Below, in pieces: positions 1 through 64,000 of a stretch of 64,000 nucleotides of DNA. Within the stretch, counting starts at the first letter, position 1, and the number at the start of each line of letters is the position of its first letter. Origin of the DNA: Planctomycetota bacterium (GTDB lineage Bacteria; Planctomycetota; Planctomycetia; Pirellulales; Pirellulaceae); the NCBI GenBank assembly GCA_026692865.1, contig JAPLNI010000058.1, positions 62,001 through 126,000 of the forward strand, written 5' to 3'. Position numbers and translations under genes: made by a program. The notes under the pieces are model-generated. The model made no database searches. It was not told the DNA's origin and was given only the letters and a program-made list of their open reading frames with translations.

Positions 1-2
1 AC

Positions 3-755
3 TCGCAGTCCAGCAGCCTGCGTTCCGCGCCGTCCGCTCTTTCTCCCGAGCAACAGTCGGCTCAATCCGCACTCGCAAATCGCAACACGCTCAGCACCAG
101 CTACGTAACAAGACCAATACAAGGCCCGGCGAACACTCCGACATATCCGTACTCTTCTTACGCAGCCAAAACTACTCCGACGACCAACCAGATGCTCGCA
201 TCGATGCCGCAAACCTATTACGCAGCCCCAGCTTATCCACCACAACAAGCGTATCCTCAACAAAGCTACCCACCCGTTAATAACTTTGCTGCGGCCGGGT
301 ATCAACCTAGTTATCAACCCAACTATTATCAACCAAGCTTCACACCTGTCGCTTACCAGCAACCCGTACCATGGGGCCAGAACACTACTGCGGCAATGAT
401 GCCGAACCCGTATCCGAGCCCGTATCCGAATCAGTATCCGAATCAGTATTCCAACCCAAACGCTTACAACGGTAGCTACCCTAATCCAACGTCGGCATAT
501 GCTCAGTCATGGTTTCAAATGCCAAGTTGGATTTCGAGCACAGGGCCATTGCTGAGCCAAAACATGATGAGTTCATCAAGCTACTTAAGCTATAATCCAA
601 ACAGCTCGATGATGGCGACCGGATACTCAGCGCAACAACCAAATTCAAATGTCGCTTACAACAATCCTTCGATGCCCCCCGTCGCGGCCAGTCCCGGCAA
701 CTACAGCGATCGCGACGCCATGCAAGCAGGACTGCAACCGTCGGTCCTTCGATAG
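3..755 (+). CDS. Tyr/Pro/Asn/Gln-rich protein, 5' end cut by window
   Basis: The reading frame is open from base 3 to the TAG at 753-755, so the gene begins before the window and about 250 residues of its C-terminal part are visible. From roughly residue 45 of the visible part it is a low-complexity chain rich in Pro, Tyr, Asn, Gln and Ser, with repeated PxYPxQ and YPNQY-like units (bases 405-460). No catalytic domain or membrane segment is seen. Such chains are frequent in exported planctomycete proteins, so a surface or periplasmic location is likely but is an inference, because the signal region is not in view. The first in-frame ATG inside the window (192) is only internal. Function unknown. 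Confidence 0.6.
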   Translation, partial: SQSSSLRSAPSALSPEQQSAQSALANRNTLSTSYVTRPIQGPANTPTYPYSSYAAKTTPTTNQMLASMPQTYYAAPAYPPQQAYPQQSYPPVNNFAAAGYQPSYQPNYYQPSFTPVAYQQPVPWGQNTTAAMMPNPYPSPYPNQYPNQYSNPNAYNGSYPNPTSAYAQSWFQMPSWISSTGPLLSQNMMSSSSYLSYNPNSSMMATGYSAQQPNSNVAYNNPSMPPVAASPGNYSDRDAMQAGLQPSVLR

Positions 756-768
756 CGAGTAAAACGCA

Positions 769-926
769 CCTTTGCAGTGCTCCGACTTGTTGGAGCTTTA
801 AGACCTATCTATCGATAATCAATCTAAAAAGTCTTTGCTAACCAAACGATTTCGTTTTCACGCGAGGCTCTTTCTTTCCTTAACATCGCGCGCCCGAAAG
901 CCGTGACGAGCCACAGCCTCCAAAGG
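769..926. repeat. Family A palindromic repeat element, copy 1
   Basis: A 158-bp element between the first gene and the convergent ABC permease. It opens with a CCTTTGCAGTGCT end and a small hairpin (GCTCC/GGAGC), followed by the conserved GGAGCTTTAAGA block. It closes with CCGAAAG and a right end ending CCTCCAAAGG. The same plan and nearly the same length recur at 45302-45458, and in inverse orientation at 20451-20591. It looks like two REP units in inverted orientation (REPIN-like) or a small non-autonomous element. It may also act as a bidirectional terminator between the convergent genes. Confidence 0.6.
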
Positions 927-1029
927 GAGCTTTCAGCTTTATCTGTAATTTATTGACAGCATTGCGACACAAATACGCAATTGATCGTAATGTCATTCAG
1001 TTCCTCGAGCTTTGTAACGCCCTAATTTT

Positions 1030-2010
1030 TCAAGTAGGCGCTGGTAGATCACGACGGCAAAAAATGAAGACGCCGATTGAGAGAGCTAGGACACCCAGAC
1101 TGAGGAGAACAGAAGAGTAAGCCATTGGCCCCAGTTCGATTCCTGAGATCCAGTTTTTTGGATTATCGTTAAACCGATAAAATGCAAACATCGGCATACT
1201 TTCTTGCCCAATTGCTTGAACCATCCAATCGGGTTGATAAGCAGAGAGAAAGCTAAATGGCATCAAAAAGCGAGTCTGAGGAGTTGATTTTGCGAGAATG
1301 AAAAGCAAGACCTGAGCGACGTAAACTCCAATAACCACGCCGATCGTTCGCCATCGGTATTGATCCCAACTACTCATCATGACGCTCAGGCCAAAAACGA
1401 AGAAGCCAAGTGCAAAGATATTCAGTGTCGAAGGGATATACAACTGCGAATCAACGAGTGTGCTTAATGGCGTGACAACTTCCTCGGAGGCCAATAAGGG
1501 GTTTGGCATCGACCAATTGAATCCCGGGAGCGTCAATTTGGCTTGCGACTTCTTTACGAGAGTCGAGTTTGTCTGAATCCCTGCAAACAATCCAACCCAT
1601 ATCGCCGAGCACAATACAACCAGCCCCGTCACGCTTACCAGTGCATGTATCGCCATTAGCTTCCATCTGTGCAACGGTTGAGCAAGCAGCATTTCCATCG
1701 TTCCTCTTCCGAGCTCACCACTGACAACGTCCGTGCCTCTCGCGATGCAATATGTCAGGACGCAAAGCAGCACGATCGGCTCCGCAAAGGTCAAACCGAT
1801 GATTCCCTCGTAGGTAAGAAATTGAGCGAGCGGTACCGGCGAAAATTTCTCGAAGGCTTTGAACTGCTCGATCAGCGGAGCGAAGCCGCTCAGCTCAAAT
1901 TGGCTGACAGTCCAGATTCGCACCCAGGGGAACATTAGCAAAACACATCCGCAAGCAACGAGAAGTGGAAGCGTTTCAGTGATGTATTTTTTTAAGAGGA
2001 GACGCAGCAC
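1030..2010 (-). CDS. ABC-2 type transporter permease
   Basis: Membrane half of an ABC exporter, 326 residues. Hydrophobic segments lie near residues 12-30, 68-90, 122-143, 198-214, 221-242 and 299-318, giving the six-helix ABC-2 plan. The cytoplasmic motif SGELGRGTMEMLLAQPL after the second segment is typical of the NosY/BcrB-like permeases. The gene starts inside the end of the ATPase gene upstream (19-nt overlap, 1992-2010), so the two are one translationally coupled operon. Substrate unknown. Family call is firm; export direction is inferred from the family. Confidence 0.85.
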   Translation of the reverse strand: MLRLLLKKYITETLPLLVACGCVLLMFPWVRIWTVSQFELSGFAPLIEQFKAFEKFSPVPLAQFLTYEGIIGLTFAEPIVLLCVLTYCIARGTDVVSGELGRGTMEMLLAQPLHRWKLMAIHALVSVTGLVVLCSAIWVGLFAGIQTNSTLVKKSQAKLTLPGFNWSMPNPLLASEEVVTPLSTLVDSQLYIPSTLNIFALGFFVFGLSVMMSSWDQYRWRTIGVVIGVYVAQVLLFILAKSTPQTRFLMPFSFLSAYQPDWMVQAIGQESMPMFAFYRFNDNPKNWISGIELGPMAYSSVLLSLGVLALSIGVFIFCRRDLPAPT

Positions 2011-2894
2011 GATTCGTACACACTCCTTAATCCAACAGGTTCTATTCTCATATTCTCAACTGGCATTCGACTCAACCATTCCAGATGTTTCTGAATCGGG
2101 CCTACAATATCAATCACTACTTTTGCTGAGTCGTTTTCTAAGACACTAATATCTGAGAGCACATTTGAATCTGTTATCAACGTCGCGTCCCACCAATCGC
2201 ACCAAGTCGTCATTGGTGTCCCGTGGACGCGATGTGTCGCTCGCATATCAGACACATTAAAAGTCTTTACAACATTACCACGCAGGACGATTGTCGCCGT
2301 ATCACATACGTCTTCGATCTCACTTAGAACGTGCGATGAAAAGAGGACCGTGGCTCCTTCGTTTTGAGACTTTCTTACCAGCGACAGAACCTCCATCCGC
2401 ACATTTGGATCGAGGTTCGCGGTCGGTTCGTCTAAGATCAAAAGAGGTGCTCGGGTGGATAATACGCAAGCGATCGCAAGCTTCTGACGCATCCCTGTCG
2501 ACATGAATGCTACTCGTCGCGCGAGGTCTAGATCCAATTGCTTTGCTACAGCAAGTGCTCGCTCTCGATTGCCATTGGGGTTTATGGCTGCAAAGAATTC
2601 CAAGACGGCTGATCCGCGCATCATCCCGAACAGCTTCGCCTCGGCGGGTAGATAGGCAACGTTTGAGCGAACTTGCACGCTTTGCAACATGCAATCCCAT
2701 CCGCAGATCGACGCCCTGCCACCTGAAGGTTTGATGAAGCCAAGCAGCGATCTGATTAACGTGGTCTTGCCAGCTCCGTTAGGCCCCAAAAGTCCGAAGA
2801 CGCTTCCCTGTCTAATTGACAGAGACAATCCATTTAAAGCACGGAAGGACCCATAGGTTTTAAGAAGGTCTTCAGCGACGACGATGTCACTCAT
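1992..2894 (-). CDS. ABC transporter ATP-binding protein
   Basis: ATPase subunit, 300 residues, paired with the overlapping ABC-2 permease. Walker A is GLLGPNGAGKTT (about residues 33-44), the signature is the variant MSTGMRQK seen in CcmA/NatA-type ATPases, and Walker B is LLILDEPTANLDP, followed by a switch histidine (SSHVLSEIEDVCD). About 80 residues after the ATPase core form a regulatory tail without recognised motifs. It energises export by the permease; the substrate cannot be told from sequence. Confidence 0.88.
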   Translation of the reverse strand: MSDIVVAEDLLKTYGSFRALNGLSLSIRQGSVFGLLGPNGAGKTTLIRSLLGFIKPSGGRASICGWDCMLQSVQVRSNVAYLPAEAKLFGMMRGSAVLEFFAAINPNGNRERALAVAKQLDLDLARRVAFMSTGMRQKLAIACVLSTRAPLLILDEPTANLDPNVRMEVLSLVRKSQNEGATVLFSSHVLSEIEDVCDTATIVLRGNVVKTFNVSDMRATHRVHGTPMTTWCDWWDATLITDSNVLSDISVLENDSAKVVIDIVGPIQKHLEWLSRMPVENMRIEPVGLRSVYESCCVSS

Positions 2895-3029
2895 AAACTG
2901 CCAGAATCATGGTGCAAAGCTGTAGCTGCACGAAAAGGAACAAGCATGATCAGCATGGCACAAACCAGAGCCGAGCACCCGTAATCGACTTTACTGTATA
3001 ACGTTGGCAACCGTTCCGACAGGGGGAGA

Positions 3030-3926
3030 TTATTTTGCCAATGCTGCGGCTGCTTCCCGAAACCACAACGCAAGATTTTTCTTGGGTACAGGAAGACTCA
3101 TCAGCGGGCAAAACTCCATGAATTCGTCGTCGACGGTCTTGAACAATCGTCCGAAGTCGACAGCAGCACCGCTAGTCACTCTGTCCAACGAGTAAAAGAA
3201 CGAGCTCTGCTCATCCCACTCTTCGCACTTGCATGAAGGCAACATTGCAGCGACAGCGACGCAAGCACAATCGAGTTGCGATTCGCCAGCGTTAACAAGG
3301 TCATCCAGCGAAGTATGCCTTCCAATCAGCTTTGCGAAATCCGACGGCAATCGCCACGTGTTGCACAATGCTGCAGCAGCTTCAGCATGATCCCAACCGA
3401 ACGACTCGCGTTCGAGGGTCGACAACCGCGTACCTTCGAGTTTAGTTCTCTTGAAAAGTGTGTCGTATTCGTCAGGCATCGCCATCAGCAAAACAGGAAT
3501 TGCCATGTCTTGTAAAAGAGCGGCTGAAAACAACTCTTCGAAGTTCTTGAGCCCAAGAGCTTTTCCAAGGTGACGCGAAAAGATAGCTCGTCGAAGCGAG
3601 TCTTGCCATAAGCCTTTGACCTCAAAGTCGCCAAAGACCGGGCTTGGGACCAAGCTGAACACGGCGTTCCACAGCGCAAAATTCTTGATTGGCCGAATTC
3701 CGACTAGCGAGATCGCTTGCTCGACACTCGAAATTTGACGCGAAAATCCAAAGTAAGCAGAGTTTACAAACCGTAGTACTTGCCCCATCAAAGCGATGTC
3801 AGCTTCAATTGGACGCGCGAAATCACGAGGACCTTTAGTAGGATCTTGCGAAAGCTCAAGCAACTTAACCGCACTTGCGGGAAGTGCCGGCAACTGCGAT
3901 CTGGATAGCACATCTTCTAATTTCAT
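3030..3926 (-). CDS. HDOD domain-containing protein
   Basis: 298 residues. The N-terminal two thirds match the HDOD fold: LPALPASAVKLLELS at the start, the helical IEADIALMGQVLRFVNSAYFG segment, the ISSVEQAISLVGIRPIKN segment, and a later FSAALLQDMAIPVL block where true HD phosphohydrolases carry HD residues. No HD pair is seen, as expected for HDOD proteins, which are regulatory rather than catalytic and often take part in signalling or stress responses. No receiver or GGDEF domain is attached. It follows a 29-residue membrane peptide gene and a small secreted protein gene on the same strand. Role in this organism unknown. Confidence 0.8.
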   Translation of the reverse strand: MKLEDVLSRSQLPALPASAVKLLELSQDPTKGPRDFARPIEADIALMGQVLRFVNSAYFGFSRQISSVEQAISLVGIRPIKNFALWNAVFSLVPSPVFGDFEVKGLWQDSLRRAIFSRHLGKALGLKNFEELFSAALLQDMAIPVLLMAMPDEYDTLFKRTKLEGTRLSTLERESFGWDHAEAAAALCNTWRLPSDFAKLIGRHTSLDDLVNAGESQLDCACVAVAAMLPSCKCEEWDEQSSFFYSLDRVTSGAAVDFGRLFKTVDDEFMEFCPLMSLPVPKKNLALWFREAAAALAK

Positions 3927-4037
3927 AGCACTCTACTCTGCAGGCACAATTTTTTGCGGAACCCAGCCCATACAAGGTTAGGCCACAATAGATCTCAAGC
4001 AAATCAAACTGCCAATAATTCACGTTCATCGACGAAA

Positions 4038-4127
4038 TTACTTTGTGATCTGCCACAAACACCACGCGGCCGAACCTGTCACAATCGTGCAAGCCGTCAC
4101 CATCGAAACAATCGCTATTAAACTCAT
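4038..4127 (-). CDS. Putative 29-residue single-pass membrane peptide
   Basis: A short frame reading MSLIAIVSMVTACTIVTGSA then AWCLWQITK, with stop TAA. About 22 residues form one continuous hydrophobic helix and the C-terminus is basic. A GCGAGGA purine-rich site lies about six bases upstream of the ATG, better than at many longer genes here. It sits 27 bases after the stop of the secreted-protein gene and 111 bases before the HDOD gene, all on the minus strand. Support is the ribosome-binding site, the membrane-helix composition and the position; conservation could not be tested. It could be a chance frame. Confidence 0.4.
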   Translation of the reverse strand: MSLIAIVSMVTACTIVTGSAAWCLWQITK

Positions 4128-4154
4128 CAATTTCCTCGCTTCACAAATTCGACA

Positions 4155-4643
4155 TTAGGGAGTTTTCGTTTTCTCAATTCGACCAAACAAATGGCCACCT
4201 ACCGAACGGCCATCGCCGTCATGAGCCCACGTCCCGGCGTACTTGCCGTTGTCGAAAACCACGCGAGCGGAAAACGACCCAAGGCCAGGAACGATGACTC
4301 GATCCATCACAATCACGGGCGTTTTATCAGCCCACTCAACTCTCAACACCAAGGGGAGTGTTACGTCGTTTTTTTTGTACTGAATTCGTGACTCAATAGT
4401 CCACAAGTTCGGTTCGCCTTCGATGGGCTCGACCTTCTTGATATCGTATCGCTCCTCAGTGAGTTCGGTCATGGGTTTGCCATCGGCAGTAAAGTGGCCC
4501 ACAAGTGTCGTGTCCTGCAAAATTTCCTGAAGAATTTTTATTCGTTTGGCTTGAAGTGCTTGCATGTCATCTGCCGTGGCGACAACGGAACTAGCGGAGA
4601 AAACAATCGCAACAAACGCAAGGAATCGAGTATAAATCCCCAT
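4155..4643 (-). CDS. Small secreted protein of unknown function
   Basis: From the ATG at 4643 the product is 162 residues, starting MGIYTRFLAFVAIVFSASSV with likely signal peptidase cleavage after VVATA. The frame is open 18 residues further upstream (to 4697), but that extension is polar and would bury the signal peptide, so the inner start is chosen. The mature part starts with a short helix (DDMQALQAKRIKILQEIL) and continues as alternating strands with WTIESRIQY, VLRVEWADKTPVIVMDRVIVPG and a C-terminal GTWAHDGDGRSVGGHLFG segment. This gives the feel of a small beta-sandwich. I do not recognise a named family. Periplasmic location is inferred. Confidence 0.7.
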   Translation of the reverse strand: MGIYTRFLAFVAIVFSASSVVATADDMQALQAKRIKILQEILQDTTLVGHFTADGKPMTELTEERYDIKKVEPIEGEPNLWTIESRIQYKKNDVTLPLVLRVEWADKTPVIVMDRVIVPGLGSFSARVVFDNGKYAGTWAHDGDGRSVGGHLFGRIEKTKTP

Positions 4644-5025
4644 TGAAAAGCAAATATGTTCCGGGATAAAGTTTCGTGCTTTTACTGCTCTGCTCATACT
4701 TTGCGCTCACTACAACAAACAACCATGCTTGATAAACACCGCCTACATATTGTAGCGGGTACATTCGGTCGCTGTTTCGAATTGTAAATTCCTCGATAAA
4801 ACCTAGGAATTTAACTCGAAAGGCTTGATTAAAGGGCAACCACTTATCGGTGCTTAGCTCGTACTCAAAGGTCATTTGCGTAATAGTTACGACTATCAAA
4901 AATAACGATTTGATTTTAACATATACAGCCGCAGAAGAAGTGTGTTTGCTTCGCGCCGTCCTGATTTGTTTCGGCGTTTGGTTTGCTGTCCACCAAGATT
5001 GTTTTGATTGAAGGCTTGAGTATCC
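4644..5025. other. AT-rich gap between divergent genes
   Basis: 382 bases between the secreted-protein gene (minus) and tpiA (plus), so it must hold promoters for both directions. It is clearly more AT-rich than its surroundings. Short frames exist, for example 4700-4899 on the minus strand, but they lack a plausible start site and family features. No strong hairpin or RNA gene was recognised. Confidence 0.5.
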
Positions 5026-5793
5026 GTGAGAAAATTTTTAATCGCCGGCAACTGGAAAATGAACCTTCTCCGCGATAGTTCTGTCGCTTTGGTACATGGG
5101 CTTTTGGACGAGCTCAAAGGAGACCCGAATGTTGAGATCGCGGTGTGCCCACCGAGCGTCTACCTGCATGACGTGGGTGCGGCCCTGCGAGGAAGCCAAA
5201 TAGCACTCGGCGCTCAAAACATGTGCGCAGCCGATGAAGGTGCATTTACCGGTGAAGTCAGTGGAAAGATGCTTGTGGATCTAGGTTGCAAGTATGTCAT
5301 TCTTGGCCATAGCGAGCGTCGAACTTTGATGGGCGAAACCGATGCACAAGTCAACGCAAAAATTTACGCGGCTTTCAAATTCGACCTGCTTCCGATTGTT
5401 TGTATCGGTGAAACACTCGCGCAGCGCGAAGCCGGTAGCACATCGAAAGTCGTCCGAGATCAATTGCGTGGGTCGCTTGCCGGATTGACTGTCGAGCAGA
5501 TGAGCAAAGCTGTACTCGCATACGAACCCGTGTGGGCAATCGGAACCGGCAAAACAGCCAGTCCTGCACAAGCAGAAGAAGTTCACGCCGACATTCGTGC
5601 GTTACTCGTAGAATTGTTTGGAGAAGCCACCGCTTCAAAAACTGTTATTCAATACGGTGGAAGCGTTAAAGCAGATAACGCTATGGAATTACTTGGCCAG
5701 CCAAATATCGATGGCGCACTGGTTGGTGGTGCTTCCTTGAAAGCAGAATTGTTCCTGCCGATTTGTTTGGCGGCTCAGAAGGTAAAGAAATAG
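5026..5793 (+). CDS. tpiA: Triosephosphate isomerase
   Basis: Interconverts dihydroxyacetone phosphate and glyceraldehyde 3-phosphate in glycolysis and gluconeogenesis. Its 255 residues are the usual length. Catalytic residues are visible: N9 and K11 in AGNWKMN, H95 in ILGHSERR, E167 in [14 protein letters not shown] with the flexible loop 6 after it, and the phosphate-binding IQYGGSV and GALVGGASL near the C-terminus. The start is a GTG giving [13 protein letters not shown], which places the first strand correctly; no better start exists. The gene stands alone: the secG gene that often follows tpiA in planctomycetes is not next to it here. Confidence 0.97.
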
Positions 5794-5830
5794 GGACTTC
5801 TCACCACTCGCCGGTATCGATCGATTCAAA

Positions 5831-5954
5831 CCCGTAGCTTGGGACCGTCGTCCCGAAAGAATTTTCGCGCGAACGATTCCGCGAACTGCAAAACGAGCTA
5901 CCGAACCGATATCCAAATAGATACATGGACGGGACGGTGGTCCCTGCCTACGGG
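5831..5954. repeat. Family D inverted repeat pair (REPIN-like)
   Basis: Two inverted copies of the same palindromic unit bracket about 65 bases. The left copy (5831-5855) begins CCCGTAG and contains the GGGACCGTCGTCCC hairpin. The right copy (about 5927-5954) contains GGGACGGTGGTCCC and ends CCTACGGG. A further single unit lies at 37671-37699. The element sits between tpiA and the membrane fusion protein gene. It covers the upstream ATG at 5925, which argues that the fusion protein starts later. Confidence 0.6.
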
Positions 5955-5999
5955 CGAGCGGTTCGTTTTTTAATTCCATCCTCCAGCCAGTTGCATACT

Positions 6000-7109
6000 A
6001 TGGTTCGTACAGTTGTTGGTTCGGTGATTTTGTGCTTGGTCGTATTCGCAACAGGAGGTGCGATTGCGCTCGTCAAATACCGAATGATCGAAGCACAAAT
6101 AAGTGCGCCGCCACCGCCAGAAATGCCCGAATCGGTAGTCATGGCGTCCGCGATTCCGACTTCGGTACGTCAAGAAGCCGTCAGTATCGGTACCGTTCTG
6201 GCTCCACAATCGATTCGGCTTCGAAGCGAGCTTGTGGGGATCGTAGAATCGATCGCGATGGTAAGCGGTTCCGTCGCGGAACCGAACGATCTGTTGGTTC
6301 AGTTCGATACGAGCGTCGAAAAGGCGCAGCTCCAAAGTGCGATGGCATCTAAAAAGATCGCTGACTCGACTTTCCGACGAACAAAGGAAGCCGCCCAGGT
6401 TAACGCATCGACCCAGCTCGAGCTGGAGCAATCCGAAGCGGCAGTTTCCCAAGCCAATGCGGAAGTGCTCCGGTTGGAGGCAGTCATACGAAAAAAGACT
6501 CTACGAGCTCCCTTCCGAGCCCGCGTCGGCCTTTTTGATATTCACCCCGGACAGTACTTGCAAGAGGGAACCGAGATTGCGATGCTGCAAGGCATCGATA
6601 GCTTCGTGAATGTCGATTTCGCAATGCCTCAACAAGTCGCAGACGAACTAAGCCCGGGGGATAAAATTTCGCTGCGTACTAGCTTGGAAAATATCCTCGC
6701 GCACATCACCGCAATCGATTCTCAAGCCGACAGATTAACTCGCGGAGTCAAAGCGCGTGCTCGCGTCGATAACCCGCCGGTTTCAATGCAACCCAACGAT
6801 TCCGTTCGAGTTCAAATGGAGTACGGAGCGGCAATTGAAGGAGTCTTGATTCCATCCTCTGCCCTGCGGCGAGCTCCAAGCGGTGCCTATATTTTTGCCG
6901 TTGAAGAGGGCGAGAAAGGCGATCTTCGTGCGCGGCAACAAGAAGTGATCGCGGGCCGAACGGTTGGAGACAATGTTGTAATCGTCGGTGGGCTTGCAGC
7001 AGGCCAACGAGTTGTGGCCGACGGATCCTTCAAGCTTCGCGAAGGGAGCTTGTTAATGGACAGCAACATTGCGACTGCCGACCTTCAGAAAGCGGGAATG
7101 CAACCTTGA
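6000..7109 (+). CDS. RND efflux periplasmic adaptor (membrane fusion protein)
   Basis: Links an inner-membrane RND pump to an outer-membrane channel. Start chosen at the ATG at 6000: the first residues then are MVRTVVGSVILCLVVFATGG, a good membrane anchor, and the longer frame from 5925 would run through a repeat element. The 369-residue protein shows the usual order: biotinyl-lipoyl half (SIRLRSELVGIVESI), alpha-helical hairpin (about residues 105-165, with AAVSQANAEVLRLEAVIRKK), second lipoyl half (TLRAPFRARVGLFDIHPGQY), beta-barrel, and membrane-proximal domain (GVLIPSSALRRAPSGAYIF). Its stop overlaps the pump gene start in TTGA. No outer-membrane channel gene is adjacent. Confidence 0.92.
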   Translation: MVRTVVGSVILCLVVFATGGAIALVKYRMIEAQISAPPPPEMPESVVMASAIPTSVRQEAVSIGTVLAPQSIRLRSELVGIVESIAMVSGSVAEPNDLLVQFDTSVEKAQLQSAMASKKIADSTFRRTKEAAQVNASTQLELEQSEAAVSQANAEVLRLEAVIRKKTLRAPFRARVGLFDIHPGQYLQEGTEIAMLQGIDSFVNVDFAMPQQVADELSPGDKISLRTSLENILAHITAIDSQADRLTRGVKARARVDNPPVSMQPNDSVRVQMEYGAAIEGVLIPSSALRRAPSGAYIFAVEEGEKGDLRARQQEVIAGRTVGDNVVIVGGLAAGQRVVADGSFKLREGSLLMDSNIATADLQKAGMQP

Positions 7110-10100
7110 AGCCGCCCAAATCCATTAAAAGTTTCACCGATATCTTTATTGAGTACCCCGTACTTGCAGTGGTCGTTAATCTGATCATCGTGCTAGTAGG
7201 TTTGCGATCTGCACAGTCGCTACCGATTCAGCAGTTTCCAAAGCTCGAGAGCACCTCCATTGTTATCACGACAGCTTACATCGGAGCCAGCGCAGAGACC
7301 GTGCGTGGCTTCCTGACAACGCCGATCGAAAAAGCAGTTTCTGCGATCGCTGGTGTAGACTACATAGAATCGTCCAGCACCGCGGGCATCAGCAAGATTA
7401 CGATCCGACTGCAATTGAATCACAATTCGACAGCAGCACTTGCCGAAGTGAACGCACGACTTCAACAGGTCCGCCGTGACTTGCCCAACGAAGCAGAACC
7501 GCCAGTAATCGAACTCGAACGAGCCGATCGACCCTACGCATCGTTTTATTTGAGCTTCACTTCGGATCGCTTCGACTTGCCGTCGTTAACCGATTTTCTT
7601 AATCGATCTGTTCAGCCGCGGTTGTCTACGTTAGCGGGTGTTCAACGCGTCGGTACCGAAGGTGGCAGGACGCCGGCGATGCGAATTTGGATCTCTCCAC
7701 AGCGGCTTTCGGAAGTCAATCTTACGCCCGGCGATGTCTTCGGTGCGTTGCGTCGTAACAATTTTCTTGCGGCTATCGGTCGGGTGAAAAGCGACGCTGT
7801 TCAGGTCGATCTGTTGACCAACACCGATCTGCGAACCGTTTCTGAGTTTCAAGATTTAATTGTCTCGCAAGATGACGGAACAATCATTCGGTTGGGGGAC
7901 ATTGCAAATGTCGAAATGGGGGCAGAAGAATCTGTCACCACGGCGATGTACCGAGGTAAAGAGGCTGTCTATTTGTCGGTTTGGCCGTTGCCTGGCACAA
8001 ATGAAATCGAGGTTGCTTATCGACTTCGAGAAGCGATGGAAGAACTGCGGCCAAGTCTTCCAAAGCATATTGATATGCAACTCGCTTACGACGCGACTCT
8101 CTTTATGCAGGATGCACTCAAAGAGATTTCTAAAACACTCGTTGAAACGATTGCGATTGTTGGAATTGTCGTCTTTCTGTTTATGGGATCGGTCCGAACA
8201 GCCATCGTACCTTTGGTCGCTATGCCCGTCTCTTTGATTGGGGCAACGATCGTGATGTACTTGATGGGATTCTCATTGAATCTTTTGACACTTTTGGCGA
8301 TTGTGCTCGCTGTTGGTTTGGTCGTCGATGATGCAATTGTCGTTGTTGAAAATGTCCAGCGACATATCTTGGAAGGTCACTCGCGAAAGCAAGCTGCTCT
8401 GATTGGCTCGCGTGAATTGGTCGGACCAATTATTGCGATGACGATTACTCTTGCAGCCGTCTATGCACCGATTGGATTCCAGGGTGGTCTTACAGGGATG
8501 CTGTTTCGCGAGTTCGCCTTTACGCTCGCGGCGGCAGTAATCGTGTCAGGGATTGTTGCGGTGACTCTTTCGCCAATCATGAGTGCAAAACTGCTGAGTC
8601 CTTCTGGCAAGGAGGGTTGGCTAACGCGACAAGTCAACGCAGCGTTCTTGTTCCTTCAAAAGCTGTACGGCAAGTCGCTCGAATCTGTCCTTGCGATTCG
8701 CTGGGCGATTGCCTTTGCAACGATCTTGGTAGCGATCGCCGCGTGGCCACTTTATCAATTCTCTGCAAAGGAACTCGCACCGGTTGAGGATCAAGGAGCA
8801 ATTGCCGTTGTCCTGGAAGCGGCGCCCGATGCGACGCTCAAGTCGACGACGAAATGGGCAACCGAATTGGCAACTAAATTTCACGAGCTTCCAGAAGCCG
8901 ACTACATGTGGGGATTGGTGAATGCGGGTGGCGGCTTTGGTGGAGTCATCACCGTCGACTGGCATGATCGCCAACGCAGCACGACCGAGATGTACCCGGA
9001 AGTGTATGGATTGGCATCGCAAATTCCTGGCTTACGATCGTTTCCTGTTCTAGTTCCTCCGCTACCAGGCGCGGGCCAGTTTGGAGTCGAACTGGTTCTT
9101 AAAAGCGATCAACCGACCGAACGACTTTTGGAGATGGCGGATCGAATTACGCAAGCCAGTCGAGCTGCGAATATGTTTCTGTTTGTCGATTCGGATCTCA
9201 AGCTGGATTTGCCTCAAGCGAGAGTCATCATTGATCGCGAGAAGATCGCCGACTTGAAAATGGATCAAGCCGCAATCGGACAAGAACTCGGGGTTCTGCT
9301 CGCTGGAGGTTACGTCAACCGATTTAACTACTTCAATCGTTCGTATCAAGTCATACCGCAACTTGCCGAGTCCGATCGGGCTTCGATTTCTGCATTGACC
9401 GATTTGAAGATTCGTATTCCTGACGGAAGCCTCGTGCCGGTCTCTAGCTTTGCTTCCATCGAACCGGCCACCGCCCCGCGTGTTCTGAATCGGTTTCAAC
9501 AGCAGAGTGCTGTTCGGATCTTTGCCGAAACGTATCCAGGTGTCACGAAGGAACAGGGGCTTGCAGTTATCGAGGAGATCGCTCGAGGAGTTGTCGCCGA
9601 TATGGCTGTGATTGATTACGCTGGCGAGTCACGCCAAATTCGGCAAGAAGGTGCATCGCTCGCTGTCACGCTGGGCTTTGCATTGTTGTTGATCTACTTG
9701 GTTCTTGCTGCGCAGTTCAAGTCCTTTCGCGACCCACTGATTGTTCTCTTGGGATCGGTACCGCTGGCGATCACTGGAGCATTAACGCTTACGTTTTTGG
9801 ATTTGACTACCATCAACATTTACTCCCAAGTCGGATTGATTACGTTGGTTGGTTTGGTAGCCAAGAACGGTATTCTTATTGTCGAGTTCGCGAACCACTT
9901 GCAAGAACAAGGGCTAACAAAGTACCGCGCGATTATCGAAGCGTCACAGACACGATTGCGTCCCGTGTTGATGACTTCGGTTGCAACCATCCTCGGTCAC
10001 TTCCCACTAGTGTTAGTAACCGGCCCTGGAGCCGAAGCAAGAAATAGCATCGGAATTGTTCTTGTTGCGGGAATGGGAATCGGAACGCTGTTCACACTCT

Positions 10101-10219
10101 TCGTTGTACCATCGCTGTACCTAATGATCGCAGGTAATCACCGTGAGCGAGAGGATATTTCGGAGCCAAACTCTGAAACGAATCTTCACGACGAAGCGAT
10201 CGCGGCGACTGTGACTTAG
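7106..10219 (+). CDS. RND multidrug efflux transporter, HAE1/AcrB type
   Basis: Proton-driven inner-membrane pump of 1037 residues, the full family length, working with the adaptor encoded just before it. The N-terminus (FIEYPVLAVVVNLIIVLVG) is the first transmembrane helix. The TM4 proton-relay pair is in VGLVVDDAIVVVEN and the TM10 lysine in VGLVAKNGILIVEF, so the relay is intact. Two large periplasmic loops follow TM1 and TM7. The start is a TTG inside the TTGA overlap with the adaptor stop (7106-7109), implying translational coupling. Substrates cannot be told from sequence; hydrophobic toxicants are usual for the class. Confidence 0.95.
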   Translation: MKPPKSIKSFTDIFIEYPVLAVVVNLIIVLVGLRSAQSLPIQQFPKLESTSIVITTAYIGASAETVRGFLTTPIEKAVSAIAGVDYIESSSTAGISKITIRLQLNHNSTAALAEVNARLQQVRRDLPNEAEPPVIELERADRPYASFYLSFTSDRFDLPSLTDFLNRSVQPRLSTLAGVQRVGTEGGRTPAMRIWISPQRLSEVNLTPGDVFGALRRNNFLAAIGRVKSDAVQVDLLTNTDLRTVSEFQDLIVSQDDGTIIRLGDIANVEMGAEESVTTAMYRGKEAVYLSVWPLPGTNEIEVAYRLREAMEELRPSLPKHIDMQLAYDATLFMQDALKEISKTLVETIAIVGIVVFLFMGSVRTAIVPLVAMPVSLIGATIVMYLMGFSLNLLTLLAIVLAVGLVVDDAIVVVENVQRHILEGHSRKQAALIGSRELVGPIIAMTITLAAVYAPIGFQGGLTGMLFREFAFTLAAAVIVSGIVAVTLSPIMSAKLLSPSGKEGWLTRQVNAAFLFLQKLYGKSLESVLAIRWAIAFATILVAIAAWPLYQFSAKELAPVEDQGAIAVVLEAAPDATLKSTTKWATELATKFHELPEADYMWGLVNAGGGFGGVITVDWHDRQRSTTEMYPEVYGLASQIPGLRSFPVLVPPLPGAGQFGVELVLKSDQPTERLLEMADRITQASRAANMFLFVDSDLKLDLPQARVIIDREKIADLKMDQAAIGQELGVLLAGGYVNRFNYFNRSYQVIPQLAESDRASISALTDLKIRIPDGSLVPVSSFASIEPATAPRVLNRFQQQSAVRIFAETYPGVTKEQGLAVIEEIARGVVADMAVIDYAGESRQIRQEGASLAVTLGFALLLIYLVLAAQFKSFRDPLIVLLGSVPLAITGALTLTFLDLTTINIYSQVGLITLVGLVAKNGILIVEFANHLQEQGLTKYRAIIEASQTRLRPVLMTSVATILGHFPLVLVTGPGAEARNSIGIVLVAGMGIGTLFTLFVVPSLYLMIAGNHREREDISEPNSETNLHDEAIAATVT

Positions 10220-10260
10220 ATGAAACTCGGATTGAGGCTATTGCTTTAACCCAATGTGAT

Positions 10261-10356
10261 TTTGGGGTAGCTGAATTCGTAAGAATTCAGATCGTAAAAG
10301 TGTGCAGAATAAAACAAAAAATGGATCCATCAGAAGTCTTACGACTTCTGCTATGA
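10261..10356. repeat. Family C repeat pair downstream of RND operon
   Basis: Two palindromes in a 96-base element: CTGAATTCGTAAGAATTCAG (10271-10290) and CAGAAGTCTTACGACTTCTG (10331-10350), followed by CTATGAGCG. The same plan recurs at 31983-32071, and one unit recurs at 46713-46734. It lies between convergent genes (RND pump and EF-hand protein), so the hairpins may end transcription from both sides. Confidence 0.6.
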
Positions 10357-10387
10357 GCGAATCCCTTCAATCAATGTGATTGGGATA

Positions 10388-11806
10388 CTATTTTTTCTTT
10401 CGTATACTGTACCATTCGAGCATGGATATGACGCCGTCTTGATTGGAATCAACAGTGTTGAATTCACCGTTGCTGGCGGGCCACTCGTCTGCGGTGATTC
10501 GTTTGTTTTTATCACGGTCCATCGCAGTCATGCCTTTGTCAAGAAACGAAACCCATTTCGCCTCGACACCCGCAGGATCAAAACCACCACCGCCTGAACT
10601 GGTGGAAACGCTTCCCGTTACCATTGGTGCGGATAAGTTTGTAGCTCCAGAGCTAGATGACGATGAACCGCCGCCGCTGCCACGCATGACGCCCTTCTTA
10701 ACTGCGGCCATCAGTTCCGCGGTGGTAATTGTTCCGTCATAGTTCGTATCAAAACTTCGGAATTCTTGGATCGTAGAATCATCCCAATTCGATGCGAACT
10801 CGTGCATCATGACTTGTCCGTCAGCGTCAGCGTCGCTGGTGGTGAACCAACCCTGAACGCCTTGAACCTTAGCGAACTTGCCGGTCTTTGGAGCGATTCG
10901 ATAGTGAGCTTGAGCTTTCCAGAGATCGACAACCTCTTGCTTCTCTTCGGGTTTACCACGCGAGGATCGCGCAGCGGTCGAGCTCTCCTTTTTGGTGGCG
11001 TCTTCTGAGCTTGAAAGGCGTTTACGAGCGTAACGAACCGCGAGTTCTTGCTTGTTAAGTTTGTTATCTCGATTGCGATCGTACTGCATGGGATTGTCGG
11101 TCCATCGTCCATCCTTGAGCTCGCCTTCGTCAATTTGACCGTCTTTATTTTTATCGTATCGGGCAATGCGATCGGAAGCTTCTTTCAGGTCCCGCTCCTC
11201 GATTTTGACCGCATACTTGTCAGCATCTTGACCGAACCCTGGAAGCGGCTCGGGAGTCGCCATCACGCCAAATCCGGGCACCAACGGTGCTTCTTCCACG
11301 GTTGCTGCAGTTTCCTCTGGTCTGTCGCCGCTGCTGCTACTGCCACCGCTATCGCCGCGCATTCGACTTTCGATAGCTTCCGTGATTTTCGCGATAGAGA
11401 CTGGTTTGTTCACATCGATGGATGGATTATCGCGAGCCATTCGCTCGATCATGTATCGCGCTGGACCTTGCATTTCGTCCAGGTCGATCATTTGATTTCC
11501 ATTGGTGTCCAGTTGACGAAGCATACGTCCCGGATCAAACCCACCGCGATCTCCTCGCGATCCTCGGTCCCGACCATCACCACCCGGGGGCCCTCCAAAG
11601 GGACCACCTGATGGACCACCCGGGGAGCCTCCAAAAGGGCCGCCACCACCTTCGCGACCAGCCCAAGGCGGCGGTCCGTCGCCCCAGGGGGGTTGAGCGA
11701 ACGACGGAGTAGAAGAAAAGACCGATGCCACCCCCAACGCGCTTGCAAATAATTGTCTGCGGAATCTAAAATTCGACTTGGTCAATCTAATTTTTCGCAT
11801 GCTCAT
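10388..11806 (-). CDS. Secreted protein with seven EF-hand motifs
   Basis: 472 residues. An N-terminal signal region (basic start, then ASALGVASVFSSTPSFA, cleavage near residue 37) is followed by a Gly/Pro-rich stretch at about residues 38-90. Seven EF-hand calcium loops begin near D100, D218, D243, D325, D353, D430 and D453, for example DTNGNQMIDLDE and DSNQDGVISMLE. Loops three and six have Lys or Asn at some ligand positions and may bind weakly. Ser-rich linkers (residues 150-160 and 378-390) separate the groups. EF-hand proteins of this type are common exported calcium binders in planctomycetes; partner and role are unknown. It is transcribed convergently with the RND operon. Confidence 0.85.
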   Translation of the reverse strand: MSMRKIRLTKSNFRFRRQLFASALGVASVFSSTPSFAQPPWGDGPPPWAGREGGGGPFGGSPGGPSGGPFGGPPGGDGRDRGSRGDRGGFDPGRMLRQLDTNGNQMIDLDEMQGPARYMIERMARDNPSIDVNKPVSIAKITEAIESRMRGDSGGSSSSGDRPEETAATVEEAPLVPGFGVMATPEPLPGFGQDADKYAVKIEERDLKEASDRIARYDKNKDGQIDEGELKDGRWTDNPMQYDRNRDNKLNKQELAVRYARKRLSSSEDATKKESSTAARSSRGKPEEKQEVVDLWKAQAHYRIAPKTGKFAKVQGVQGWFTTSDADADGQVMMHEFASNWDDSTIQEFRSFDTNYDGTITTAELMAAVKKGVMRGSGGGSSSSSSGATNLSAPMVTGSVSTSSGGGGFDPAGVEAKWVSFLDKGMTAMDRDKNKRITADEWPASNGEFNTVDSNQDGVISMLEWYSIRKKK

Positions 11807-12076
11807 TTTCGATCCAGATCGAGGTTCGCTTGGCCGAGTCGTTTATTCTTACCGAAAGTCTTAGAAACGAGAGGACTCCCCCGATTTTAACCTGCGTTGT
11901 TCAAAAGTCTCGCAACATTTCAATACTCGTAAACTTATCCGTACTACAGTTAAACCCTAAGGAGCTGAAAAGTAACGCCTTGAGGCTCGATGAAACGCGA
12001 AAACTAGTATACTGAATTGATTATATTGCCGGTTGCAGGTTTGTTTCTTCCAAAAATGGAATTCGAGGATAAGTCG

Positions 12077-13090
12077 ATGGTACGGGTTGGAATTGTAGGA
12101 GCTTCGGGTTACACGGCGATCGAATCGATTCGGTGGCTGCTGAGGCACCCGAAAGTGGAAATTACCGCAGCCACCAGCCGCCAGGGGGATGGAAGTGCTA
12201 TCGAAAACATGCACCCAGAACTCACCGACCGGCTCCAGTTAAAGGTGGAAGATCTTTCGCCAAGACAAATTGCCGATCGTTGCGATGTGGCTTTTTCGTG
12301 CCTTCCGCATGGTGCTTCGGCTCATAATGTGATGGAACTTTTGAATGCCGGTTGTCGCGTCATCGATCTCAGTGCTGATTATCGGCTGAGCACTCCCGAG
12401 CTCTATTCGAAGTGGTACGGCGAGGCTCATCCGGACCCAGGTAGGCTGGGATCGACTCCGTACGGTCTCCCAGAACTTTTCGAATCTCAATTGCCTGAAG
12501 CTCGACTGATTGCCAACCCAGGTTGTTATCCAACGTCGGCAATTCTCCCGCTTGCTCCGCTTTTGAAGAACAACCTGATTCACGCGAACCAAATCGTGGT
12601 CGACAGCAAGAGCGGCGTCAGTGGGGCCGGGAGAACTCCCAAGCTTGGAAATCTGTATGTCGAGTGCAATGAAAGCATAAGCGCGTATTCGGTTGGCAAT
12701 CATCGTCATCAACCAGAGATCATCGACATTCTCGCTCGATTCAGCGGAGTCACGCCGGAACTGGTATTCACACCCCATTTGACGCCGATGGAACGAGGAA
12801 TCCTGTCCACGATCTACGTTCGCCCGAAAGGGAATGTCAGTGCAAATCAGATTCGCGAGTGCATCTCGAATGCTTACGCACCGTGCCCGTTTGTTCGTTC
12901 AGTAGTCCATCTTCCTGCGACGCGGTTCGTCACGCACACGAACTATTGCGACATCGCAGTTCGCGAGAATGACGGATGGGTGATCCTGATTTCTACTATC
13001 GACAACTTGGTCAAAGGCGCGTCGGGGGCTGCCGTTCAAAACCTTAACTACATGTTTGGGTTCGAGCCAACGTTGGGACTAATTCCGTAA
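12077..13090 (+). CDS. argC: N-acetyl-gamma-glutamyl-phosphate reductase
   Basis: Third step of arginine biosynthesis: NADPH-dependent reduction of N-acetylglutamyl phosphate to the semialdehyde. From the ATG at 12077 the product is 337 residues and begins MVRVGIVGASGYTAIE, the dinucleotide-binding loop expected at the very N-terminus. Longer frames from 12017 (TTG) or 12056 add non-family residues. The catalytic cysteine is C150 in ANPGCYPTS, and the VDSKSGVSGAGR and GNHRHQPEI segments are conserved. No other arg gene is adjacent, so it is transcribed alone. Its 3' end overlaps the convergent hydrolase gene by 47 bases. Confidence 0.95.
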   Translation: MVRVGIVGASGYTAIESIRWLLRHPKVEITAATSRQGDGSAIENMHPELTDRLQLKVEDLSPRQIADRCDVAFSCLPHGASAHNVMELLNAGCRVIDLSADYRLSTPELYSKWYGEAHPDPGRLGSTPYGLPELFESQLPEARLIANPGCYPTSAILPLAPLLKNNLIHANQIVVDSKSGVSGAGRTPKLGNLYVECNESISAYSVGNHRHQPEIIDILARFSGVTPELVFTPHLTPMERGILSTIYVRPKGNVSANQIRECISNAYAPCPFVRSVVHLPATRFVTHTNYCDIAVRENDGWVILISTIDNLVKGASGAAVQNLNYMFGFEPTLGLIP

Positions 13091-14198
13091 GTCTTTCAAC
13101 GATCCAACGATCCGCCCAACGTTCCCATCGAGCTGGCTTGAATGGAGCCATGCCGAGCTTGGGAGCGGGCAAGGGATGCTCGTTATGAAGTGTTGGAACC
13201 TTCGAGGACTCGTCTTCAGCGATTCGGCGTTGCAAGTAACCCAAGTGGCCACCACGTCGCGTCCACTGCATATGCAGAGCAGGATTTTCGATCCCTTCAA
13301 AGATTCTCGCAGGAACGATTGGATCATGCCGATCGCAAAGAAGAAGCGTTGGCGTTTTGATCCGCGACAACAACTTCCGCGAGCTACATTTTTCGTAGTA
13401 ATCTGATGCACTTTCAAAGCCTGCTATCGGCGCAGTGAATCGTTCATCGAATTCGCGTATCGACTTTGGACGCGGATTCATCGGGATCGCTGCCCATTGT
13501 GGCCAAATCACGGATCGACGTTTTGTCTCACCGACGAGCACTCGCAAGAAGTGATTCGCATAAGCTCGATTCAGTCCTCGAGCCATTCCGTCGCAGCAAG
13601 CGCCCAAATCTACAGGCGGCGCGACAGCGATCGCGCTCAGAATTTTCCATGCAGGAACGTTAGTTGCGCCGAAGTCCGCTGAAGATTGCAACAGGTTTGG
13701 AATTCCACTGTCCTGCATCGCCAATAGACGCAGAAGAATATTTCCGCCGAGCGAAAAGCCAGTTGCTTGCCAATTCGTTATCCCTAGATTGGTCGTTGCC
13801 CAATCTAGGATCTTCGCAACCGAGTCGTCGCAACCTGCGTGGGCTGGCATCCAAGTCAGACCCGCTGAAGGCCCGCTTCCGGGCAAATCAATCCGCAAAA
13901 CCTTACGGCCGCGTGCGATCAATTGACTAGCTACGCTTGTCATGTAGGTTCCGCCGTGCGACGAACCTAAGCCATGAAGCAGCAAAACCGCCGGTGCATC
14001 ACGCTGTTCTTTTGTAAGAGACTCCGGTCGGGGCGCATCGTAATAAACGTAAGTCGACCCAATGCTTGCTAGAGGTACTTCATACCGAATCGTTGCAGGC
14101 AAAGACCATTTGGGTTTGCGAATTGCGGAAAGAACTGTTTGAACATGCCCACTTCGTAGGTACCAAGGTGGACGAAAACCGACGGACGTAGATTTCAA
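13044..14198 (-). CDS. Alpha/beta hydrolase, YheT (UPF0017) family
   Basis: 384 residues. Family signature at the N-terminus (FRPPWYLRSGHVQTVL), oxyanion motif LLHGLGSSHGGTYM, nucleophile elbow GFSLGGNILLRLL (Ser in G-F-S-L-G), a late Asp in LLCDRHDPIVP and a His in RRGGHLGYL, so the triad is complete. YheT-like proteins are presumed carboxyl-esterases; their natural substrates are mostly unknown. The 3' end overlaps argC tail-to-tail. Planctomycete homologues are usually 320-350 residues, so this one has a slightly longer C-terminus, which is the part overlapping argC. Confidence 0.88.
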   Translation of the reverse strand: MKSTSVGFRPPWYLRSGHVQTVLSAIRKPKWSLPATIRYEVPLASIGSTYVYYDAPRPESLTKEQRDAPAVLLLHGLGSSHGGTYMTSVASQLIARGRKVLRIDLPGSGPSAGLTWMPAHAGCDDSVAKILDWATTNLGITNWQATGFSLGGNILLRLLAMQDSGIPNLLQSSADFGATNVPAWKILSAIAVAPPVDLGACCDGMARGLNRAYANHFLRVLVGETKRRSVIWPQWAAIPMNPRPKSIREFDERFTAPIAGFESASDYYEKCSSRKLLSRIKTPTLLLCDRHDPIVPARIFEGIENPALHMQWTRRGGHLGYLQRRIAEDESSKVPTLHNEHPLPAPKLGMAPFKPARWERWADRWIVERLTELVPTLARTQTCS

Positions 14199-14325
14199 TG
14201 GATCCCCTCCTTGGAGTTGGTTTTAATAGCTTGCAATTTCATTGAATGCCCCACATGTTTCTGTTTAGATCAGACTACTCGATCAAATGATATGTACTCG
14301 CCGACAACGTACTCACGCCGTGTGC

Positions 14326-16206
14326 TTAATCAGTCTTAACCTTCGAAGCATTTTCTTCAGCATTTTCTTCAGCGGTTTTGGAAGGGTTCTGCTGTGCATT
14401 TTCCGTACCGAATTCAGCAGGTTGTGTTGCCGCTTTAGCTGCAGCCGCTTCGGCTTCTGCAGCGATGGTTGCCGCAGCTTCTTGTTGAGCCGCTTGCATC
14501 TTTGCCGCTTCTTCTTGGTTCTTCTTTATTTGGGCCTTAAGTTTTTCTATGACCTCCCACTGCGCTTGCGACTGCCCTGGTAGTCCTGCCGCCTCGTAGC
14601 TTCTCGCTAGCTTTTCACGAGTCAACATCCGGTAAGGCCCAAGACTAATGGCGTTTTCGAAAAAAGGAATTGCTTCAAGATGCTTACTCATTAAAGCAAG
14701 GATTTCACCCTTGCTATCGAGTACTTCGGGGTTGTCTTTTGAGATCACTAACGCTCGGTCGACCAATTCCATCGCTCGATCAAAATTGGGTTTTTCCTTT
14801 AATGCGAGTCCCATCGCGAGGTTGTTCATTGCAAGTACAAAGTTGGGGTCTTGTCCGAGTGCTAGCTCCCAATGGATCTGAGCTTTTTCTAGGTCTTTTC
14901 GACCATAGTAGGCATTGCCAAGCAGCACGTGTGTCACCGCGGTAGCATTACCAGCGGCAAGCTGTTTCTGGAGCGTTTGAATCAGAGTGTCATCGGGCTT
15001 CACACCCATGGGCTGAAGCAACGCAACCTCTTCTCCTATTAGCGGATTAGTAGGGTCCGCTGCTAGAGCAGCATTCAATAAATTAAGGTTCGCTTGGATG
15101 CCGCTCTCGGAACGCCGAAGTTGCATCCGATAAGCAATGCGATACACATTTGAGAGCGCACGTCGAAGGGCTGGACGATCTGGCCGAAGCATCAGCCCCT
15201 GCTGCAACACCTTCACAGAGTCATCCAGCTTTTGAATTTGAAGATAGGCTTCAGCAACGGCGATGCGATCCGAGTCGGGCTCATCTTTTTTACCAAACGA
15301 GGCGCTGTAATGCTGAACGGCTCGTTCCACGGCCTCTTTGGCTTGAATTGGTTGACGATAGCGAGCAAACAGACTGGCCAACGCCAAGTAATGGGACGGA
15401 TCACGATTGGCCGCACGTTGCATCATCCCGATTGCTTCACGCGAACGTTTTTCGGACTCAAGTAGCTGTGAGTAAATCGCAAGAAGTCCGGGGTTTGTTC
15501 CTGCCCAATCGCTTGCTATTGCGAGGTGATGATTCAACGTCTCGCGATCCAAAGCCACACCGGAACTCAGTTTCTGAAGAAAATCACCGGCTAACCAAGT
15601 GTGAGCCGGTTCGTATCCCTTGGCATCAGGTGGAGCCATCGATTCCATCATCGATCTCGCTTGATCGCGATTACCACGCATACTCATTTGATTGGCAACG
15701 TAATATCGGGCTCGCTTATTCTTTGATTCGACCTGGAGAACGCGTCTGAAAAGTAGATCCGCGAACTGTGCTGCTTCCAACTTTTTCGATTCCTCAGCAG
15801 CAAGTTCAGCCGCAGGCTTTTCAACGGCTACTTCGGTCGTTCCATCACGCAGGGACGTGCCTTGATTCAGTTTATTATCAGTCTTGATCTTCTCGCGACC
15901 ATCTTCTTTTATGGGTGCGACTTCCTCGGCCTTTTCAATGTAGGTCGCAACAATTGTGGAACTGCTTGTAAAATTCCCCCAGGTGACTGCCGTGATGACG
16001 GCTGTTGTTATTAAGATTGCTGGAATCGCCTTGAGGACAGGAATCCAATGACGAGTATCTCGCCACATATCCAGGGTATCCCAAACATCGGAGACGAGTG
16101 CTACCGGATCGAGCCGCACTGCTTGCAATGCTTCGGCGATTTTCGATGGCTTTTTATCTTCATCGGCAGCCGAATCCAACTCGCTCTTTTTCTTCTTAAA
16201 CACCAT
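14326..16206 (-). CDS. Membrane-anchored tetratricopeptide repeat protein
   Basis: 626 residues. A charged cytoplasmic N-terminus (KKKKSELD) is followed by one transmembrane helix at about residues 63-80 (PAILITTAVITAVTWG). The rest is a large, mostly helical domain with TPR units, clearest at about residues 230-345 and 425-530 (GNAYYGRKDLEKAQIHWELA, NNLAMGLALKEKPNFDRAME). The last 75 residues are Ala/Glu/Lys-rich and coiled-coil-like. TPR domains mediate protein contacts, so a scaffold role at the periplasmic face of the inner membrane is likely but unproven. Monocistronic. Confidence 0.8.
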   Translation of the reverse strand: MVFKKKKSELDSAADEDKKPSKIAEALQAVRLDPVALVSDVWDTLDMWRDTRHWIPVLKAIPAILITTAVITAVTWGNFTSSSTIVATYIEKAEEVAPIKEDGREKIKTDNKLNQGTSLRDGTTEVAVEKPAAELAAEESKKLEAAQFADLLFRRVLQVESKNKRARYYVANQMSMRGNRDQARSMMESMAPPDAKGYEPAHTWLAGDFLQKLSSGVALDRETLNHHLAIASDWAGTNPGLLAIYSQLLESEKRSREAIGMMQRAANRDPSHYLALASLFARYRQPIQAKEAVERAVQHYSASFGKKDEPDSDRIAVAEAYLQIQKLDDSVKVLQQGLMLRPDRPALRRALSNVYRIAYRMQLRRSESGIQANLNLLNAALAADPTNPLIGEEVALLQPMGVKPDDTLIQTLQKQLAAGNATAVTHVLLGNAYYGRKDLEKAQIHWELALGQDPNFVLAMNNLAMGLALKEKPNFDRAMELVDRALVISKDNPEVLDSKGEILALMSKHLEAIPFFENAISLGPYRMLTREKLARSYEAAGLPGQSQAQWEVIEKLKAQIKKNQEEAAKMQAAQQEAAATIAAEAEAAAAKAATQPAEFGTENAQQNPSKTAEENAEENASKVKTD

Positions 16207-16735
16207 ATGAATTAGTAATCAATAGGGATCCACAAGCAACCTTTTACGTCAACATCATCCAGTGCTGAGCGACTCCTGATTATAGCCAAATCCCGATGAA
16301 GTCCACATGTCAAACTCTCATCGATTGACCTTATCTTCGTAAAGCGTCTTCTTATTTCTGGACCGCAAGAACTGTTGCTGCTTTGTGCGAACAGATGAAA
16401 ATTGTTTTAGTCTTGTGCCGAAGGTATAAGCCTCGGGTGCTACATGGCATACTGAGGCAATGTCGACACCCGTGGCAAGCGACATCGGTTCAGTTTTTCA
16501 TTTTCTCTCTCTTGGTGCGGTCCTAGTCGCTCGTGATTATCACTGAACGATTTGCGTCGACCCCACTTCTCGCTGCCAGAATCAGCGACTGCAAAGACCG
16601 CCGAAAATCCTCTCAATCGCTAAATTCAGCCTAATCGCTAAAGTCAACGCGGTCGATAAGTAGATTGTGTGTTTGCCGAAGCGGAATTTGCCTCTCGGCT
16701 GCACGCTTTGCCAGCAAATCAAAACGGAGCGCGAG
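16207..16735. other. Divergent intergenic region with one repeat element
   Basis: 529 bases between the TPR gene (minus) and the lipoprotein gene (plus). It holds one family B repeat (16429-16493, listed separately). Otherwise I see no convincing frame: the upstream extension of the lipoprotein frame to 16667 is not protein-like. No tRNA or other RNA fold was recognised. Confidence 0.5.
16429..16493. repeat. Family B repeat pair (REPIN-like)
   Basis: Left unit AGCCTCGGGTGCTAC (16429-16443) and right unit from 16468, ACCCGTGGCAAGCGACATCG ending GTTCAG. The right unit is a close variant of the reverse complement of the family B unit seen at 35090 and 59594. The left unit is like one of the variants at 53270. 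Together they give the inverted-pair layout of a REP doublet. Confidence 0.5.
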
Positions 16736-17155
16736 ATGATTCGAATTGCCTGCTTTGTACTTTTGACACTCAGCCTGATATCACCGATCGGATGCGCCCT
16801 TTGCAGCAGTCCCTTCGACCTAGACTTTGTAACCTATGGCGGTAAGACGCCCCGGACCGATATGCGGCATGGTCGCGTCGGCTCCAACCTCAGCGACCCT
16901 CAGCTTGTCGGTTACGCCACCAACGGCCCTGGAACTTCGGAACCGATGGAAATCCAAGCAATCGAAACCGAATACGGTAGCGTGATGGAGTCCTCAACTG
17001 GCAATTACCAGCAGAACAACTACGACCAAACTGTTGTAGAAACCGACGAATCAATACTTTTGGAGCAACGCGAGCCAGCCGCGTTCAAACCTAAAAGCAA
17101 GTCGCGAATCATCCAAGTCCCATCCGGAGACAGTTTTTTCGATGACGTTCCCTAG
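16736..17155 (+). CDS. Small conserved planctomycete-type lipoprotein
   Basis: From the ATG at 16736 the product is 139 residues. A GGAG site lies seven bases upstream (GGAGCGCGAG then ATG), which decides the start over the longer frame from 16667. The signal MIRIACFVLLTLSLISPIGC ends in a lipobox with the acylated Cys at residue 20. The following ALCSSPFDLDFVTYGGK block matches a motif I associate with a recurring planctomycete lipoprotein family. The rest is polar with GRVGSNLSDP and a C-terminal SRIIQVPSGDSFFDDVP. Lipid-anchored in the envelope; function unknown. Confidence 0.78.
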   Translation: MIRIACFVLLTLSLISPIGCALCSSPFDLDFVTYGGKTPRTDMRHGRVGSNLSDPQLVGYATNGPGTSEPMEIQAIETEYGSVMESSTGNYQQNNYDQTVVETDESILLEQREPAAFKPKSKSRIIQVPSGDSFFDDVP

Positions 17156-17175
17156 CCAAAACGGGTCCGTTCTAG

Positions 17176-20437
<3,262 letters not shown>

Positions 20438-20450
20438 TAATCGGAGTACC

Positions 20451-20591
20451 CCTTTGGAGTGCTGGGACTCGGCCCAGCTTTTGCGGTATCGACACCGCCT
20501 AGGGAAATGACTCTCTCTGTTCACGTCATCTCCCCTGATTGCAATCCGTTCGATAAATCTTAAAGCTCCAACAAGTCGAAGCACTCCAAAG
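20451..20591. repeat. Family A palindromic repeat element, copy 2 (inverse)
   Basis: 141 bp between the SHD1 and BBP7 genes, in opposite orientation to copies 1 and 3. It starts CCTTTGGAGTGCTGGGACTC with a GCTGGG/CCCAGC hairpin. It ends with TCTTAAAGCTCCAACAAGTC and then GAAGCACTCCAAAG, the reverse complement of the left end of copies 1 and 3. A second small hairpin GCGGT/ACCGC lies inside at 20482-20497. Confidence 0.65.
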
Positions 20592-20703
20592 CCGTCGTTA
20601 AACTTTATCAAGTTTACTTAATCAGCATGACCGGAACATCCGATCTAAATCCTACGGTCGCCACTTGCGAGACCTGATGCATCCCTCTGGAGCTCACTCC
20701 GCC

Positions 20704-22146
20704 ATGAATAGAATCTCGATCATCCACTTTTGCCGAACCATTGCCCCAGTTGTGGTAATTGCAATCATTAGCCTCGGGCAAACATCATTTGCAGAACAAA
20801 TAGATGGACCGAAAAAAGCTCGGCGAGTCTCGAATCGACAGATTCCTATTGTCAACGATCCTCGAGAGAATCTGGAGACTTACGAAGATGCTGAACTTGA
20901 CGAAGAATTCTACGAAGACGATTCCATCGTAGTCCAAGCAAGTTGCAAAAACTGCGCTTCGCCTACGACTCATAACGAATCGATGCACGCAGAAAAATAT
21001 TCTTCTTCCGTCGAGTTCTATAAATCTAATAATGAATTTGCTAACAATGCCCCTCTGGTATCCGATTGCGATGGCGGAGCATGTTTTCAATCAAAATGCG
21101 GTTCTCAAGATCCCTGCTTCAGCAATCCATGCTCTCCCTTCGCTTTGCTTTCGCAACGGCTTTACCTGCGAGCTGAATCGGCCAACTTCTGGGGAAGCGG
21201 GCAGGTCTTACCAACGCTTGTAACCTCCAGCGGTACTGCGTTGTTTGGTGGAAGTGAGACTGGCACAGCCTCGGTTCCTGGCTTTCGTTCGGAAGCAGGT
21301 ATTTGGCTAGACGATTGCCAGTCGCGAGCCATTGTTGTGCGAATGTTTTACGGTGGCGATAACGATATCGGACTGATTACCAATTCGAATACGTTTCCCA
21401 ACCTTGAGCTACCCTTTCTCAGCGTTGCGAACAACCCTCCGACACAAAGCCAAGCTCTAGTCGCAGTTCCCGGACAACTAAGCGGTAGCGTCAACGCAAA
21501 CCTTAGTTCCAATGTCTACGGAGGTGATTTGCTGTTTCGACGGATGCTTGTCCGAGACAGTCTCGGACGTTGGGATTGGTTGATGGGCTATCAAACAGCT
21601 CGTCTCTCGGAATCGCTTTCCCTTCAATCAACGCGTGAAACAATCCCTGCTGGTACAACGAATTCCGTTCTAGATTCCTTTGATGGCAAAAACCAGTTCC
21701 ACGGTGCAACGTTTGGTTTTAGCGGCGATGTCCGAGAGGGATGCTGGTACTTCGGCGGCATGTTCAAATTAGGACTCGGCAACATGGAACGCTCGGTAGC
21801 TATCCGTGGCTCGCAAACAACCACCGTTGCAGGCGTACCGAGCACAACCGATTCTGGGCTCCATGCTTCTTCGCGAACAAACAGTGGGAACTATTCATTC
21901 AATACCTTTGTCGTCTCGCCAGAATTGAATCTGACTGCCGGCTATCGACTTACACCGAAACTAGATTTCACTGTTGGTTACAATCTGCTTCGTCTTCCTA
22001 AAGTGACACGTGTTACGAACGCACTCGATCCACGATTAGCGGTCGACGATGCAGCAGTCCCGACTCAGATGAATCCGGCTTTCGTTTTCAGCGAGTCCAA
22101 CTTCACCCTCCACAGCTTGAACCTTGGACTTCAGTGGAACTACTAG
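20704..22146 (+). CDS. BBP7 family outer-membrane beta-barrel protein
   Basis: 480 residues from the ATG at 20704 (the frame is open to 20665). The signal peptide runs to about TSFA. A polar, acidic and Cys-containing segment follows (CKNCASP, CDGGACFQSKCGSQDPC), then the barrel from about residue 150: RLYLRAESANFWGSGQVLPT, FGGSETGTASVPGFRSEAGI, YGGDLLFRRML, WDWLMGYQTARLSESLSL, and a final strand ending in aromatic residues (LNLGLQWNY). These blocks match the BBP7 family, found mainly in planctomycetes and predicted to be an outer-membrane barrel. Role unknown; it follows the SHD1 protein gene after a repeat element. Confidence 0.85.
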   Translation: MNRISIIHFCRTIAPVVVIAIISLGQTSFAEQIDGPKKARRVSNRQIPIVNDPRENLETYEDAELDEEFYEDDSIVVQASCKNCASPTTHNESMHAEKYSSSVEFYKSNNEFANNAPLVSDCDGGACFQSKCGSQDPCFSNPCSPFALLSQRLYLRAESANFWGSGQVLPTLVTSSGTALFGGSETGTASVPGFRSEAGIWLDDCQSRAIVVRMFYGGDNDIGLITNSNTFPNLELPFLSVANNPPTQSQALVAVPGQLSGSVNANLSSNVYGGDLLFRRMLVRDSLGRWDWLMGYQTARLSESLSLQSTRETIPAGTTNSVLDSFDGKNQFHGATFGFSGDVREGCWYFGGMFKLGLGNMERSVAIRGSQTTTVAGVPSTTDSGLHASSRTNSGNYSFNTFVVSPELNLTAGYRLTPKLDFTVGYNLLRLPKVTRVTNALDPRLAVDDAAVPTQMNPAFVFSESNFTLHSLNLGLQWNY

Positions 22147-22218
22147 AACGGCATTCAGAGTGGCGGCCATTCGAGACAACTCAATCTTAATAGCGCGCGA
22201 GAAATAGATCTGCTTTCT

Positions 22219-22237
22219 CAAGTCTCGGAGAGACTTG
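22219..22237. terminator. Hairpin between convergent genes
   Basis: A perfect 8-bp stem, CAAGTCTC and GAGACTTG, with a three-base loop GGA, lies between the stops of the BBP7 gene (22146) and the convergent RNase Z-like gene (22249). It has no long T run on either side. A bidirectional terminator is the simplest reading. Confidence 0.45.
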
Positions 22238-22248
22238 ACTACGTGGTT

Positions 22249-23124
22249 CTATAACCAGGGTATTAGTCTTCCGTCGAGCATATCTGGGAAGGCTTTTTTG
22301 ATCCAACGTTGAATTTGAGAATCACTGTATCGAACGCTGAAGTGCCCGCAAATAATGTGCTTGTTCTTGAAGTCGCTTTTTCTTGCGACGATGTCGTCCA
22401 AGTGCATGTGACCATGCTTATGAATTTTCTCGCGACGATGACTTGGTGATAAAAACGTCATCTCCGTGATGAGAATCTCTGCTTCAAACATGGCTGGGCA
22501 AGCATCCAGCCCGCCCGGAGCCGTGTCACCTGTATATGCGATCATCGGCATTCGAGTCTCAACGGTTACATCGGTTCCCGCGTTTTTTAAATCGCGGATC
22601 TCGTGACCCGCAAGATGTGTAAACTCAGGGCGTAGTTTTCTTCGTCGTTCCCAAATGACAAATCCAAGCGATGGAATCGTATGTTTGGTAGCGCTAGTTG
22701 TTACGACTAGCTCTCGCGATAGTTCGATCTCCATTCCGGGGCCGATACCAATCAGCTCGCATGGAAGTCGGCCTCTATCGAGTCTACCGAACATTTTCAA
22801 CATTCCCTCAACCGCCGGGATCGCTTCTTCAGGAAGATAGATCACAGGTGGTTCCATCTTCATCATTCGCCGCCTGGCAACGTAGACCGGCAAGGCTGCA
22901 ATATGATCCAGATGGGTGTGCGAGACAAAGAACTTGGGAATGGCCATAAAGTCCCAAGGTTGAGCACCCAGGTCGAAGCCGACCTTCATCTCATGAATCC
23001 GCCAATACGACTGTACTGCTGCTCGCGAATAACCCTCGACCGTGTAGTTCCCAAGCTTCCGAGCAGAAGAAGCAACGTTCGATAGCGAAGCTTCCGGAGT
23101 CTCCGATTGTGTATTCTTATCCAT
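22249..23124 (-). CDS. Metallo-beta-lactamase fold hydrolase, RNase Z-like
   Basis: 291 residues. Zinc motif HTHLDH at residues 69-74, further ligands in YTGDTAPGG and in a C-terminal GHFSVRYSD, which resembles the HFSxRY motif of tRNase Z enzymes. RNase Z matures tRNA 3' ends, and plant-type short tRNase Z proteins share this layout. The flexible exosite arm of canonical RNase Z is not obvious, so a different phosphodiesterase activity is possible. The block [11 protein letters not shown] is conserved-looking and may hold the catalytic His. It is followed upstream on the same strand by zwf (63-base gap). Confidence 0.75.
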
Positions 23125-23187
23125 GAAGATTGGCGTCGGGTTTTTATATGGCGAACTATTGATTGCAGAACTTACCGAATGCCAAGC

Positions 23188-24639
23188 TTACTGAATAACT
23201 GGACAAACATCGAACCATTGACGACCGTCTCGCTTCATCCAATCGGTTGATGCCTCTGGGCCCCAACCGCCTACATCATAGGGCGCGAGTGACGGAGCGG
23301 CAGGACTTCGCCAAGCGGACATAATCGGATCGATAATTTGCCACGCTTGCTCCACTTCGTCGCTACGGGCGAAGAGACTTGCATCCCCGTTGAGTGCGTC
23401 TTGAAGAAGACGTTGGTACGAATCGGGAAGTTCGCGACCGCCAGTGTCGAATCGAAAATCAAGTTCCGATAGCCGCATATTCATTTCTTGATCGGGAATC
23501 TTGCTTTGGAAGAACAATTGAAGTCCTTCTGCGGGCTGAATCTGAATGACAAGACGATTCGCTTCTGGGCTTACGCGACGATTTCCACCAAACATCAGGT
23601 GCGGCGGCTCTTTGAACTGAATCACAATTTGAGTGGTTCGACACGAGAGAGCCTTACCGCTTCTTAGATAAAACGGAACGCCTTTCCATCTCCAATTGTC
23701 GATCAACAACTTGAGGGTCGCGAATGTTTCAGTCTGGCTATCAGCCGGAACGCCTTCCTCTTTCAAATATCCGTTGTACTGCCCACGAATACACGACTCC
23801 GAGTAATCGCTGCCTTGGAATCGGCGAACAGCTCGAAGGACTTTTACTTTTTCGTCCCGAACTATATCAGCATTGAAGCGAACAGGTGTCTCCATCGCGG
23901 TGATCATCAACAACTGGAACAAGTGATTCTGGAACATGTCCCGAAGAATACCAGATTTGTCATAGTATCCTCCACGTCGTCCCACGGCGACTTCCTCAGC
24001 ACACGTAATTTGAACGTGGTCGATGTAGTTTCGATTCCAAAGCGGTTCGAAGATGGTATTTCCGAACCGAAGGATCATCATGTTCTGGACAGTCTCTTTG
24101 CCCAAATAATGATCAATACGATAGATTTGATCTTCGCGGAATACTTTATGAATCGAATCGTTTAGTGAACGCGAGGTAGCGAGATCGGTACCGAATGGCT
24201 TTTCGATAACAACACGTCGCTCTCCTGCCGAATCGTCAGCTAGACCAGCTTTTCCAAGCTGTGTGATCGCTGGAGCATAAAGCTGCGGCATTGTCGACAG
24301 ATAGTAGACTCGAGTCGTCTTCGCGTTCGCTTCTAACGTGTCGAGCAATCCTTTGAGTTGTACGAAATCTTCATCCGTAGCGATATCGCCTGATTGATAA
24401 AACACATTCTCTGAAAATGCCGCCCACGACTCCGGAGTGAAGTCGTGTTTCGCAAATTTTGCAGTGGTCACGGCAAGCTGGTTCCGCCACTCTTCGTTCG
24501 TGAAGGGGCTACGAGCAACACCGACAATCCGAGTCGGCGTCGGCAATCGACCCTGTTGAAAGAGTCTATACAACGCTGGGATAAGCTTACGACTCGTTAG
24601 ATCGCCTGAAGCCCCAAAGATGACCATCGTGTGAGACAT
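23188..24639 (-). CDS. zwf: Glucose-6-phosphate 1-dehydrogenase
   Basis: First step of the oxidative pentose phosphate pathway: glucose 6-phosphate to 6-phosphogluconolactone with reduction of NAD(P). 483 residues, usual length. Dinucleotide loop GASGDLTSRKL at residues 9-19, the EKPFG motif at 146-150, and the active-site block RIDHYLGKE at 174-182 are intact. It is downstream of gnd on the same strand with a 66-base gap, so the two are probably one transcription unit. A 6-phosphogluconolactonase gene is not present here. Confidence 0.97.
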   Translation of the reverse strand: MSHTMVIFGASGDLTSRKLIPALYRLFQQGRLPTPTRIVGVARSPFTNEEWRNQLAVTTAKFAKHDFTPESWAAFSENVFYQSGDIATDEDFVQLKGLLDTLEANAKTTRVYYLSTMPQLYAPAITQLGKAGLADDSAGERRVVIEKPFGTDLATSRSLNDSIHKVFREDQIYRIDHYLGKETVQNMMILRFGNTIFEPLWNRNYIDHVQITCAEEVAVGRRGGYYDKSGILRDMFQNHLFQLLMITAMETPVRFNADIVRDEKVKVLRAVRRFQGSDYSESCIRGQYNGYLKEEGVPADSQTETFATLKLLIDNWRWKGVPFYLRSGKALSCRTTQIVIQFKEPPHLMFGGNRRVSPEANRLVIQIQPAEGLQLFFQSKIPDQEMNMRLSELDFRFDTGGRELPDSYQRLLQDALNGDASLFARSDEVEQAWQIIDPIMSAWRSPAAPSLAPYDVGGWGPEASTDWMKRDGRQWFDVCPVIQ

Positions 24640-24705
24640 AGATTCCCAAGTTTCCTCAAGCGAAGATGTTGCTTAACAAAAGCCAGACCGACAAATGACG
24701 CATGA

Positions 24706-26184
24706 CTACGAAGGCTTCTTACGCAGATCAAGCCACTCACTATGGAAGGTGCCTTCCATATCAATTCGCTTGTACGTGTGAGCTCCGAAATAATCGCGTT
24801 GTGCTTGCAACAGATTCGCAGGCAAATTGGCCATGCGATAACTGTCGTAGTAAGCGAGTGCGGTTGTGAACGCCGGAGCTGGAATACCCAAGATGGTTGC
24901 CGCTGCGACAACCGATCGCCAACCCGATTGAGCCTTTTCAATCGCTTGTTGGAAGTAAGGATAGAGCAGCAAATTCTCGAGGTTCGGTTGCTCATCGAAA
25001 GCCGACTTAATGCGATCCAAGAATTGGGCTCGGATAATACAACCACCGCGCCACAGCAATGCGCAATCGCCGTAGTTCAAGTTCCAATCGTATTCCTTGC
25101 TCGCTTCTTGCAACTGAACGAAGCCTTGTGCATACGAGCAAATCTTCGAAGCGTACAACGCTTGCTTGACAGCTTCGACGAAGGCCTTCTTGTCCGAGAC
25201 CAATTGCTTCACAGGCAAATCGAAACTTGCAGTGGAGCCGGCTGCCGGGCCCTTGAGCATTTTACTGGCTCGAACACGAGCGTCTTTCACTGCCGAGATC
25301 GTCCGAGCGTAAACAGCGGCCGTCACCAATGTACTTGGAACACCCAAATCGAGAGCTAGCTGGCTCATCCATTTTCCTGTCCCCTTTGCACCAGCGACAT
25401 CCAAAATCGTGTCTACCAAGTAGCCGGACTTGCCTGGCTGATCATCCTTGGCACTAAAGATGTCGCGAGTAATTTCGATCAAGTAGCTTTGGAGCTCGCC
25501 GCGGTTCCATTCTGAAAAGACTTCATAGAGCTCCTCGTTGGAGAGTCCGCCAACTTCTTTTAGCAAGTAGTAAGCCTCGCAGATCAACTGCATATCGCCA
25601 TATTCAATGCCGTTGTGAACCATCTTCACATAGTGTCCCGAACCGCGTGGGCCAACCCATTCACAGCAAGGTATATCCTCGTTCGGACCGACCTTGGCTG
25701 CGATCGATTGGAAGATCGGCTTGATGGTTTCCCACGCTGGCTTCGATCCGCCAGGCATCAAACTCGGACCCTTGAGAGCGCCCTCTTCACCGCCAGAAAC
25801 TCCACTACCTACGAAAAGCAAACCCTTACTTTCGACGTAAGTGGTACGACGTTCAGTATCGGCGAAATGGGTGTTTCCACCATCGACCAAAATGTCACCA
25901 AGCTCGCAGTGAGGCAACAATTGCTCGATTAAATCGTCGACGGCTGAACCAGCTTTGACGAGCATCATCACGATTCGAGGTGTTTTGAGACTTTTTACAA
26001 ATTCGCCAATGTTATGTGCACCAAAAAAGTTTTTACCTTGGGCTCGTCCAGCAAGCAGTTCGTCTACCTTCTCGGTCGTTCTATTAAAGACGGCGACTTT
26101 GTACCCACGACTTTCGACGTTGAGTGCCAAGTTCTCGCCCATGACCGCCAAACCAATCAACCCAAAGTCACAAAGCTCGCTCAT
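24706..26184 (-). CDS. gnd: 6-phosphogluconate dehydrogenase, decarboxylating
   Basis: Oxidative decarboxylation of 6-phosphogluconate to ribulose 5-phosphate and CO2. 492 residues. N-terminal fold with [15 protein letters not shown] and the NADP-type VFNRT turn, substrate motif [19 protein letters not shown], catalytic Lys and neighbours in [16 protein letters not shown], and the C-terminal helical domain ending in [13 protein letters not shown]-like [14 protein letters not shown]. The length shows the long (homodimeric) form. First gene of the gnd-zwf unit; its product is a substrate for the HPS-like enzyme encoded about 3 kb away. Confidence 0.97.
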
Positions 26185-26549
26185 TTTGATATTCGTTTAC
26201 TCTTAAAAACATAGAAAAATCGTCACTCCCACACTTGGCATGGCCTGTTGAAAACGGAGCCAATCGCTCGGAGAAATCAACTATTTTAATGTGCCTAGCC
26301 CGAGAAACGTCTGGACAGTCGAATAGTAGTCGCTGCCGTTCGTTCACCCTCTAACTAGTCGAGATCATATCGCAAACTTCCCCCGCTTAAAACTCCCGGT
26401 AAAAGCTCGTATTTAAAAGACTAGACAAAAACATCCGAATGAACCCCCAAGTCTCTCTTGAATCTTTCTGACAATTTCTTCATAAGTTCTTCTAGACGTG
26501 TGACAGGATGGTCACCGATGAAAGACACCACCAAGGAAGGTGAAAAACG
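26185..26549. other. Divergent intergenic region upstream of gnd
   Basis: 365 bases between gnd (minus) and a small membrane protein gene (plus). It must contain promoters for both. I see no frame, repeat unit or stable hairpin that I would call. The only clear signal is the AAGGAAGGTG ribosome-binding site at its right end, belonging to the 26550 gene. Confidence 0.5.
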
Positions 26550-26840
26550 ATGGAATGGTTCGAACAGGCGGCCGACGGTTGTACATGGATTGTTCCCCTA
26601 GCCTCAGCTATTGGCCTTTGGGTCGCCCGCTTGGTGGAAAACCCAACCTTTAGAATCCATGCCGAACGAGCCTTCTTCGCCGTGCTCTTTGTGGTATCGG
26701 CTGGGACCCTGCGAACGATGTTAGCCGAAGACCCTTGCTGGTTCCTCGACGGCTGCTCTCTTGGAGTCATGATCGTGGGGGCAGTTATGCCAACTCCAAC
26801 CTCGCCCGAATCGGCTACCCTAAGCGATCGCATCGCATAA
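26550..26840 (+). CDS. Small membrane protein, 96 residues
   Basis: An AAGGAAGGTG Shine-Dalgarno site, one of the strongest in the window, lies about six bases before the ATG. The product has hydrophobic stretches at about residues 13-29 (WIVPLASAIGLWVARLV), 39-55 (AERAFFAVLFVVSAGTL) and 69-80 (GCSLGVMIVGAVM), suggesting two or three membrane passes. An opposite-strand frame of similar length has no such features. Function unknown. It lies alone on the plus strand between two minus-strand metabolic groups. Confidence 0.68.
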   Translation: MEWFEQAADGCTWIVPLASAIGLWVARLVENPTFRIHAERAFFAVLFVVSAGTLRTMLAEDPCWFLDGCSLGVMIVGAVMPTPTSPESATLSDRIA

Positions 26841-26867
26841 ACTCGCGTCAGAAATCAAAAACGTGAC

Positions 26868-27764
26868 TTACCGATTGGAACTTGGCCAGTACTTTGCGGT
26901 TTTGTTTTTCAAAAATTCAACGCTCCGTGCAAGCTGTTCCATCCCATCGACTCCATCTTCGATACTGATCCAACCATCAAATCCGACACGTCGCAGCTCG
27001 GTAAAGATAGCATCGTAGTCATTGAGCCCCTTGCCAATCTCGCCATGACTTAGTCGCTTTGCGTAGCCCGTCACACCAATTTCTTCGTTTCGCAAATCTT
27101 CTAAAGTGCCAGAAGTCAGATATCGATCGCTCGCGTGCATCGTGATGACTCGGTGAGAAACGCGTTTGAGCAACTCAATCGGATCTTCACCGGCCAAGAA
27201 AGTATTGCTCGGATCATAGTTCACTCCGAAGTTGGGATGATCAATCTGTTCAACAAGGCGACAGAAGATATCCATCTTTTGAGCAAACTCGGGGTACTCC
27301 CAAAAGTCATCCTTGTAATGATTCTCTATAATCAAGTTGATGCCAAGCGATCTCGCGTATGGTAAGCACGCCTCGATCGAATCTACCGCGAATTGGATCC
27401 CATCGGCGATACTCAATTCCGGACGACTCTGGCCACTGAGCACACGACAATAACTTCCTCCCAATGCATGAGTCATATCGATCCATCGCTTCTGCTTGAC
27501 AATTTCATTTTTTCGAAACGATAGATCGGGATGAGTGAAATCCGGGGAACAGCACATCATCGGGATGACTTTGCCGGTGTTCTCTACCTCGCGACGAAAA
27601 CGCCCCCAATTGGCTTCGTCTTCCATCTCCAAAAATCCCGCATACCATTCGAGCCCTTGCACATCGAGTGTCGAAGCGAGCTCAATCCACTGGGCAATCT
27701 TCATCGATCCGTCTTTGCAGAGAGCTTGCATAAACGCTTTTGGAAATGCGGCTAACTTTGGCAT
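26868..27764 (-). CDS. Sugar phosphate isomerase/epimerase (xylose isomerase-like TIM barrel)
   Basis: 298 residues of the AP-endonuclease-2/xylose-isomerase-like fold. Metal-binding positions are visible in order: Glu in LIIENHYKDD, Asp in GVNYDPSNT, His in ITMHASDRY and Glu near the end in WISIEDG. Family members epimerise or isomerise sugars, sugar phosphates or inositols; UlaE-type L-xylulose-5-phosphate 3-epimerases share this fold. The gene is followed upstream by a dehydrogenase and an HPS-like gene on the same strand (gaps 126 and 92 bases), so it is probably part of a three-gene sugar operon. Exact substrate not determinable. Confidence 0.83.
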   Translation of the reverse strand: MPKLAAFPKAFMQALCKDGSMKIAQWIELASTLDVQGLEWYAGFLEMEDEANWGRFRREVENTGKVIPMMCCSPDFTHPDLSFRKNEIVKQKRWIDMTHALGGSYCRVLSGQSRPELSIADGIQFAVDSIEACLPYARSLGINLIIENHYKDDFWEYPEFAQKMDIFCRLVEQIDHPNFGVNYDPSNTFLAGEDPIELLKRVSHRVITMHASDRYLTSGTLEDLRNEEIGVTGYAKRLSHGEIGKGLNDYDAIFTELRRVGFDGWISIEDGVDGMEQLARSVEFLKNKTAKYWPSSNR

Positions 27765-27890
27765 GTGAATAGCTAACTCTGATAGTGAATGGTGTTCTTG
27801 TTGAACGCAGTATCTGCTGTTCGGCCGCGAATTCTAAAAACTTTCACGCTTCAAGGAATTTATCGCTCTTGCAATACTTCGTCGAATTCT

Positions 27891-28916
27891 TCAGACCGGT
27901 TTGAGCACTGATTTTACAACTTGGCCGCTGTGCATTTTCTCGAACGCATCGTGCCAGTCCGTAATCGACCATACGCCACCGATGATCGGATTGACATTCA
28001 ATTGGCCACTTGCGAGCATCGCAATGACGCGTTCCCAGATGGGCCAGTTGTGGCTGAAGCTACCCTGAAGAGTAACATTTTTTTGCACTATCGGATCCAA
28101 GCTAAATCCGATCGGATCGCGTCCCCAACCGACCTTCGAAATCCAACCTGCGGGACGCACAATATCGATCGCGATTTTCAAAGTCACACTCGCTCCGGCC
28201 GCATCGATAACTCCATCACAGCCAAGTCCATCTCGCTGTAATGCCCATGGCTTTGCATCACCGATAATGCTCACGCAGCCGTATTGCTCGGCAATTGCTA
28301 AACGATGCTTATCAGACTCCAAGCCCACGAGTGCGACTTCCGCGCCGCACAATCGAGCCATTGCTGCGCAAAGTATCCCAATCGTTCCCGGCCCAAGAAC
28401 TACAACACGATCACCGGGTTCAATCCGCGCGTTCTTCACCACTGCGTTATAGGCAACACAGCATGGCTCAGTTAAACACGCGTGCTCGAATGGCAACGCA
28501 TCAGGAATCGAATGCAAGATTCGCGATGGAACTTTGACATACTTGGTCATCGCACCGTGAACACCATAACCAAATCCTTTTCGTGTTGGATCCAAATTGT
28601 AGAGGCCTCGCCGTGACATCGGATTTTGTGGATCGATAATTGCCGCAGTTTCGCTGACAACTCGATCTCCTTCCTTCCAACCATCCACATTCGCCCCAAG
28701 CTCGACGATGACTCCGCCAAACTCGTGACCAAGCACCACGGGATAATTAACCGGCCACGAATGATCAGCGGTCCATTGGTGTAAATCGCTACCGCAAACG
28801 CCAACATTAGCTACTTCCAGCAACACATCTTCCGGCCCGATCGAAGGCCTTTCGATCTCGCGGATTTCGACAGATCCTTTTTCTGGAGCAAAATTAACAA
28901 CAGCAGCTGAAGTCAT
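27891..28916 (-). CDS. Medium-chain alcohol/polyol dehydrogenase lacking structural zinc site
   Basis: 341 residues of the MDR superfamily. Catalytic zinc ligands look intact: C41 in VGVCGSDLH and H64-E65 in GHEFGG. The GDRVV motif and the nucleotide loop VVLGPGTIGILCAAMA are present. The structural-zinc lobe normally reads C-x2-C-x2-C-x7-C; here the four positions are D95, N98, S101 and D109 in IDPQNPMSRRGLYNLDP, at exactly that spacing, so this zinc is almost certainly not bound. Fold and oligomerisation may be stabilised differently. Likely oxidises a sugar, sugar acid or polyol in the operon; the substrate is unknown. Confidence 0.87.
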   Translation of the reverse strand: MTSAAVVNFAPEKGSVEIREIERPSIGPEDVLLEVANVGVCGSDLHQWTADHSWPVNYPVVLGHEFGGVIVELGANVDGWKEGDRVVSETAAIIDPQNPMSRRGLYNLDPTRKGFGYGVHGAMTKYVKVPSRILHSIPDALPFEHACLTEPCCVAYNAVVKNARIEPGDRVVVLGPGTIGILCAAMARLCGAEVALVGLESDKHRLAIAEQYGCVSIIGDAKPWALQRDGLGCDGVIDAAGASVTLKIAIDIVRPAGWISKVGWGRDPIGFSLDPIVQKNVTLQGSFSHNWPIWERVIAMLASGQLNVNPIIGGVWSITDWHDAFEKMHSGQVVKSVLKPV

Positions 28917-29008
28917 GTTTATGTCACTTGGAGGGAAGTTTTGAAATTGCTAGGCAGGTTGAACTGTTTGCCGAATGCATACGAAGCATGTTACTTTTCA
29001 CGTCGCAT

Positions 29009-29704
29009 TCACTTTGAGCAGTTTGCTGAATGGATCGCATCACAAATCATGCGAAGCGAGCTCTCGAGGTTTCCGTCAGCTGTTTTAAAGGAGTCGGCGT
29101 CGATGGTCAGTGGTGCACCCAGAACTACTAGCGGCGCACCATACGATGGACATAGGATTGCTTGTTCCAGCGACAGCCCACCGACTGCTTGGACAGGAAT
29201 CTTTACCGCTTCGCAAACCTCACGGAGTTGATCCAGCGGACTTGGCATTCGAAGGCCTCTTGCAGCGATACCTCGACGCTCGTCATATCCGATGTGATGG
29301 ATGACAAAATCGCAACCAATATCTTCAAGGCGTTTCGCTCCTGCAATCATATCTGGGCAAACCATGTTGTCACCCATGACTTGAACACCAAAGTCACGGC
29401 CGGCTTTCACAACACAACGAATCGTCTCCTCATGAGCTCTCGCCATCACGACCACATGGGTTGCACCAGCACCTGCCATCATCTCTGCTTCTAGATAGCC
29501 GCCATCCATTGTCTTGAGATCCGCAACAATCGGAGTATCAGGAAACTCGCTTCGCAAAGCTCGAATCCCGTGAAGCCCCTCGGCAAGAATAAGTGGCGTT
29601 CCGGCTTCAAGCCAATCAACACCCGCGCGAAGTGCCATGTGCGCTGTTTCAATCGCTTCTGCGATATTAGTCAAATCGAGAGAAATCTGAACGATAGGTT
29701 TCAT
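29009..29704 (-). CDS. 3-hexulose-6-phosphate synthase-like enzyme (HUMPS/OMPDC superfamily)
   Basis: 231 residues, TIM barrel. Superfamily residues line up with known members: D10 in QISLD, E33 in WLEAGT, and the D62-x-K64-x2-D67 motif in ADLKTMDGG. At the positions separating keto-gulonate-phosphate decarboxylase from hexulose-phosphate synthase it has D112, Y140 and V174 rather than Glu, Arg and Thr (my hand alignment), which favours the HPS side. HPS joins formaldehyde to ribulose 5-phosphate, or does the reverse. No 6-phospho-3-hexuloisomerase gene is adjacent. Promoter-proximal gene of the three-gene sugar operon. Confidence 0.78.
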   Translation of the reverse strand: MKPIVQISLDLTNIAEAIETAHMALRAGVDWLEAGTPLILAEGLHGIRALRSEFPDTPIVADLKTMDGGYLEAEMMAGAGATHVVVMARAHEETIRCVVKAGRDFGVQVMGDNMVCPDMIAGAKRLEDIGCDFVIHHIGYDERRGIAARGLRMPSPLDQLREVCEAVKIPVQAVGGLSLEQAILCPSYGAPLVVLGAPLTIDADSFKTADGNLESSLRMICDAIHSANCSK

Positions 29705-29881
29705 TTGTGGTGGCTAAAGTCTAGTTATCGTCATTTTGAATTGCCATGAGTCTAAACGACACACGCTTGATTGTCTTGGATTCTCATGCCAAACTTTGGT
29801 ATGAAAACGCCAATGTCAAAACAAGACTGAATCAGACGTATTGGTGTAACGCTAAATTACCCGACAATCATGGTCTTCGCA

Positions 29882-30703
29882 ATGAATCGTAAAGACTGGC
29901 ACTCAAACATAACGCTCTATAAATCACTCTGGTTGTTCGTGATCGTTTTGACTGCTCAAGTGCACGCGGTTGACGTTATTCGACTACCTGAAACGTCAGG
30001 TCCTTACACAGTCGAGCAGTGGAAGAAAGACTGGCCGCGGTGCGAGTTTGAGGATGGAATCAAGGAAGGACGCGTGGAGGTGATTCGAGCTGATGAAAAG
30101 TCTTGGTTGCGCGTTAACTATGCGAAAGGGGAAATTGGACCGGACAAAAACGGTGCTGATTGGCGATGGCCTTTTGGTGATCGAGAAAGCGCTCAGCTGA
30201 AATACACGATGCGATTCTCAACAGACTTCGATTTCGTTAAAGGGGGGAAACTCCCAGGGCTTAGCGGAGGCCCCGAGAACATTAGCGGTGGTAAACCTGC
30301 AGATGGAAAAAACGGTTTCTCAGCAAGACTCATGTGGCGACGTGACGGACGAGGAGAAGCTTATGTTTATCACGCACAGCAATCTAGCAACTACGGTGAC
30401 AGCTTCCCTTTCCCAAGCGACTTTCGATTTCCAAAAGGACAACCCATCGAAGTTCGTATCTTGGTGAAAATGAATAATCCCAATCGAAAGGATGGGCTGC
30501 TTCGAGTCTGGATTGGCATGCCAGGAAAAGCGGAATTTCTAGTCGTCGATAAGCCCGAGATGCAGTGGCGAACGACCGACCAATTTGGAGTTGATAGCAT
30601 CTATTTTGACACCTTTTATGGCGGCGGAGATAAAAGCTGGGCTCCTACGAATAGCGGCTTCGCTGAATTCACCAATATAGAAGTATCGTTGATTGATCAT
30701 TAA
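29882..30703 (+). CDS. Secreted polysaccharide lyase family 14-like protein
   Basis: From the ATG at 29882 the product is 273 residues; an in-frame ATG four codons earlier is equally possible. The signal peptide covers LWLFVIVLTAQVHA. The mature part is a jelly-roll-like domain with KGGKLPGLSGGPENISGG, GFSARLMWRRDGRGEAYVYH and a C-terminal DTFYGGGDKSWAP, motifs I associate with the PL14/alginate-lyase-like superfamily. Those enzymes cleave uronate-containing polysaccharides by beta-elimination; some homologues may only bind sugars. Activity here is unproven. Divergent from the sugar operon, which could use released sugar acids. Confidence 0.72.
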   Translation: MNRKDWHSNITLYKSLWLFVIVLTAQVHAVDVIRLPETSGPYTVEQWKKDWPRCEFEDGIKEGRVEVIRADEKSWLRVNYAKGEIGPDKNGADWRWPFGDRESAQLKYTMRFSTDFDFVKGGKLPGLSGGPENISGGKPADGKNGFSARLMWRRDGRGEAYVYHAQQSSNYGDSFPFPSDFRFPKGQPIEVRILVKMNNPNRKDGLLRVWIGMPGKAEFLVVDKPEMQWRTTDQFGVDSIYFDTFYGGGDKSWAPTNSGFAEFTNIEVSLIDH

Positions 30704-30730
30704 TAACCAGCTCGAACACTGACCTAATGT

Positions 30731-30777
30731 AACTTTAGCCGACTACGCTAGCCACGGGTTTTGATCCTGCTAAAGTT
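30731..30777. repeat. Family B repeat unit inside a 9-bp inverted repeat
   Basis: AACTTTAGC (30731-30739) and its exact reverse complement GCTAAAGTT (30769-30777) flank a core containing CTAGCCACGGGTTTTGA, the same block as in the copies at 35090 and 59594. It begins 28 bases after the stop of the lyase gene. A transcription-end hairpin is possible, though the T run is short. Confidence 0.5.
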
Positions 30778-30919
30778 TGAATGATTGTTTTGTGAATAAC
30801 TCCTACGACACAGGAAGAACCACATTTCCATCAGCTGGCGACTGATGGTCCTTGAACTTGATATACTTTTGCTTAAGATCAATTAGCACTGAGAACACTC
30901 CCATGGAAGGATTTTCATC

Positions 30920-31963
30920 ATGAGCCTTATTGCTCGACCGCTCCTGCATTTATTTGCCATTATCATTTCGTTCGCTTCGGCACAACTCGTTGCGGCTCAG
31001 TCGCAAGAGGAAGCGATAGTTCAAGCTGCGACTAGTATTCTGCAAGAAACGATGGCGTCGCCACTTAACGCGATTCCTCAGTCAATGCTATCCGATGCGC
31101 ATGGTGTTGCGATCATCCCCAACGTTCTCAAGGCAGGCTTCATAGTTGGAGCAAGGCATGGTCGTGGCTTACTTTTTGTGCGAGAGGCCAATGGAAATTG
31201 GCATGCACCGGTCTTCATTTCGTTGACAGGAGGCAACATCGGTTGGCAAGTTGGAGTGCAATCCTCGGATATCATTTTGGTTTTTCGAACGCCGCGAAGT
31301 GTTCAGGGAATACTATCAGGTCGCTTAACCATTGGAGCTGATGTGGCAGCTGCAGCCGGTCCCGTTGGGCGACAGGGTGCTGTGGCTACCGATGGGCAGC
31401 TTCAGGCAGAAATCTTTTCCTACTCTCGAAGCCGGGGCCTGTTTGCTGGAGTTTCGATCGACGGCTCTGTTCTTCGTATCGATCAACTTGCGACCGGCGC
31501 TTTCTATCGAAGCCCAGGCCCAAATCAGCCGGTCGTAGTGCCTCCTTCGGCGCTTCAGCTAACCCAAGCTATCGCTCGCTACACCGGGACCGCAGCGAAC
31601 GCAGCCACTAATAGTACCACCATCGTACAGCAAAACCGAACTAACGAGTCAGATGTCCTGCGAGCCCAATTGGTCCAGATTGCGCCCGAGTTGTTCGACT
31701 TGGTAAGTCCTGAATGGAGCAATTTCCTAGCTCTCCCGGCATCGCTTTACCTTGTGAATGAGCACCCGACGGCCGAGTCGCTGCAAATCACAATCGATCA
31801 ATTCAATACTGTCGCGTCGGACCCGAAGTTTTCACAGCTTGCCGGTCGCCCTGAATTTCAATCAGTTCACGCCTTGTTGAAGCACTATCGGCAATCACTT
31901 TCGGCCAGCTCGTCCACGCTCCAGCTTCCGCCTCCACCGCCTGTTGTCGAGATTTTGCCTTAA
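30920..31963 (+). CDS. SYLF (YSC84-like) lipid-binding domain protein, secreted
   Basis: 347 residues. The signal peptide ends near SAQLVAA. Residues about 30-200 form a SYLF domain: IPQSMLSDAHGVAIIPNVLKAGFIVG, GRGLLFVRE, PVFISLTGGNIGWQVGVQSSDIILVF and SRSRGLFAGVSIDG SVLRI. SYLF domains bind phosphoinositides in eukaryotes; bacterial members are poorly known and presumed membrane-associated. The C-terminal 140 residues have no recognised domain and end in a Pro-rich tail (LQLPPPPPVVEILP). Monocistronic, followed by a family C repeat. Confidence 0.85.
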   Translation: MSLIARPLLHLFAIIISFASAQLVAAQSQEEAIVQAATSILQETMASPLNAIPQSMLSDAHGVAIIPNVLKAGFIVGARHGRGLLFVREANGNWHAPVFISLTGGNIGWQVGVQSSDIILVFRTPRSVQGILSGRLTIGADVAAAAGPVGRQGAVATDGQLQAEIFSYSRSRGLFAGVSIDGSVLRIDQLATGAFYRSPGPNQPVVVPPSALQLTQAIARYTGTAANAATNSTTIVQQNRTNESDVLRAQLVQIAPELFDLVSPEWSNFLALPASLYLVNEHPTAESLQITIDQFNTVASDPKFSQLAGRPEFQSVHALLKHYRQSLSASSSTLQLPPPPPVVEILP

Positions 31964-31982
31964 AAGTATCCGCACAATTTAA

Positions 31983-32071
31983 TTTTGGGTTCGCTGAATT
32001 CGTAAGAATCTAGAAGTCGCTTGATGCAAGAAACCTGCGGTCTTCAGATGTCTTACTATATCTGCTGAGCG
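31983..32071. repeat. Family C repeat pair upstream of miaB
   Basis: Left unit GCTGAATTCGTAAGAATCTA and right unit CAGATGTCTTACTATATCTG then CTGAGCG mirror the pair at 10261-10356 with more mismatches, so this looks like an older copy. Lies between the SYLF gene and miaB, where it could end the upstream transcript. Confidence 0.5.
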
Positions 32072-32181
32072 TCTGAGCCGAAATTCGCCTTGTAAATTCC
32101 GAAGGCTCGGGGAAAATACGGGTGTGTCTGACTAATGTTTTTCTTGGTTTTTGACACTCCTAGATATCCAAGGCGAACCCA

Positions 32182-33639
32182 ATGACGATCGATCCGACTG
32201 TTTCACCGAAGCGACTTTATATCGAAACAGTTGGCTGCCAGATGAATGTACTGGACAGCGAAATGGTCGTCGCTTCTCTTCGCAAGGACGGCTACGCGAT
32301 CACCAACGATCCCAAAGAAGCCGATACGATTCTCTTCAACACCTGCAGCGTTCGTGAGCATGCTGAAGAAAAGGCATACCACAACCTCTTTCATCTGAAG
32401 CAACTCAAGCTTCAGCATCCTGACAAAATTATTGGCGTCATTGGATGCATGGCTCAGAAGGATCAGAAGGCGATCTTTGACCGTGTCCCGTATGTCGACT
32501 TGGTAGTTGGACCTGGTCAATTGCAACAGATACCAAGCCTCTTGAAAAAGATCTCCGCCGGTGAAGGCCAGCAGATGGCTGTTAGCTTGGACCGCAAAGA
32601 AGGGACAGCAGAAGACATCAAACGAAGTCATGAAACTTTTGATCCACTGCGTGACCCCGAGATGCGGCCATCACCAGGACAAGCTTACATTCGTATTCAA
32701 ATCGGTTGTGACAAGTTTTGTACCTATTGTATCGTTCCTCTTACTCGAGGCCCCGAGCAAGGCCGCTCTCCCGCTCACATCATTGCCGAAGCAAATGTCC
32801 TTGCCCGCCAAGGTTGCAAGGAGATTACCCTGCTGGGCCAAACCGTAAACTCGTATCGTTATCGCGACGCGGGAAAGACGACACGACTGTGCGATCTCTT
32901 AGTCGATCTAAACGAGATCGACGGAATCGAACGAATTAAGTTTGTAACAAACTATCCCAAGGATATGACTCGAGAACTATTAGAGGCTGTTCGCGATCTT
33001 CCAAAGTGTTCGCGTTACTTTCACGTTCCAGCCCAAAGCGGAAGCGATTCCGTGCTGAAGCGAATGAAGCGTGGCTACACGACCGGTGACTACTACGAAA
33101 TGATGGATCGCATTCTTGAGATCATTCCGGATGCGACTGTAGCAAGCGACTTCATCGTTGGATTTTGCGGCGAAACCGAAGAGGAGTTTCAAGGCACGAT
33201 GGAACTGGTTCGCCGCTGTCGATTCAAGAACAGCTTTATTTTTCAGTATAGCGAGCGGACCGGAACCAAGGGTGCCGATATCTATGCTGATGACATCCCA
33301 GAAGAAGTCAAAAAGCGCCGCAACCATGATCTCCTGGACGTACAAAATGCCATTTGCTTGGAAGATAACCTTCCGTTTCTGGGAAGAACCGTCGAGGTCT
33401 TAGTCGAAGGCCCCAGCAAATGGTCCCTACGAAAACACCAAGAAGGTCCCGTTATTCAAATGACCGGTCGGACTCGGTGTGATCGCATTGTTGTCTGGGA
33501 TGGTAACCCAAGACAAATAGGTCAACTGCTCAATGTCCACGTCGATGATGTTTCAGCATTCACTCTGTTAGGAAGTGTCGAAACATTTGACGTCACTCCC
33601 GATGTTTTCCCGCTTTCAATGAGTTCTTCACGACGATGA
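32182..33639 (+). CDS. miaB: tRNA (N6-isopentenyl adenosine-37-C2)-methylthiotransferase
   Basis: Radical-SAM enzyme adding the 2-methylthio group to i6A37 of tRNAs reading UNN codons. 485 residues. N-terminal UPF0004 domain with cluster cysteines C19 (ETVGCQMN), C55 (FNTCSVRE) and C89 (VIGCMAQ). The radical-SAM cluster is C176-x3-C180-x2-C183 in GCDKFCTYC. The middle segment FHVPAQSGSDSVLKRMKRGY and a C-terminal TRAM domain (LVEGPSKW onward) are present. The RLYIETVGCQMN start is typical. All three domains are intact. Stands alone; the miaA gene is not nearby. Confidence 0.96.
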   Translation: MTIDPTVSPKRLYIETVGCQMNVLDSEMVVASLRKDGYAITNDPKEADTILFNTCSVREHAEEKAYHNLFHLKQLKLQHPDKIIGVIGCMAQKDQKAIFDRVPYVDLVVGPGQLQQIPSLLKKISAGEGQQMAVSLDRKEGTAEDIKRSHETFDPLRDPEMRPSPGQAYIRIQIGCDKFCTYCIVPLTRGPEQGRSPAHIIAEANVLARQGCKEITLLGQTVNSYRYRDAGKTTRLCDLLVDLNEIDGIERIKFVTNYPKDMTRELLEAVRDLPKCSRYFHVPAQSGSDSVLKRMKRGYTTGDYYEMMDRILEIIPDATVASDFIVGFCGETEEEFQGTMELVRRCRFKNSFIFQYSERTGTKGADIYADDIPEEVKKRRNHDLLDVQNAICLEDNLPFLGRTVEVLVEGPSKWSLRKHQEGPVIQMTGRTRCDRIVVWDGNPRQIGQLLNVHVDDVSAFTLLGSVETFDVTPDVFPLSMSSSRR

Positions 33640-33702
33640 TCAGTCGTTGATTTCGCCTCGATTTTCTGACGCAATTTATGCAATATCTTGTTGGTGATTA
33701 AC

Positions 33703-35067
33703 ATGCTGAACTCTATGCTCCGTCGAAACTTATTTAGCCTCTTAACGCTAACAGGCGTTGTCTTTTTCGTTGATAGTCTTAATCCTTTTTCAAAAGCACT
33801 TGCGATCGATTGGCCTCAATGGAATGGCAGCAAGTCAGACGGACGCTACGAAGAAACGGGTGTACTTAGCAAGATCCCTGCGGAAGGACTCAAAAAAAGA
33901 TGGTCAGCAGAAGTGGGACTCGGTTACTCCGGCCCTGTCGTCGCTGACGGACGAGTCTATCTAACTGATTATGTTCGCACTGAAGGCGAAAAGACAAACA
34001 ACCCAAGTGTTCGCGATAGCTTCAAAGGCTTCGAAAGGGCCCATGCATTTGATCTTAAGACAGGTAAGAAACTTTGGACCCACGAGTACCCGCGAAACTA
34101 TTCAATCTCATATCCGTCGGGTCCACGAGCAGCACCCACCGTAGATGGCGATTCGATCTACACACTCGGGGCCGAAGGCGATTTGGTCTCGCTGGAATCT
34201 GCAACCGGGAAACTAAATTGGGCTCGTCAATTGCGGGACGACTACAAGACAGAATCACCGATCTGGGGCTACTCCGCTGTTCCACTGATCTATCAAGACT
34301 CTATCATTACGCTTGCCGGTGGCAACGGAAGTTTGGTGGTTGCACTTGATAAGCAAACCGGGAACGAAAAGTGGAGATCATTGTCTGGAGAAAATATTGG
34401 CTACTGTCCGCCATCGATTGTTTCGATCGCCGGCAAGGATCAGTTGCTCATTTGGGAACCCAAGTCGCTTCATGGACTCAATCCAGCGACCGGTGAAGTG
34501 CTCTGGTCCGTCCCGATGGTTCCGAAGTATGAGATGTCAATCGTCCCGCCAGTCATCGCAGGGGACAAGATGTTTGTCACGGGAATCGGCGAAGTCGCGG
34601 CCATGTTTGCTGTTGATCAAAGAAATGAGCGAAGCCCACTACGTGAGCTATGGCGAGGCAAAGCAAAGCACGCGATTTATTGCGCTAACAGTACTCCAAT
34701 TTTCGACGGCGGATATCTCTATGGCGCTGATTGTGAAAAAGGATCATTGATATGCGTCCGAGCCGAAGACGGGGAGCGAATGTGGGAAACTTTCAAACCA
34801 ACCTGCGGTGGCGATCGCCGCATGTCGCACGGAACCGCGTTTCTCACGAAGGTTGGCGACTTGTACTATCTACTAAGCGAAACTGGCGACTTCATTGTCG
34901 CCCGATTGACGCCAAAAGCTTACGAAGAAGTTGGCCGCTTCAAAGTCCTTGAAGCAACCAATGAGTGCTTCGGGCGGTCTGTGGTGTGGAGCTATCCGGC
35001 TTACTCAGACCGTTGCTTGTTCGCAAGGAACGATAAAGAGCTAGTTGCATTCGAGATCAGCGAATAA
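33703..35067 (+). CDS. Secreted PQQ-like beta-propeller repeat protein
   Basis: 454 residues from the ATG at 33703 (the frame is open to 33688). Signal-like N-terminus (LFSLLTLTGVVFFVDSL). The mature protein begins WPQWNGSKSDGRYEETG, the usual opening of planctomycete PQQ-like proteins, and contains repeated blade motifs such as AFDLKTGKKLWTHEY, SLESATGKLNWARQL, ALDKQTGNEKWRS and GLNPATGEVLWSVP. These propellers resemble the fold of quinoprotein dehydrogenases and BamB but lack evident PQQ ligands, so catalysis is not implied. Starts 63 bases after miaB, possibly in the same transcript. Confidence 0.85.
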   Translation: MLNSMLRRNLFSLLTLTGVVFFVDSLNPFSKALAIDWPQWNGSKSDGRYEETGVLSKIPAEGLKKRWSAEVGLGYSGPVVADGRVYLTDYVRTEGEKTNNPSVRDSFKGFERAHAFDLKTGKKLWTHEYPRNYSISYPSGPRAAPTVDGDSIYTLGAEGDLVSLESATGKLNWARQLRDDYKTESPIWGYSAVPLIYQDSIITLAGGNGSLVVALDKQTGNEKWRSLSGENIGYCPPSIVSIAGKDQLLIWEPKSLHGLNPATGEVLWSVPMVPKYEMSIVPPVIAGDKMFVTGIGEVAAMFAVDQRNERSPLRELWRGKAKHAIYCANSTPIFDGGYLYGADCEKGSLICVRAEDGERMWETFKPTCGGDRRMSHGTAFLTKVGDLYYLLSETGDFIVARLTPKAYEEVGRFKVLEATNECFGRSVVWSYPAYSDRCLFARNDKELVAFEISE

Positions 35068-35087
35068 CATCCTATAACATAAAAAAG

Positions 35088-35119
35088 ACTGAGCCGATGG
35101 CGCTAGCCACGAGTATTGA
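35088..35119. repeat. Family B repeat, single unit
   Basis: ACTGAGCCGATGGCGCTAGC followed by CACGAGTATTGA, 20 bases after the propeller gene stop. The first 20 bases are nearly identical to the left arm of the element translated inside the gene at 58748 (59594 onward). A clear inverted partner is not seen. Confidence 0.55.
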
Positions 35120-35237
35120 CGTCGCCACAGTTTGTCTAAGAACAGTCATGTTCACTTCATACAGGTTAGGCAAATTTACATTTCGATCAGGCCTGAATTG
35201 GATCTTGGCTTGAACCAGAGAGGTGTTTAGCAGCGAA

Positions 35238-35612
35238 ATGAATCTCGATAACTCTAAGACGTCCACAGACCACGCAAGTCAACCGGCAACACCGTTTGCC
35301 AAAAGCCAATCTTCTGGTTTTCAGTTCTCGATGGGTTCGCTGTTAGTCATCATGCTGCTAGTATCCGTAATGTCAGCGAGCTTACTCTGGGCGTCCCGGT
35401 TACCGATGGTGACCGATGAGATCCATATACTTCTTGGAACAACCCCAGCCACCAACAACGATGGAACCGATCGTGGCGCACAACTGGTCTTTTTGTTGTT
35501 TTGCTACGCAGCGCCTCTCTTGATGGCAGGGCTACTTCATAGTTGGCTTATGATTTTTCGACTTTTTCAAACTAGGTTTAGATCAACATCCGAACTGGAG
35601 GAGGATTTGTAA
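35238..35612 (+). CDS. Small two-helix membrane protein
   Basis: 124 residues from the ATG at 35238 (an in-frame start five codons earlier exists). A polar Ser/Thr-rich N-terminus of about 30 residues leads to a first helix (MGSLLVIMLLVSVMSASLLW) and a second near residues 86-106 (LVFLLFCYAAPLLMAGLLHS). It ends acidic (ELEEDL). The FQFSMGSLLVIMLLVSV block resembles the start of small planctomycete membrane proteins of unknown role. No named family recognised. Confidence 0.65.
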   Translation: MNLDNSKTSTDHASQPATPFAKSQSSGFQFSMGSLLVIMLLVSVMSASLLWASRLPMVTDEIHILLGTTPATNNDGTDRGAQLVFLLFCYAAPLLMAGLLHSWLMIFRLFQTRFRSTSELEEDL

Positions 35613-35863
35613 GTTACCTCTCGAACTCACTATTTGCGATCGATTTTCAGCTCAGTAAAAATGACATCTGCATCTACCTAGTTTCATTTTCGGCTGCTAT
35701 CGCTTTGGACTGGCAACTACTCTTCTTGTCACTTACGCGATCAGCTTTACCACCGACAGCGGCATGCATTTCGATCGATGTCATATTGGATACGACAATT
35801 CCAAACCCTTGGCGGGCTCGGCGGCTGATGCTGGGAGATTGGCTTGCTACCAGAAGATTTGCT

Positions 35864-37438
35864 CTACAGGTCGAGCGAATAGGAACCTTCGGCACGCTTG
35901 CTAAGTTGAAGTGTTCGATAGCTGTTGAATAGGTTACTCAATTGCCATATTAGATAGGCATTTCCAACAAGCGATATCACTAACAAAAGCTGCCCCAAAC
36001 CACTTAGCGTGTCTTTTCCTTGCCGTGTCGTAATTGGGTTACCGTAAGCATCAAGACTAAGCTCGCGTGATAAGGGACTATCTCGTAATCCAGTGCCTGA
36101 GAGCGAGGTACTGGACTGCGCAATTCTCGCAAACGGGGGTAGCGTAGAAGCGTTGCTGTCGTACCCAGGCGGAAGGTACGCTGTGTTCGGCTGTGAAGTT
36201 CTTAAGGAATCGGAGTAGCCATTGGTGCTATTTCGTGGGTCGGAAGACCATGCGTTGCTTCCTAGACCATTTTGCAGTGATGGCATCGGGACTGTTCCAG
36301 GAAGGTACTGAGAGGGCTGTTGGCTCCCGATTTGGTTTGCGTACTGACCATTCAACGGACCTAATTGCTGCTGGCCGTATGATGTTTGGCTATTCCAGTT
36401 AGCGGTCGCGTTACCTGTAGGTGCGTAAGGATTGGTCGCACCATAAGTTGATCCAAAGGGGTTGCTGGTCGTTTGAGTGGTCCCATAAGGATTTGTTGCG
36501 AATCGATCGATCGCAGGTGCTCCTAAAACGGTTACGTTTCCACCGGTATAAGGAGTTGCTTGATTCGCGGGAAAGCTACTATTTGCGGCCGAACTATTAG
36601 TAAAGTTCGACGGAGTGGTGGTGCCGTTTAATTGATTCGTATACACGTTGGGATTCACCACTGAGTTATTCGTAGCTTGATTCAAGCCATTTTTCAGCGT
36701 GTTAAATCCATCTGTTAGTTGCGTCGTTCCATTATTAACTAGTCCGTTACTACTAAGCCCACTTGTCGATCCCGAGTTTGATTGAGCGAAGCTTGGCGGA
36801 ACCGTTGGAGGAAGAGTTTGTTGGTTTGTTGGAATTGTCGACGGTGGTAATGTCTCGCTGGGAGCAGAACTAAATCGACTGGAACCCAACGAAGGTGGTG
36901 CCCCGAAAGGTACTTGCATCGCAAGATCATTCTCAGTTGACCGGGCAGGCGCGCTTGAGTTACCGGTTGGCAAAATTGTGGCAGGCGATCGCTGCGGATC
37001 AATCGGAACGACACCGCCACTGGAGCGACTACTGAGGCTATTCAAGTCCGTGATGCCAGCGTTTCTTGTGTCGGTGCGTAGTCGCTGCTGCTGACGAACT
37101 CGCAACTGTTCGTCGTTGAGTTCTCTTTCAACTTGCGCGTTACCGATCCGAATCAGTACGTTTTCTGAGATACCTTGAAGATTTGTTGGTATGGGAATCT
37201 TGATCTCTTCGCCGCGAGTCGCAATATCAGTCGCCATTTGTGGTGATAGCTGGACGATATAAGTCAATGTGTTGTCGCGATCGATTTTCCATCCATCACT
37301 TACGCCATTCACTCCGCTAGTAACCGAAGCGGCTCCAATCTGACCAGAGCCAGGCGCTGCTGACGGGACGGCGAACGGCGGCGCACCCAATTGGCTTACG
37401 AAAAAAATTAATGCGTAGGTGGAAATGATGCCAGTCAT
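35864..37438 (-). CDS. Asn/Ser/Pro/Thr-rich exported protein with C-terminal membrane helix
   Basis: From the ATG at 37438 the product is 524 residues, starting with signal-like TGIISTYALIFFVSQLG; the frame is open to 37501 but the extra residues are charged. Residues about 30-125 are an ordered segment (WKIDRDNTLTYIVQLSPQMA, EIKIPIPTNLQGISENVLIR), possibly a small beta domain. Residues about 125-460 are disordered and Asn/Thr/Ser/Pro-rich. A single helix follows near the end (LGQLLLVISLVGNAYLIWQL) with a short basic tail. The first block recurs, to my knowledge, in planctomycete proteins of unknown role. Type-I-like membrane topology inferred. Confidence 0.7.
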   Translation of the reverse strand: MTGIISTYALIFFVSQLGAPPFAVPSAAPGSGQIGAASVTSGVNGVSDGWKIDRDNTLTYIVQLSPQMATDIATRGEEIKIPIPTNLQGISENVLIRIGNAQVERELNDEQLRVRQQQRLRTDTRNAGITDLNSLSSRSSGGVVPIDPQRSPATILPTGNSSAPARSTENDLAMQVPFGAPPSLGSSRFSSAPSETLPPSTIPTNQQTLPPTVPPSFAQSNSGSTSGLSSNGLVNNGTTQLTDGFNTLKNGLNQATNNSVVNPNVYTNQLNGTTTPSNFTNSSAANSSFPANQATPYTGGNVTVLGAPAIDRFATNPYGTTQTTSNPFGSTYGATNPYAPTGNATANWNSQTSYGQQQLGPLNGQYANQIGSQQPSQYLPGTVPMPSLQNGLGSNAWSSDPRNSTNGYSDSLRTSQPNTAYLPPGYDSNASTLPPFARIAQSSTSLSGTGLRDSPLSRELSLDAYGNPITTRQGKDTLSGLGQLLLVISLVGNAYLIWQLSNLFNSYRTLQLSKRAEGSYSLDL

Positions 37439-37751
37439 TGGCAACCTCTCTTGAATTCGTTCATAAAATCGTACGTTGGCTAGCTCGACGTATTGTACCA
37501 ATAGCGCGGCATGTTAGGGGATTTATTTGATTGGAGTAAAGAGAGCAAGCTAGCAAAGGATGACTTTTTCCCGGTTTTTTAGAACGTTTTCTGGAAAAGT
37601 CGCCGCTTTGGGGTATCGACAGGTTTGAACAACCGGCCACGGTTTGGAAACGATACTCCTTGCGATTAGACGGACGGGACTCTGGTCCCATCCTACGGGT
37701 TCGCGAAGCCAGACTACCGCCTCAAAGCAAACAAATGCCCCTTGAGCCGGT
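37439..37751. other. Intergenic region with one family D repeat
   Basis: 313 bases between two minus-strand genes. It holds the family D unit at 37671-37699 and presumably the promoter of the Asn/Ser-rich protein gene. Short frames crossing it look unlike protein. Nothing else recognised. Confidence 0.5.
37671..37699. repeat. Family D repeat, single unit
   Basis: CGGACGGGACTCTGGTCCCA followed by TCCTACGGG: a GGGAC/GTCCC hairpin with the same flanks as the right-hand unit at 5927-5954. No clear inverted partner nearby. It lies about 50 bases after the stop of the cytochrome gene. Confidence 0.55.
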
Positions 37752-40430
37752 TCACTTATAAACGCTTGCTTTTTTGTCGCCGGCAGCAATGAGGTAAGCC
37801 ATAAGGTCTTTGAGCTCCTCTTCGTTGAGGCTATCGATTAGACCGAGTGGCATTTGCGATAGCTTCGACTCTTGAATCGTTTCGACATCGTCTTTCGCAA
37901 CGATCACAGGCTTCGCGTCAGCGTCTACGGTGTAAACGTAGTACTCATCACCGATTGGTACGGCGCGTCCAACGAGGACTTTTCCTTCACTCGTTAGTAG
38001 CTGCTGGGAACCATATTGATCCGAGATGACTTTGCTTGGCTCGATGATTGCGTTGAGCATGTCTTCGATGGAAAACTTTTTCCCGGCGGTTGAAAGATCT
38101 GGTCCTATTGCTCCACCCTCACCGCCGATGCGGTGGCATTTTGCACATGAGGTTGCGTGATACAGATTTTTACCCGCTTCAAAGTTTCGCTTTGTAAGGT
38201 TTTTCCCGATCGATGCGAGACCATCGGGAGTCGTCCATTTTCGGCCGGGGCCTTTTGGAGGAGTCGCAACTACGGGAGCCGAAAGAAGTGACTTGCCTGC
38301 GAGCGACTCGAGGACGATTAGCTCTGGCTGTGAGCAAGTTGCAAGGAAATCTTCGCGAAACTGCATCAGGAATTTTCCATAGCTGTTTCCGCCAGGTCGT
38401 TTGGCTGCGTCGATGAAGAATTGGAGGTACTTCTTTCGTTGATCAATCGTCCACCCAGACTTCACATTCCGAAGAACAAACGCGAAATGAATCGCTCGTG
38501 AAGGTGGCATGTCGGCGAGCATCTTACCCACCGTACCGCCATAAGTTTCGTTACGCGAAACCAATTGCCCCCAAGCAGGAATCGGTTCCGGGCCAAGTTT
38601 GTCGATTAAGTCGAGAGTCTTGTCGACGACTGTGGGTGACTTCAGATAAACAAGCAACTGAACCAATTCTGCATTGACTGGGTAGGTTTTTGCAGGGTAC
38701 ATCGCATCCAAACGCTTAGCTAATTTTTCTTGCAAATCAGCGGACGCTTCACCGTGACGAGCAAATGCTATTTGAAGAGTTCGAAGCCAGAAAAGCTGGT
38801 CGCTTTCGCTGAGTTTTTCAAGGTTGATCGACGACAATTTTTCGAGCAGAAGCGGGAGGTCACTTGCTGAACCTTGGTGCGCAACTGCCATCATTGCGTT
38901 GAGAACCGACTTAATATCGGTCGTTTGGAATGCTGCCTCGCGCCATGTGCTGAATGGCTGATTTTCTAAAGCAACGCGAGCGGCATAGCGGATGAAACGG
39001 TCTTCACTTCCGAGGTTCGCGAAGATCACTTTTAAATCACCGTCGGTTTTTCCATGGAAAGCTTCTAAGCTTTCTCGAAGCTTTCGCTGTTCGATTTGGC
39101 GACTGTCTTTCGTATCGACTGCGGCAGTTGATCCGGTTCCAACATAGCTCACGCGATAAAGTGCAGACTGTGTTCCTCGTCCCCCGGCAGCAAAATACAG
39201 TGCGCCATCTTGTCCGATGGTCGCGTCTGTCACAGGCAACGGAGAGCCCGTCACGAAGTCCGATGTTTTTCCGGTATAGCTAGACCCATCTGGACTCAGT
39301 TCAACAGAGTAGATGGTGCTGTAAGTCCAATCCAAAATAAAGAGTGCTTTCTGGAAGTTGGCTGGGAACTTTGCCCCTTCGCCAAACACAATTCCAGTGG
39401 GCGAGCCAGGACCGATCTCAACGGCTGGTGGAAGCGAATCTTCGTAGTAAGTTGGCCATTTACCGGTCCCGCTTCTCCATCCGAATTCACTACCGCTAGT
39501 TGCATGAACAACACGCGTTGGTCGATACCATGGCGATCCAAAATCCCACTCCATGTCGGCGTCGTAGCTAAACAAATCTCCGTTTGCATTAAACGCAATA
39601 TCGTATTGATTTCGATAACCCACGCTGTAGACGTTCCACTCTTTTCCACTTGGATCGACATTACATATCCATCCGCCTGGTGCGAGAATTCCCGCAGCAT
39701 GTCCGTTCGCATCCCAGCGCCGAGGAAGAAGATGATCTTCATTCCAATTCTTTGGGATCTTGCTTCCCGCAACAACAGCAGGAAGTGTGGTGTGGTTTCC
39801 GGCGGCAACGAAAAGTGACTTTCCGTCGGGGCTAAGAATCACCGCATGAGGACCATGCTCGCCACGACCTGGTAACTCCATGCAATATTCGTCAGTATCA
39901 ACCAAGCCATCTCCATTGGTGTCTCGTAATCGATGCAAACCTGACTGCTCTCCGTTGACCACTGCGTACAACGAATCAAAAGCCCACAACAATCCATGAG
40001 CACCGCTAAGTTTGACCGGCAGTTTTTTTACTTTCGTAGGTGTGGTACCGTTGCCGGGAGTAATCCTGAAAATCCCCTCACCACCTTGATCGCTCGCGAA
40101 TAGTTCGCCGTTGGGACCTGTCGCCAATGAAACCCATGAACCCATGATTCGCGGAACCTCAAAGATCTTCTCGATCTTGAATCCAGGCGGAACCTGTGCA
40201 TTCTCAGCGATCACTGGCGTGAACTCACCGGACTCATTATCGCCTGCAACTCGCAACTCGTCCGCAGTCGCTTTCCCTTTCTTCGCGTTCGCTTTTTTCT
40301 GTTGAGCCTGAGCAATCAAAGCTGGTGTCGTTACAAGCCATAAAGCAAAGGCATATCCGCAAACTTGCTTACCAAGCGTTGGTCCTACGAGCCGGAAACT
40401 CGCAGAAAATAAGGAGGACAATCGAGACAA
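37752..40430 (-). CDS. PVC-type heme-binding CxxCH protein with propeller dehydrogenase domain
   Basis: Exported electron-transfer or oxidoreductase protein, about 892 residues. The frame is open to an ATG at 40664, but the first 78 residues do not look coding and overlap xseA. A TTG at 40430 (or 40421) places a good signal peptide (VCGYAFALWLVTTPALIAQA). Order: N-terminal six-bladed propeller (VPPGFKIEKIFEVPR to about residue 450), helical HEAT-like middle, then a cytochrome c domain with CAKCH at about residue 762 and a candidate axial Met in KLSQMPLGL. The layout matches the membrane-bound dehydrogenase family expanded in planctomycetes and verrucomicrobia. Substrate unknown. Confidence 0.85.
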   Translation of the reverse strand: MSRLSSLFSASFRLVGPTLGKQVCGYAFALWLVTTPALIAQAQQKKANAKKGKATADELRVAGDNESGEFTPVIAENAQVPPGFKIEKIFEVPRIMGSWVSLATGPNGELFASDQGGEGIFRITPGNGTTPTKVKKLPVKLSGAHGLLWAFDSLYAVVNGEQSGLHRLRDTNGDGLVDTDEYCMELPGRGEHGPHAVILSPDGKSLFVAAGNHTTLPAVVAGSKIPKNWNEDHLLPRRWDANGHAAGILAPGGWICNVDPSGKEWNVYSVGYRNQYDIAFNANGDLFSYDADMEWDFGSPWYRPTRVVHATSGSEFGWRSGTGKWPTYYEDSLPPAVEIGPGSPTGIVFGEGAKFPANFQKALFILDWTYSTIYSVELSPDGSSYTGKTSDFVTGSPLPVTDATIGQDGALYFAAGGRGTQSALYRVSYVGTGSTAAVDTKDSRQIEQRKLRESLEAFHGKTDGDLKVIFANLGSEDRFIRYAARVALENQPFSTWREAAFQTTDIKSVLNAMMAVAHQGSASDLPLLLEKLSSINLEKLSESDQLFWLRTLQIAFARHGEASADLQEKLAKRLDAMYPAKTYPVNAELVQLLVYLKSPTVVDKTLDLIDKLGPEPIPAWGQLVSRNETYGGTVGKMLADMPPSRAIHFAFVLRNVKSGWTIDQRKKYLQFFIDAAKRPGGNSYGKFLMQFREDFLATCSQPELIVLESLAGKSLLSAPVVATPPKGPGRKWTTPDGLASIGKNLTKRNFEAGKNLYHATSCAKCHRIGGEGGAIGPDLSTAGKKFSIEDMLNAIIEPSKVISDQYGSQQLLTSEGKVLVGRAVPIGDEYYVYTVDADAKPVIVAKDDVETIQESKLSQMPLGLIDSLNEEELKDLMAYLIAAGDKKASVYK

Positions 40431-40656
40431 GGAATTGCTACGGTAACACGTGAGCACAGGGAGACCTCGAAGCGGAAAGGGTGGGGAAAAAGTGGTGGGA
40501 TGTGACGTGTTTGGAGAACATTCAAGGTCGATCCAGACGTCAACGAAGAGTACCATCATAACCCAAGCAATTCGGCAATCAATGCCAGCCAGTAATGCAC
40601 AACGGTAATGTAAGGAGGTATAGCTAGGAAGCAAAACCCACCTCAAGGCCAACCAA

Positions 40657-42201
40657 CTACTCAACGATTCGGGTCACGAGGCTCTCAATAAGACCTTTAT
40701 CCAGACGCGTCTCGAGCGTATCTCCGACGGCGACCTGGGAGGAGCTTGTCAAGAGGAAGGACGCGTCAGCATCTCCAACACCCTGCGAGTCCACCTTGGA
40801 CGCAACTAATCGAGTCAGCGAATAACCCCGCTCAAGTGTTTTTAGTGGACTGAGCGCATCAAGCGACGCGGCACTCGAGGCCAGCTTTAGTCGCATCGCC
40901 TCCAAGGTCCGGTCGATCGCTCTTTCGATCCGTATACTTAGCTCGTCGATCCGTTGGGCTCGCTGGGCAATGTATTCTTCGGGCCGCGTCACAACAGGTC
41001 GTCTCGCAATGGAATCGAGCCGCAATCGATAGAGGTCAAATTTCTGCTGGAGAGATTGCGTGAGTCGTCTCTCGTAACCTTCCACAATCGTTAGAACGTC
41101 CACTTCACTGGGCACGACCAGCTCGGCAGCTTCGCTCGGAGTCAAGGCGCGGACATCGGCGACTAGATCGCTGAGCGTGACATCGATTTCGTGACCGACG
41201 GCGGAAATCGTTTGGATTTTGCTCGCAGCGATCGCCCTGACGACGACTTCTTCGTTGAAGCACCATAGATCCTCCATAGAGCCACCACCACGGCCTACCA
41301 CCAAACAATCCAAAGGTGGAACAATGCGTTGTGCGATTTGGATCCCGGCCACAATCTCTTCAGCCGCACCGACTCCTTGAACCTTTGCCGGAATAATGAT
41401 CACATCCGTGCCTCGCCATCTTCGTCGTAATACTTCCAAAAAGTCTTTAATTGCCGCGCCGGAAGGACTAGTTACAAAGCCTATTCGCTTCGGAAATCTT
41501 ACGAGCGGTTTTTTACGGTCCGCATCGAATAGACCTTCTTTTGCCAGCCGTTGATAAAGTTGTTGGAATGCTAACTGTAGTGCTCCAACACCCTGAGGTT
41601 CAATTCGTTCGATAACAAGCTGATAGCTTCCGCGTGGCGAATAGAGGTCGACTCGTCCGTAGGCCAGTACCGCTTGACCATCCTCAAGCTTGAACTTCAA
41701 TCGCTCAGCCGACGACCTCCAAAGGACCGCTCGGATCTGAGCGTTTGCGTCCTTCAACCCCATATAAATGTGACCGCTTCGAGGCTGCGAAAGATCGGTT
41801 ATTTCACCCGCGACCCAGACCTTCGGAATATTGGCTTCAATGGCTGCGGCGATCCATTGATTGAGATCTTCAATCGACAGCGGTGATTCCGATGTTGTTC
41901 CCGGCTCGTCAGGAAGCTTTTCTAAGACGCTTTTCTCTACGACGCTTTTCTCTAGGTCATTTTTATCGGTTGATTTTTTATCTTCTTTAACGACCCTTTT
42001 TTTGGCTACTTTTGATTTGGAGCTTTTTGCCCTAGCTGGTGATCGCGAACCGGAAACACTAGCCGATCCTTCTCCAGATGAACTCGCTGCAGTTGATTTT
42101 TGCGATGACGCTTTGTCTGCTTGTACTTCGAGCTTCGACGCGTTGCTCGACACATCCTCCTGATCATCTTCTTCGTCGTCGTCCCATAGCATCCGTGTCA
42201 T
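40657..42201 (-). CDS. xseA: Exodeoxyribonuclease VII large subunit
   Basis: Catalytic subunit of the single-strand exonuclease ExoVII. 514 residues. The first 105 residues are a charged Ser/Lys/Glu-rich extension not found in typical members. The OB-fold starts at LSIEDLNQWIAAAIEANIPK (VWVAGEITDLSQPRSGHIYM) and the catalytic domain includes RIGFVTSPSGAAIKDFLEVL, VVGRGGGSMEDLWCFNEE and AVGHEIDVTLSDLVADVRA. The C-terminus carries the short GYSLTR segment. The extension holds a 15-base direct repeat (41926-41954) encoding tandem EKSVV/EKSVL. The small-subunit gene xseB is not adjacent; it must lie elsewhere. Confidence 0.94.
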   Translation of the reverse strand: MTRMLWDDDEEDDQEDVSSNASKLEVQADKASSQKSTAASSSGEGSASVSGSRSPARAKSSKSKVAKKRVVKEDKKSTDKNDLEKSVVEKSVLEKLPDEPGTTSESPLSIEDLNQWIAAAIEANIPKVWVAGEITDLSQPRSGHIYMGLKDANAQIRAVLWRSSAERLKFKLEDGQAVLAYGRVDLYSPRGSYQLVIERIEPQGVGALQLAFQQLYQRLAKEGLFDADRKKPLVRFPKRIGFVTSPSGAAIKDFLEVLRRRWRGTDVIIIPAKVQGVGAAEEIVAGIQIAQRIVPPLDCLVVGRGGGSMEDLWCFNEEVVVRAIAASKIQTISAVGHEIDVTLSDLVADVRALTPSEAAELVVPSEVDVLTIVEGYERRLTQSLQQKFDLYRLRLDSIARRPVVTRPEEYIAQRAQRIDELSIRIERAIDRTLEAMRLKLASSAASLDALSPLKTLERGYSLTRLVASKVDSQGVGDADASFLLTSSSQVAVGDTLETRLDKGLIESLVTRIVE

Positions 42202-42213
42202 GAAAACGCCTTG

Positions 42214-43440
42214 TTAGTTCTTTACGTTGGTTTCTTGAATCGGTCGTTGGATTGCGGAATCTTCTATTGCAAAGAGGAAGAATAGACTATCGACATCGGA
42301 TTGGAAATCATTGTCGAAGCACACCCAAAGCGATCTCCTTCCGTCAGGCATTCGCGGTCCCCAAGCGAGCCCCTCAGGTTTCTCCGGTGCAGCGGCTCTG
42401 TTCCAACCAAATCGATCATCCAATAAATTAATCGCGATGGTTTTTGACACTGGACGAGTCTCGGAAGGCAACTCGCCGGAAGGGATTCGTTGCTTGCCGG
42501 CAACATCGGTAGCTTCCTTGAGGTCGATAAGGTAGATCGCTTTGGTAACCGCTTTTTTACCTTTTTCGGAATCACGTTCGAGAATCAAATAGCGATCGCT
42601 ATCGACGGCAAGTATCTCGCTAATGCCCGTTTTGACATCGGTAAGCGGATACAAATACTGATTCATGCTCTGATTCTTTTCGGAGGTCCCATCCAGTCCC
42701 ATCTCGACAATTCTCGCGTGTTTCCCGTATCGCTTTTCTTTGACGGGATAACTGTCCTGGATCAACGGCCCTTGCATAACTCCCAAAAGCCGCGTTCCGC
42801 TCTCGTTCAAAGCCAGTCCCTCCAGCCCACGGTTGGGCATTGCACCCTCGGCAGCATCGGCAAGGGAACGTTCGCGAGTCAAATCCATCCAACGAGGAAG
42901 CGAAAAGCTACCTTTCCGGGCACCGCTTTCGAAGAATCGATCGATGGCCGGCCCGTATTCGTCACTGATCGCGAAGTCACCATCTGGGAGCAATCGCAAC
43001 CCTTCTGGATCTAGTGCTTGGCCGCGTTCATGCCGCCCTTTTGGAACCGCCGATAGCGATCCAAGGAGTGGTTTTCCGGACTCGTCTTTAAGAAGAATCG
43101 TCTTGATGACTTTTGGCTGCACTATCTTCGAATTGGCATCCAATTCAAGCGAAATCAAATGCATCCGACATGGATAACTTGCCGCCCCGTCTGCCGGACC
43201 ACGGTCTGAAAGGACCCAAAAAAGGCTATTCTTTCCCGAGTATTCGATCGCTGAAAAACCTCCCAACTGATTGCTAGGGGTTCCCTCTTCAAGCGTTTGG
43301 CTTTCTTCGATTGCGTCCTTGGATGCACCAGAAAACCTACCCACGGCAACTAGCTCCGCATTCCAATCGCCGCGACTGGCTAGCTGCGAGTAGAAAAGGA
43401 CAACCAATGCGATTGTGATCTTTAATTTGTCGATATTCAT
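42214..43440 (-). CDS. Secreted esterase-like-activity-of-phytase family protein
   Basis: 408 residues from the ATG at 43440 (MNIDKLKITIALVVLFYSQL, a signal peptide); the frame is open to 43587 but the extra residues do not look coding. The body is a propeller-like domain with GGFSAIEYSGKNSLFWVLSD, ALDPEGLRLLPDGDFAISDEYG, NRGLEGLALNESGTRLLGVM and KPEGLAWGPRMPDGRRSLWV. This fits the phytase-esterase-like family (PF13449). Enzymatic activity is uncertain for the family as a whole. It ends 12 bases before xseA begins on the same strand, so cotranscription is likely though functionally unexplained. Confidence 0.8.
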   Translation of the reverse strand: MNIDKLKITIALVVLFYSQLASRGDWNAELVAVGRFSGASKDAIEESQTLEEGTPSNQLGGFSAIEYSGKNSLFWVLSDRGPADGAASYPCRMHLISLELDANSKIVQPKVIKTILLKDESGKPLLGSLSAVPKGRHERGQALDPEGLRLLPDGDFAISDEYGPAIDRFFESGARKGSFSLPRWMDLTRERSLADAAEGAMPNRGLEGLALNESGTRLLGVMQGPLIQDSYPVKEKRYGKHARIVEMGLDGTSEKNQSMNQYLYPLTDVKTGISEILAVDSDRYLILERDSEKGKKAVTKAIYLIDLKEATDVAGKQRIPSGELPSETRPVSKTIAINLLDDRFGWNRAAAPEKPEGLAWGPRMPDGRRSLWVCFDNDFQSDVDSLFFLFAIEDSAIQRPIQETNVKN

Positions 43441-43851
43441 TCGTAGAACTGTTAAAACTTTCGAATGGCGGCTCTGTAGCTGAGTTTGCTTTCTACGCCA
43501 CTGATCAACGGCTAGAAAATCGATACTTGCTACACATAGTATCGCAGAATTGCCCAGATTTTCGATCGGTAAAGCACTCACGAGCATGCTGTTTCCCGAT
43601 TATTCGAATTGCAGCCCAAGTCCCCCTCGCCAATGGCATCAATCGCGAAGAAATTGTCGAGCTACCGCTGTCATGGATTTCTGCGCTGGCGTTTGTGCGT
43701 TGGGGGCCTTTCTGCTGTATGGCTTTCTGCATTGAGTGGTTCTGTTATTATCTAGACTTAACACCCAGTTCGATCGGGTACAAGAAATAACGAAATCCTT
43801 TGCGTGAGCTGCACGTAAATACACATAACTCTTCCTTCTTAGAAAATTGTA
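43441..43851. other. Divergent intergenic region upstream of lpdA
   Basis: 411 bases between two divergently transcribed genes (phytase-like and lpdA). Short frames here on both strands lack start sites and family features. No repeat of the families described elsewhere in the window, no RNA gene and no strong hairpin were seen. Confidence 0.45.
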
Positions 43852-45285
43852 ATGCATACACCTCTAGTGATTTTGGGCGGCGGGCCTGGCGGATATGCAG
43901 CCGCTTTCTTGGCTGCCGACGAAGGTCTTGAAGTCATATTGGTCGAGGCGGAGTCGCGGTTGGGAGGAACCTGCTTGCTGCGAGGGTGCATCCCGTCCAA
44001 GGCTCTTTTGCACGTAGCGAAAATCATTGGCGAGGCCCACGAAATGCAAGAGGATTGGGGCGTCGAATTTACTCCTCCGAAGATCGACATCGATAAGGTA
44101 CGAGCCCGAAAAGACAAAGTTATCGCAACGCTCACCGGGGGATTGGGCGGACTGGCAAAACGACGAAATGTAAAAGTTATCAAGGCCCGCGGACGCTTCG
44201 AGAACTCGAACACTCTCATTCTCGAAGGTGACGATCCGTTGATCCCCGAGGGTGGCAAGCTTACTTTCGACTACTGCATTCTGGCTACAGGAAGCACTCC
44301 CGCTATGCCGCCCGCTTTTCAAATCGGGTCGGACCGAGTTATGGATAGCACAGGCGCTCTTGAACTCAAGGATATCCCCGCAAAGATGCTCGTCATCGGT
44401 GGTGGATACATCGGTCTGGAAATGGGGAGCATCTATGCTGGCCTAGGCTCCAAAGTCACCGTGGTTGAATGGACCGATACGCTTCTTCCCGGTGCAGATC
44501 GCGATCTCGTGAAGCCGCTCCAAAAGCGATTGAACACTCTCTTTGAAAATCGAATCTACACGAACACCAAAGTCGGCTCGGTTGCACTCGTCGATAACCA
44601 AGTCGAAGTGACTTTCGAAGGCCCCGGCAAGTTTGGTCATGAACGTTATGACCGCGTACTGGTCAGTGTTGGTCGGCGACCAAACTCGGCTAATCTCGGC
44701 TTGGAAAACACCTCCGTAAAAATCGATCCCAAAGGCTTCGTTGTTTGTGATAAGTCGCAACGCACCGCAGATCCACATTTGTTCGTCATAGGCGATATCG
44801 CTGGCGAGCCGATGCTCGCTCACAAGGCAAGCCACGAAGCGAAAGTTGCCGTCGAAGTCATCCTCGGGAAAAACGTCACTTTCGATAAGCAAGCGATCCC
44901 CGCGGTTGTCTTCACCGATCCAGAAGTCGCGTGGGCAGGTCTGACAGAGGAGCAAGCGAAACGAGATGGTCGAACCGTATCGGTCGAGGTCTATCCATGG
45001 GCCGCAAGTGGTCGCGCTCAAGCAATAGGCCGCACTGAAGGACATACCAAGTGGCTCGTCGATCCTGAAACACATCGCGTTCTAGGATGCGGAATCGTTG
45101 GAGCAGGAGCAGGAGAATTGATCGCAGAAGCGGTCCTTGCAATTGAGATGGGCTGTGAAGTTCGTGATCTGACCGAATCTATTCACCCGCACCCAACGCT
45201 CAGCGAAACCCTCATGAACGCTGGCGAAGTTTACTTCGGTACTGCGACCGAGGTTTTCAAACCTAAGAAGACGCATGCAAGCTAG
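43852..45285 (+). CDS. lpdA: Dihydrolipoyl dehydrogenase (E3)
   Basis: Flavoprotein that reoxidises dihydrolipoyl groups of 2-oxoacid dehydrogenase complexes or the glycine cleavage system, passing electrons to NAD. 477 residues. FAD motif [10 protein letters not shown] at 9-18, redox disulfide C41-C46 in [13 protein letters not shown] (usual spacing), NAD motif [12 protein letters not shown], second FAD motif [10 protein letters not shown] and the C-terminal catalytic pair in [14 protein letters not shown] replaces the commoner LNVG/LNRG between the cysteines. No E1 or E2 gene is adjacent, so the complex it serves cannot be named. Followed by a family A repeat. Confidence 0.95.
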
Positions 45286-45301
45286 CGGTTGTAGGTTACA
45301 A

Positions 45302-45458
45302 CCTTTGGAGTGCTTCGACTCGTCGGAGCTTTAAGACTTATCTATCGGTGTTCAATCTGAAAGATTTCGGCAAATAAGGAGATTCATTAACTTCGCGAGA
45401 CTTTTCTATACACAAAGTCGCTCTCCCGAAAGCTGGGGCAAGCCCCAGCACTCCAAAG
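45302..45458. repeat. Family A palindromic repeat element, copy 3
   Basis: 157 bp starting 17 bases after lpdA. Left end CCTTTGGAGTGCTTCGACTC with GGAGCTTTAAGACTTATCTA following. Right end CCGAAAGCTGGGGCAAGCCC then CAGCACTCCAAAG, containing a GCTGGGG/CCCCAGC hairpin. Orientation and length match copy 1 (769-926). It may serve as the lpdA terminator. Confidence 0.68.
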
Positions 45459-45537
45459 CGGCAGTGTCGAAAAAAATTGGGATTAGGTTACACTAGTAGG
45501 CTCAAAGACTAATAACCTGCTCGGGATCTTAAATTTC

Positions 45538-46713
45538 ATGATTAAACTGCCGTTTGTTTTGCTCTTTACCGCGATGACCTTCATTTCGTGGGGAGTTTAT
45601 GGGATTTTGCTTCACGAGGGGCAAACCCACATGGGGAATAGCTCGTTAAGGTCCTTTGTCGGCGTTGGGATCGCTTACTTTCTCATTGCGGTTCTAGGAG
45701 CGGGTTCGATCCTTGGCAGCAGTAACGAAAAAGGACACTGGTCCGTTTTTGGCTCCGTCTTGTCTCTGCTAGCTGGTTCGGTTGGTGCGTTGGGAGCTTT
45801 AGGAGTGATCCTAGCCTTAAGTTTCGGCGGTGATCCGGTATACGTGATGCCGCTGGTCTTTGGCGGCGCTCCGGTAATCAACACATTGGTAACGACTTGG
45901 TTGAGCAAATCTTTTGACCAGATCAAACCTCTGTTCGTGATTGGGATGATTTTTGTCGGGGTAGGCATGATCGGCGTGTTGATGTTCAAGCCGAGGAAAG
46001 AAGCAGTTGAAAAGCCGGTCGCGGTGGTCTCTGAAGAATCGAAGTCTGTTGCCAAAGCTTCGGAAGATTCAAGCGATGCGGCGACCGTTGTATCAGCCGA
46101 AACCGCCACGGTGACTGCTCCAGCGAAATCAAAACCGTTTAGTCTCCTCGGAATCACGGCTTCCATCATTGGAGCGGTCATCTGTTGGGGTTCCTATGGA
46201 CCTTTCTTGCATCTTGGGCAGATGCGAATGGGTGGCTCACGAATGAGGCCTTTCCTATGCGTCGGACTAGCCTACTTCATCATCGCCGTTGCGTTGCCGT
46301 TGTTAATCTTGGCAGCTCAAACCGATGGCGGTGCTTATACATTTAAAGGTTTGGCGTGGTCGATCGCCGCTGGAACCGCAGGTGCAGTTGGAGCACTCGG
46401 GATCATCTTGGCATTCAATTACGGTGGAAAACCTGTGTTCGTTATGCCGCTGATATTTGGGTTTGCACCGGTGATCAATACATTGGTGTCGATGGGACTT
46501 GCTGGGAAGCTCTCGCAAATCACAACAATCTTTGCTGGTTCTTTAGGACTTGTAATCGGCGGTGCAGTAATGGTCTTGATCAATGCCCCCAAACCAAAAC
46601 ACGGCCCAGCAAAAGCCTCTGAAAAACCAACACCTTTGCCTCCAGTGACAGTACAAACCGATCCGAAACCAGCAACCACCCACGCTGAACAACCACCCAC
46701 GCCCCTAGCGTAG
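45538..46713 (+). CDS. Internally duplicated multi-pass membrane protein, DMT-like
   Basis: 391 residues made of two homologous halves joined by a charged Ala/Ser/Glu linker (about residues 155-198). First half WGVYGILLHEGQTHMG, FVGVGIAYFLIAV, GALGALGVILALSFGG and VYVMPLVFGGAPVINTLV. Second half WGSYGPFLHLGQMRMG, FLCVGLAYFIIAV, GAVGALGIILAFNYGG and VFVMPLIFGFAPVINTLV. Each half has four or so helices, so the protein resembles the inverted- or parallel-repeat plan of the drug/metabolite transporter superfamily. The C-terminal 40 residues are Pro/Thr-rich and cytosolic-looking. Substrate and named family unknown. Confidence 0.75.
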   Translation: MIKLPFVLLFTAMTFISWGVYGILLHEGQTHMGNSSLRSFVGVGIAYFLIAVLGAGSILGSSNEKGHWSVFGSVLSLLAGSVGALGALGVILALSFGGDPVYVMPLVFGGAPVINTLVTTWLSKSFDQIKPLFVIGMIFVGVGMIGVLMFKPRKEAVEKPVAVVSEESKSVAKASEDSSDAATVVSAETATVTAPAKSKPFSLLGITASIIGAVICWGSYGPFLHLGQMRMGGSRMRPFLCVGLAYFIIAVALPLLILAAQTDGGAYTFKGLAWSIAAGTAGAVGALGIILAFNYGGKPVFVMPLIFGFAPVINTLVSMGLAGKLSQITTIFAGSLGLVIGGAVMVLINAPKPKHGPAKASEKPTPLPPVTVQTDPKPATTHAEQPPTPLA

Positions 46714-46734
46714 CAGAAGTCGTAAGACTTCTGC
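46713..46734. repeat. Family C palindrome at a gene end
   Basis: GCAGAAGTCGTAAGACTTCT then GC: a near-perfect 22-base palindrome that begins on the last base of the membrane protein stop codon (TAG 46711-46713). Same unit as 10331-10350 in reverse. Position at the stop suggests a terminator or a site of insertion; the next gene's longer frame starts right after it. Confidence 0.6.
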
Positions 46735-46807
46735 CGTGTCAAATTCAAACGTCAAAAACTCCGACAACCATCCAGCCGAGTTCTTACGAATCTGGCTCCA
46801 CAAAACC

Positions 46808-47137
46808 ATGACCGATAATTCACGACGCGCAAAAATCGAAGCCATGTTGGTGGATGAACCTAACGACGATTTTCTGCGATATGCACTCGCAATGGAAATG
46901 CGAAAAGACGGCGAAAGCGAAGCGAGCATCAAACTGCTCGCTTCGATGGCTCGTCAAGAAAAACCTCACGTTGCATCTTTCTTTATGGCAGCTCAGCAGT
47001 TAGTCGCTCTCGACCGGATCGCTGCTGCGAGAACGTTTCTTCGCGATGGAATTGAAGAGGCTCGATTGCAGAACGACCATCATGCGGCTGGCGAGATGAG
47101 CGAATATCTATCGCAGCTTGGGGAATCTGGCGAATAA
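46808..47137 (+). CDS. Short tetratricopeptide-like protein
   Basis: 109 residues from the ATG at 46808 (MTDNSRRAKIEAMLVDEPND). The frame is open to a GTG at 46736, but that abuts a repeat palindrome and adds non-helical residues, so the inner ATG is preferred. The body is two or three TPR-type helical pairs (FLRYALAMEMRKDGESEASI, HVASFFMAAQQLVALDRIAAA). No signal peptide; probably cytosolic. It ends 12 bases before recO and is likely the first gene of the recO-bamD-lptE unit. Partner unknown. Confidence 0.72.
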   Translation: MTDNSRRAKIEAMLVDEPNDDFLRYALAMEMRKDGESEASIKLLASMARQEKPHVASFFMAAQQLVALDRIAAARTFLRDGIEEARLQNDHHAAGEMSEYLSQLGESGE

Positions 47138-47149
47138 GAGGCAAATGGG

Positions 47150-47929
47150 TTGTCTAGTGAAAAATCAGAGGCGATTGTTCTTCGAGCGGTCCCTTGGAGC
47201 GAAACGTCGCTGGTCGTTACTCTCTGGACAAAGGACTTTGGTAAGGTCTCTGCGATTGCTAAGGGAGCTCGTCGCATTCGAAGCCCATTCGAGTCTGCTC
47301 TTGACCTGCTCGCGCATTCTTCCGTAGTGTTCATTGTCAAGTCGGGGGATGTCCTGGACTTGTTGACCGAAGCCAAACTGATTCGTCGTTTCCGATCAGG
47401 CCAAAAACAATTGTTGAATCTTTATGCGGGATTCTACGTTGCGGAACTGCTCTTGCGATTCACTGAAGAAGACTTGGCGATACCAGAGCTGTTTGATTAC
47501 GCCAAGAAAACCTTAGAAAGTTTGGACACGCGCGACGATGTTGGCGAGATTGTTTTGCGATTCGAACTTCATCTGCTCCGATTACTTGGGCAAGCTCCCT
47601 CGGTGCACGCTTGCGCTGGTTGCGGAGAAGTCCCAGATGTTCCCATCACCTTCGATTCGTCTGCTCGAACAATTTCGTTTGGTATTGAAGCGGGCGGTAT
47701 TCTTTGCGTTCACTGTTTGCCCGGACAGCGATCGGTTGTGCGAATTCGAGAATCAACGCGTCGGCATTTGCTCGACATTCTTAAGGGATCGTTTGATGAG
47801 CAGACTAACCTTCGAACAATCCCAAACGAATGCAAGCGCGAGATACGAACCCTCATCAGTCGCTTTGCCGAGTCGCTACTCAACCGATCTTTCGATCTTC
47901 ACCCGTTCTTGGAGGATCTAGCACTTTGA
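47150..47929 (+). CDS. recO: DNA repair protein RecO
   Basis: Loads RecA on SSB-coated DNA with RecR (RecFOR pathway). 259 residues. N-terminal OB-fold with AIVLRAVPWSETSLVVTLWT and GKVSAIAKGARRIRSPF, helical middle (LLNLYAGFYVAELLLRF), and a zinc finger with paired cysteines in CAGCGEVPD and CVHCLPG. Start is a TTG (47150) giving MSSEKSEAIVLRA; no ATG is available. The stop overlaps the bamD start in TTGA (47926-47929), indicating translational coupling with outer-membrane assembly genes. Confidence 0.92.
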   Translation: MSSEKSEAIVLRAVPWSETSLVVTLWTKDFGKVSAIAKGARRIRSPFESALDLLAHSSVVFIVKSGDVLDLLTEAKLIRRFRSGQKQLLNLYAGFYVAELLLRFTEEDLAIPELFDYAKKTLESLDTRDDVGEIVLRFELHLLRLLGQAPSVHACAGCGEVPDVPITFDSSARTISFGIEAGGILCVHCLPGQRSVVRIRESTRRHLLDILKGSFDEQTNLRTIPNECKREIRTLISRFAESLLNRSFDLHPFLEDLAL

Positions 47930-49179
47930 ATAAAGATGTGCAACGCTCCAATTTAATTGCGTTCATGATCGGAACAGCCGTGAGTACTGCTTCAGTAAGT
48001 AGCATCCTCACGGGCTGTAATGTTCTTCGCCCAGGATCAAACACACCCGAGTATGATGCGGCCAAACGAGACATTGAATCGTACATGGACGAGAACGGAA
48101 ACTATATTCGGCCAGAAGGACTTAAAGGCGAGAAGAAAAAGTCGTCATCTGCATTTGCATCGATGATTGGACTGGGAGAAAAGCCTGCCGACAAAGCCGG
48201 AGCCAAGCAAGCCTACCTGGAAGGAGACGCCCTCTTCGAACAAGCTAAAAACGCTGAAGAAGATCAACGTTACAAGCTTTTTGAACAGGCAGCAAAAAAA
48301 TACAAGACGGCGGCAAAGCTATGGAAGAGTAGTGCGATGGAACAGGACGCACTCTTCATGGCTGGCGAGAGCTACTTCTTTGCGGACAAACTTCCAGCTG
48401 CGGAAGACATGTACGTTCGGTTGATCAAAGAATATCCACGTACAAAATTTTTAGACAAAACCGATCAAAGGCGAATGGAGATTGCGCTGTTCTATCTCCG
48501 TTATGATGCCGCCGACCCCCAAGCATTTTATGAATTGAACTTTACCGATCGTCGTCGCCCGTGGAATGACACACGACGAAACGGCGTGCGCGTTCTCGAT
48601 AAAATGCGAATGGACAATCCAACAGGTCGCCAAGCAGATGATGCCACGATGGAACTTGCCAACGAAGCATTTCGTCGCGAAAACTACATCGAAGCCCGTG
48701 AGAAATTCGAAGACCTTCGAGTCACGTATCCGGACAGCCCTCACCAATTCGAAGCCCACTTTCTTGGTTTGAAGGCAGCGATTGAAACCTATCAAGGTGC
48801 CCAGTACGCATCCGAGCCACTTGATGAAGCAGAAAAACTGATCAAAAAGCTCCTGAAGCAATTCCCGAATGAATCGAAAGAGCATCGCGAATTCATCGAT
48901 CGAGCGTACGCCGAGATTCGATACAAAAAAGCAGAACGCCTTCATGACCAAGCGACCTATCGCATGGCGCGAGGCGAGAACACTTCTGCTAAGATTTACT
49001 TAGATCAAATCCTAGTGGAGTTTTCGGATACACCGTTTGCCGAACAAGCAAAGGCTTCGAGTGAAACAATCGCAGCACTTCCCGGAGAACCGGTTCGACA
49101 CTTCGAATGGCTCGCAAACATCTTCCCCGAGAGCAGTCGTACGCGACCTCTACTGGAAGCGAAAGGCGACGTGAAATAG
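47926..49179 (+). CDS. bamD: Outer-membrane protein assembly lipoprotein BamD-like
   Basis: 417 residues from the TTG at 47926, which overlaps the recO stop. That start gives a signal (LIAFMIGTAVSTASVSSILT) ending in a lipobox with Cys in ILTGCNVL; the longer frame from 47830 would place the signal 32 residues inside. The rest is TPR-like: DALFEQAKNAEEDQRYKLFE, ALFMAGESYFFADKLPAAED, YVRLIKEYPRTKFLD and later SAKIYLDQILVEFSDTPFAE. This matches the BamD/YfiO plan; it is longer than the usual 240-280 residues because extra TPR units are present. It docks on BamA in the family; bamA is not in the window. Confidence 0.82.
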   Translation: MNKDVQRSNLIAFMIGTAVSTASVSSILTGCNVLRPGSNTPEYDAAKRDIESYMDENGNYIRPEGLKGEKKKSSSAFASMIGLGEKPADKAGAKQAYLEGDALFEQAKNAEEDQRYKLFEQAAKKYKTAAKLWKSSAMEQDALFMAGESYFFADKLPAAEDMYVRLIKEYPRTKFLDKTDQRRMEIALFYLRYDAADPQAFYELNFTDRRRPWNDTRRNGVRVLDKMRMDNPTGRQADDATMELANEAFRRENYIEAREKFEDLRVTYPDSPHQFEAHFLGLKAAIETYQGAQYASEPLDEAEKLIKKLLKQFPNESKEHREFIDRAYAEIRYKKAERLHDQATYRMARGENTSAKIYLDQILVEFSDTPFAEQAKASSETIAALPGEPVRHFEWLANIFPESSRTRPLLEAKGDVK

Positions 49180-49181
49180 TT

Positions 49182-49739
49182 GTGTATCGCCGAAAGCTCG
49201 CCATCCAAAAAGTGTGCGTCCTTTTACTCTGGATCATAGTGCCCCTAGCAGCGGCCTTGTGTGTGGGTTGCGCTGGTTATCGGATGGGAACACGAACGCT
49301 TCATCGGCCAGATGTTCGAACGGTATACATTCCTATTATTCGATCCGATTCCTTCCGTTCTGATCTTGGAGTGCGACTCACGGAAGTTCTTCAAAAGAGA
49401 ATCGAAGATCGTACCCCCTACAAAATTGCAAATGCAGGTGCGGCAGATTCAACACTTGTATGCCGAATAACGAATGATTCCAAACGAGTCGTAACCGAAA
49501 ACGCACTGGACGACGTTCGTGCACTACAAGTATCTCTGATCGCTGAGGTCAATTGGGTCGATCGCCTTGGAAATGTGCTCATGGAGAACCGTTTCCTGCC
49601 GCCCGATGAAACCGCGTTTTATTTCTCAGAACAGACGCTCATGGTTCCCGAAGGCGGCCAGTCGATCTCGTCCACACAGCAACGCGCGATCGAACGGATG
49701 GCGGATCATATCGTCGATCAACTTGAAGCCCGCTGGTAG
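49182..49739 (+). CDS. lptE: LptE-family LPS-assembly lipoprotein
   Basis: 185 residues from the GTG at 49182, two bases after the bamD stop. This start gives a basic n-region (VYRRKLAIQK), a hydrophobic core and a lipobox Cys in ALCVGCAGYRMG. The mature domain has the LptE feel: TVYIPIIRSDSFRSDLGVRL, TEVLQKRIEDRTPYKIA, and a C-terminal QQRAIERMADHIVDQLEARW helix. LptE plugs the LptD barrel in LPS export. Its coupling to bamD agrees with an outer-membrane role. The earlier ATG at 49107 overlaps bamD and would mask the signal peptide. Confidence 0.8.
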   Translation: MYRRKLAIQKVCVLLLWIIVPLAAALCVGCAGYRMGTRTLHRPDVRTVYIPIIRSDSFRSDLGVRLTEVLQKRIEDRTPYKIANAGAADSTLVCRITNDSKRVVTENALDDVRALQVSLIAEVNWVDRLGNVLMENRFLPPDETAFYFSEQTLMVPEGGQSISSTQQRAIERMADHIVDQLEARW

Positions 49740-49909
49740 GGTTGCTCAGGCAACTCTACGCGTGGCTTGTTGTTCTACGATTGCTACCGGTCAATTAGCA
49801 TTGTGTTTATCGATAAATAACGCAAAACTCTTACGACCTGCATAATCGTTCTGCACGAAGTGTTCGTTTGTAAACAAAACGTGTGCACGGTCAACATCTC
49901 GATAAATCC

Positions 49910-49937
49910 TTGAATCAAGAAGCTTGTGACTTATACT
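49910..49937 (+). promoter_or_regulatory. Possible sigma70-type promoter for epimerase gene
   Basis: TTGAAT (49910-49915), a 16-base spacer and TATACT (49932-49937) lie about 70 bases upstream of the epimerase start in the gap after lptE. Each hexamer differs from consensus by one or two bases. Planctomycete promoter consensus is not well established, so this is tentative. Confidence 0.3.
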
Positions 49938-50005
49938 CGAGACTTGGATTTTATTCTCGTCATACCTTATGACGAACCATTTCTAAGTTACCGATGTGTG
50001 AGTCC

Positions 50006-51079
50006 ATGAGCGTCGCAATTGTTACAGGTTCTGGCGGTCTGATAGGCTCTACTGCTGTAAAGTTCCTGATTGAAAAAGGAATGACGGTTTTTGGCGTTGA
50101 TAACAATATGCGCCAATATTTCTTTGGCCCTGAAGCATCCACAGAATGGCGAGTTCAAGAGCTCACCGATGCCAGCAAAAAATACATTCACCGATCAATC
50201 GATATCCGTGATGCAGAAGCGACGCGAAATCTTGTTGCTGAGCTTGGCTCCGATCTTAAGCTGATCGTTCATGCAGCAGCTCAACCGTCGCATGACTGGG
50301 CAGCCCGTGAGCCACTTACCGATTTTCAGGTCAACGCACAAGGCACAATGAATCTTTTAGAGGCCACTCGAAATCACGCGTCGAAAGCCGCTTTTGTTTT
50401 TCTTTCGACCAATAAAGTCTATGGCGACACCCCCAACCGACTGCCACTTGTTGAGCTTGAAACACGATGGGAAGTCGATCCGAGTCACCCTTATGCAGCA
50501 AAGGGGATCGATGAATCGATGAATGTTGACTATTGCACTCATAGCCTATTCGGTGTTTCCAAACTTTCAGCGGACTTGCTCGTGCAAGAATATGGGCGAT
50601 ATTTTGGTATGAATACGGTTTGCTTCCGTGGCGGTTGCTTAACTGGCGGGGGACACTCCGCCGCCGAGCTTCATGGGTTCTTATCTTACCTGATGAAGTG
50701 CACACTAACCGGAAGACCCTACACCGTTTTTGGCTACAAAGGAAAACAGGTTCGAGACAATATTCACGCAGTCGATTTAGTAGAAGCTATATGGCAATAC
50801 GCAAATGCACCGCGTCCTGCCGCAGTCTACAACATCGGCGGAAGCAGATTCTCGAACTGCTCGATGTTAGAAGCTATCGCCCTGTGCGAACAGGCCACTG
50901 GACGCAAGTTAAACTGGACCTACGCAGATGACAATCGCATCGGTGACCACATTTGGTGGATCTCGGACATCTCGCGATTCCAAGCCGACTACCCTGAGTA
51001 TCAACAACGATACAACATGCAAAGCGTAATTGATGACATCCATAATTTAGGGGCCGCTCGTTGGGGAACTCGTAATTGA
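50006..51079 (+). CDS. NAD-dependent sugar nucleotide epimerase (CDP-paratose 2-epimerase-like)
   Basis: 357 residues from the ATG at 50006; an ATG four codons earlier (49994) is also possible. Extended short-chain dehydrogenase: [15 protein letters not shown] nucleotide loop, [22 protein letters not shown], and the family-specific [20 protein letters not shown] with [16 protein letters not shown]. The catalytic Y-x3-K position reads F-G-V-S-K (F186-K190 counted from 49994), so the usual Tyr is replaced by Phe while Lys is kept. Probably makes a sugar nucleotide for surface glycan. Its stop overlaps the WecG-type gene start in TTGA. Confidence 0.85.
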
Positions 51080-51882
51080 TTGATAGCGGTAAGCGATCAA
51101 TTCTTGGGATCGGAGTGAACGTAGTCGACTACGATGGAGCGGTCGCGCGTGTCATCTCATGTGCACATGCCAAAGAACGTTGCACTGTTTCGGCTTTGGC
51201 CGTACACGGTGTCATGTGTGGCGCACTAGATTCCGCTCAGAAGTACCGTTTGAACCAGTTGGATATAATCACGCCCGATGGTCAACCTGTTCGATGGGCT
51301 TTGCGACTGCTTCACGGTGAAACGCTCGAAGACCGAGTGTATGGCCCCAATCTAACACTCAAAATATGCGAGCAGGCAGAACAAGAAGGACTTACGATTT
51401 TTCTCTTTGGTAGCCGCTTGGAAGTGCTCGAAAAACTGTCTGCGAATCTCAAGCAGCGATTTCCAAAACTAAATATTGCCGGATTTGAGCCATCCGCTTT
51501 TCGCACTGGCAATCGTGATGACAGTGAGAAACTGGTAAGAAAAATCAAAGCCAGCGGAGCGGACATTATATTTGTTGGACTTGGATGCCCACGACAAGAA
51601 ATATTCGCTTTCGAAAATGCAGATCGCTTTTCACTACCGATCGTCGCCGTTGGAGCCGCGTTTGATTTTCACGCCGGAATGGTTGCTCAAGCTCCTACCT
51701 GTATGCAAGACTTCGGCCTCGAATGGCTATATAGGCTTTCGCGAGAACCGGGTCGACTATGGCGAAGATACCTTTTTCTAAACCCTGCATACTGTCTGTT
51801 GTTGGTTGCGCAAATGCTGAAGCTTGAGAAATACATTACACCGTCGGCAAAACGCCCAGACAATGAAATGAATTATCTTTAG
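51076..51882 (+). CDS. WecG/TagA/CpsF family glycosyltransferase
   Basis: 268 residues, TTG start overlapping the epimerase stop. Family motifs in order: [58 protein letters not shown] and [16 protein letters not shown], followed by a C-terminal helix with [17 protein letters not shown] that in TagA-like enzymes helps membrane association. Members transfer a HexNAc or mannosaminuronic-type sugar to undecaprenyl-linked intermediates for surface polysaccharides. The exact donor is unknown; the paired epimerase gene suggests an unusual sugar. The 3' end overlaps the convergent GTPase gene by four bases (TTAG). Confidence 0.9.
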
Positions 51883-53096
51883 CTTTGGTTATCAGTCTTC
51901 AACAGACTCTCTTGCAGATCTTGGATGGTTAGCACATGTTCCCTGCGGAAAGGCACCGCTTGGCCCTTCGTGATCTTGCACGGAACTAATCGATCGATAA
52001 TCGCCTTCGATAGTTCTGCCATACCAGTATTCATCGCACTACTAATCGCAACCACTTGCAATGATGGGTCTAACGCAGCTTGAATCTTTGCCACCTTGCT
52101 CTCATTCAAGAACAAATCAGCTTTGGTAACAACAACCATTACTTTTGATTTGTATTCGTCGATTATCTGTTTATGAAGTACCACCAATCCCTCGACTGGT
52201 TCAACAAGCAGCAAAATCAAGTCAGCCTCCCGCAGCACATCCATCGCTCGTCGAACGCCCTCTGCTTCGACACGACAATCAGTTTCACGCAACCCAGCCG
52301 TATCAATCAGTTCGATGGGCCATCCTTCAAGGGTAGTCCGCTCACGAAGGACGTCGCGCGTGGTACCAGGTTGGTGATGCACGATAGCTCGTGTGAACCC
52401 AAGGATTTTATTCAGGAAACTGCTCTTACCAGCGTTGGGAGGCCCAACGATTGCGACCCGCCAACCATCCAATAAACGTGTTCCATAAATTGATCGCGAC
52501 TTCAGTTCATCCATTGCATTCCGAGCGGCGCCAAAGTCACTCACCGCGATCTGCTCGTAGATGCTTGTCATTGCCTTTTCCAGCAGTCCGGTAGTTTGCG
52601 CAAGCAAAATCGCGGTTGTGAGTTCGGTAGTCGCTTTGGGGAGGTCTTGCCAAGCGTCTTCGGTCCATCGTTTTGCTTTTCCTTCGACCGCGATCAATTG
52701 TTCCATATTAGCACCAACGCTTTCAATCACCCCATGACGAACCAAGTCCGAGATGATTCGATTGGCTGCAACCGGCCCACCGTGGCAATGAATCTCCACA
52801 CAATCATCCTTTGTCCAGCAAAGAACAATATCCTCGGAAGCTTGTTTATCCCCAGGATTTCGCGATTCAATTCCATCAGGCATCCACGTTCCGTACCGAA
52901 TAGTGTTGATAACAACTCGACGAATTCCTGTTGCTGGTTTCCAGAAGAGATTGATTAGTTCTTGAGACTTTGCCCCTTGCAATTGAATCACGGCAATCGC
53001 AGCAGGTGTACGAGCGGTCAGCAGTCGAACACAAGTCGGCTTGGGAGTTTCAATCGACGATTGTTTCGCTTTTGGCTGAGGATCTGCATTGCTCAT
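51879..53096 (-). CDS. MnmE-like GTPase, degenerate
   Basis: 405 residues against about 450 for MnmE. The G domain is complete: G1 GPPNAGKSS at 218-226, GTTRD at 244-248, DTAGLR at 265-270 and TKAD at 324-327. The N-terminal domain keeps DCVEIHCHGGP but not the usual opening; the expected PGEFTxRAFLNGK segment is absent, and the C-terminus ends LLKTDNQS without the FCIGK-type motif whose Cys is needed for tRNA modification. It is thus an MnmE relative that probably cannot do canonical U34 modification. A true mnmE would have to be elsewhere. Upstream is a repeat cluster and a second GTPase gene. Confidence 0.78.
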   Translation of the reverse strand: MSNADPQPKAKQSSIETPKPTCVRLLTARTPAAIAVIQLQGAKSQELINLFWKPATGIRRVVINTIRYGTWMPDGIESRNPGDKQASEDIVLCWTKDDCVEIHCHGGPVAANRIISDLVRHGVIESVGANMEQLIAVEGKAKRWTEDAWQDLPKATTELTTAILLAQTTGLLEKAMTSIYEQIAVSDFGAARNAMDELKSRSIYGTRLLDGWRVAIVGPPNAGKSSFLNKILGFTRAIVHHQPGTTRDVLRERTTLEGWPIELIDTAGLRETDCRVEAEGVRRAMDVLREADLILLLVEPVEGLVVLHKQIIDEYKSKVMVVVTKADLFLNESKVAKIQAALDPSLQVVAISSAMNTGMAELSKAIIDRLVPCKITKGQAVPFRREHVLTIQDLQESLLKTDNQS

Positions 53097-53170
53097 CGGC
53101 TCAGTAATGGTCCTTGAATTAATAATGCTCCAACTGTATCGGTCGCTCGGCGAGTATTTAACGTTCTACT

Positions 53171-53338
53171 GCGGTTAGCGTTCGAGGCTCAATACACAAG
53201 GTGTTGAACCGCTGCTCTAGCCGCGTCATTGGACGGTCCTGCGCAAGCGGCTGGTTAACTGTTGTAACTCGGCTAGCACCAGAGGCTCAATACGTTAGGC
53301 GTTTAAACGTTTGCGTTAACGCCTCAGGCTCATAATAG
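53171..53338. repeat. Cluster of family B-like repeat units
   Basis: Three related units in the gap between two minus-strand GTPase genes: GCGGTTAGCGTTCGAGGCTC then AATAC at 53171-53195, CGGCTAGCACCAGAGGCTCA then ATAC at 53270-53293, and GCGTTAACGCCTCAGGCTCA then TAATAG at 53313-53338. The second is close to the reverse complement of the unit at 35090. Shared core AGGCTCA-AT. Units are about 100 and 43 bases apart. Confidence 0.5.
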
Positions 53339-53369
53339 TCAAATGTTAGTGTTCTATCTGCTGATCGCT

Positions 53370-55226
53370 TTAACTGATTCGATCTAAGGTAAGTAAGAAG
53401 TGTGCATGCTGGAGGGACGCATCTTGAAAATCGAGTCGCAATATGCGGTCGTCTTGAAGCCTATCGACCAACCTCCGTTGATCTGACTGAATTAGCTTCG
53501 TAATTTGCAATATCTTTGATCGGCGTAAGAGGAACGTCATGACAATCATGGCATAGATGAGCATTGGCAGAAACGACAATAGCACACTAGTCAACAGCAA
53601 CGATGGACTCGGATGAGGGAATTCATCGACCGAGTGACTTGCGATATCAAAAAACGTATTAAGCGAGGCATTCAAGTACTGTCGATAGACCGAAAAAATC
53701 GGCCCCGATAATAAAACCCAGAACATCAATACACCGACGAGTGCTGTGAGCGTAAGAACTCCTCTCGGCAACTTTTTGTGATCAGTAACTTCGTTAAACA
53801 ACGCTTGACTTTGCAATTGCAATTCATCGATCCCCGCCAGCCGAACGCCATGATTTACTTCTGCTGATTGTGTCCCGGAAAAGCCCGTTAGTGAACCAGT
53901 TTCCCACGATTGTGAACCTCGTAATTCGGCCAAGGCGACATGAAACTGCCTTTGAATTGGTTGCAGCAAATCGATGGCTTGTGAATTTAATCGTTCGCGC
54001 AGTCCCTCTTGAATATCCCATTGGAGCTTACGCGACAGTTGAACATTTTTTGCCCACGCGAAGAATGTCCCGAAGATTGACGGGATACTTCCAGACATCG
54101 CCATCACTAATCGGTCCCATGCACCTTGAGACAATGCTAACAATGCCAAAGTCGATCGATAAGGAAACCAAAGCGAGCTGGTATCGGTGACCATTTGAGT
54201 TCGTAGACGGCTGCGAACTGCAGTTTCTAGAACTAAATCGGTGCCAAGAACCGACTCGATCGCTTTTCTCGGGAGCCCATTGGCTGCGTCTTGCATTTGG
54301 ATCACTGCGGTCGCCAACTGTGGTGCCGAGGACTCTAAGACTCGCACTACGTCATACTTTAGTCGGCTGGTCGCAGAAGTTAGTCGATTCGATGTCGAAT
54401 TGCCAATGTCCTTCATAGTGCTTTCATGAAAGCGTTTTGTGAGCTCGGTACGCAAATAGTGGCTTGTAGTTGCTTCGTCTCCAGACGCTTCGAAGTCCAG
54501 CAAGAAAACAGGCTCTTGAAAAAGAGTACGAGGAGCTGCCGATCTTAATGTTGCCATCCAGTGCCGAACATCCGATTGTAAAGAATCGCTGGCAGTTCCG
54601 TTGGTGGATAGCTCGCGTAAGGGAATCGCTGTAACAATCGGAACACAAAGAATCCCTTCGGACTGCGACACAATCTGGCTAGCTGTAGCGGACCTGAGTT
54701 GATCGCGGCGTATAACAAGTAATTGCACCGGCGCTATTCCCATCGATTTGCTCGCAACGACAGCCGCGTTCTGATTTGCATCAGTTGTCCCTGGCGTGTC
54801 GAGGCAAATGTATGGGAAACCCAAGTTGACTAAAGAAGCAGAATCGCATCGAACAAAAACTTCTTTGGTAGTATCCAACTCCACTGGTGAAACAGATCCG
54901 ATCCAAAAGAGCTGATTTGTTGCCTCGGTCGATAAGACGCCACTGGGCAATTGAGCTTGAACAGTCGCGTCGAGAACGAGTTGCTTCGCGACCCAAGTTT
55001 TCCCTTGGCCCTTGCTACCAACCACGGCAATTGTAAGCAAATCTCCTGAGCGGACGCTTAAGATATCTCGACAACGATTCTCGAATTGCGATGCAAGATT
55101 TGCAATTTGACCACCAATCGGCGCAGAACCAAAAAGATGCTCGCTTGCAACAAGAATACGATGCGACAAAGCGATCGAGTGCTGGAGGTCTCGTGATCGA
55201 TCAAAGCTAGTTGCAGGTTGGCTCAT
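53370..55226 (-). CDS. Dynamin-like membrane-anchored GTPase, uncharacterised
   Basis: 618 residues. An N-terminal G domain carries the P-loop VGSKGQGKT (G70-T77) and DTPG at 143-146; a clear N/TKxD motif is not seen, and VIRRDQ may stand in its place. A long helical middle follows (about 240-480), then two transmembrane helices near 488-513 and 542-567 and a helical cytosolic tail of about 50 residues. This order (GTPase, helical stalk, membrane pair, helix) resembles bacterial dynamin-like proteins that bind or remodel membranes. No close family recognised. Upstream of an MnmE-like GTPase gene on the same strand. Confidence 0.62.
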   Translation of the reverse strand: MSQPATSFDRSRDLQHSIALSHRILVASEHLFGSAPIGGQIANLASQFENRCRDILSVRSGDLLTIAVVGSKGQGKTWVAKQLVLDATVQAQLPSGVLSTEATNQLFWIGSVSPVELDTTKEVFVRCDSASLVNLGFPYICLDTPGTTDANQNAAVVASKSMGIAPVQLLVIRRDQLRSATASQIVSQSEGILCVPIVTAIPLRELSTNGTASDSLQSDVRHWMATLRSAAPRTLFQEPVFLLDFEASGDEATTSHYLRTELTKRFHESTMKDIGNSTSNRLTSATSRLKYDVVRVLESSAPQLATAVIQMQDAANGLPRKAIESVLGTDLVLETAVRSRLRTQMVTDTSSLWFPYRSTLALLALSQGAWDRLVMAMSGSIPSIFGTFFAWAKNVQLSRKLQWDIQEGLRERLNSQAIDLLQPIQRQFHVALAELRGSQSWETGSLTGFSGTQSAEVNHGVRLAGIDELQLQSQALFNEVTDHKKLPRGVLTLTALVGVLMFWVLLSGPIFSVYRQYLNASLNTFFDIASHSVDEFPHPSPSLLLTSVLLSFLPMLIYAMIVMTFLLRRSKILQITKLIQSDQRRLVDRLQDDRILRLDFQDASLQHAHFLLTLDRIS

Positions 55227-55377
55227 AAGTTCATTACGTACAAGTTTAAAACAATCAAAGCAGTATAGTATCAGCCCTAGTTCCTGAGTAGCATGGTCGG
55301 TAGCATATCAGAGTTCAACGCAGTGCGACGATTGCACTCGAAAAGCAGACTTAGTCCATCATAATCTCAGGAATTGG

Positions 55378-56370
55378 ATGACACGAACGGCCCAGTACGA
55401 CCCGACGAGGTTGCAGGACATCATTGAAGCGGCAACTGTTCTGCGAAACGGGGGGTGCGTTGCATTTCCCACCGAGACGGTCTTTGGACTTGGAGTGGAT
55501 GCCACAAACTCGATCGCCGTTCAACGAGCCTTTGCTGCAAAAGGGCGACCATCTGATAATCCGTTGATTGTTCATTTGCACACACCAAGCCAAATGGATC
55601 TTTACTGCCACTCGATCTCAGAAGTCGCGTACAAACTGATTGACCGTTTCTGCCCTGGCCCGCTAACAATCGTCTTGCCCCGGCGAGATTCAATCGCAAC
55701 ATCGGTCACAGCTGGGCTTGAAACCGTCGCTATTCGATTCCCTAAGCATGAAGTTGCACAGGCACTGCTTCGCGAAATAAACCTTCCAATTGCGGCTCCA
55801 AGTGCGAATCTTTCCGGACGCCCAAGCGCGACCACTTGGCAAGCCGTCATTGAAGACCTAGACGGGCGCATTGATGGTGTTGTCTGTGGAGAGCCTTGCG
55901 AAATTGGCATCGAAAGCACTGTCGTCGATGTCACTCGAGAATTACCGACAGTCCTACGCTGCGGCGGAGTAACCCTCGAGCAGTTGCGTGAGGTTATTCC
56001 TGAAGTCGCGATGCACGATCAACAGATTGACTCGTCGGTCAATTCTCCGGGTTTGCGTCATCGCCATTATCAACCGACCGCGAAGGTCGTTTTGATCAAT
56101 TCAGCAACCGAAATTGATCGAGCGACAAAAACATTTGATAACGACTTACGATGTGGCTATCTCGGAATCGAAAAAATTCCGGGCGCGATCGCATCGAAGC
56201 TAACTCATATTTGTTACTGCGATAATGAAGCAGATTATGCGAATTCCCTATTCCGATTTTTTCGAGAATGCGACAACCTGGAAGTACAACTAATCCTGTG
56301 CCAAGGAGTCGACGACACGGGGCTTGGACGAGCTTTGATGGATAGAATCCGACGTGCCTCTTGCGTTTGA
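55378..56370 (+). CDS. L-threonylcarbamoyladenylate synthase, Sua5 type
   Basis: Makes threonylcarbamoyl-AMP from threonine, bicarbonate and ATP for t6A37 tRNA modification. 330 residues, the long Sua5 form with TsaC-like N-domain (GGCVAFPTETVFGLGVDA, KGRPSDNPLIVHL, APSANLSGRPSATTWQAV, GIESTVVDV) and the linker SPGLRHRHYQPTAKV leading to the C-terminal Sua5 domain. All core motifs are intact. Transcribed divergently from the dynamin-like GTPase gene and convergently with the deacetylase gene (25-base gap). Confidence 0.94.
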   Translation: MTRTAQYDPTRLQDIIEAATVLRNGGCVAFPTETVFGLGVDATNSIAVQRAFAAKGRPSDNPLIVHLHTPSQMDLYCHSISEVAYKLIDRFCPGPLTIVLPRRDSIATSVTAGLETVAIRFPKHEVAQALLREINLPIAAPSANLSGRPSATTWQAVIEDLDGRIDGVVCGEPCEIGIESTVVDVTRELPTVLRCGGVTLEQLREVIPEVAMHDQQIDSSVNSPGLRHRHYQPTAKVVLINSATEIDRATKTFDNDLRCGYLGIEKIPGAIASKLTHICYCDNEADYANSLFRFFRECDNLEVQLILCQGVDDTGLGRALMDRIRRASCV

Positions 56371-56395
56371 TAACTCGCATTCATACAAGCATACG

Positions 56396-57160
56396 CTACA
56401 AGTCAACCACATCTTGTCCAAGGGCATCCTTGAGCGGATGAAACGTCGCCTCGCAATATCCTAAGTGTAAGTGACGACGAAATCCTTCCGCTTCTTGGAA
56501 TCGTTTAGAAAGTTTCCCCATCTCCAGCGCACACGCTTTCATGGATGCAACAAAAGAGGAAATCATTTGCGTTTCATCAAGCCAACCCTCTTGGCTCTCA
56601 TGACACTTGAGCATCTCAATCTTTCGTTCGAGAACTGGTGACACGTTAACAAGAGTAGTTGGAAAAACAGGTTGCCCAAGCGGAGTTTGATTCCCGTGAG
56701 GCTGCGCGTGATAGATAGCTACGGGACCACCGACTGGCGCGGTTGGTGGGTCGGTCGCGAAGTTCGGCATCGACTTCACAAAAGCACCTCCGACTGCAAG
56801 CCGACATGTCGCTTCATGGTCTTCCATGTAATCTTGAGGGGAATGGGTCAAAACAATGGTCGGGTTGGCGAGTCGTACTACCGAAGCAACCTTAGCGAGC
56901 GTTTTCGCATCGTAGTATATCGCCATGTCAGTACAGATTGGCGGATAAAACACAGCGGGGACAATCGCTGCAGCACGGCGTGATTCCTCAAGCCGGATAC
57001 GGGAGATAGACTCCGCATCCATGGACATAGACCCACATGAACCATTGGCAACATTTATGTAATGCACTGTCCAGCCACGCAATGCTAATTGTAATAGAGT
57101 CCCTGCCATGACAAACTCGACGTCGTCTGGATGGGCGACTATGGCTAGAACATTTGGCAT
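56396..57160 (-). CDS. PIG-L (LmbE) family deacetylase
   Basis: 254 residues. The N-terminal metal motif AHPDDVEF (H10, D13) is present, the usual second motif region reads TDMAIYYDAKTLAK, and a third zinc ligand is in DYMEDHEATCRL. The family removes N-acetyl groups from GlcNAc-containing compounds in cell-surface or thiol biosynthesis. No signal peptide is seen, so it is cytosolic. Substrate unknown. It shares orientation with the secreted protein gene upstream (99-base gap). Confidence 0.86.
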   Translation of the reverse strand: MPNVLAIVAHPDDVEFVMAGTLLQLALRGWTVHYINVANGSCGSMSMDAESISRIRLEESRRAAAIVPAVFYPPICTDMAIYYDAKTLAKVASVVRLANPTIVLTHSPQDYMEDHEATCRLAVGGAFVKSMPNFATDPPTAPVGGPVAIYHAQPHGNQTPLGQPVFPTTLVNVSPVLERKIEMLKCHESQEGWLDETQMISSFVASMKACALEMGKLSKRFQEAEGFRRHLHLGYCEATFHPLKDALGQDVVDL

Positions 57161-57259
57161 CGCAAAATCTCTTTATCTCAATACTAAGTAGGACACAGCA
57201 ACTTTGATGAAACGTAAATCGATTTTCTCAACCCGAACGCGTCAATGACGGATATCAAA

Positions 57260-58297
57260 CTACCTCGATTTGGTCGGCGATGGTCTGCTAGCGGTTCTTG
57301 CACTGTCGATCACAAACACTTTCGGGTCATCGATGATGAAACCGGTGCTCCATGATTTTCCGTCGTCTTTGTTGACTGTGTTGTAGAAGAATGTTCGAAA
57401 TGTTTCACAGCGGTATCCGTATGGAAGAGCGGAAGCGATGTAGTCTTCGCGCGTAAGGTCTTCGACACCGGGCCGAGCGAAATAATGAACCACTCCATCT
57501 GGTGTGAAGGACAACCCTAGCGTCCACCATCCGGTTGTCTCGATATCAGGGCCTCGGAAGTCACCTCCGTTGCGATCAGACCGAACTCTAAAGAAAAGGT
57601 TGTTTACCATCTTACCGTCGACCTTTTTGGTCTCTCGCAAGATGAACAGGCCAGGCCAATAGATCTCGTCTTTTTCGTGAGCTGGAGCAAAGATGAACTT
57701 GCTCGGTTCCATAATCGTTGTTTTAACTGCGGCTCGGAAAGCGAAGTGAGGGCCGTTCCGATTTTCCCACTCTTCAATGGGCGGAAGATAAACTCGAGTC
57801 GTCGCGCTTGGCGACTTAGAAACCGGGATCGGACCACCAACGCGATACTGCACGTTACAGATGAAATCATCTTGATGCATCTCGTTAGTAATCTTGCCGG
57901 GTATCCCTGTCTTCAGTGATTTCAATAGCAGAGCCCCTTCGCTGCCCGGAATGCCACCTTCAGGAGTTGCGACACGCTTCATGACGTCCGGGTAGCCGCG
58001 TTTTGCACCTTCGTACCATCGACCGTTTGTCGATTTCCCAAGCGGCTGACGCTGCTGTTCATCGATATCTTCGCTGCTCTTGGGACCGTTTGGAACAAAG
58101 CCCCACGACTCGTCTTCAAAGTCATCGCCGACTTGGGTTAGCTGCACTCCAGTTCCTGGAACAACCACATTGATCGGAGGAGCCGCTTTTACGGTCTGGT
58201 CCGAAGCTAGGCCGCTCAGCGATAGAAGCGATAGCAACAACAAAAGCTTACGTCGCGACCAAGATTGCAAGCTATGAAGACTAAAATCCCAATTCAT
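57260..58297 (-). CDS. Secreted protein of unknown function
   Basis: 345 residues from the ATG at 58297 (MNWDFSLHSL then a long hydrophobic run KLLLLLSLLSLSGLA); the frame is open to 58357 but those residues do not fit a signal. The mature part looks like a single beta-rich domain: DDFEDESWGFVPNGPKSSE, GSEGALLLKSLKTGIPGK, GPHFAFRAAVKTTIME, and a C-terminal WTLGLSFTPDGVVHYFARPG with ETFRTFFYNTVN. This resembles concanavalin-like lectin/glucanase folds in style, but no family is recognised. Probably periplasmic or surface. Confidence 0.7.
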   Translation of the reverse strand: MNWDFSLHSLQSWSRRKLLLLLSLLSLSGLASDQTVKAAPPINVVVPGTGVQLTQVGDDFEDESWGFVPNGPKSSEDIDEQQRQPLGKSTNGRWYEGAKRGYPDVMKRVATPEGGIPGSEGALLLKSLKTGIPGKITNEMHQDDFICNVQYRVGGPIPVSKSPSATTRVYLPPIEEWENRNGPHFAFRAAVKTTIMEPSKFIFAPAHEKDEIYWPGLFILRETKKVDGKMVNNLFFRVRSDRNGGDFRGPDIETTGWWTLGLSFTPDGVVHYFARPGVEDLTREDYIASALPYGYRCETFRTFFYNTVNKDDGKSWSTGFIIDDPKVFVIDSARTASRPSPTKSR

Positions 58298-58747
58298 ATC
58301 GTTCTCGATTTGATAGATCCGAAGATACATACCCTGGATGTAATCGGTAGACTTCACCCAACCTTCTCTATCGGAACAAAAGGTAACGAGGGCGGAAAAA
58401 TCAATCGTTCCCGTTAAGGATCACCCGAAGTTCGTGAACTCGTTGAATTACTCAATCTGCCTGTTCTCTCTGGACTCGCAGGGCAGTGAGAAGCTAAACG
58501 TATTGATATGCAAACAGTGACGGTGGACTTGCGAAAGCTGATCCGATGGTGCTAGACCAATGCCACCGAAGCTCGACACATCAGCCGCCTGGTGTCAGTC
58601 TGCGGTTAGTGAAAACGCAATAGAAACGGCACGCTGACGCGTGGCGGCTGATGAAATACCAATCAGTATCTAAAGCGAAAGCGGTTGAATGTAGAGGATG
58701 TTTATTAGCATGGATCGCGAGTGTTGCATTTTTCTCTGGAGCGAGTT
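58298..58747. other. Divergent intergenic region with one inverted repeat
   Basis: 450 bases between a secreted-protein gene (minus) and the modular exported protein gene (plus). Contains the family E inverted repeat (58579-58653) and a weak family B-like unit near 58540-58560 (GATCCGATGGTGCTAGAC). A GGAG ribosome-binding site lies at the right end, six bases before the GTG start at 58748. No gene recognised. Confidence 0.5.
58579..58653. repeat. Family E inverted repeat
   Basis: Left arm CATCAGCCGCCTGGTGTCAG and right arm CTGACGCGTGGCGGCTGATG are inverted copies: the outer 11 bases pair perfectly and the next bases partly. About 35 bases lie between them. The CATCAGCCGCC end is, from memory, a motif found repeatedly in planctomycete intergenic DNA. 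Upstream of the modular protein gene, so it could affect that transcript. Confidence 0.5.
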
Positions 58748-61700
58748 GTGAATCGGTTCCTTTCGTCCTTCGCCTTTGTGACTAGCATTCTGATAATCGG
58801 AACCGCTTGTGGTTTGGTGTTTGCGTCCGAATCTCGTGATGCATCCATCCATGCGTGTATAGCTGCTTCGGCAGATCGATGGTGGGCGATGGGAGATCGT
58901 GGGCAGGCGTTGCTATCCGAGAATGCAGGTCGCACTTGGACACAAGCAACTGTCGATGGAACGCCAAATTTCCACGCGGGAATCGCAATTGATGAACGAA
59001 ATGGTGTGGTCGTTGGTGGCACTATTCAACCCTACTCGCATCGAAGCGTAGGAGTTATTCAAACCACTCAAGACGGTGGTCGACGTTGGCGCGAGATTCC
59101 CAGCGAAGGCCTTCCAAGACTGACTGGTATTCAAAAGATAAGCGATCGGCACTGGATCGTTTGGGGAGATTGGTCGCCGAAATTTCACACAGGCTTGTTT
59201 GAGACTATCGACGGCGGAGCAACTTGGACTGGAAAAGAGCTCGCAGCTTCTCATATCCAAACGGCAGCTTGGAAAGATGCCTCCGACGGAATTGTAGTCG
59301 ATCGCCTTGGCCGAATTTTTCGCTTTGAAACTAGAAGGCCGCCGACGTTAATGCCGATCGGCGGGAACGCTTCGAACCGAATTCTTAAGGCCGCTTACAA
59401 TGATTCAGGCTGGTGGTTGATCGGTCAATCAGGGCAAATCTACCACAGTATCGACGGTCAAAAGTGGCTTCAAAAACGCTTGCCCGGAAATGAAACTGAT
59501 CAAGCACTTTTTCGGTTATCGGATATCGCTTTTCAGAAGCTGGATTCACCTGCGATTGCTTCGTCGCCGGCGGGATACCCAGTTCCAAAAAATCCTGAGC
59601 CGATGGCGCTAGCCACGGGTTTTGACGCTACCTATATTCACCAAAATTCACCCGAGGCTAGCACCTACGGTTCAGGATTAAAAGCCACGCATTCGATCCC
59701 GCGGAAACGCTGTTGGTTGGTTGGTAGCCCTGGAAGCGTGATTTGGACAAGCGACGATTTTGGTGACTCTTGGCAAACGCAAACGACATCTCAGTCGCTG
59801 CCATTGAACTCGATAGCATCAGTCGGGAACGATACGCTTTTCGCTGGTGGTGGTCTTGCAACAATCATTGGAACCAGGAACTCGGGGCAGGGATGGTGGA
59901 TCTTGATTCAGGAGGGATCGAGACTTGCCTTACTAAGTTTGACTGCGATTCAAGCAACGATTCCCTGGGATGCCCTATCGATAGTCGCACGTGAGTCGCG
60001 AGCACACGTGGGCGGGATCATCTTTCATAGCGAGCGCATCTACGAACGTGCTTCGCCTTGGTGCGACAGTGCGACTAGAGCAGCGACTCTTGCGAGCGAG
60101 CTTGGCATCTCGGGATTAGAAACGCTAAACCAATTTCCCGTGATGAGTAATTCAACAAATCGGCTTCGTGAGGAGTGCGCGATATATGATCCGAAGCTCC
60201 AGCAACCAAGCTTTGAAGGGTTGATCGACAGAATTGCAATCCAAGCGATCCGCCAATACCGACCGGACGTAATTGTCTGCGACAGCTTCAACGCAGAAGA
60301 CCCACTCACGCAGGCTGCTGCAAGAATGGTGGTAACGGCTCGCAATCGTGCAAGTGACAGTCGTTACGAGTGCTTCTCAAAAGAATCTGGGATTCCAAAT
60401 AAAGCATGGGACTGCAAGACTTTACTGGCTCGATCCATCTCAGATTCTCAGAACGAGCGTCGGCGCAGCGAACTCCAACTGACTTCAACGACTCCGGTGC
60501 ATCGCGAAGGAATTTTGCTCGGTGAATTACTTGTATCCGTCGGCGGTCAAATTACACAATCGGAAGAGTCTATTGCCAAGGTCGATTCGTATGGTGTTAG
60601 GGAAGATTCGATGCCACCGTGGGAGCAGTACGGTGAATATGCCGTGGTGTTCGGTGCAAAGCCAAGTGGCGGAAAGGGTAGCCTGCTGCCTGATGAAATT
60701 AGACAACCAGGAGCGATGAGACCAGCCGCATCGATCGATTCGCTTCGTTACCAGTCTTCGATAACCAACTTCCAACGCGAAAGCAATCTTCACAAGTTAA
60801 TCGACATGGAAGTCCAAAACGCCACACGCGATAGTCGATGGTTTGTCGCGCTCAACCAGCTTATCCATTCGACTTCCCACCCCGCGCGGTCTCAGACGCT
60901 ATGGACTATTGCTCAAGAATCGCGACGTCGTGGCCATTGGGATCGTTGGTCGAAATGCTTAGAGCTACTTATCGGAGATTATCCGAAGGAAGGGGCCGCG
61001 GAACTTGCTGCGATTCAGCAGTCAGCTTGGCAAGGGAGCAGCGAATTTCGACTTTGGCAGGCCCGGCTGACTCCTTCTAATGATTTGCAAACAACACACT
61101 CAAGCGTTGTTACCGCAAGCTATCAAGCCCGGGCCAGTTCAAGTCCTTTCGATACGCAGATTCACGATAGCGCAATCGCTAAAAATGCAACCACGCGTTC
61201 GCCAGATGCGCGATCTCCCTCACGATTGACACTCCAATCACAAACTGCAACTCGAAGTGTAAACCCGGTTACCCCAGTTCTAACTGCCACGGTCAGCGAG
61301 ACTAAGCATCCGCAGTCATTTGCCGAGCCATTAAATGAAAGCCAAGCGACGCGTTTCTCAAGTATGACTTCTATAGCGAGAGTCAACGTCGAAGATGACC
61401 CTCGGAGAGTTTTACTTGCCTTAGCCTCGCGAGCTGATTCAACAACGAATTGGGCTGGAATTTATGGTTGGTCCCATTTGGCTGACCAAGAATTTATGCT
61501 TCGTTCCGGAACAGCAACTGAAAAAAGATTTACGACTTCCCCGAACGAACGTTCTCAATCACCTATGTCACGTCACACCTCGTCAGATGTACTGAGAGTT
61601 CCGAATTCTAAGTTCCGGCCTATCTTGGACGGGTCGCTTGGCGACGATGTCTGGAAGGAAGCTTACCAGGTCGATCTCCAATCAGTTCAAGCAACACTGC

Positions 61701-62248
61701 GACTCAATCAATTGTCAGACGCGAACAAAACGGTCGTTAACTTGATCCGTGACAGCCGATTTTTGTACGTTTCTGGATCGTGCATTGATCGGCAACGCAC
61801 GGCCGAGAGAACCTCTCCCTTTGGCGAATTCTCTCATCAAAAACCAGAAGGCAGAACCCATGACAAACCAACGATCGGTTCTGATCGATTCACCCTGCGG
61901 ATTGATACAGATCGAGACTTTCTAACGTGGTTTCAATTCACGATTGATTCGCAAGGAAACCTCACCGACTCGCTCAACGATATGGGATCTTGGGATCCAC
62001 GATGGTATGTAGCTACAGCTCGAACTGTATCGGGATGGGCTTTCGAGCTGGCGATTCCTTTGAATGAGCTTTCTGATGAAGATTTCATGAAAAACGCGAA
62101 TTCTCAAGCTTCCGCTGGCGATTCCGTAACTCTCTGGAATTTTGCAATGTGCCGCACGATGCCGGGACACGCGGTCCAGTATGCAAAGCCATTGATGACG
62201 GATGGACTGTCGCATGCGAGCTGGATACCAGGAATCATCCAGCGATAG
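58748..62248 (+). CDS. Large modular exported protein: propeller, PIG-L-like segment, CBM9-like domain
   Basis: 1166 residues from the GTG at 58748, chosen because a GGAG lies six bases upstream and a signal peptide (NRFLSSFAFVTSILIIGTAC) follows; the frame is open to a GTG at 58721. Residues about 35-375 carry BNR/Ycf48-like blades (TTQDGGRRWREIP, ETIDGGATWTGKEL, WTSDDFGDSWQTQ). Residues about 390-560 resemble a degenerate PIG-L-like region (IAIQAIRQYRPDVIVCDS). A helical and Ser/Thr-rich linker follows. The last 210 residues (PILDGSLGDDVWKEAYQVDL, SDRFTLRIDTDRDFLTWFQF) fit a CBM9-like sugar-binding domain. Residues 283-310 come from a repeat element (59594-59676). Function unknown. Confidence 0.75.
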   Translation: MNRFLSSFAFVTSILIIGTACGLVFASESRDASIHACIAASADRWWAMGDRGQALLSENAGRTWTQATVDGTPNFHAGIAIDERNGVVVGGTIQPYSHRSVGVIQTTQDGGRRWREIPSEGLPRLTGIQKISDRHWIVWGDWSPKFHTGLFETIDGGATWTGKELAASHIQTAAWKDASDGIVVDRLGRIFRFETRRPPTLMPIGGNASNRILKAAYNDSGWWLIGQSGQIYHSIDGQKWLQKRLPGNETDQALFRLSDIAFQKLDSPAIASSPAGYPVPKNPEPMALATGFDATYIHQNSPEASTYGSGLKATHSIPRKRCWLVGSPGSVIWTSDDFGDSWQTQTTSQSLPLNSIASVGNDTLFAGGGLATIIGTRNSGQGWWILIQEGSRLALLSLTAIQATIPWDALSIVARESRAHVGGIIFHSERIYERASPWCDSATRAATLASELGISGLETLNQFPVMSNSTNRLREECAIYDPKLQQPSFEGLIDRIAIQAIRQYRPDVIVCDSFNAEDPLTQAAARMVVTARNRASDSRYECFSKESGIPNKAWDCKTLLARSISDSQNERRRSELQLTSTTPVHREGILLGELLVSVGGQITQSEESIAKVDSYGVREDSMPPWEQYGEYAVVFGAKPSGGKGSLLPDEIRQPGAMRPAASIDSLRYQSSITNFQRESNLHKLIDMEVQNATRDSRWFVALNQLIHSTSHPARSQTLWTIAQESRRRGHWDRWSKCLELLIGDYPKEGAAELAAIQQSAWQGSSEFRLWQARLTPSNDLQTTHSSVVTASYQARASSSPFDTQIHDSAIAKNATTRSPDARSPSRLTLQSQTATRSVNPVTPVLTATVSETKHPQSFAEPLNESQATRFSSMTSIARVNVEDDPRRVLLALASRADSTTNWAGIYGWSHLADQEFMLRSGTATEKRFTTSPNERSQSPMSRHTSSDVLRVPNSKFRPILDGSLGDDVWKEAYQVDLQSVQATLRLNQLSDANKTVVNLIRDSRFLYVSGSCIDRQRTAERTSPFGEFSHQKPEGRTHDKPTIGSDRFTLRIDTDRDFLTWFQFTIDSQGNLTDSLNDMGSWDPRWYVATARTVSGWAFELAIPLNELSDEDFMKNANSQASAGDSVTLWNFAMCRTMPGHAVQYAKPLMTDGLSHASWIPGIIQR
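59594..59676. repeat. Family B repeat pair translated inside a gene
   Basis: An 83-bp element with inverted ends: CCTGAGCCGATGGCGCTAGC then CACGGG at the left, and CCCGAGGCTAGCACCTACGG then TTCAGG at the right. About 20 of 26 arm positions pair. The left arm matches the intergenic unit at 35090 almost exactly. It lies wholly within the modular protein gene and is read in frame without a stop as PEPMALATGFDATYIHQ and on to STYGSG. Confidence 0.75.
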
Positions 62249-62521
62249 AGCCTAGCAACGATAACGCTTGGCGATTGCTATTACCTAAAGATTTGTCAGG
62301 TTTTTATAGGGAACTCGGCGGCTTTAAGTGCGACGAGTGAACTCCACCCCGCCGAAAACGGTCTAATCTGCGGCTATTCCAGAGTCATTTTGGACTTCCC
62401 GAAAGCTGGGTTTTCTGTAAACTTTGGAGGCCAAATAGGTTGCGCATCGGCGTTAGACTTTGATCATTTTCCTTTTCACTTGAGAGCTGAAACTCTCTGG
62501 TAGGTATTTAGACTACAGCAT

Positions 62522-64000
62522 ATGGACCTGAACTTACTACGGAACATTGGTATTAGTGCTCACATTGACTCGGGCAAAACGACCCTCAGTGAACGAGTTC
62601 TGTTCTACGCTGGCCGAATTCACAAAATCGAGGAAGTCAAAGGCGGCGGCGACGGGGCAACAATGGATTATATGGAGCTGGAAAAAGAGCGTGGAATCAC
62701 GATCACCAGTGCCGCGACATCGCTTACTTGGGGCGATTACAAGATTAATTTGATCGACACCCCTGGTCACGTGGACTTCACAATCGAAGTCGAGCGTTCG
62801 CTCCGCGTGTTGGATGGTGCGGTATTGGTACTTTGCAGCGTCGGTGGCGTTCAAAGCCAATCGCTCACTGTGGACCGACAAATGCGTCGCTATGGCGTTC
62901 CAAGATTGGCGTTTATCAACAAGATGGACCGAACCGGAGCCGATGCGTTCCGCGTTGCCAAGCAAGTCCGTGAAAAGCTAAATGCAGACGCGGTCATGAT
63001 GCAAATCCCAATCGGCGCTGGAGAAACCTTTGAGGGCGTTATCGATTTGGTCACTATGGTTGCTGCTTACTTCGATGGCAAAGACGGTGAAATTGTTCGC
63101 CGCGAGCCAATCCCCGAGAATCTGCTTGAAGACGCTCAAGTGGCGCGCCAATCGATGCTCGAAAGTCTCTCCATGTACTCGGACGAAATGATGGAGCTAC
63201 TGCTTAGCGAAGAGCAAGTTCCTGATGAACTCGTCTACAAGGTTTGCAAAGAAGCGACGCAATCGCACCGGATTACGCCAGTTTTCTGTGGTTCTGCTTA
63301 CAAGAACAAAGGCGTGCAACTTCTCTTAGATGCGGTGACCCGGTACTTGCCAAGCCCGCTCGAACGCGAAATCAAAGCTCGAAAAGTTGGTAACGAAACT
63401 GAGAAGGTAGAACTTAAGCCCGTGCTTGATCTTCCGTTCGTTGGCATGGCCTTTAAGACAGTGGAAGATCCATTCGGTCAGCTAACCTTTACCCGCGTTT
63501 ACCAAGGCAAAGCGGTCAAGGGTGAGATGTACATCAATCAGCGAACTGGTAAGAAGGAACGCTTCAGCCGGATCGTGAGAATGCACGCCGACAAACGAGA
63601 AGACGTTGAAGTTGCCGAAGCGGGTGACATTGTTGCTATTATCGGAATCGACTGCGCAACTGGGGATACTTTCTGTCCTGAGAGAAATTACTGCTCGATG
63701 GAAAGCATGTTTGTTCCGCAACCGGTTATTAAGGTAGCGGTTACTCCTGCAAGTCGCGCTGATGCAGACAAGATGGGTAAGGCATTGAATCGCTTCCGTA
63801 AAGAAGATCCGACTTTCCAAATCTTCAATGATGAAGAAACCAGCGAAACGATCATTTGCGGGATGGGTGAGCTTCACCTTGATATTTACGTCGAACGAAT
63901 GCGCCGCGAATACAACGTTGAGGTTAAAGTCGGTGCTCCTAAAGTAAGTTATCGAGAAGCTCCGGGCGAAGCAGTCGAGTTCAACTACAAACACCGAAAG
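62522..64000 (+). CDS. fusA: Elongation factor G, spdEFG1 type, 3' end cut by window
   Basis: First 493 codons of a translational GTPase. G1 AHIDSGKTT at about 13-21, the switch segment ELEKERGITI, G3 DTPGH, G4 NKMD and the domain II start (LPFVGMAFKTVEDPFGQLTF) are intact; the window ends at YKHRK in domain IV. The segments MDYMELEKERGITITSAAT, VLVLCSVGGVQSQSLTVDRQ, AVMMQIPIGAGETFEGVIDL and AYFDGKDGEIVRREPIPENL are closer to mitochondrial EF-G1 than to E. coli EF-G. This marks the spdEFG1 class known from spirochaetes, planctomycetes and deltaproteobacteria, which catalyses translocation. No str-operon genes (rpsL, rpsG, tufA) are adjacent upstream. Confidence 0.9.
   Translation, partial: MDLNLLRNIGISAHIDSGKTTLSERVLFYAGRIHKIEEVKGGGDGATMDYMELEKERGITITSAATSLTWGDYKINLIDTPGHVDFTIEVERSLRVLDGAVLVLCSVGGVQSQSLTVDRQMRRYGVPRLAFINKMDRTGADAFRVAKQVREKLNADAVMMQIPIGAGETFEGVIDLVTMVAAYFDGKDGEIVRREPIPENLLEDAQVARQSMLESLSMYSDEMMELLLSEEQVPDELVYKVCKEATQSHRITPVFCGSAYKNKGVQLLLDAVTRYLPSPLEREIKARKVGNETEKVELKPVLDLPFVGMAFKTVEDPFGQLTFTRVYQGKAVKGEMYINQRTGKKERFSRIVRMHADKREDVEVAEAGDIVAIIGIDCATGDTFCPERNYCSMESMFVPQPVIKVAVTPASRADADKMGKALNRFRKEDPTFQIFNDEETSETIICGMGELHLDIYVERMRREYNVEVKVGAPKVSYREAPGEAVEFNYKHRK

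Follow-up and report, generated by a model that had tools for sequence, protein, structure and literature searches.

How a palindromic DNA repeat comes to be read as part of a protein is the question raised by one gene in the window, the whole stretch of 64,000 nucleotides of planctomycete DNA that was analyzed. An initial annotation had described, inside this gene, an 83-bp element with inverted ends that is otherwise found between genes and that adds about 28 residues without breaking the frame. The inverted repeat is real: its arms (59591-59620 and 59650-59679) are 83% complementary and lie within an uninterrupted open reading frame (ORF) of 1175 amino acids. However, the 83-bp palindrome is only the core of a mobile unit of about 120 bp, and the insert amounts to about 42 residues (Table 1). 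The limits of this focal element are approximate, since its outer ends have decayed, and a target duplication is not recognizable around it. The answer that we favor, with a probability of roughly 0.85, is that it is a non-autonomous, MITE-like element of about 120 bp, carrying REP arms of the class-3 RAYT type, which is tolerated within genes as a translated passenger.

Table 1. Positions of the host ORF, the focal element and its parts, and the other copies in the window
Feature	Positions	Strand	Basis or remark
Host ORF, 1175 amino acids, uninterrupted	58721..62248	+	ORF list
Whole focal inserted element	59581..59705	+	Alignment to 120-bp consensus; residues ~287-328
Match of the sequence-only element model (R1), focal copy	59586-59688	+	E = 2.4e-25
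Left REP-like arm, CTGAGCCGATGGCGCTAGCCACGGGT	59595..59620	+	Hairpin CCG-TGGC-GCTA-GCCA-CGG with bulged A; encodes EPMALATG
Loop of 29 nt separating the focal arms	59621..59649	+	Sequence; family loop lengths
Right REP-like arm, inverted	59650..59675	-	Plus strand encodes PEASTYGS
Second copy, left arm nearly intact, right arm decayed	35081..35191	+	R1 model, E = 3e-13
Third copy, decayed	30724..30834	+	R1 model, E = 8e-12
Fourth copy	16393..16499	-	R1 model, E = 1e-19

The host ORF has a PSII_BNR match barely above the cut-off and, below threshold, one to sortilin (propeller type), and its N terminus, judged by eye, is probably a signal peptide. The focal peptide is missing from all 23 homologues outside the genus that could be assessed (5 of 28 could not); one of the 23, L056, has a shorter, different extra stretch. 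The insertion is present in the sister species too, with a decayed repeat. The genome of this sister (G001), Planctomycetaceae bacterium H1_MAG_00040, was assembled from a pond metagenome; the window's own genome (G000) comprises 5.55 Mb in 72 contigs. In the homologue alignment, the insert is flanked by an LSDIAF stretch and by CWLVGSPGSV. We would take these stretches for two strands of a single blade, in place of the position between two blades that had been proposed. A structure model of the propeller, built from a two-sequence alignment, had a mean pLDDT of 37.8 and was not used.

Across the family, the element of about 120 bp consists of outer inverted ends, two inverted 26-nt REP-like hairpin arms and a loop of mostly 29 nt. 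Better-kept copies have terminal inverted repeats (TIRs) of about 13 bp (TGGGCTGATGAAA and TTTTCATCAGCCCA). The consensus folds into one long hairpin with an energy of -42.4 kcal/mol, compared with -16.1 kcal/mol for shuffled sequences (z = -11.0), and the focal copy retains -25.9 kcal/mol (z = -5.9). A single left arm folds better than its own shuffles (z = -3.3), and the right arm does so less clearly (z = -1.7). The stem CCG-x-NNNN-GCTA-NNNN-CGG fits 37 of the 44 arms searched in nine genomes, with a fit defined as at least 5 of 7 pairs retained. Double changes occur at several pairs (for example, A-T/C-G/T-A), and the first base of the foot differs among genera. When positions 59400-59900 were searched against Rfam, only microRNA-precursor matches far below the cut-offs were obtained (best, 26.6 of 99 bits), which we took as generic hairpin matches. 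Read in all six frames, the consensus is free of stops in just one; this frame reads GLMKPEPMALATGFDFATICQIAPEASAYGSGKMPFSSA (PEPMALATG…PEASAYGSG), and EPMALATG and PEASAYGSG are its best-kept parts. Two of the five closed frames hold one stop each. One copy (L128; G000 C26:211033-211173) carries an internal triplication of ACCCGAGGCTAGC.

Within the window, the 21-base core of the left arm has four matches at up to three mismatches, where 0.00 are expected. The R1 model at E ≤ 1 recovered the focal element and the copies near 35088, 16429 and 30731 that had been named at the outset, and its other three matches are reverse-strand readings of these four palindromes. A further place named as a copy, 53171, gave no R1 match at E ≤ 1 and, its sequence having been inspected as well, was rejected as a family member. 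Positions 53170-53300 hold GAGGCTCAATAC twice, about 100 bp apart, outside this element family.

The recurrence of the arm extends to the whole genome. The arm core GATGGCGCTAGCCACGGGT occurs 188 times in G000 at up to two mismatches, compared with no occurrences of the reversed control. The 82-bp core has at least 49 matches there (best 40 of 219 candidates scored) and the R1 model at least 161 at E ≤ 0.01 (best 150 of 1940 candidates scored). The 150 R1 matches listed correspond to 143 places once overlapping duplicates are merged, and 142 of these were examined with their flanks. In a survey of 60 genomes (the window's own, one sister and otherwise one per genus; best 60 candidates each, stricter filters), matches were found in 10: G000, the sister, which had 61, and members of eight further genera of the family, which scored lower. 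Among the best 60 candidates from each of 23 genomes of other families of the order, there was no model match. The arms are shared by 22 loci from the eight other genera, in which no outer ends were seen by eye. At one such locus (L219; G044 C1:4600998-4601070), an arm pair is open in frame, with 230 codons before it and 499 after; in-gene arm pairs may thus extend beyond the window's genus.

The ends of the element bear a signature of insertion. The flanks of a copy resemble each other only across the 9 bp just outside the 120-bp ends, where likeness is 0.45, compared with 0.28 for shuffled flanks (z = 12.9; n = 117 copies); all other lengths from 3 to 15 at that offset give z ≤ 2.7. With the copies divided by end quality and length (those with cut flanks dropped), the signal peaks among the 54 copies whose outer ends are well preserved (0.58; z = 13.6) and is weaker among decayed ones (z = 3.6 and 2.1). 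Copies within genes carry it as well (0.38; z = 4.8; n = 41). The 40 copies longer than 122 bp lack it (z = 0.5) and may be a part of the family that spread otherwise or may be misaligned. Because the unit measures 120 bp and the duplication 9 bp, one insertion adds 129 bp, or 43 codons. This is what the sister species displays at two loci. In a YbgK/CT_A_B-type gene, the G000 element has GTCCGAGTC on both sides, a perfect 9-bp duplication, and the G001 gene has GTCCGAGTC once and no element. A gene for an AMP-binding enzyme is likewise interrupted in G000 and empty in G001, with no clear duplication left around the G000 copy (CGCTAAGCC and GCCCAAGTC). Both empty-site alignments differ by a 129-bp gap.

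These observations bear on the alternative that the element is a REPIN spread by a Y1 (RAYT) transposase via single-stranded DNA; the outer ends would then simply belong to the hairpin, and the 9-bp repeats would reflect repair or target preference. No target duplication is known for Y1 transposition, and the duplication here is fixed at 9 bp, gives a signal that tracks the quality of the outer ends and is represented by one copy of the 9 bp at the sister's empty site. What such a route would accommodate are the copies of more than 122 bp without a duplication signal, the excess of arm cores (188) over listed full elements and the arms without outer ends in other genera. The arms themselves also speak for a Y1 enzyme. 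Their foot in G000 is CTGA and their opposite end GGGT, and CTGA agrees with the CnGA foot that the available text of PMC6006769 gives for class-3 TnpA_Y1 (RAYT) genes, found mainly in planctomycetes, acidobacteria and proteobacteria. An unpaired GTAG or CGTC was not found at the hairpin end of the arms. On balance, we consider spread by a Y1 enzyme an unlikely origin of the copies.

Five Y1_Tnp loci are present in G000. The gene at L063 (C24) contains NHVH, W-T-A (WTA) and Y-x4-Q (YVIDCQ), motifs by which it would be a class-3-like TnpA_Y1 gene, and it is flanked by three copies of the arm, the only one of the five loci to be so. At L064 the arms lie about 1.3 kb or more from the match, and at the other three loci there are none within the approximately 3.3 kb examined. 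Positions 1242-1946 of L063 hold three arm copies in direct orientation, behind which comes a different sequence (GACACACGGCGATTGAAA or GCCACACGGCGATCGAAA, with GGGGGGAACCC further on), a layout like that of a REPtron with a second type of arm pair. Searches for a parental insertion sequence yielded nothing usable: exact TIR searches gave 19 matches, 2 of them off the listed copies (one decayed copy and one lone match within an ORF), and none of six DDE_Tnp_1 (PF01609) loci has a TIR within two mismatches. We would regard the element as a pair of REPs enclosed in a MITE.

The MITE-like element is far from confined to intergenic DNA, contrary to what had been supposed. Genome-wide, 41 of the 142 examined copies lie inside 40 ORFs, in a single orientation and frame. 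A copy was counted as genic when the ORF ran for at least 40 codons on each side; copies closer than this to an ORF end were excluded, and the figure of 41 is inexact. That genic copies are always in one frame is partly by construction, since the other five consensus frames hold stops. In one extra case, an opposite-strand ORF runs across one of the 41 places. The coding score reaches at least 0.08 per codon on both sides of 34 of the 41 copies and is weak on at least one side of the other 7 (60-codon windows of the training genes have an in-frame 5% point of 0.07 and median of 0.23 and an off-frame median of -0.01 and 95% point of 0.16). At one of these seven, C38:22889, the opposite strand has a better ORF that overlaps. 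Loop lengths equal 29 + 3n in all 26 genic copies listed individually; the genic loops outside that list are 7 of one group and 8 of group A, in a rough sorting. Three copies with a 129-bp period, that of the element plus its duplication, stand at C45:9427-9792, two of them in one ORF with a weak coding score. At L122 (G000 C26:54207 and 55761), neighboring RND pump and HlyD-type genes have one in-frame copy each.

All 41 genic copies are stop-free, 36 of them in frame to the end by alignment. Of the other 101, 67 are stop-free in that frame (47 in frame to the end) and 34 have stops, a contrast that is partly circular because an open frame defined the genic copies. An insert excised once transcribed or bypassed during translation, as happens with IStrons and byp elements, would never appear in the protein. 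Its strong hairpin would suit such a fate, as would an insertion in an inositol monophosphatase (IMPase) gene directly behind the GEE motif, which we take to be a metal-binding site. Yet an open frame would then be unneeded, and eight in-gene copies shared with the sister are stop-free in both species; the stops in 34 of 101 other copies point the same way, within the partial circularity of a G000-only contrast. We give removal or skipping hardly any credence.

The domains of the host proteins are unrelated. Pfam families were found at E ≤ 0.001 in 32 of 38 host ORFs, 30 of them above the curated cut-off (the focal ORF was scanned separately and L158:4048 left out). Inserts lie inside or between conserved parts of the IMPase, the AMP-binding enzyme, an amidohydrolase and a carboxyltransferase A/B protein. 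Further hosts are an RND pump, a TilS-like PP-loop enzyme, a SpoU methylase, an M24 peptidase, an HrpB-type helicase, a glycosyltransferase and planctomycete PSCyt/PSD proteins, among others; they are cytosolic, membrane and probably exported proteins. In comparisons with solved structures, six of eight host proteins could be aligned both before and after the insert, and the net gains were 58 residues (IMPase), 43 (ZneA/CusA pump), 48 (TilS), 55 (YbgK), 35 (aminopeptidase P) and, with a weak upstream anchor, 32 (TrmH type). For the AMP-binding protein (L132) the alignment begins downstream of the insert, and the aminotransferase L098 has no solved-structure match at the strict threshold of 1e-60. 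Of 24 relatives of the IMPase, 23 cover the site and all of these lack the insert, and the best match in G001, at 39% identity, is no close orthologue. The copy in a DNA polymerase I gene (L127) occupies residues 50-92, ahead of the first Pfam domain, and may lie upstream of the true start. At L127:3848-4228 (G000 C26:202865-203233), three copies stand head to tail with a 130-bp period.

The age of the insertions and the selection on them were assessed by comparing G000 with 41 G001 loci (40 of its 61 matches plus the focal orthologue). At 12 of the 40, the element is open within an ORF with 40 codons on both sides. Twenty-five G000 copies have the element at the corresponding place in G001, of which 9 are genic (one being the doubtful C38:22889) and 16 other, and the aligned DNA flanking shared copies differs by 11-22% between the two species. 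In eight shared in-gene insertions with usable alignments, the peptide has no stops in either species and has a dN/dS of 0.82 (bootstrap over genes, 0.57-1.14), compared with 0.10 (0.08-0.12) for the remainder of the same genes; the 20 codons flanking the insert on each side give 0.11 (0.06-0.18). A first, wider set that included L158 gave 0.91 for the peptide and 0.10 for the rest. The peptide is thus near-neutral in these eight insertions, while the host protein is under strong purifying selection. At L190, one of the eight, the sister reading has a stop at residue 9, 33 residues upstream of the insert (42-81), and therefore the start and the translation of the insert are uncertain. Two observations count against a purely neutral account: dS is 0.29 within inserts versus 0.76 in hosts, and divergence is 0.06-0.16 in the arms but about 0.21 in the loop. 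Ascertainment through the arms may explain part of this, and gene conversion or constraint on the DNA may contribute.

The same measurements weigh on the idea that the peptide is a functional motif, such as a linker, sorting tag or binding site, selected in many proteins, with the DNA similarity being secondary. Co-location of 25 copies in two species whose flanks differ by 11-22% would be expected of such a motif, and so would the superior preservation of EPMALATG and PEASAYGSG. But the bootstrap interval of the peptide's dN/dS includes 1, 101 of 142 copies lie outside such ORFs (34 with stops in that frame), the hosts' domains are unrelated and the hosts themselves cytosolic, membrane and probably exported, and the sister has empty sites. 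A selected motif is, in our judgment, very improbable.

The favored reading runs as follows. The element inserts with a 9-bp target duplication, adding 129 bp or 43 codons, and, having one stop-free frame, survives within genes in a single orientation and phase, to the extent observed. The insert would be translated, probably as a flexible loop, and be tolerated as a passenger; in the eight shared insertions it drifts near-neutrally in a constrained host. The inverted ends and the duplication suggest that a DDE-type transposase acting in trans moves the element. A more far-reaching proposal, which is doubtful, is that a DDE-mobilized MITE captured a class-3 RAYT REP pair and became a protein-compatible transposon, able to live in and between genes, through which drifting loops would have been entering the proteome of the genus since before the two species split, some loop types being mostly in genes. 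It draws on the 43-codon unit, the single open frame and the abundance of proline and small residues in the peptide. As a whole, the observation in the initial annotation is partly confirmed and proves larger than first described, and its interpretation is supported: the likeness to Rickettsia holds in how the element appears to work, being palindromic and in frame in many unrelated genes.

In-frame palindromic repeats in proteins are best known from Rickettsia, a reduced intracellular genus. To our knowledge, the route by which they entered proteins there had remained open. Here, a planctomycete with a 5.5-Mb genome, with a sister from a pond, has in-frame insertion at a similar scale, together with a transposition signature (inverted ends, 9-bp duplication and empty sites in the sister) and a direct measure of near-neutrality for the inserted peptide. 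The copies amount to dozens of natural insertion experiments that bear on which sites in a protein can accommodate a 43-residue loop; several concern enzymes whose structure is known. In-frame palindromic insertion as such was already known; what is new is a different element, another phylum and a documented insertion signature. The suggestion that this had not been described for planctomycetes stands insofar as no title or abstract beginning in the open-licence literature on planctomycete repeats and palindromic repeats in proteins describes this element, and it is tempered by the intragenic REPs of Opitutus terrae, of the same superphylum, in the accessible part of PMC3733652.

Four known systems invite comparison. 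Bacterial MITEs are likewise short, with TIRs and target site duplications (TSDs), and are mobilized in trans, as the planctomycete element probably is; in-frame fusions are known for several, Rickettsia palindromic elements (RPEs) foremost, according to the MITE review PMC10969869. Unlike them, the planctomycete element has REP arms and many in-frame gene insertions, and no parental insertion sequence was found by exact TIR or at the six DDE_Tnp_1 loci. With the REPs of class-3 TnpA_Y1 genes it shares the CnGA foot, high copy number, occurrence in planctomycetes and a class-3-like gene flanked by arms. The available text of PMC6006769 describes in-frame REP insertion in tnpA genes of subclass 2.4 and cites insertions in unrelated genes; for class 3, that text describes neither in-frame insertion nor a TSD-bearing composite, both of which are seen here. 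The GTAG/CGTC REPs are single or paired hairpins in ORFs, with the frame kept, including genes for DNA synthesis and repair, and their intragenic copies are most numerous in O. terrae and Rickettsia conorii (PMC3733652, accessible part). They resemble the planctomycete element as in-frame hairpins within ORFs, and O. terrae belongs to the PVC superphylum, but the element described here has no unpaired tag and is a larger unit with outer inverted ends and a TSD. In behavior the element is like the RPEs, palindromes of about 150 bp, nearly half of which are in frame in unrelated R. conorii genes and each of which has an ORF for a conserved peptide, as the same review (PMC10969869) states. Compared by description and behavior, the planctomycete element resembles them in being palindromic and in sitting, with the frame preserved, within many unrelated genes (41 of the 142 copies examined, spread over 40 ORFs), and it differs in belonging to another phylum and in displaying TIRs, a 9-bp TSD, empty sites and REP-type arms.
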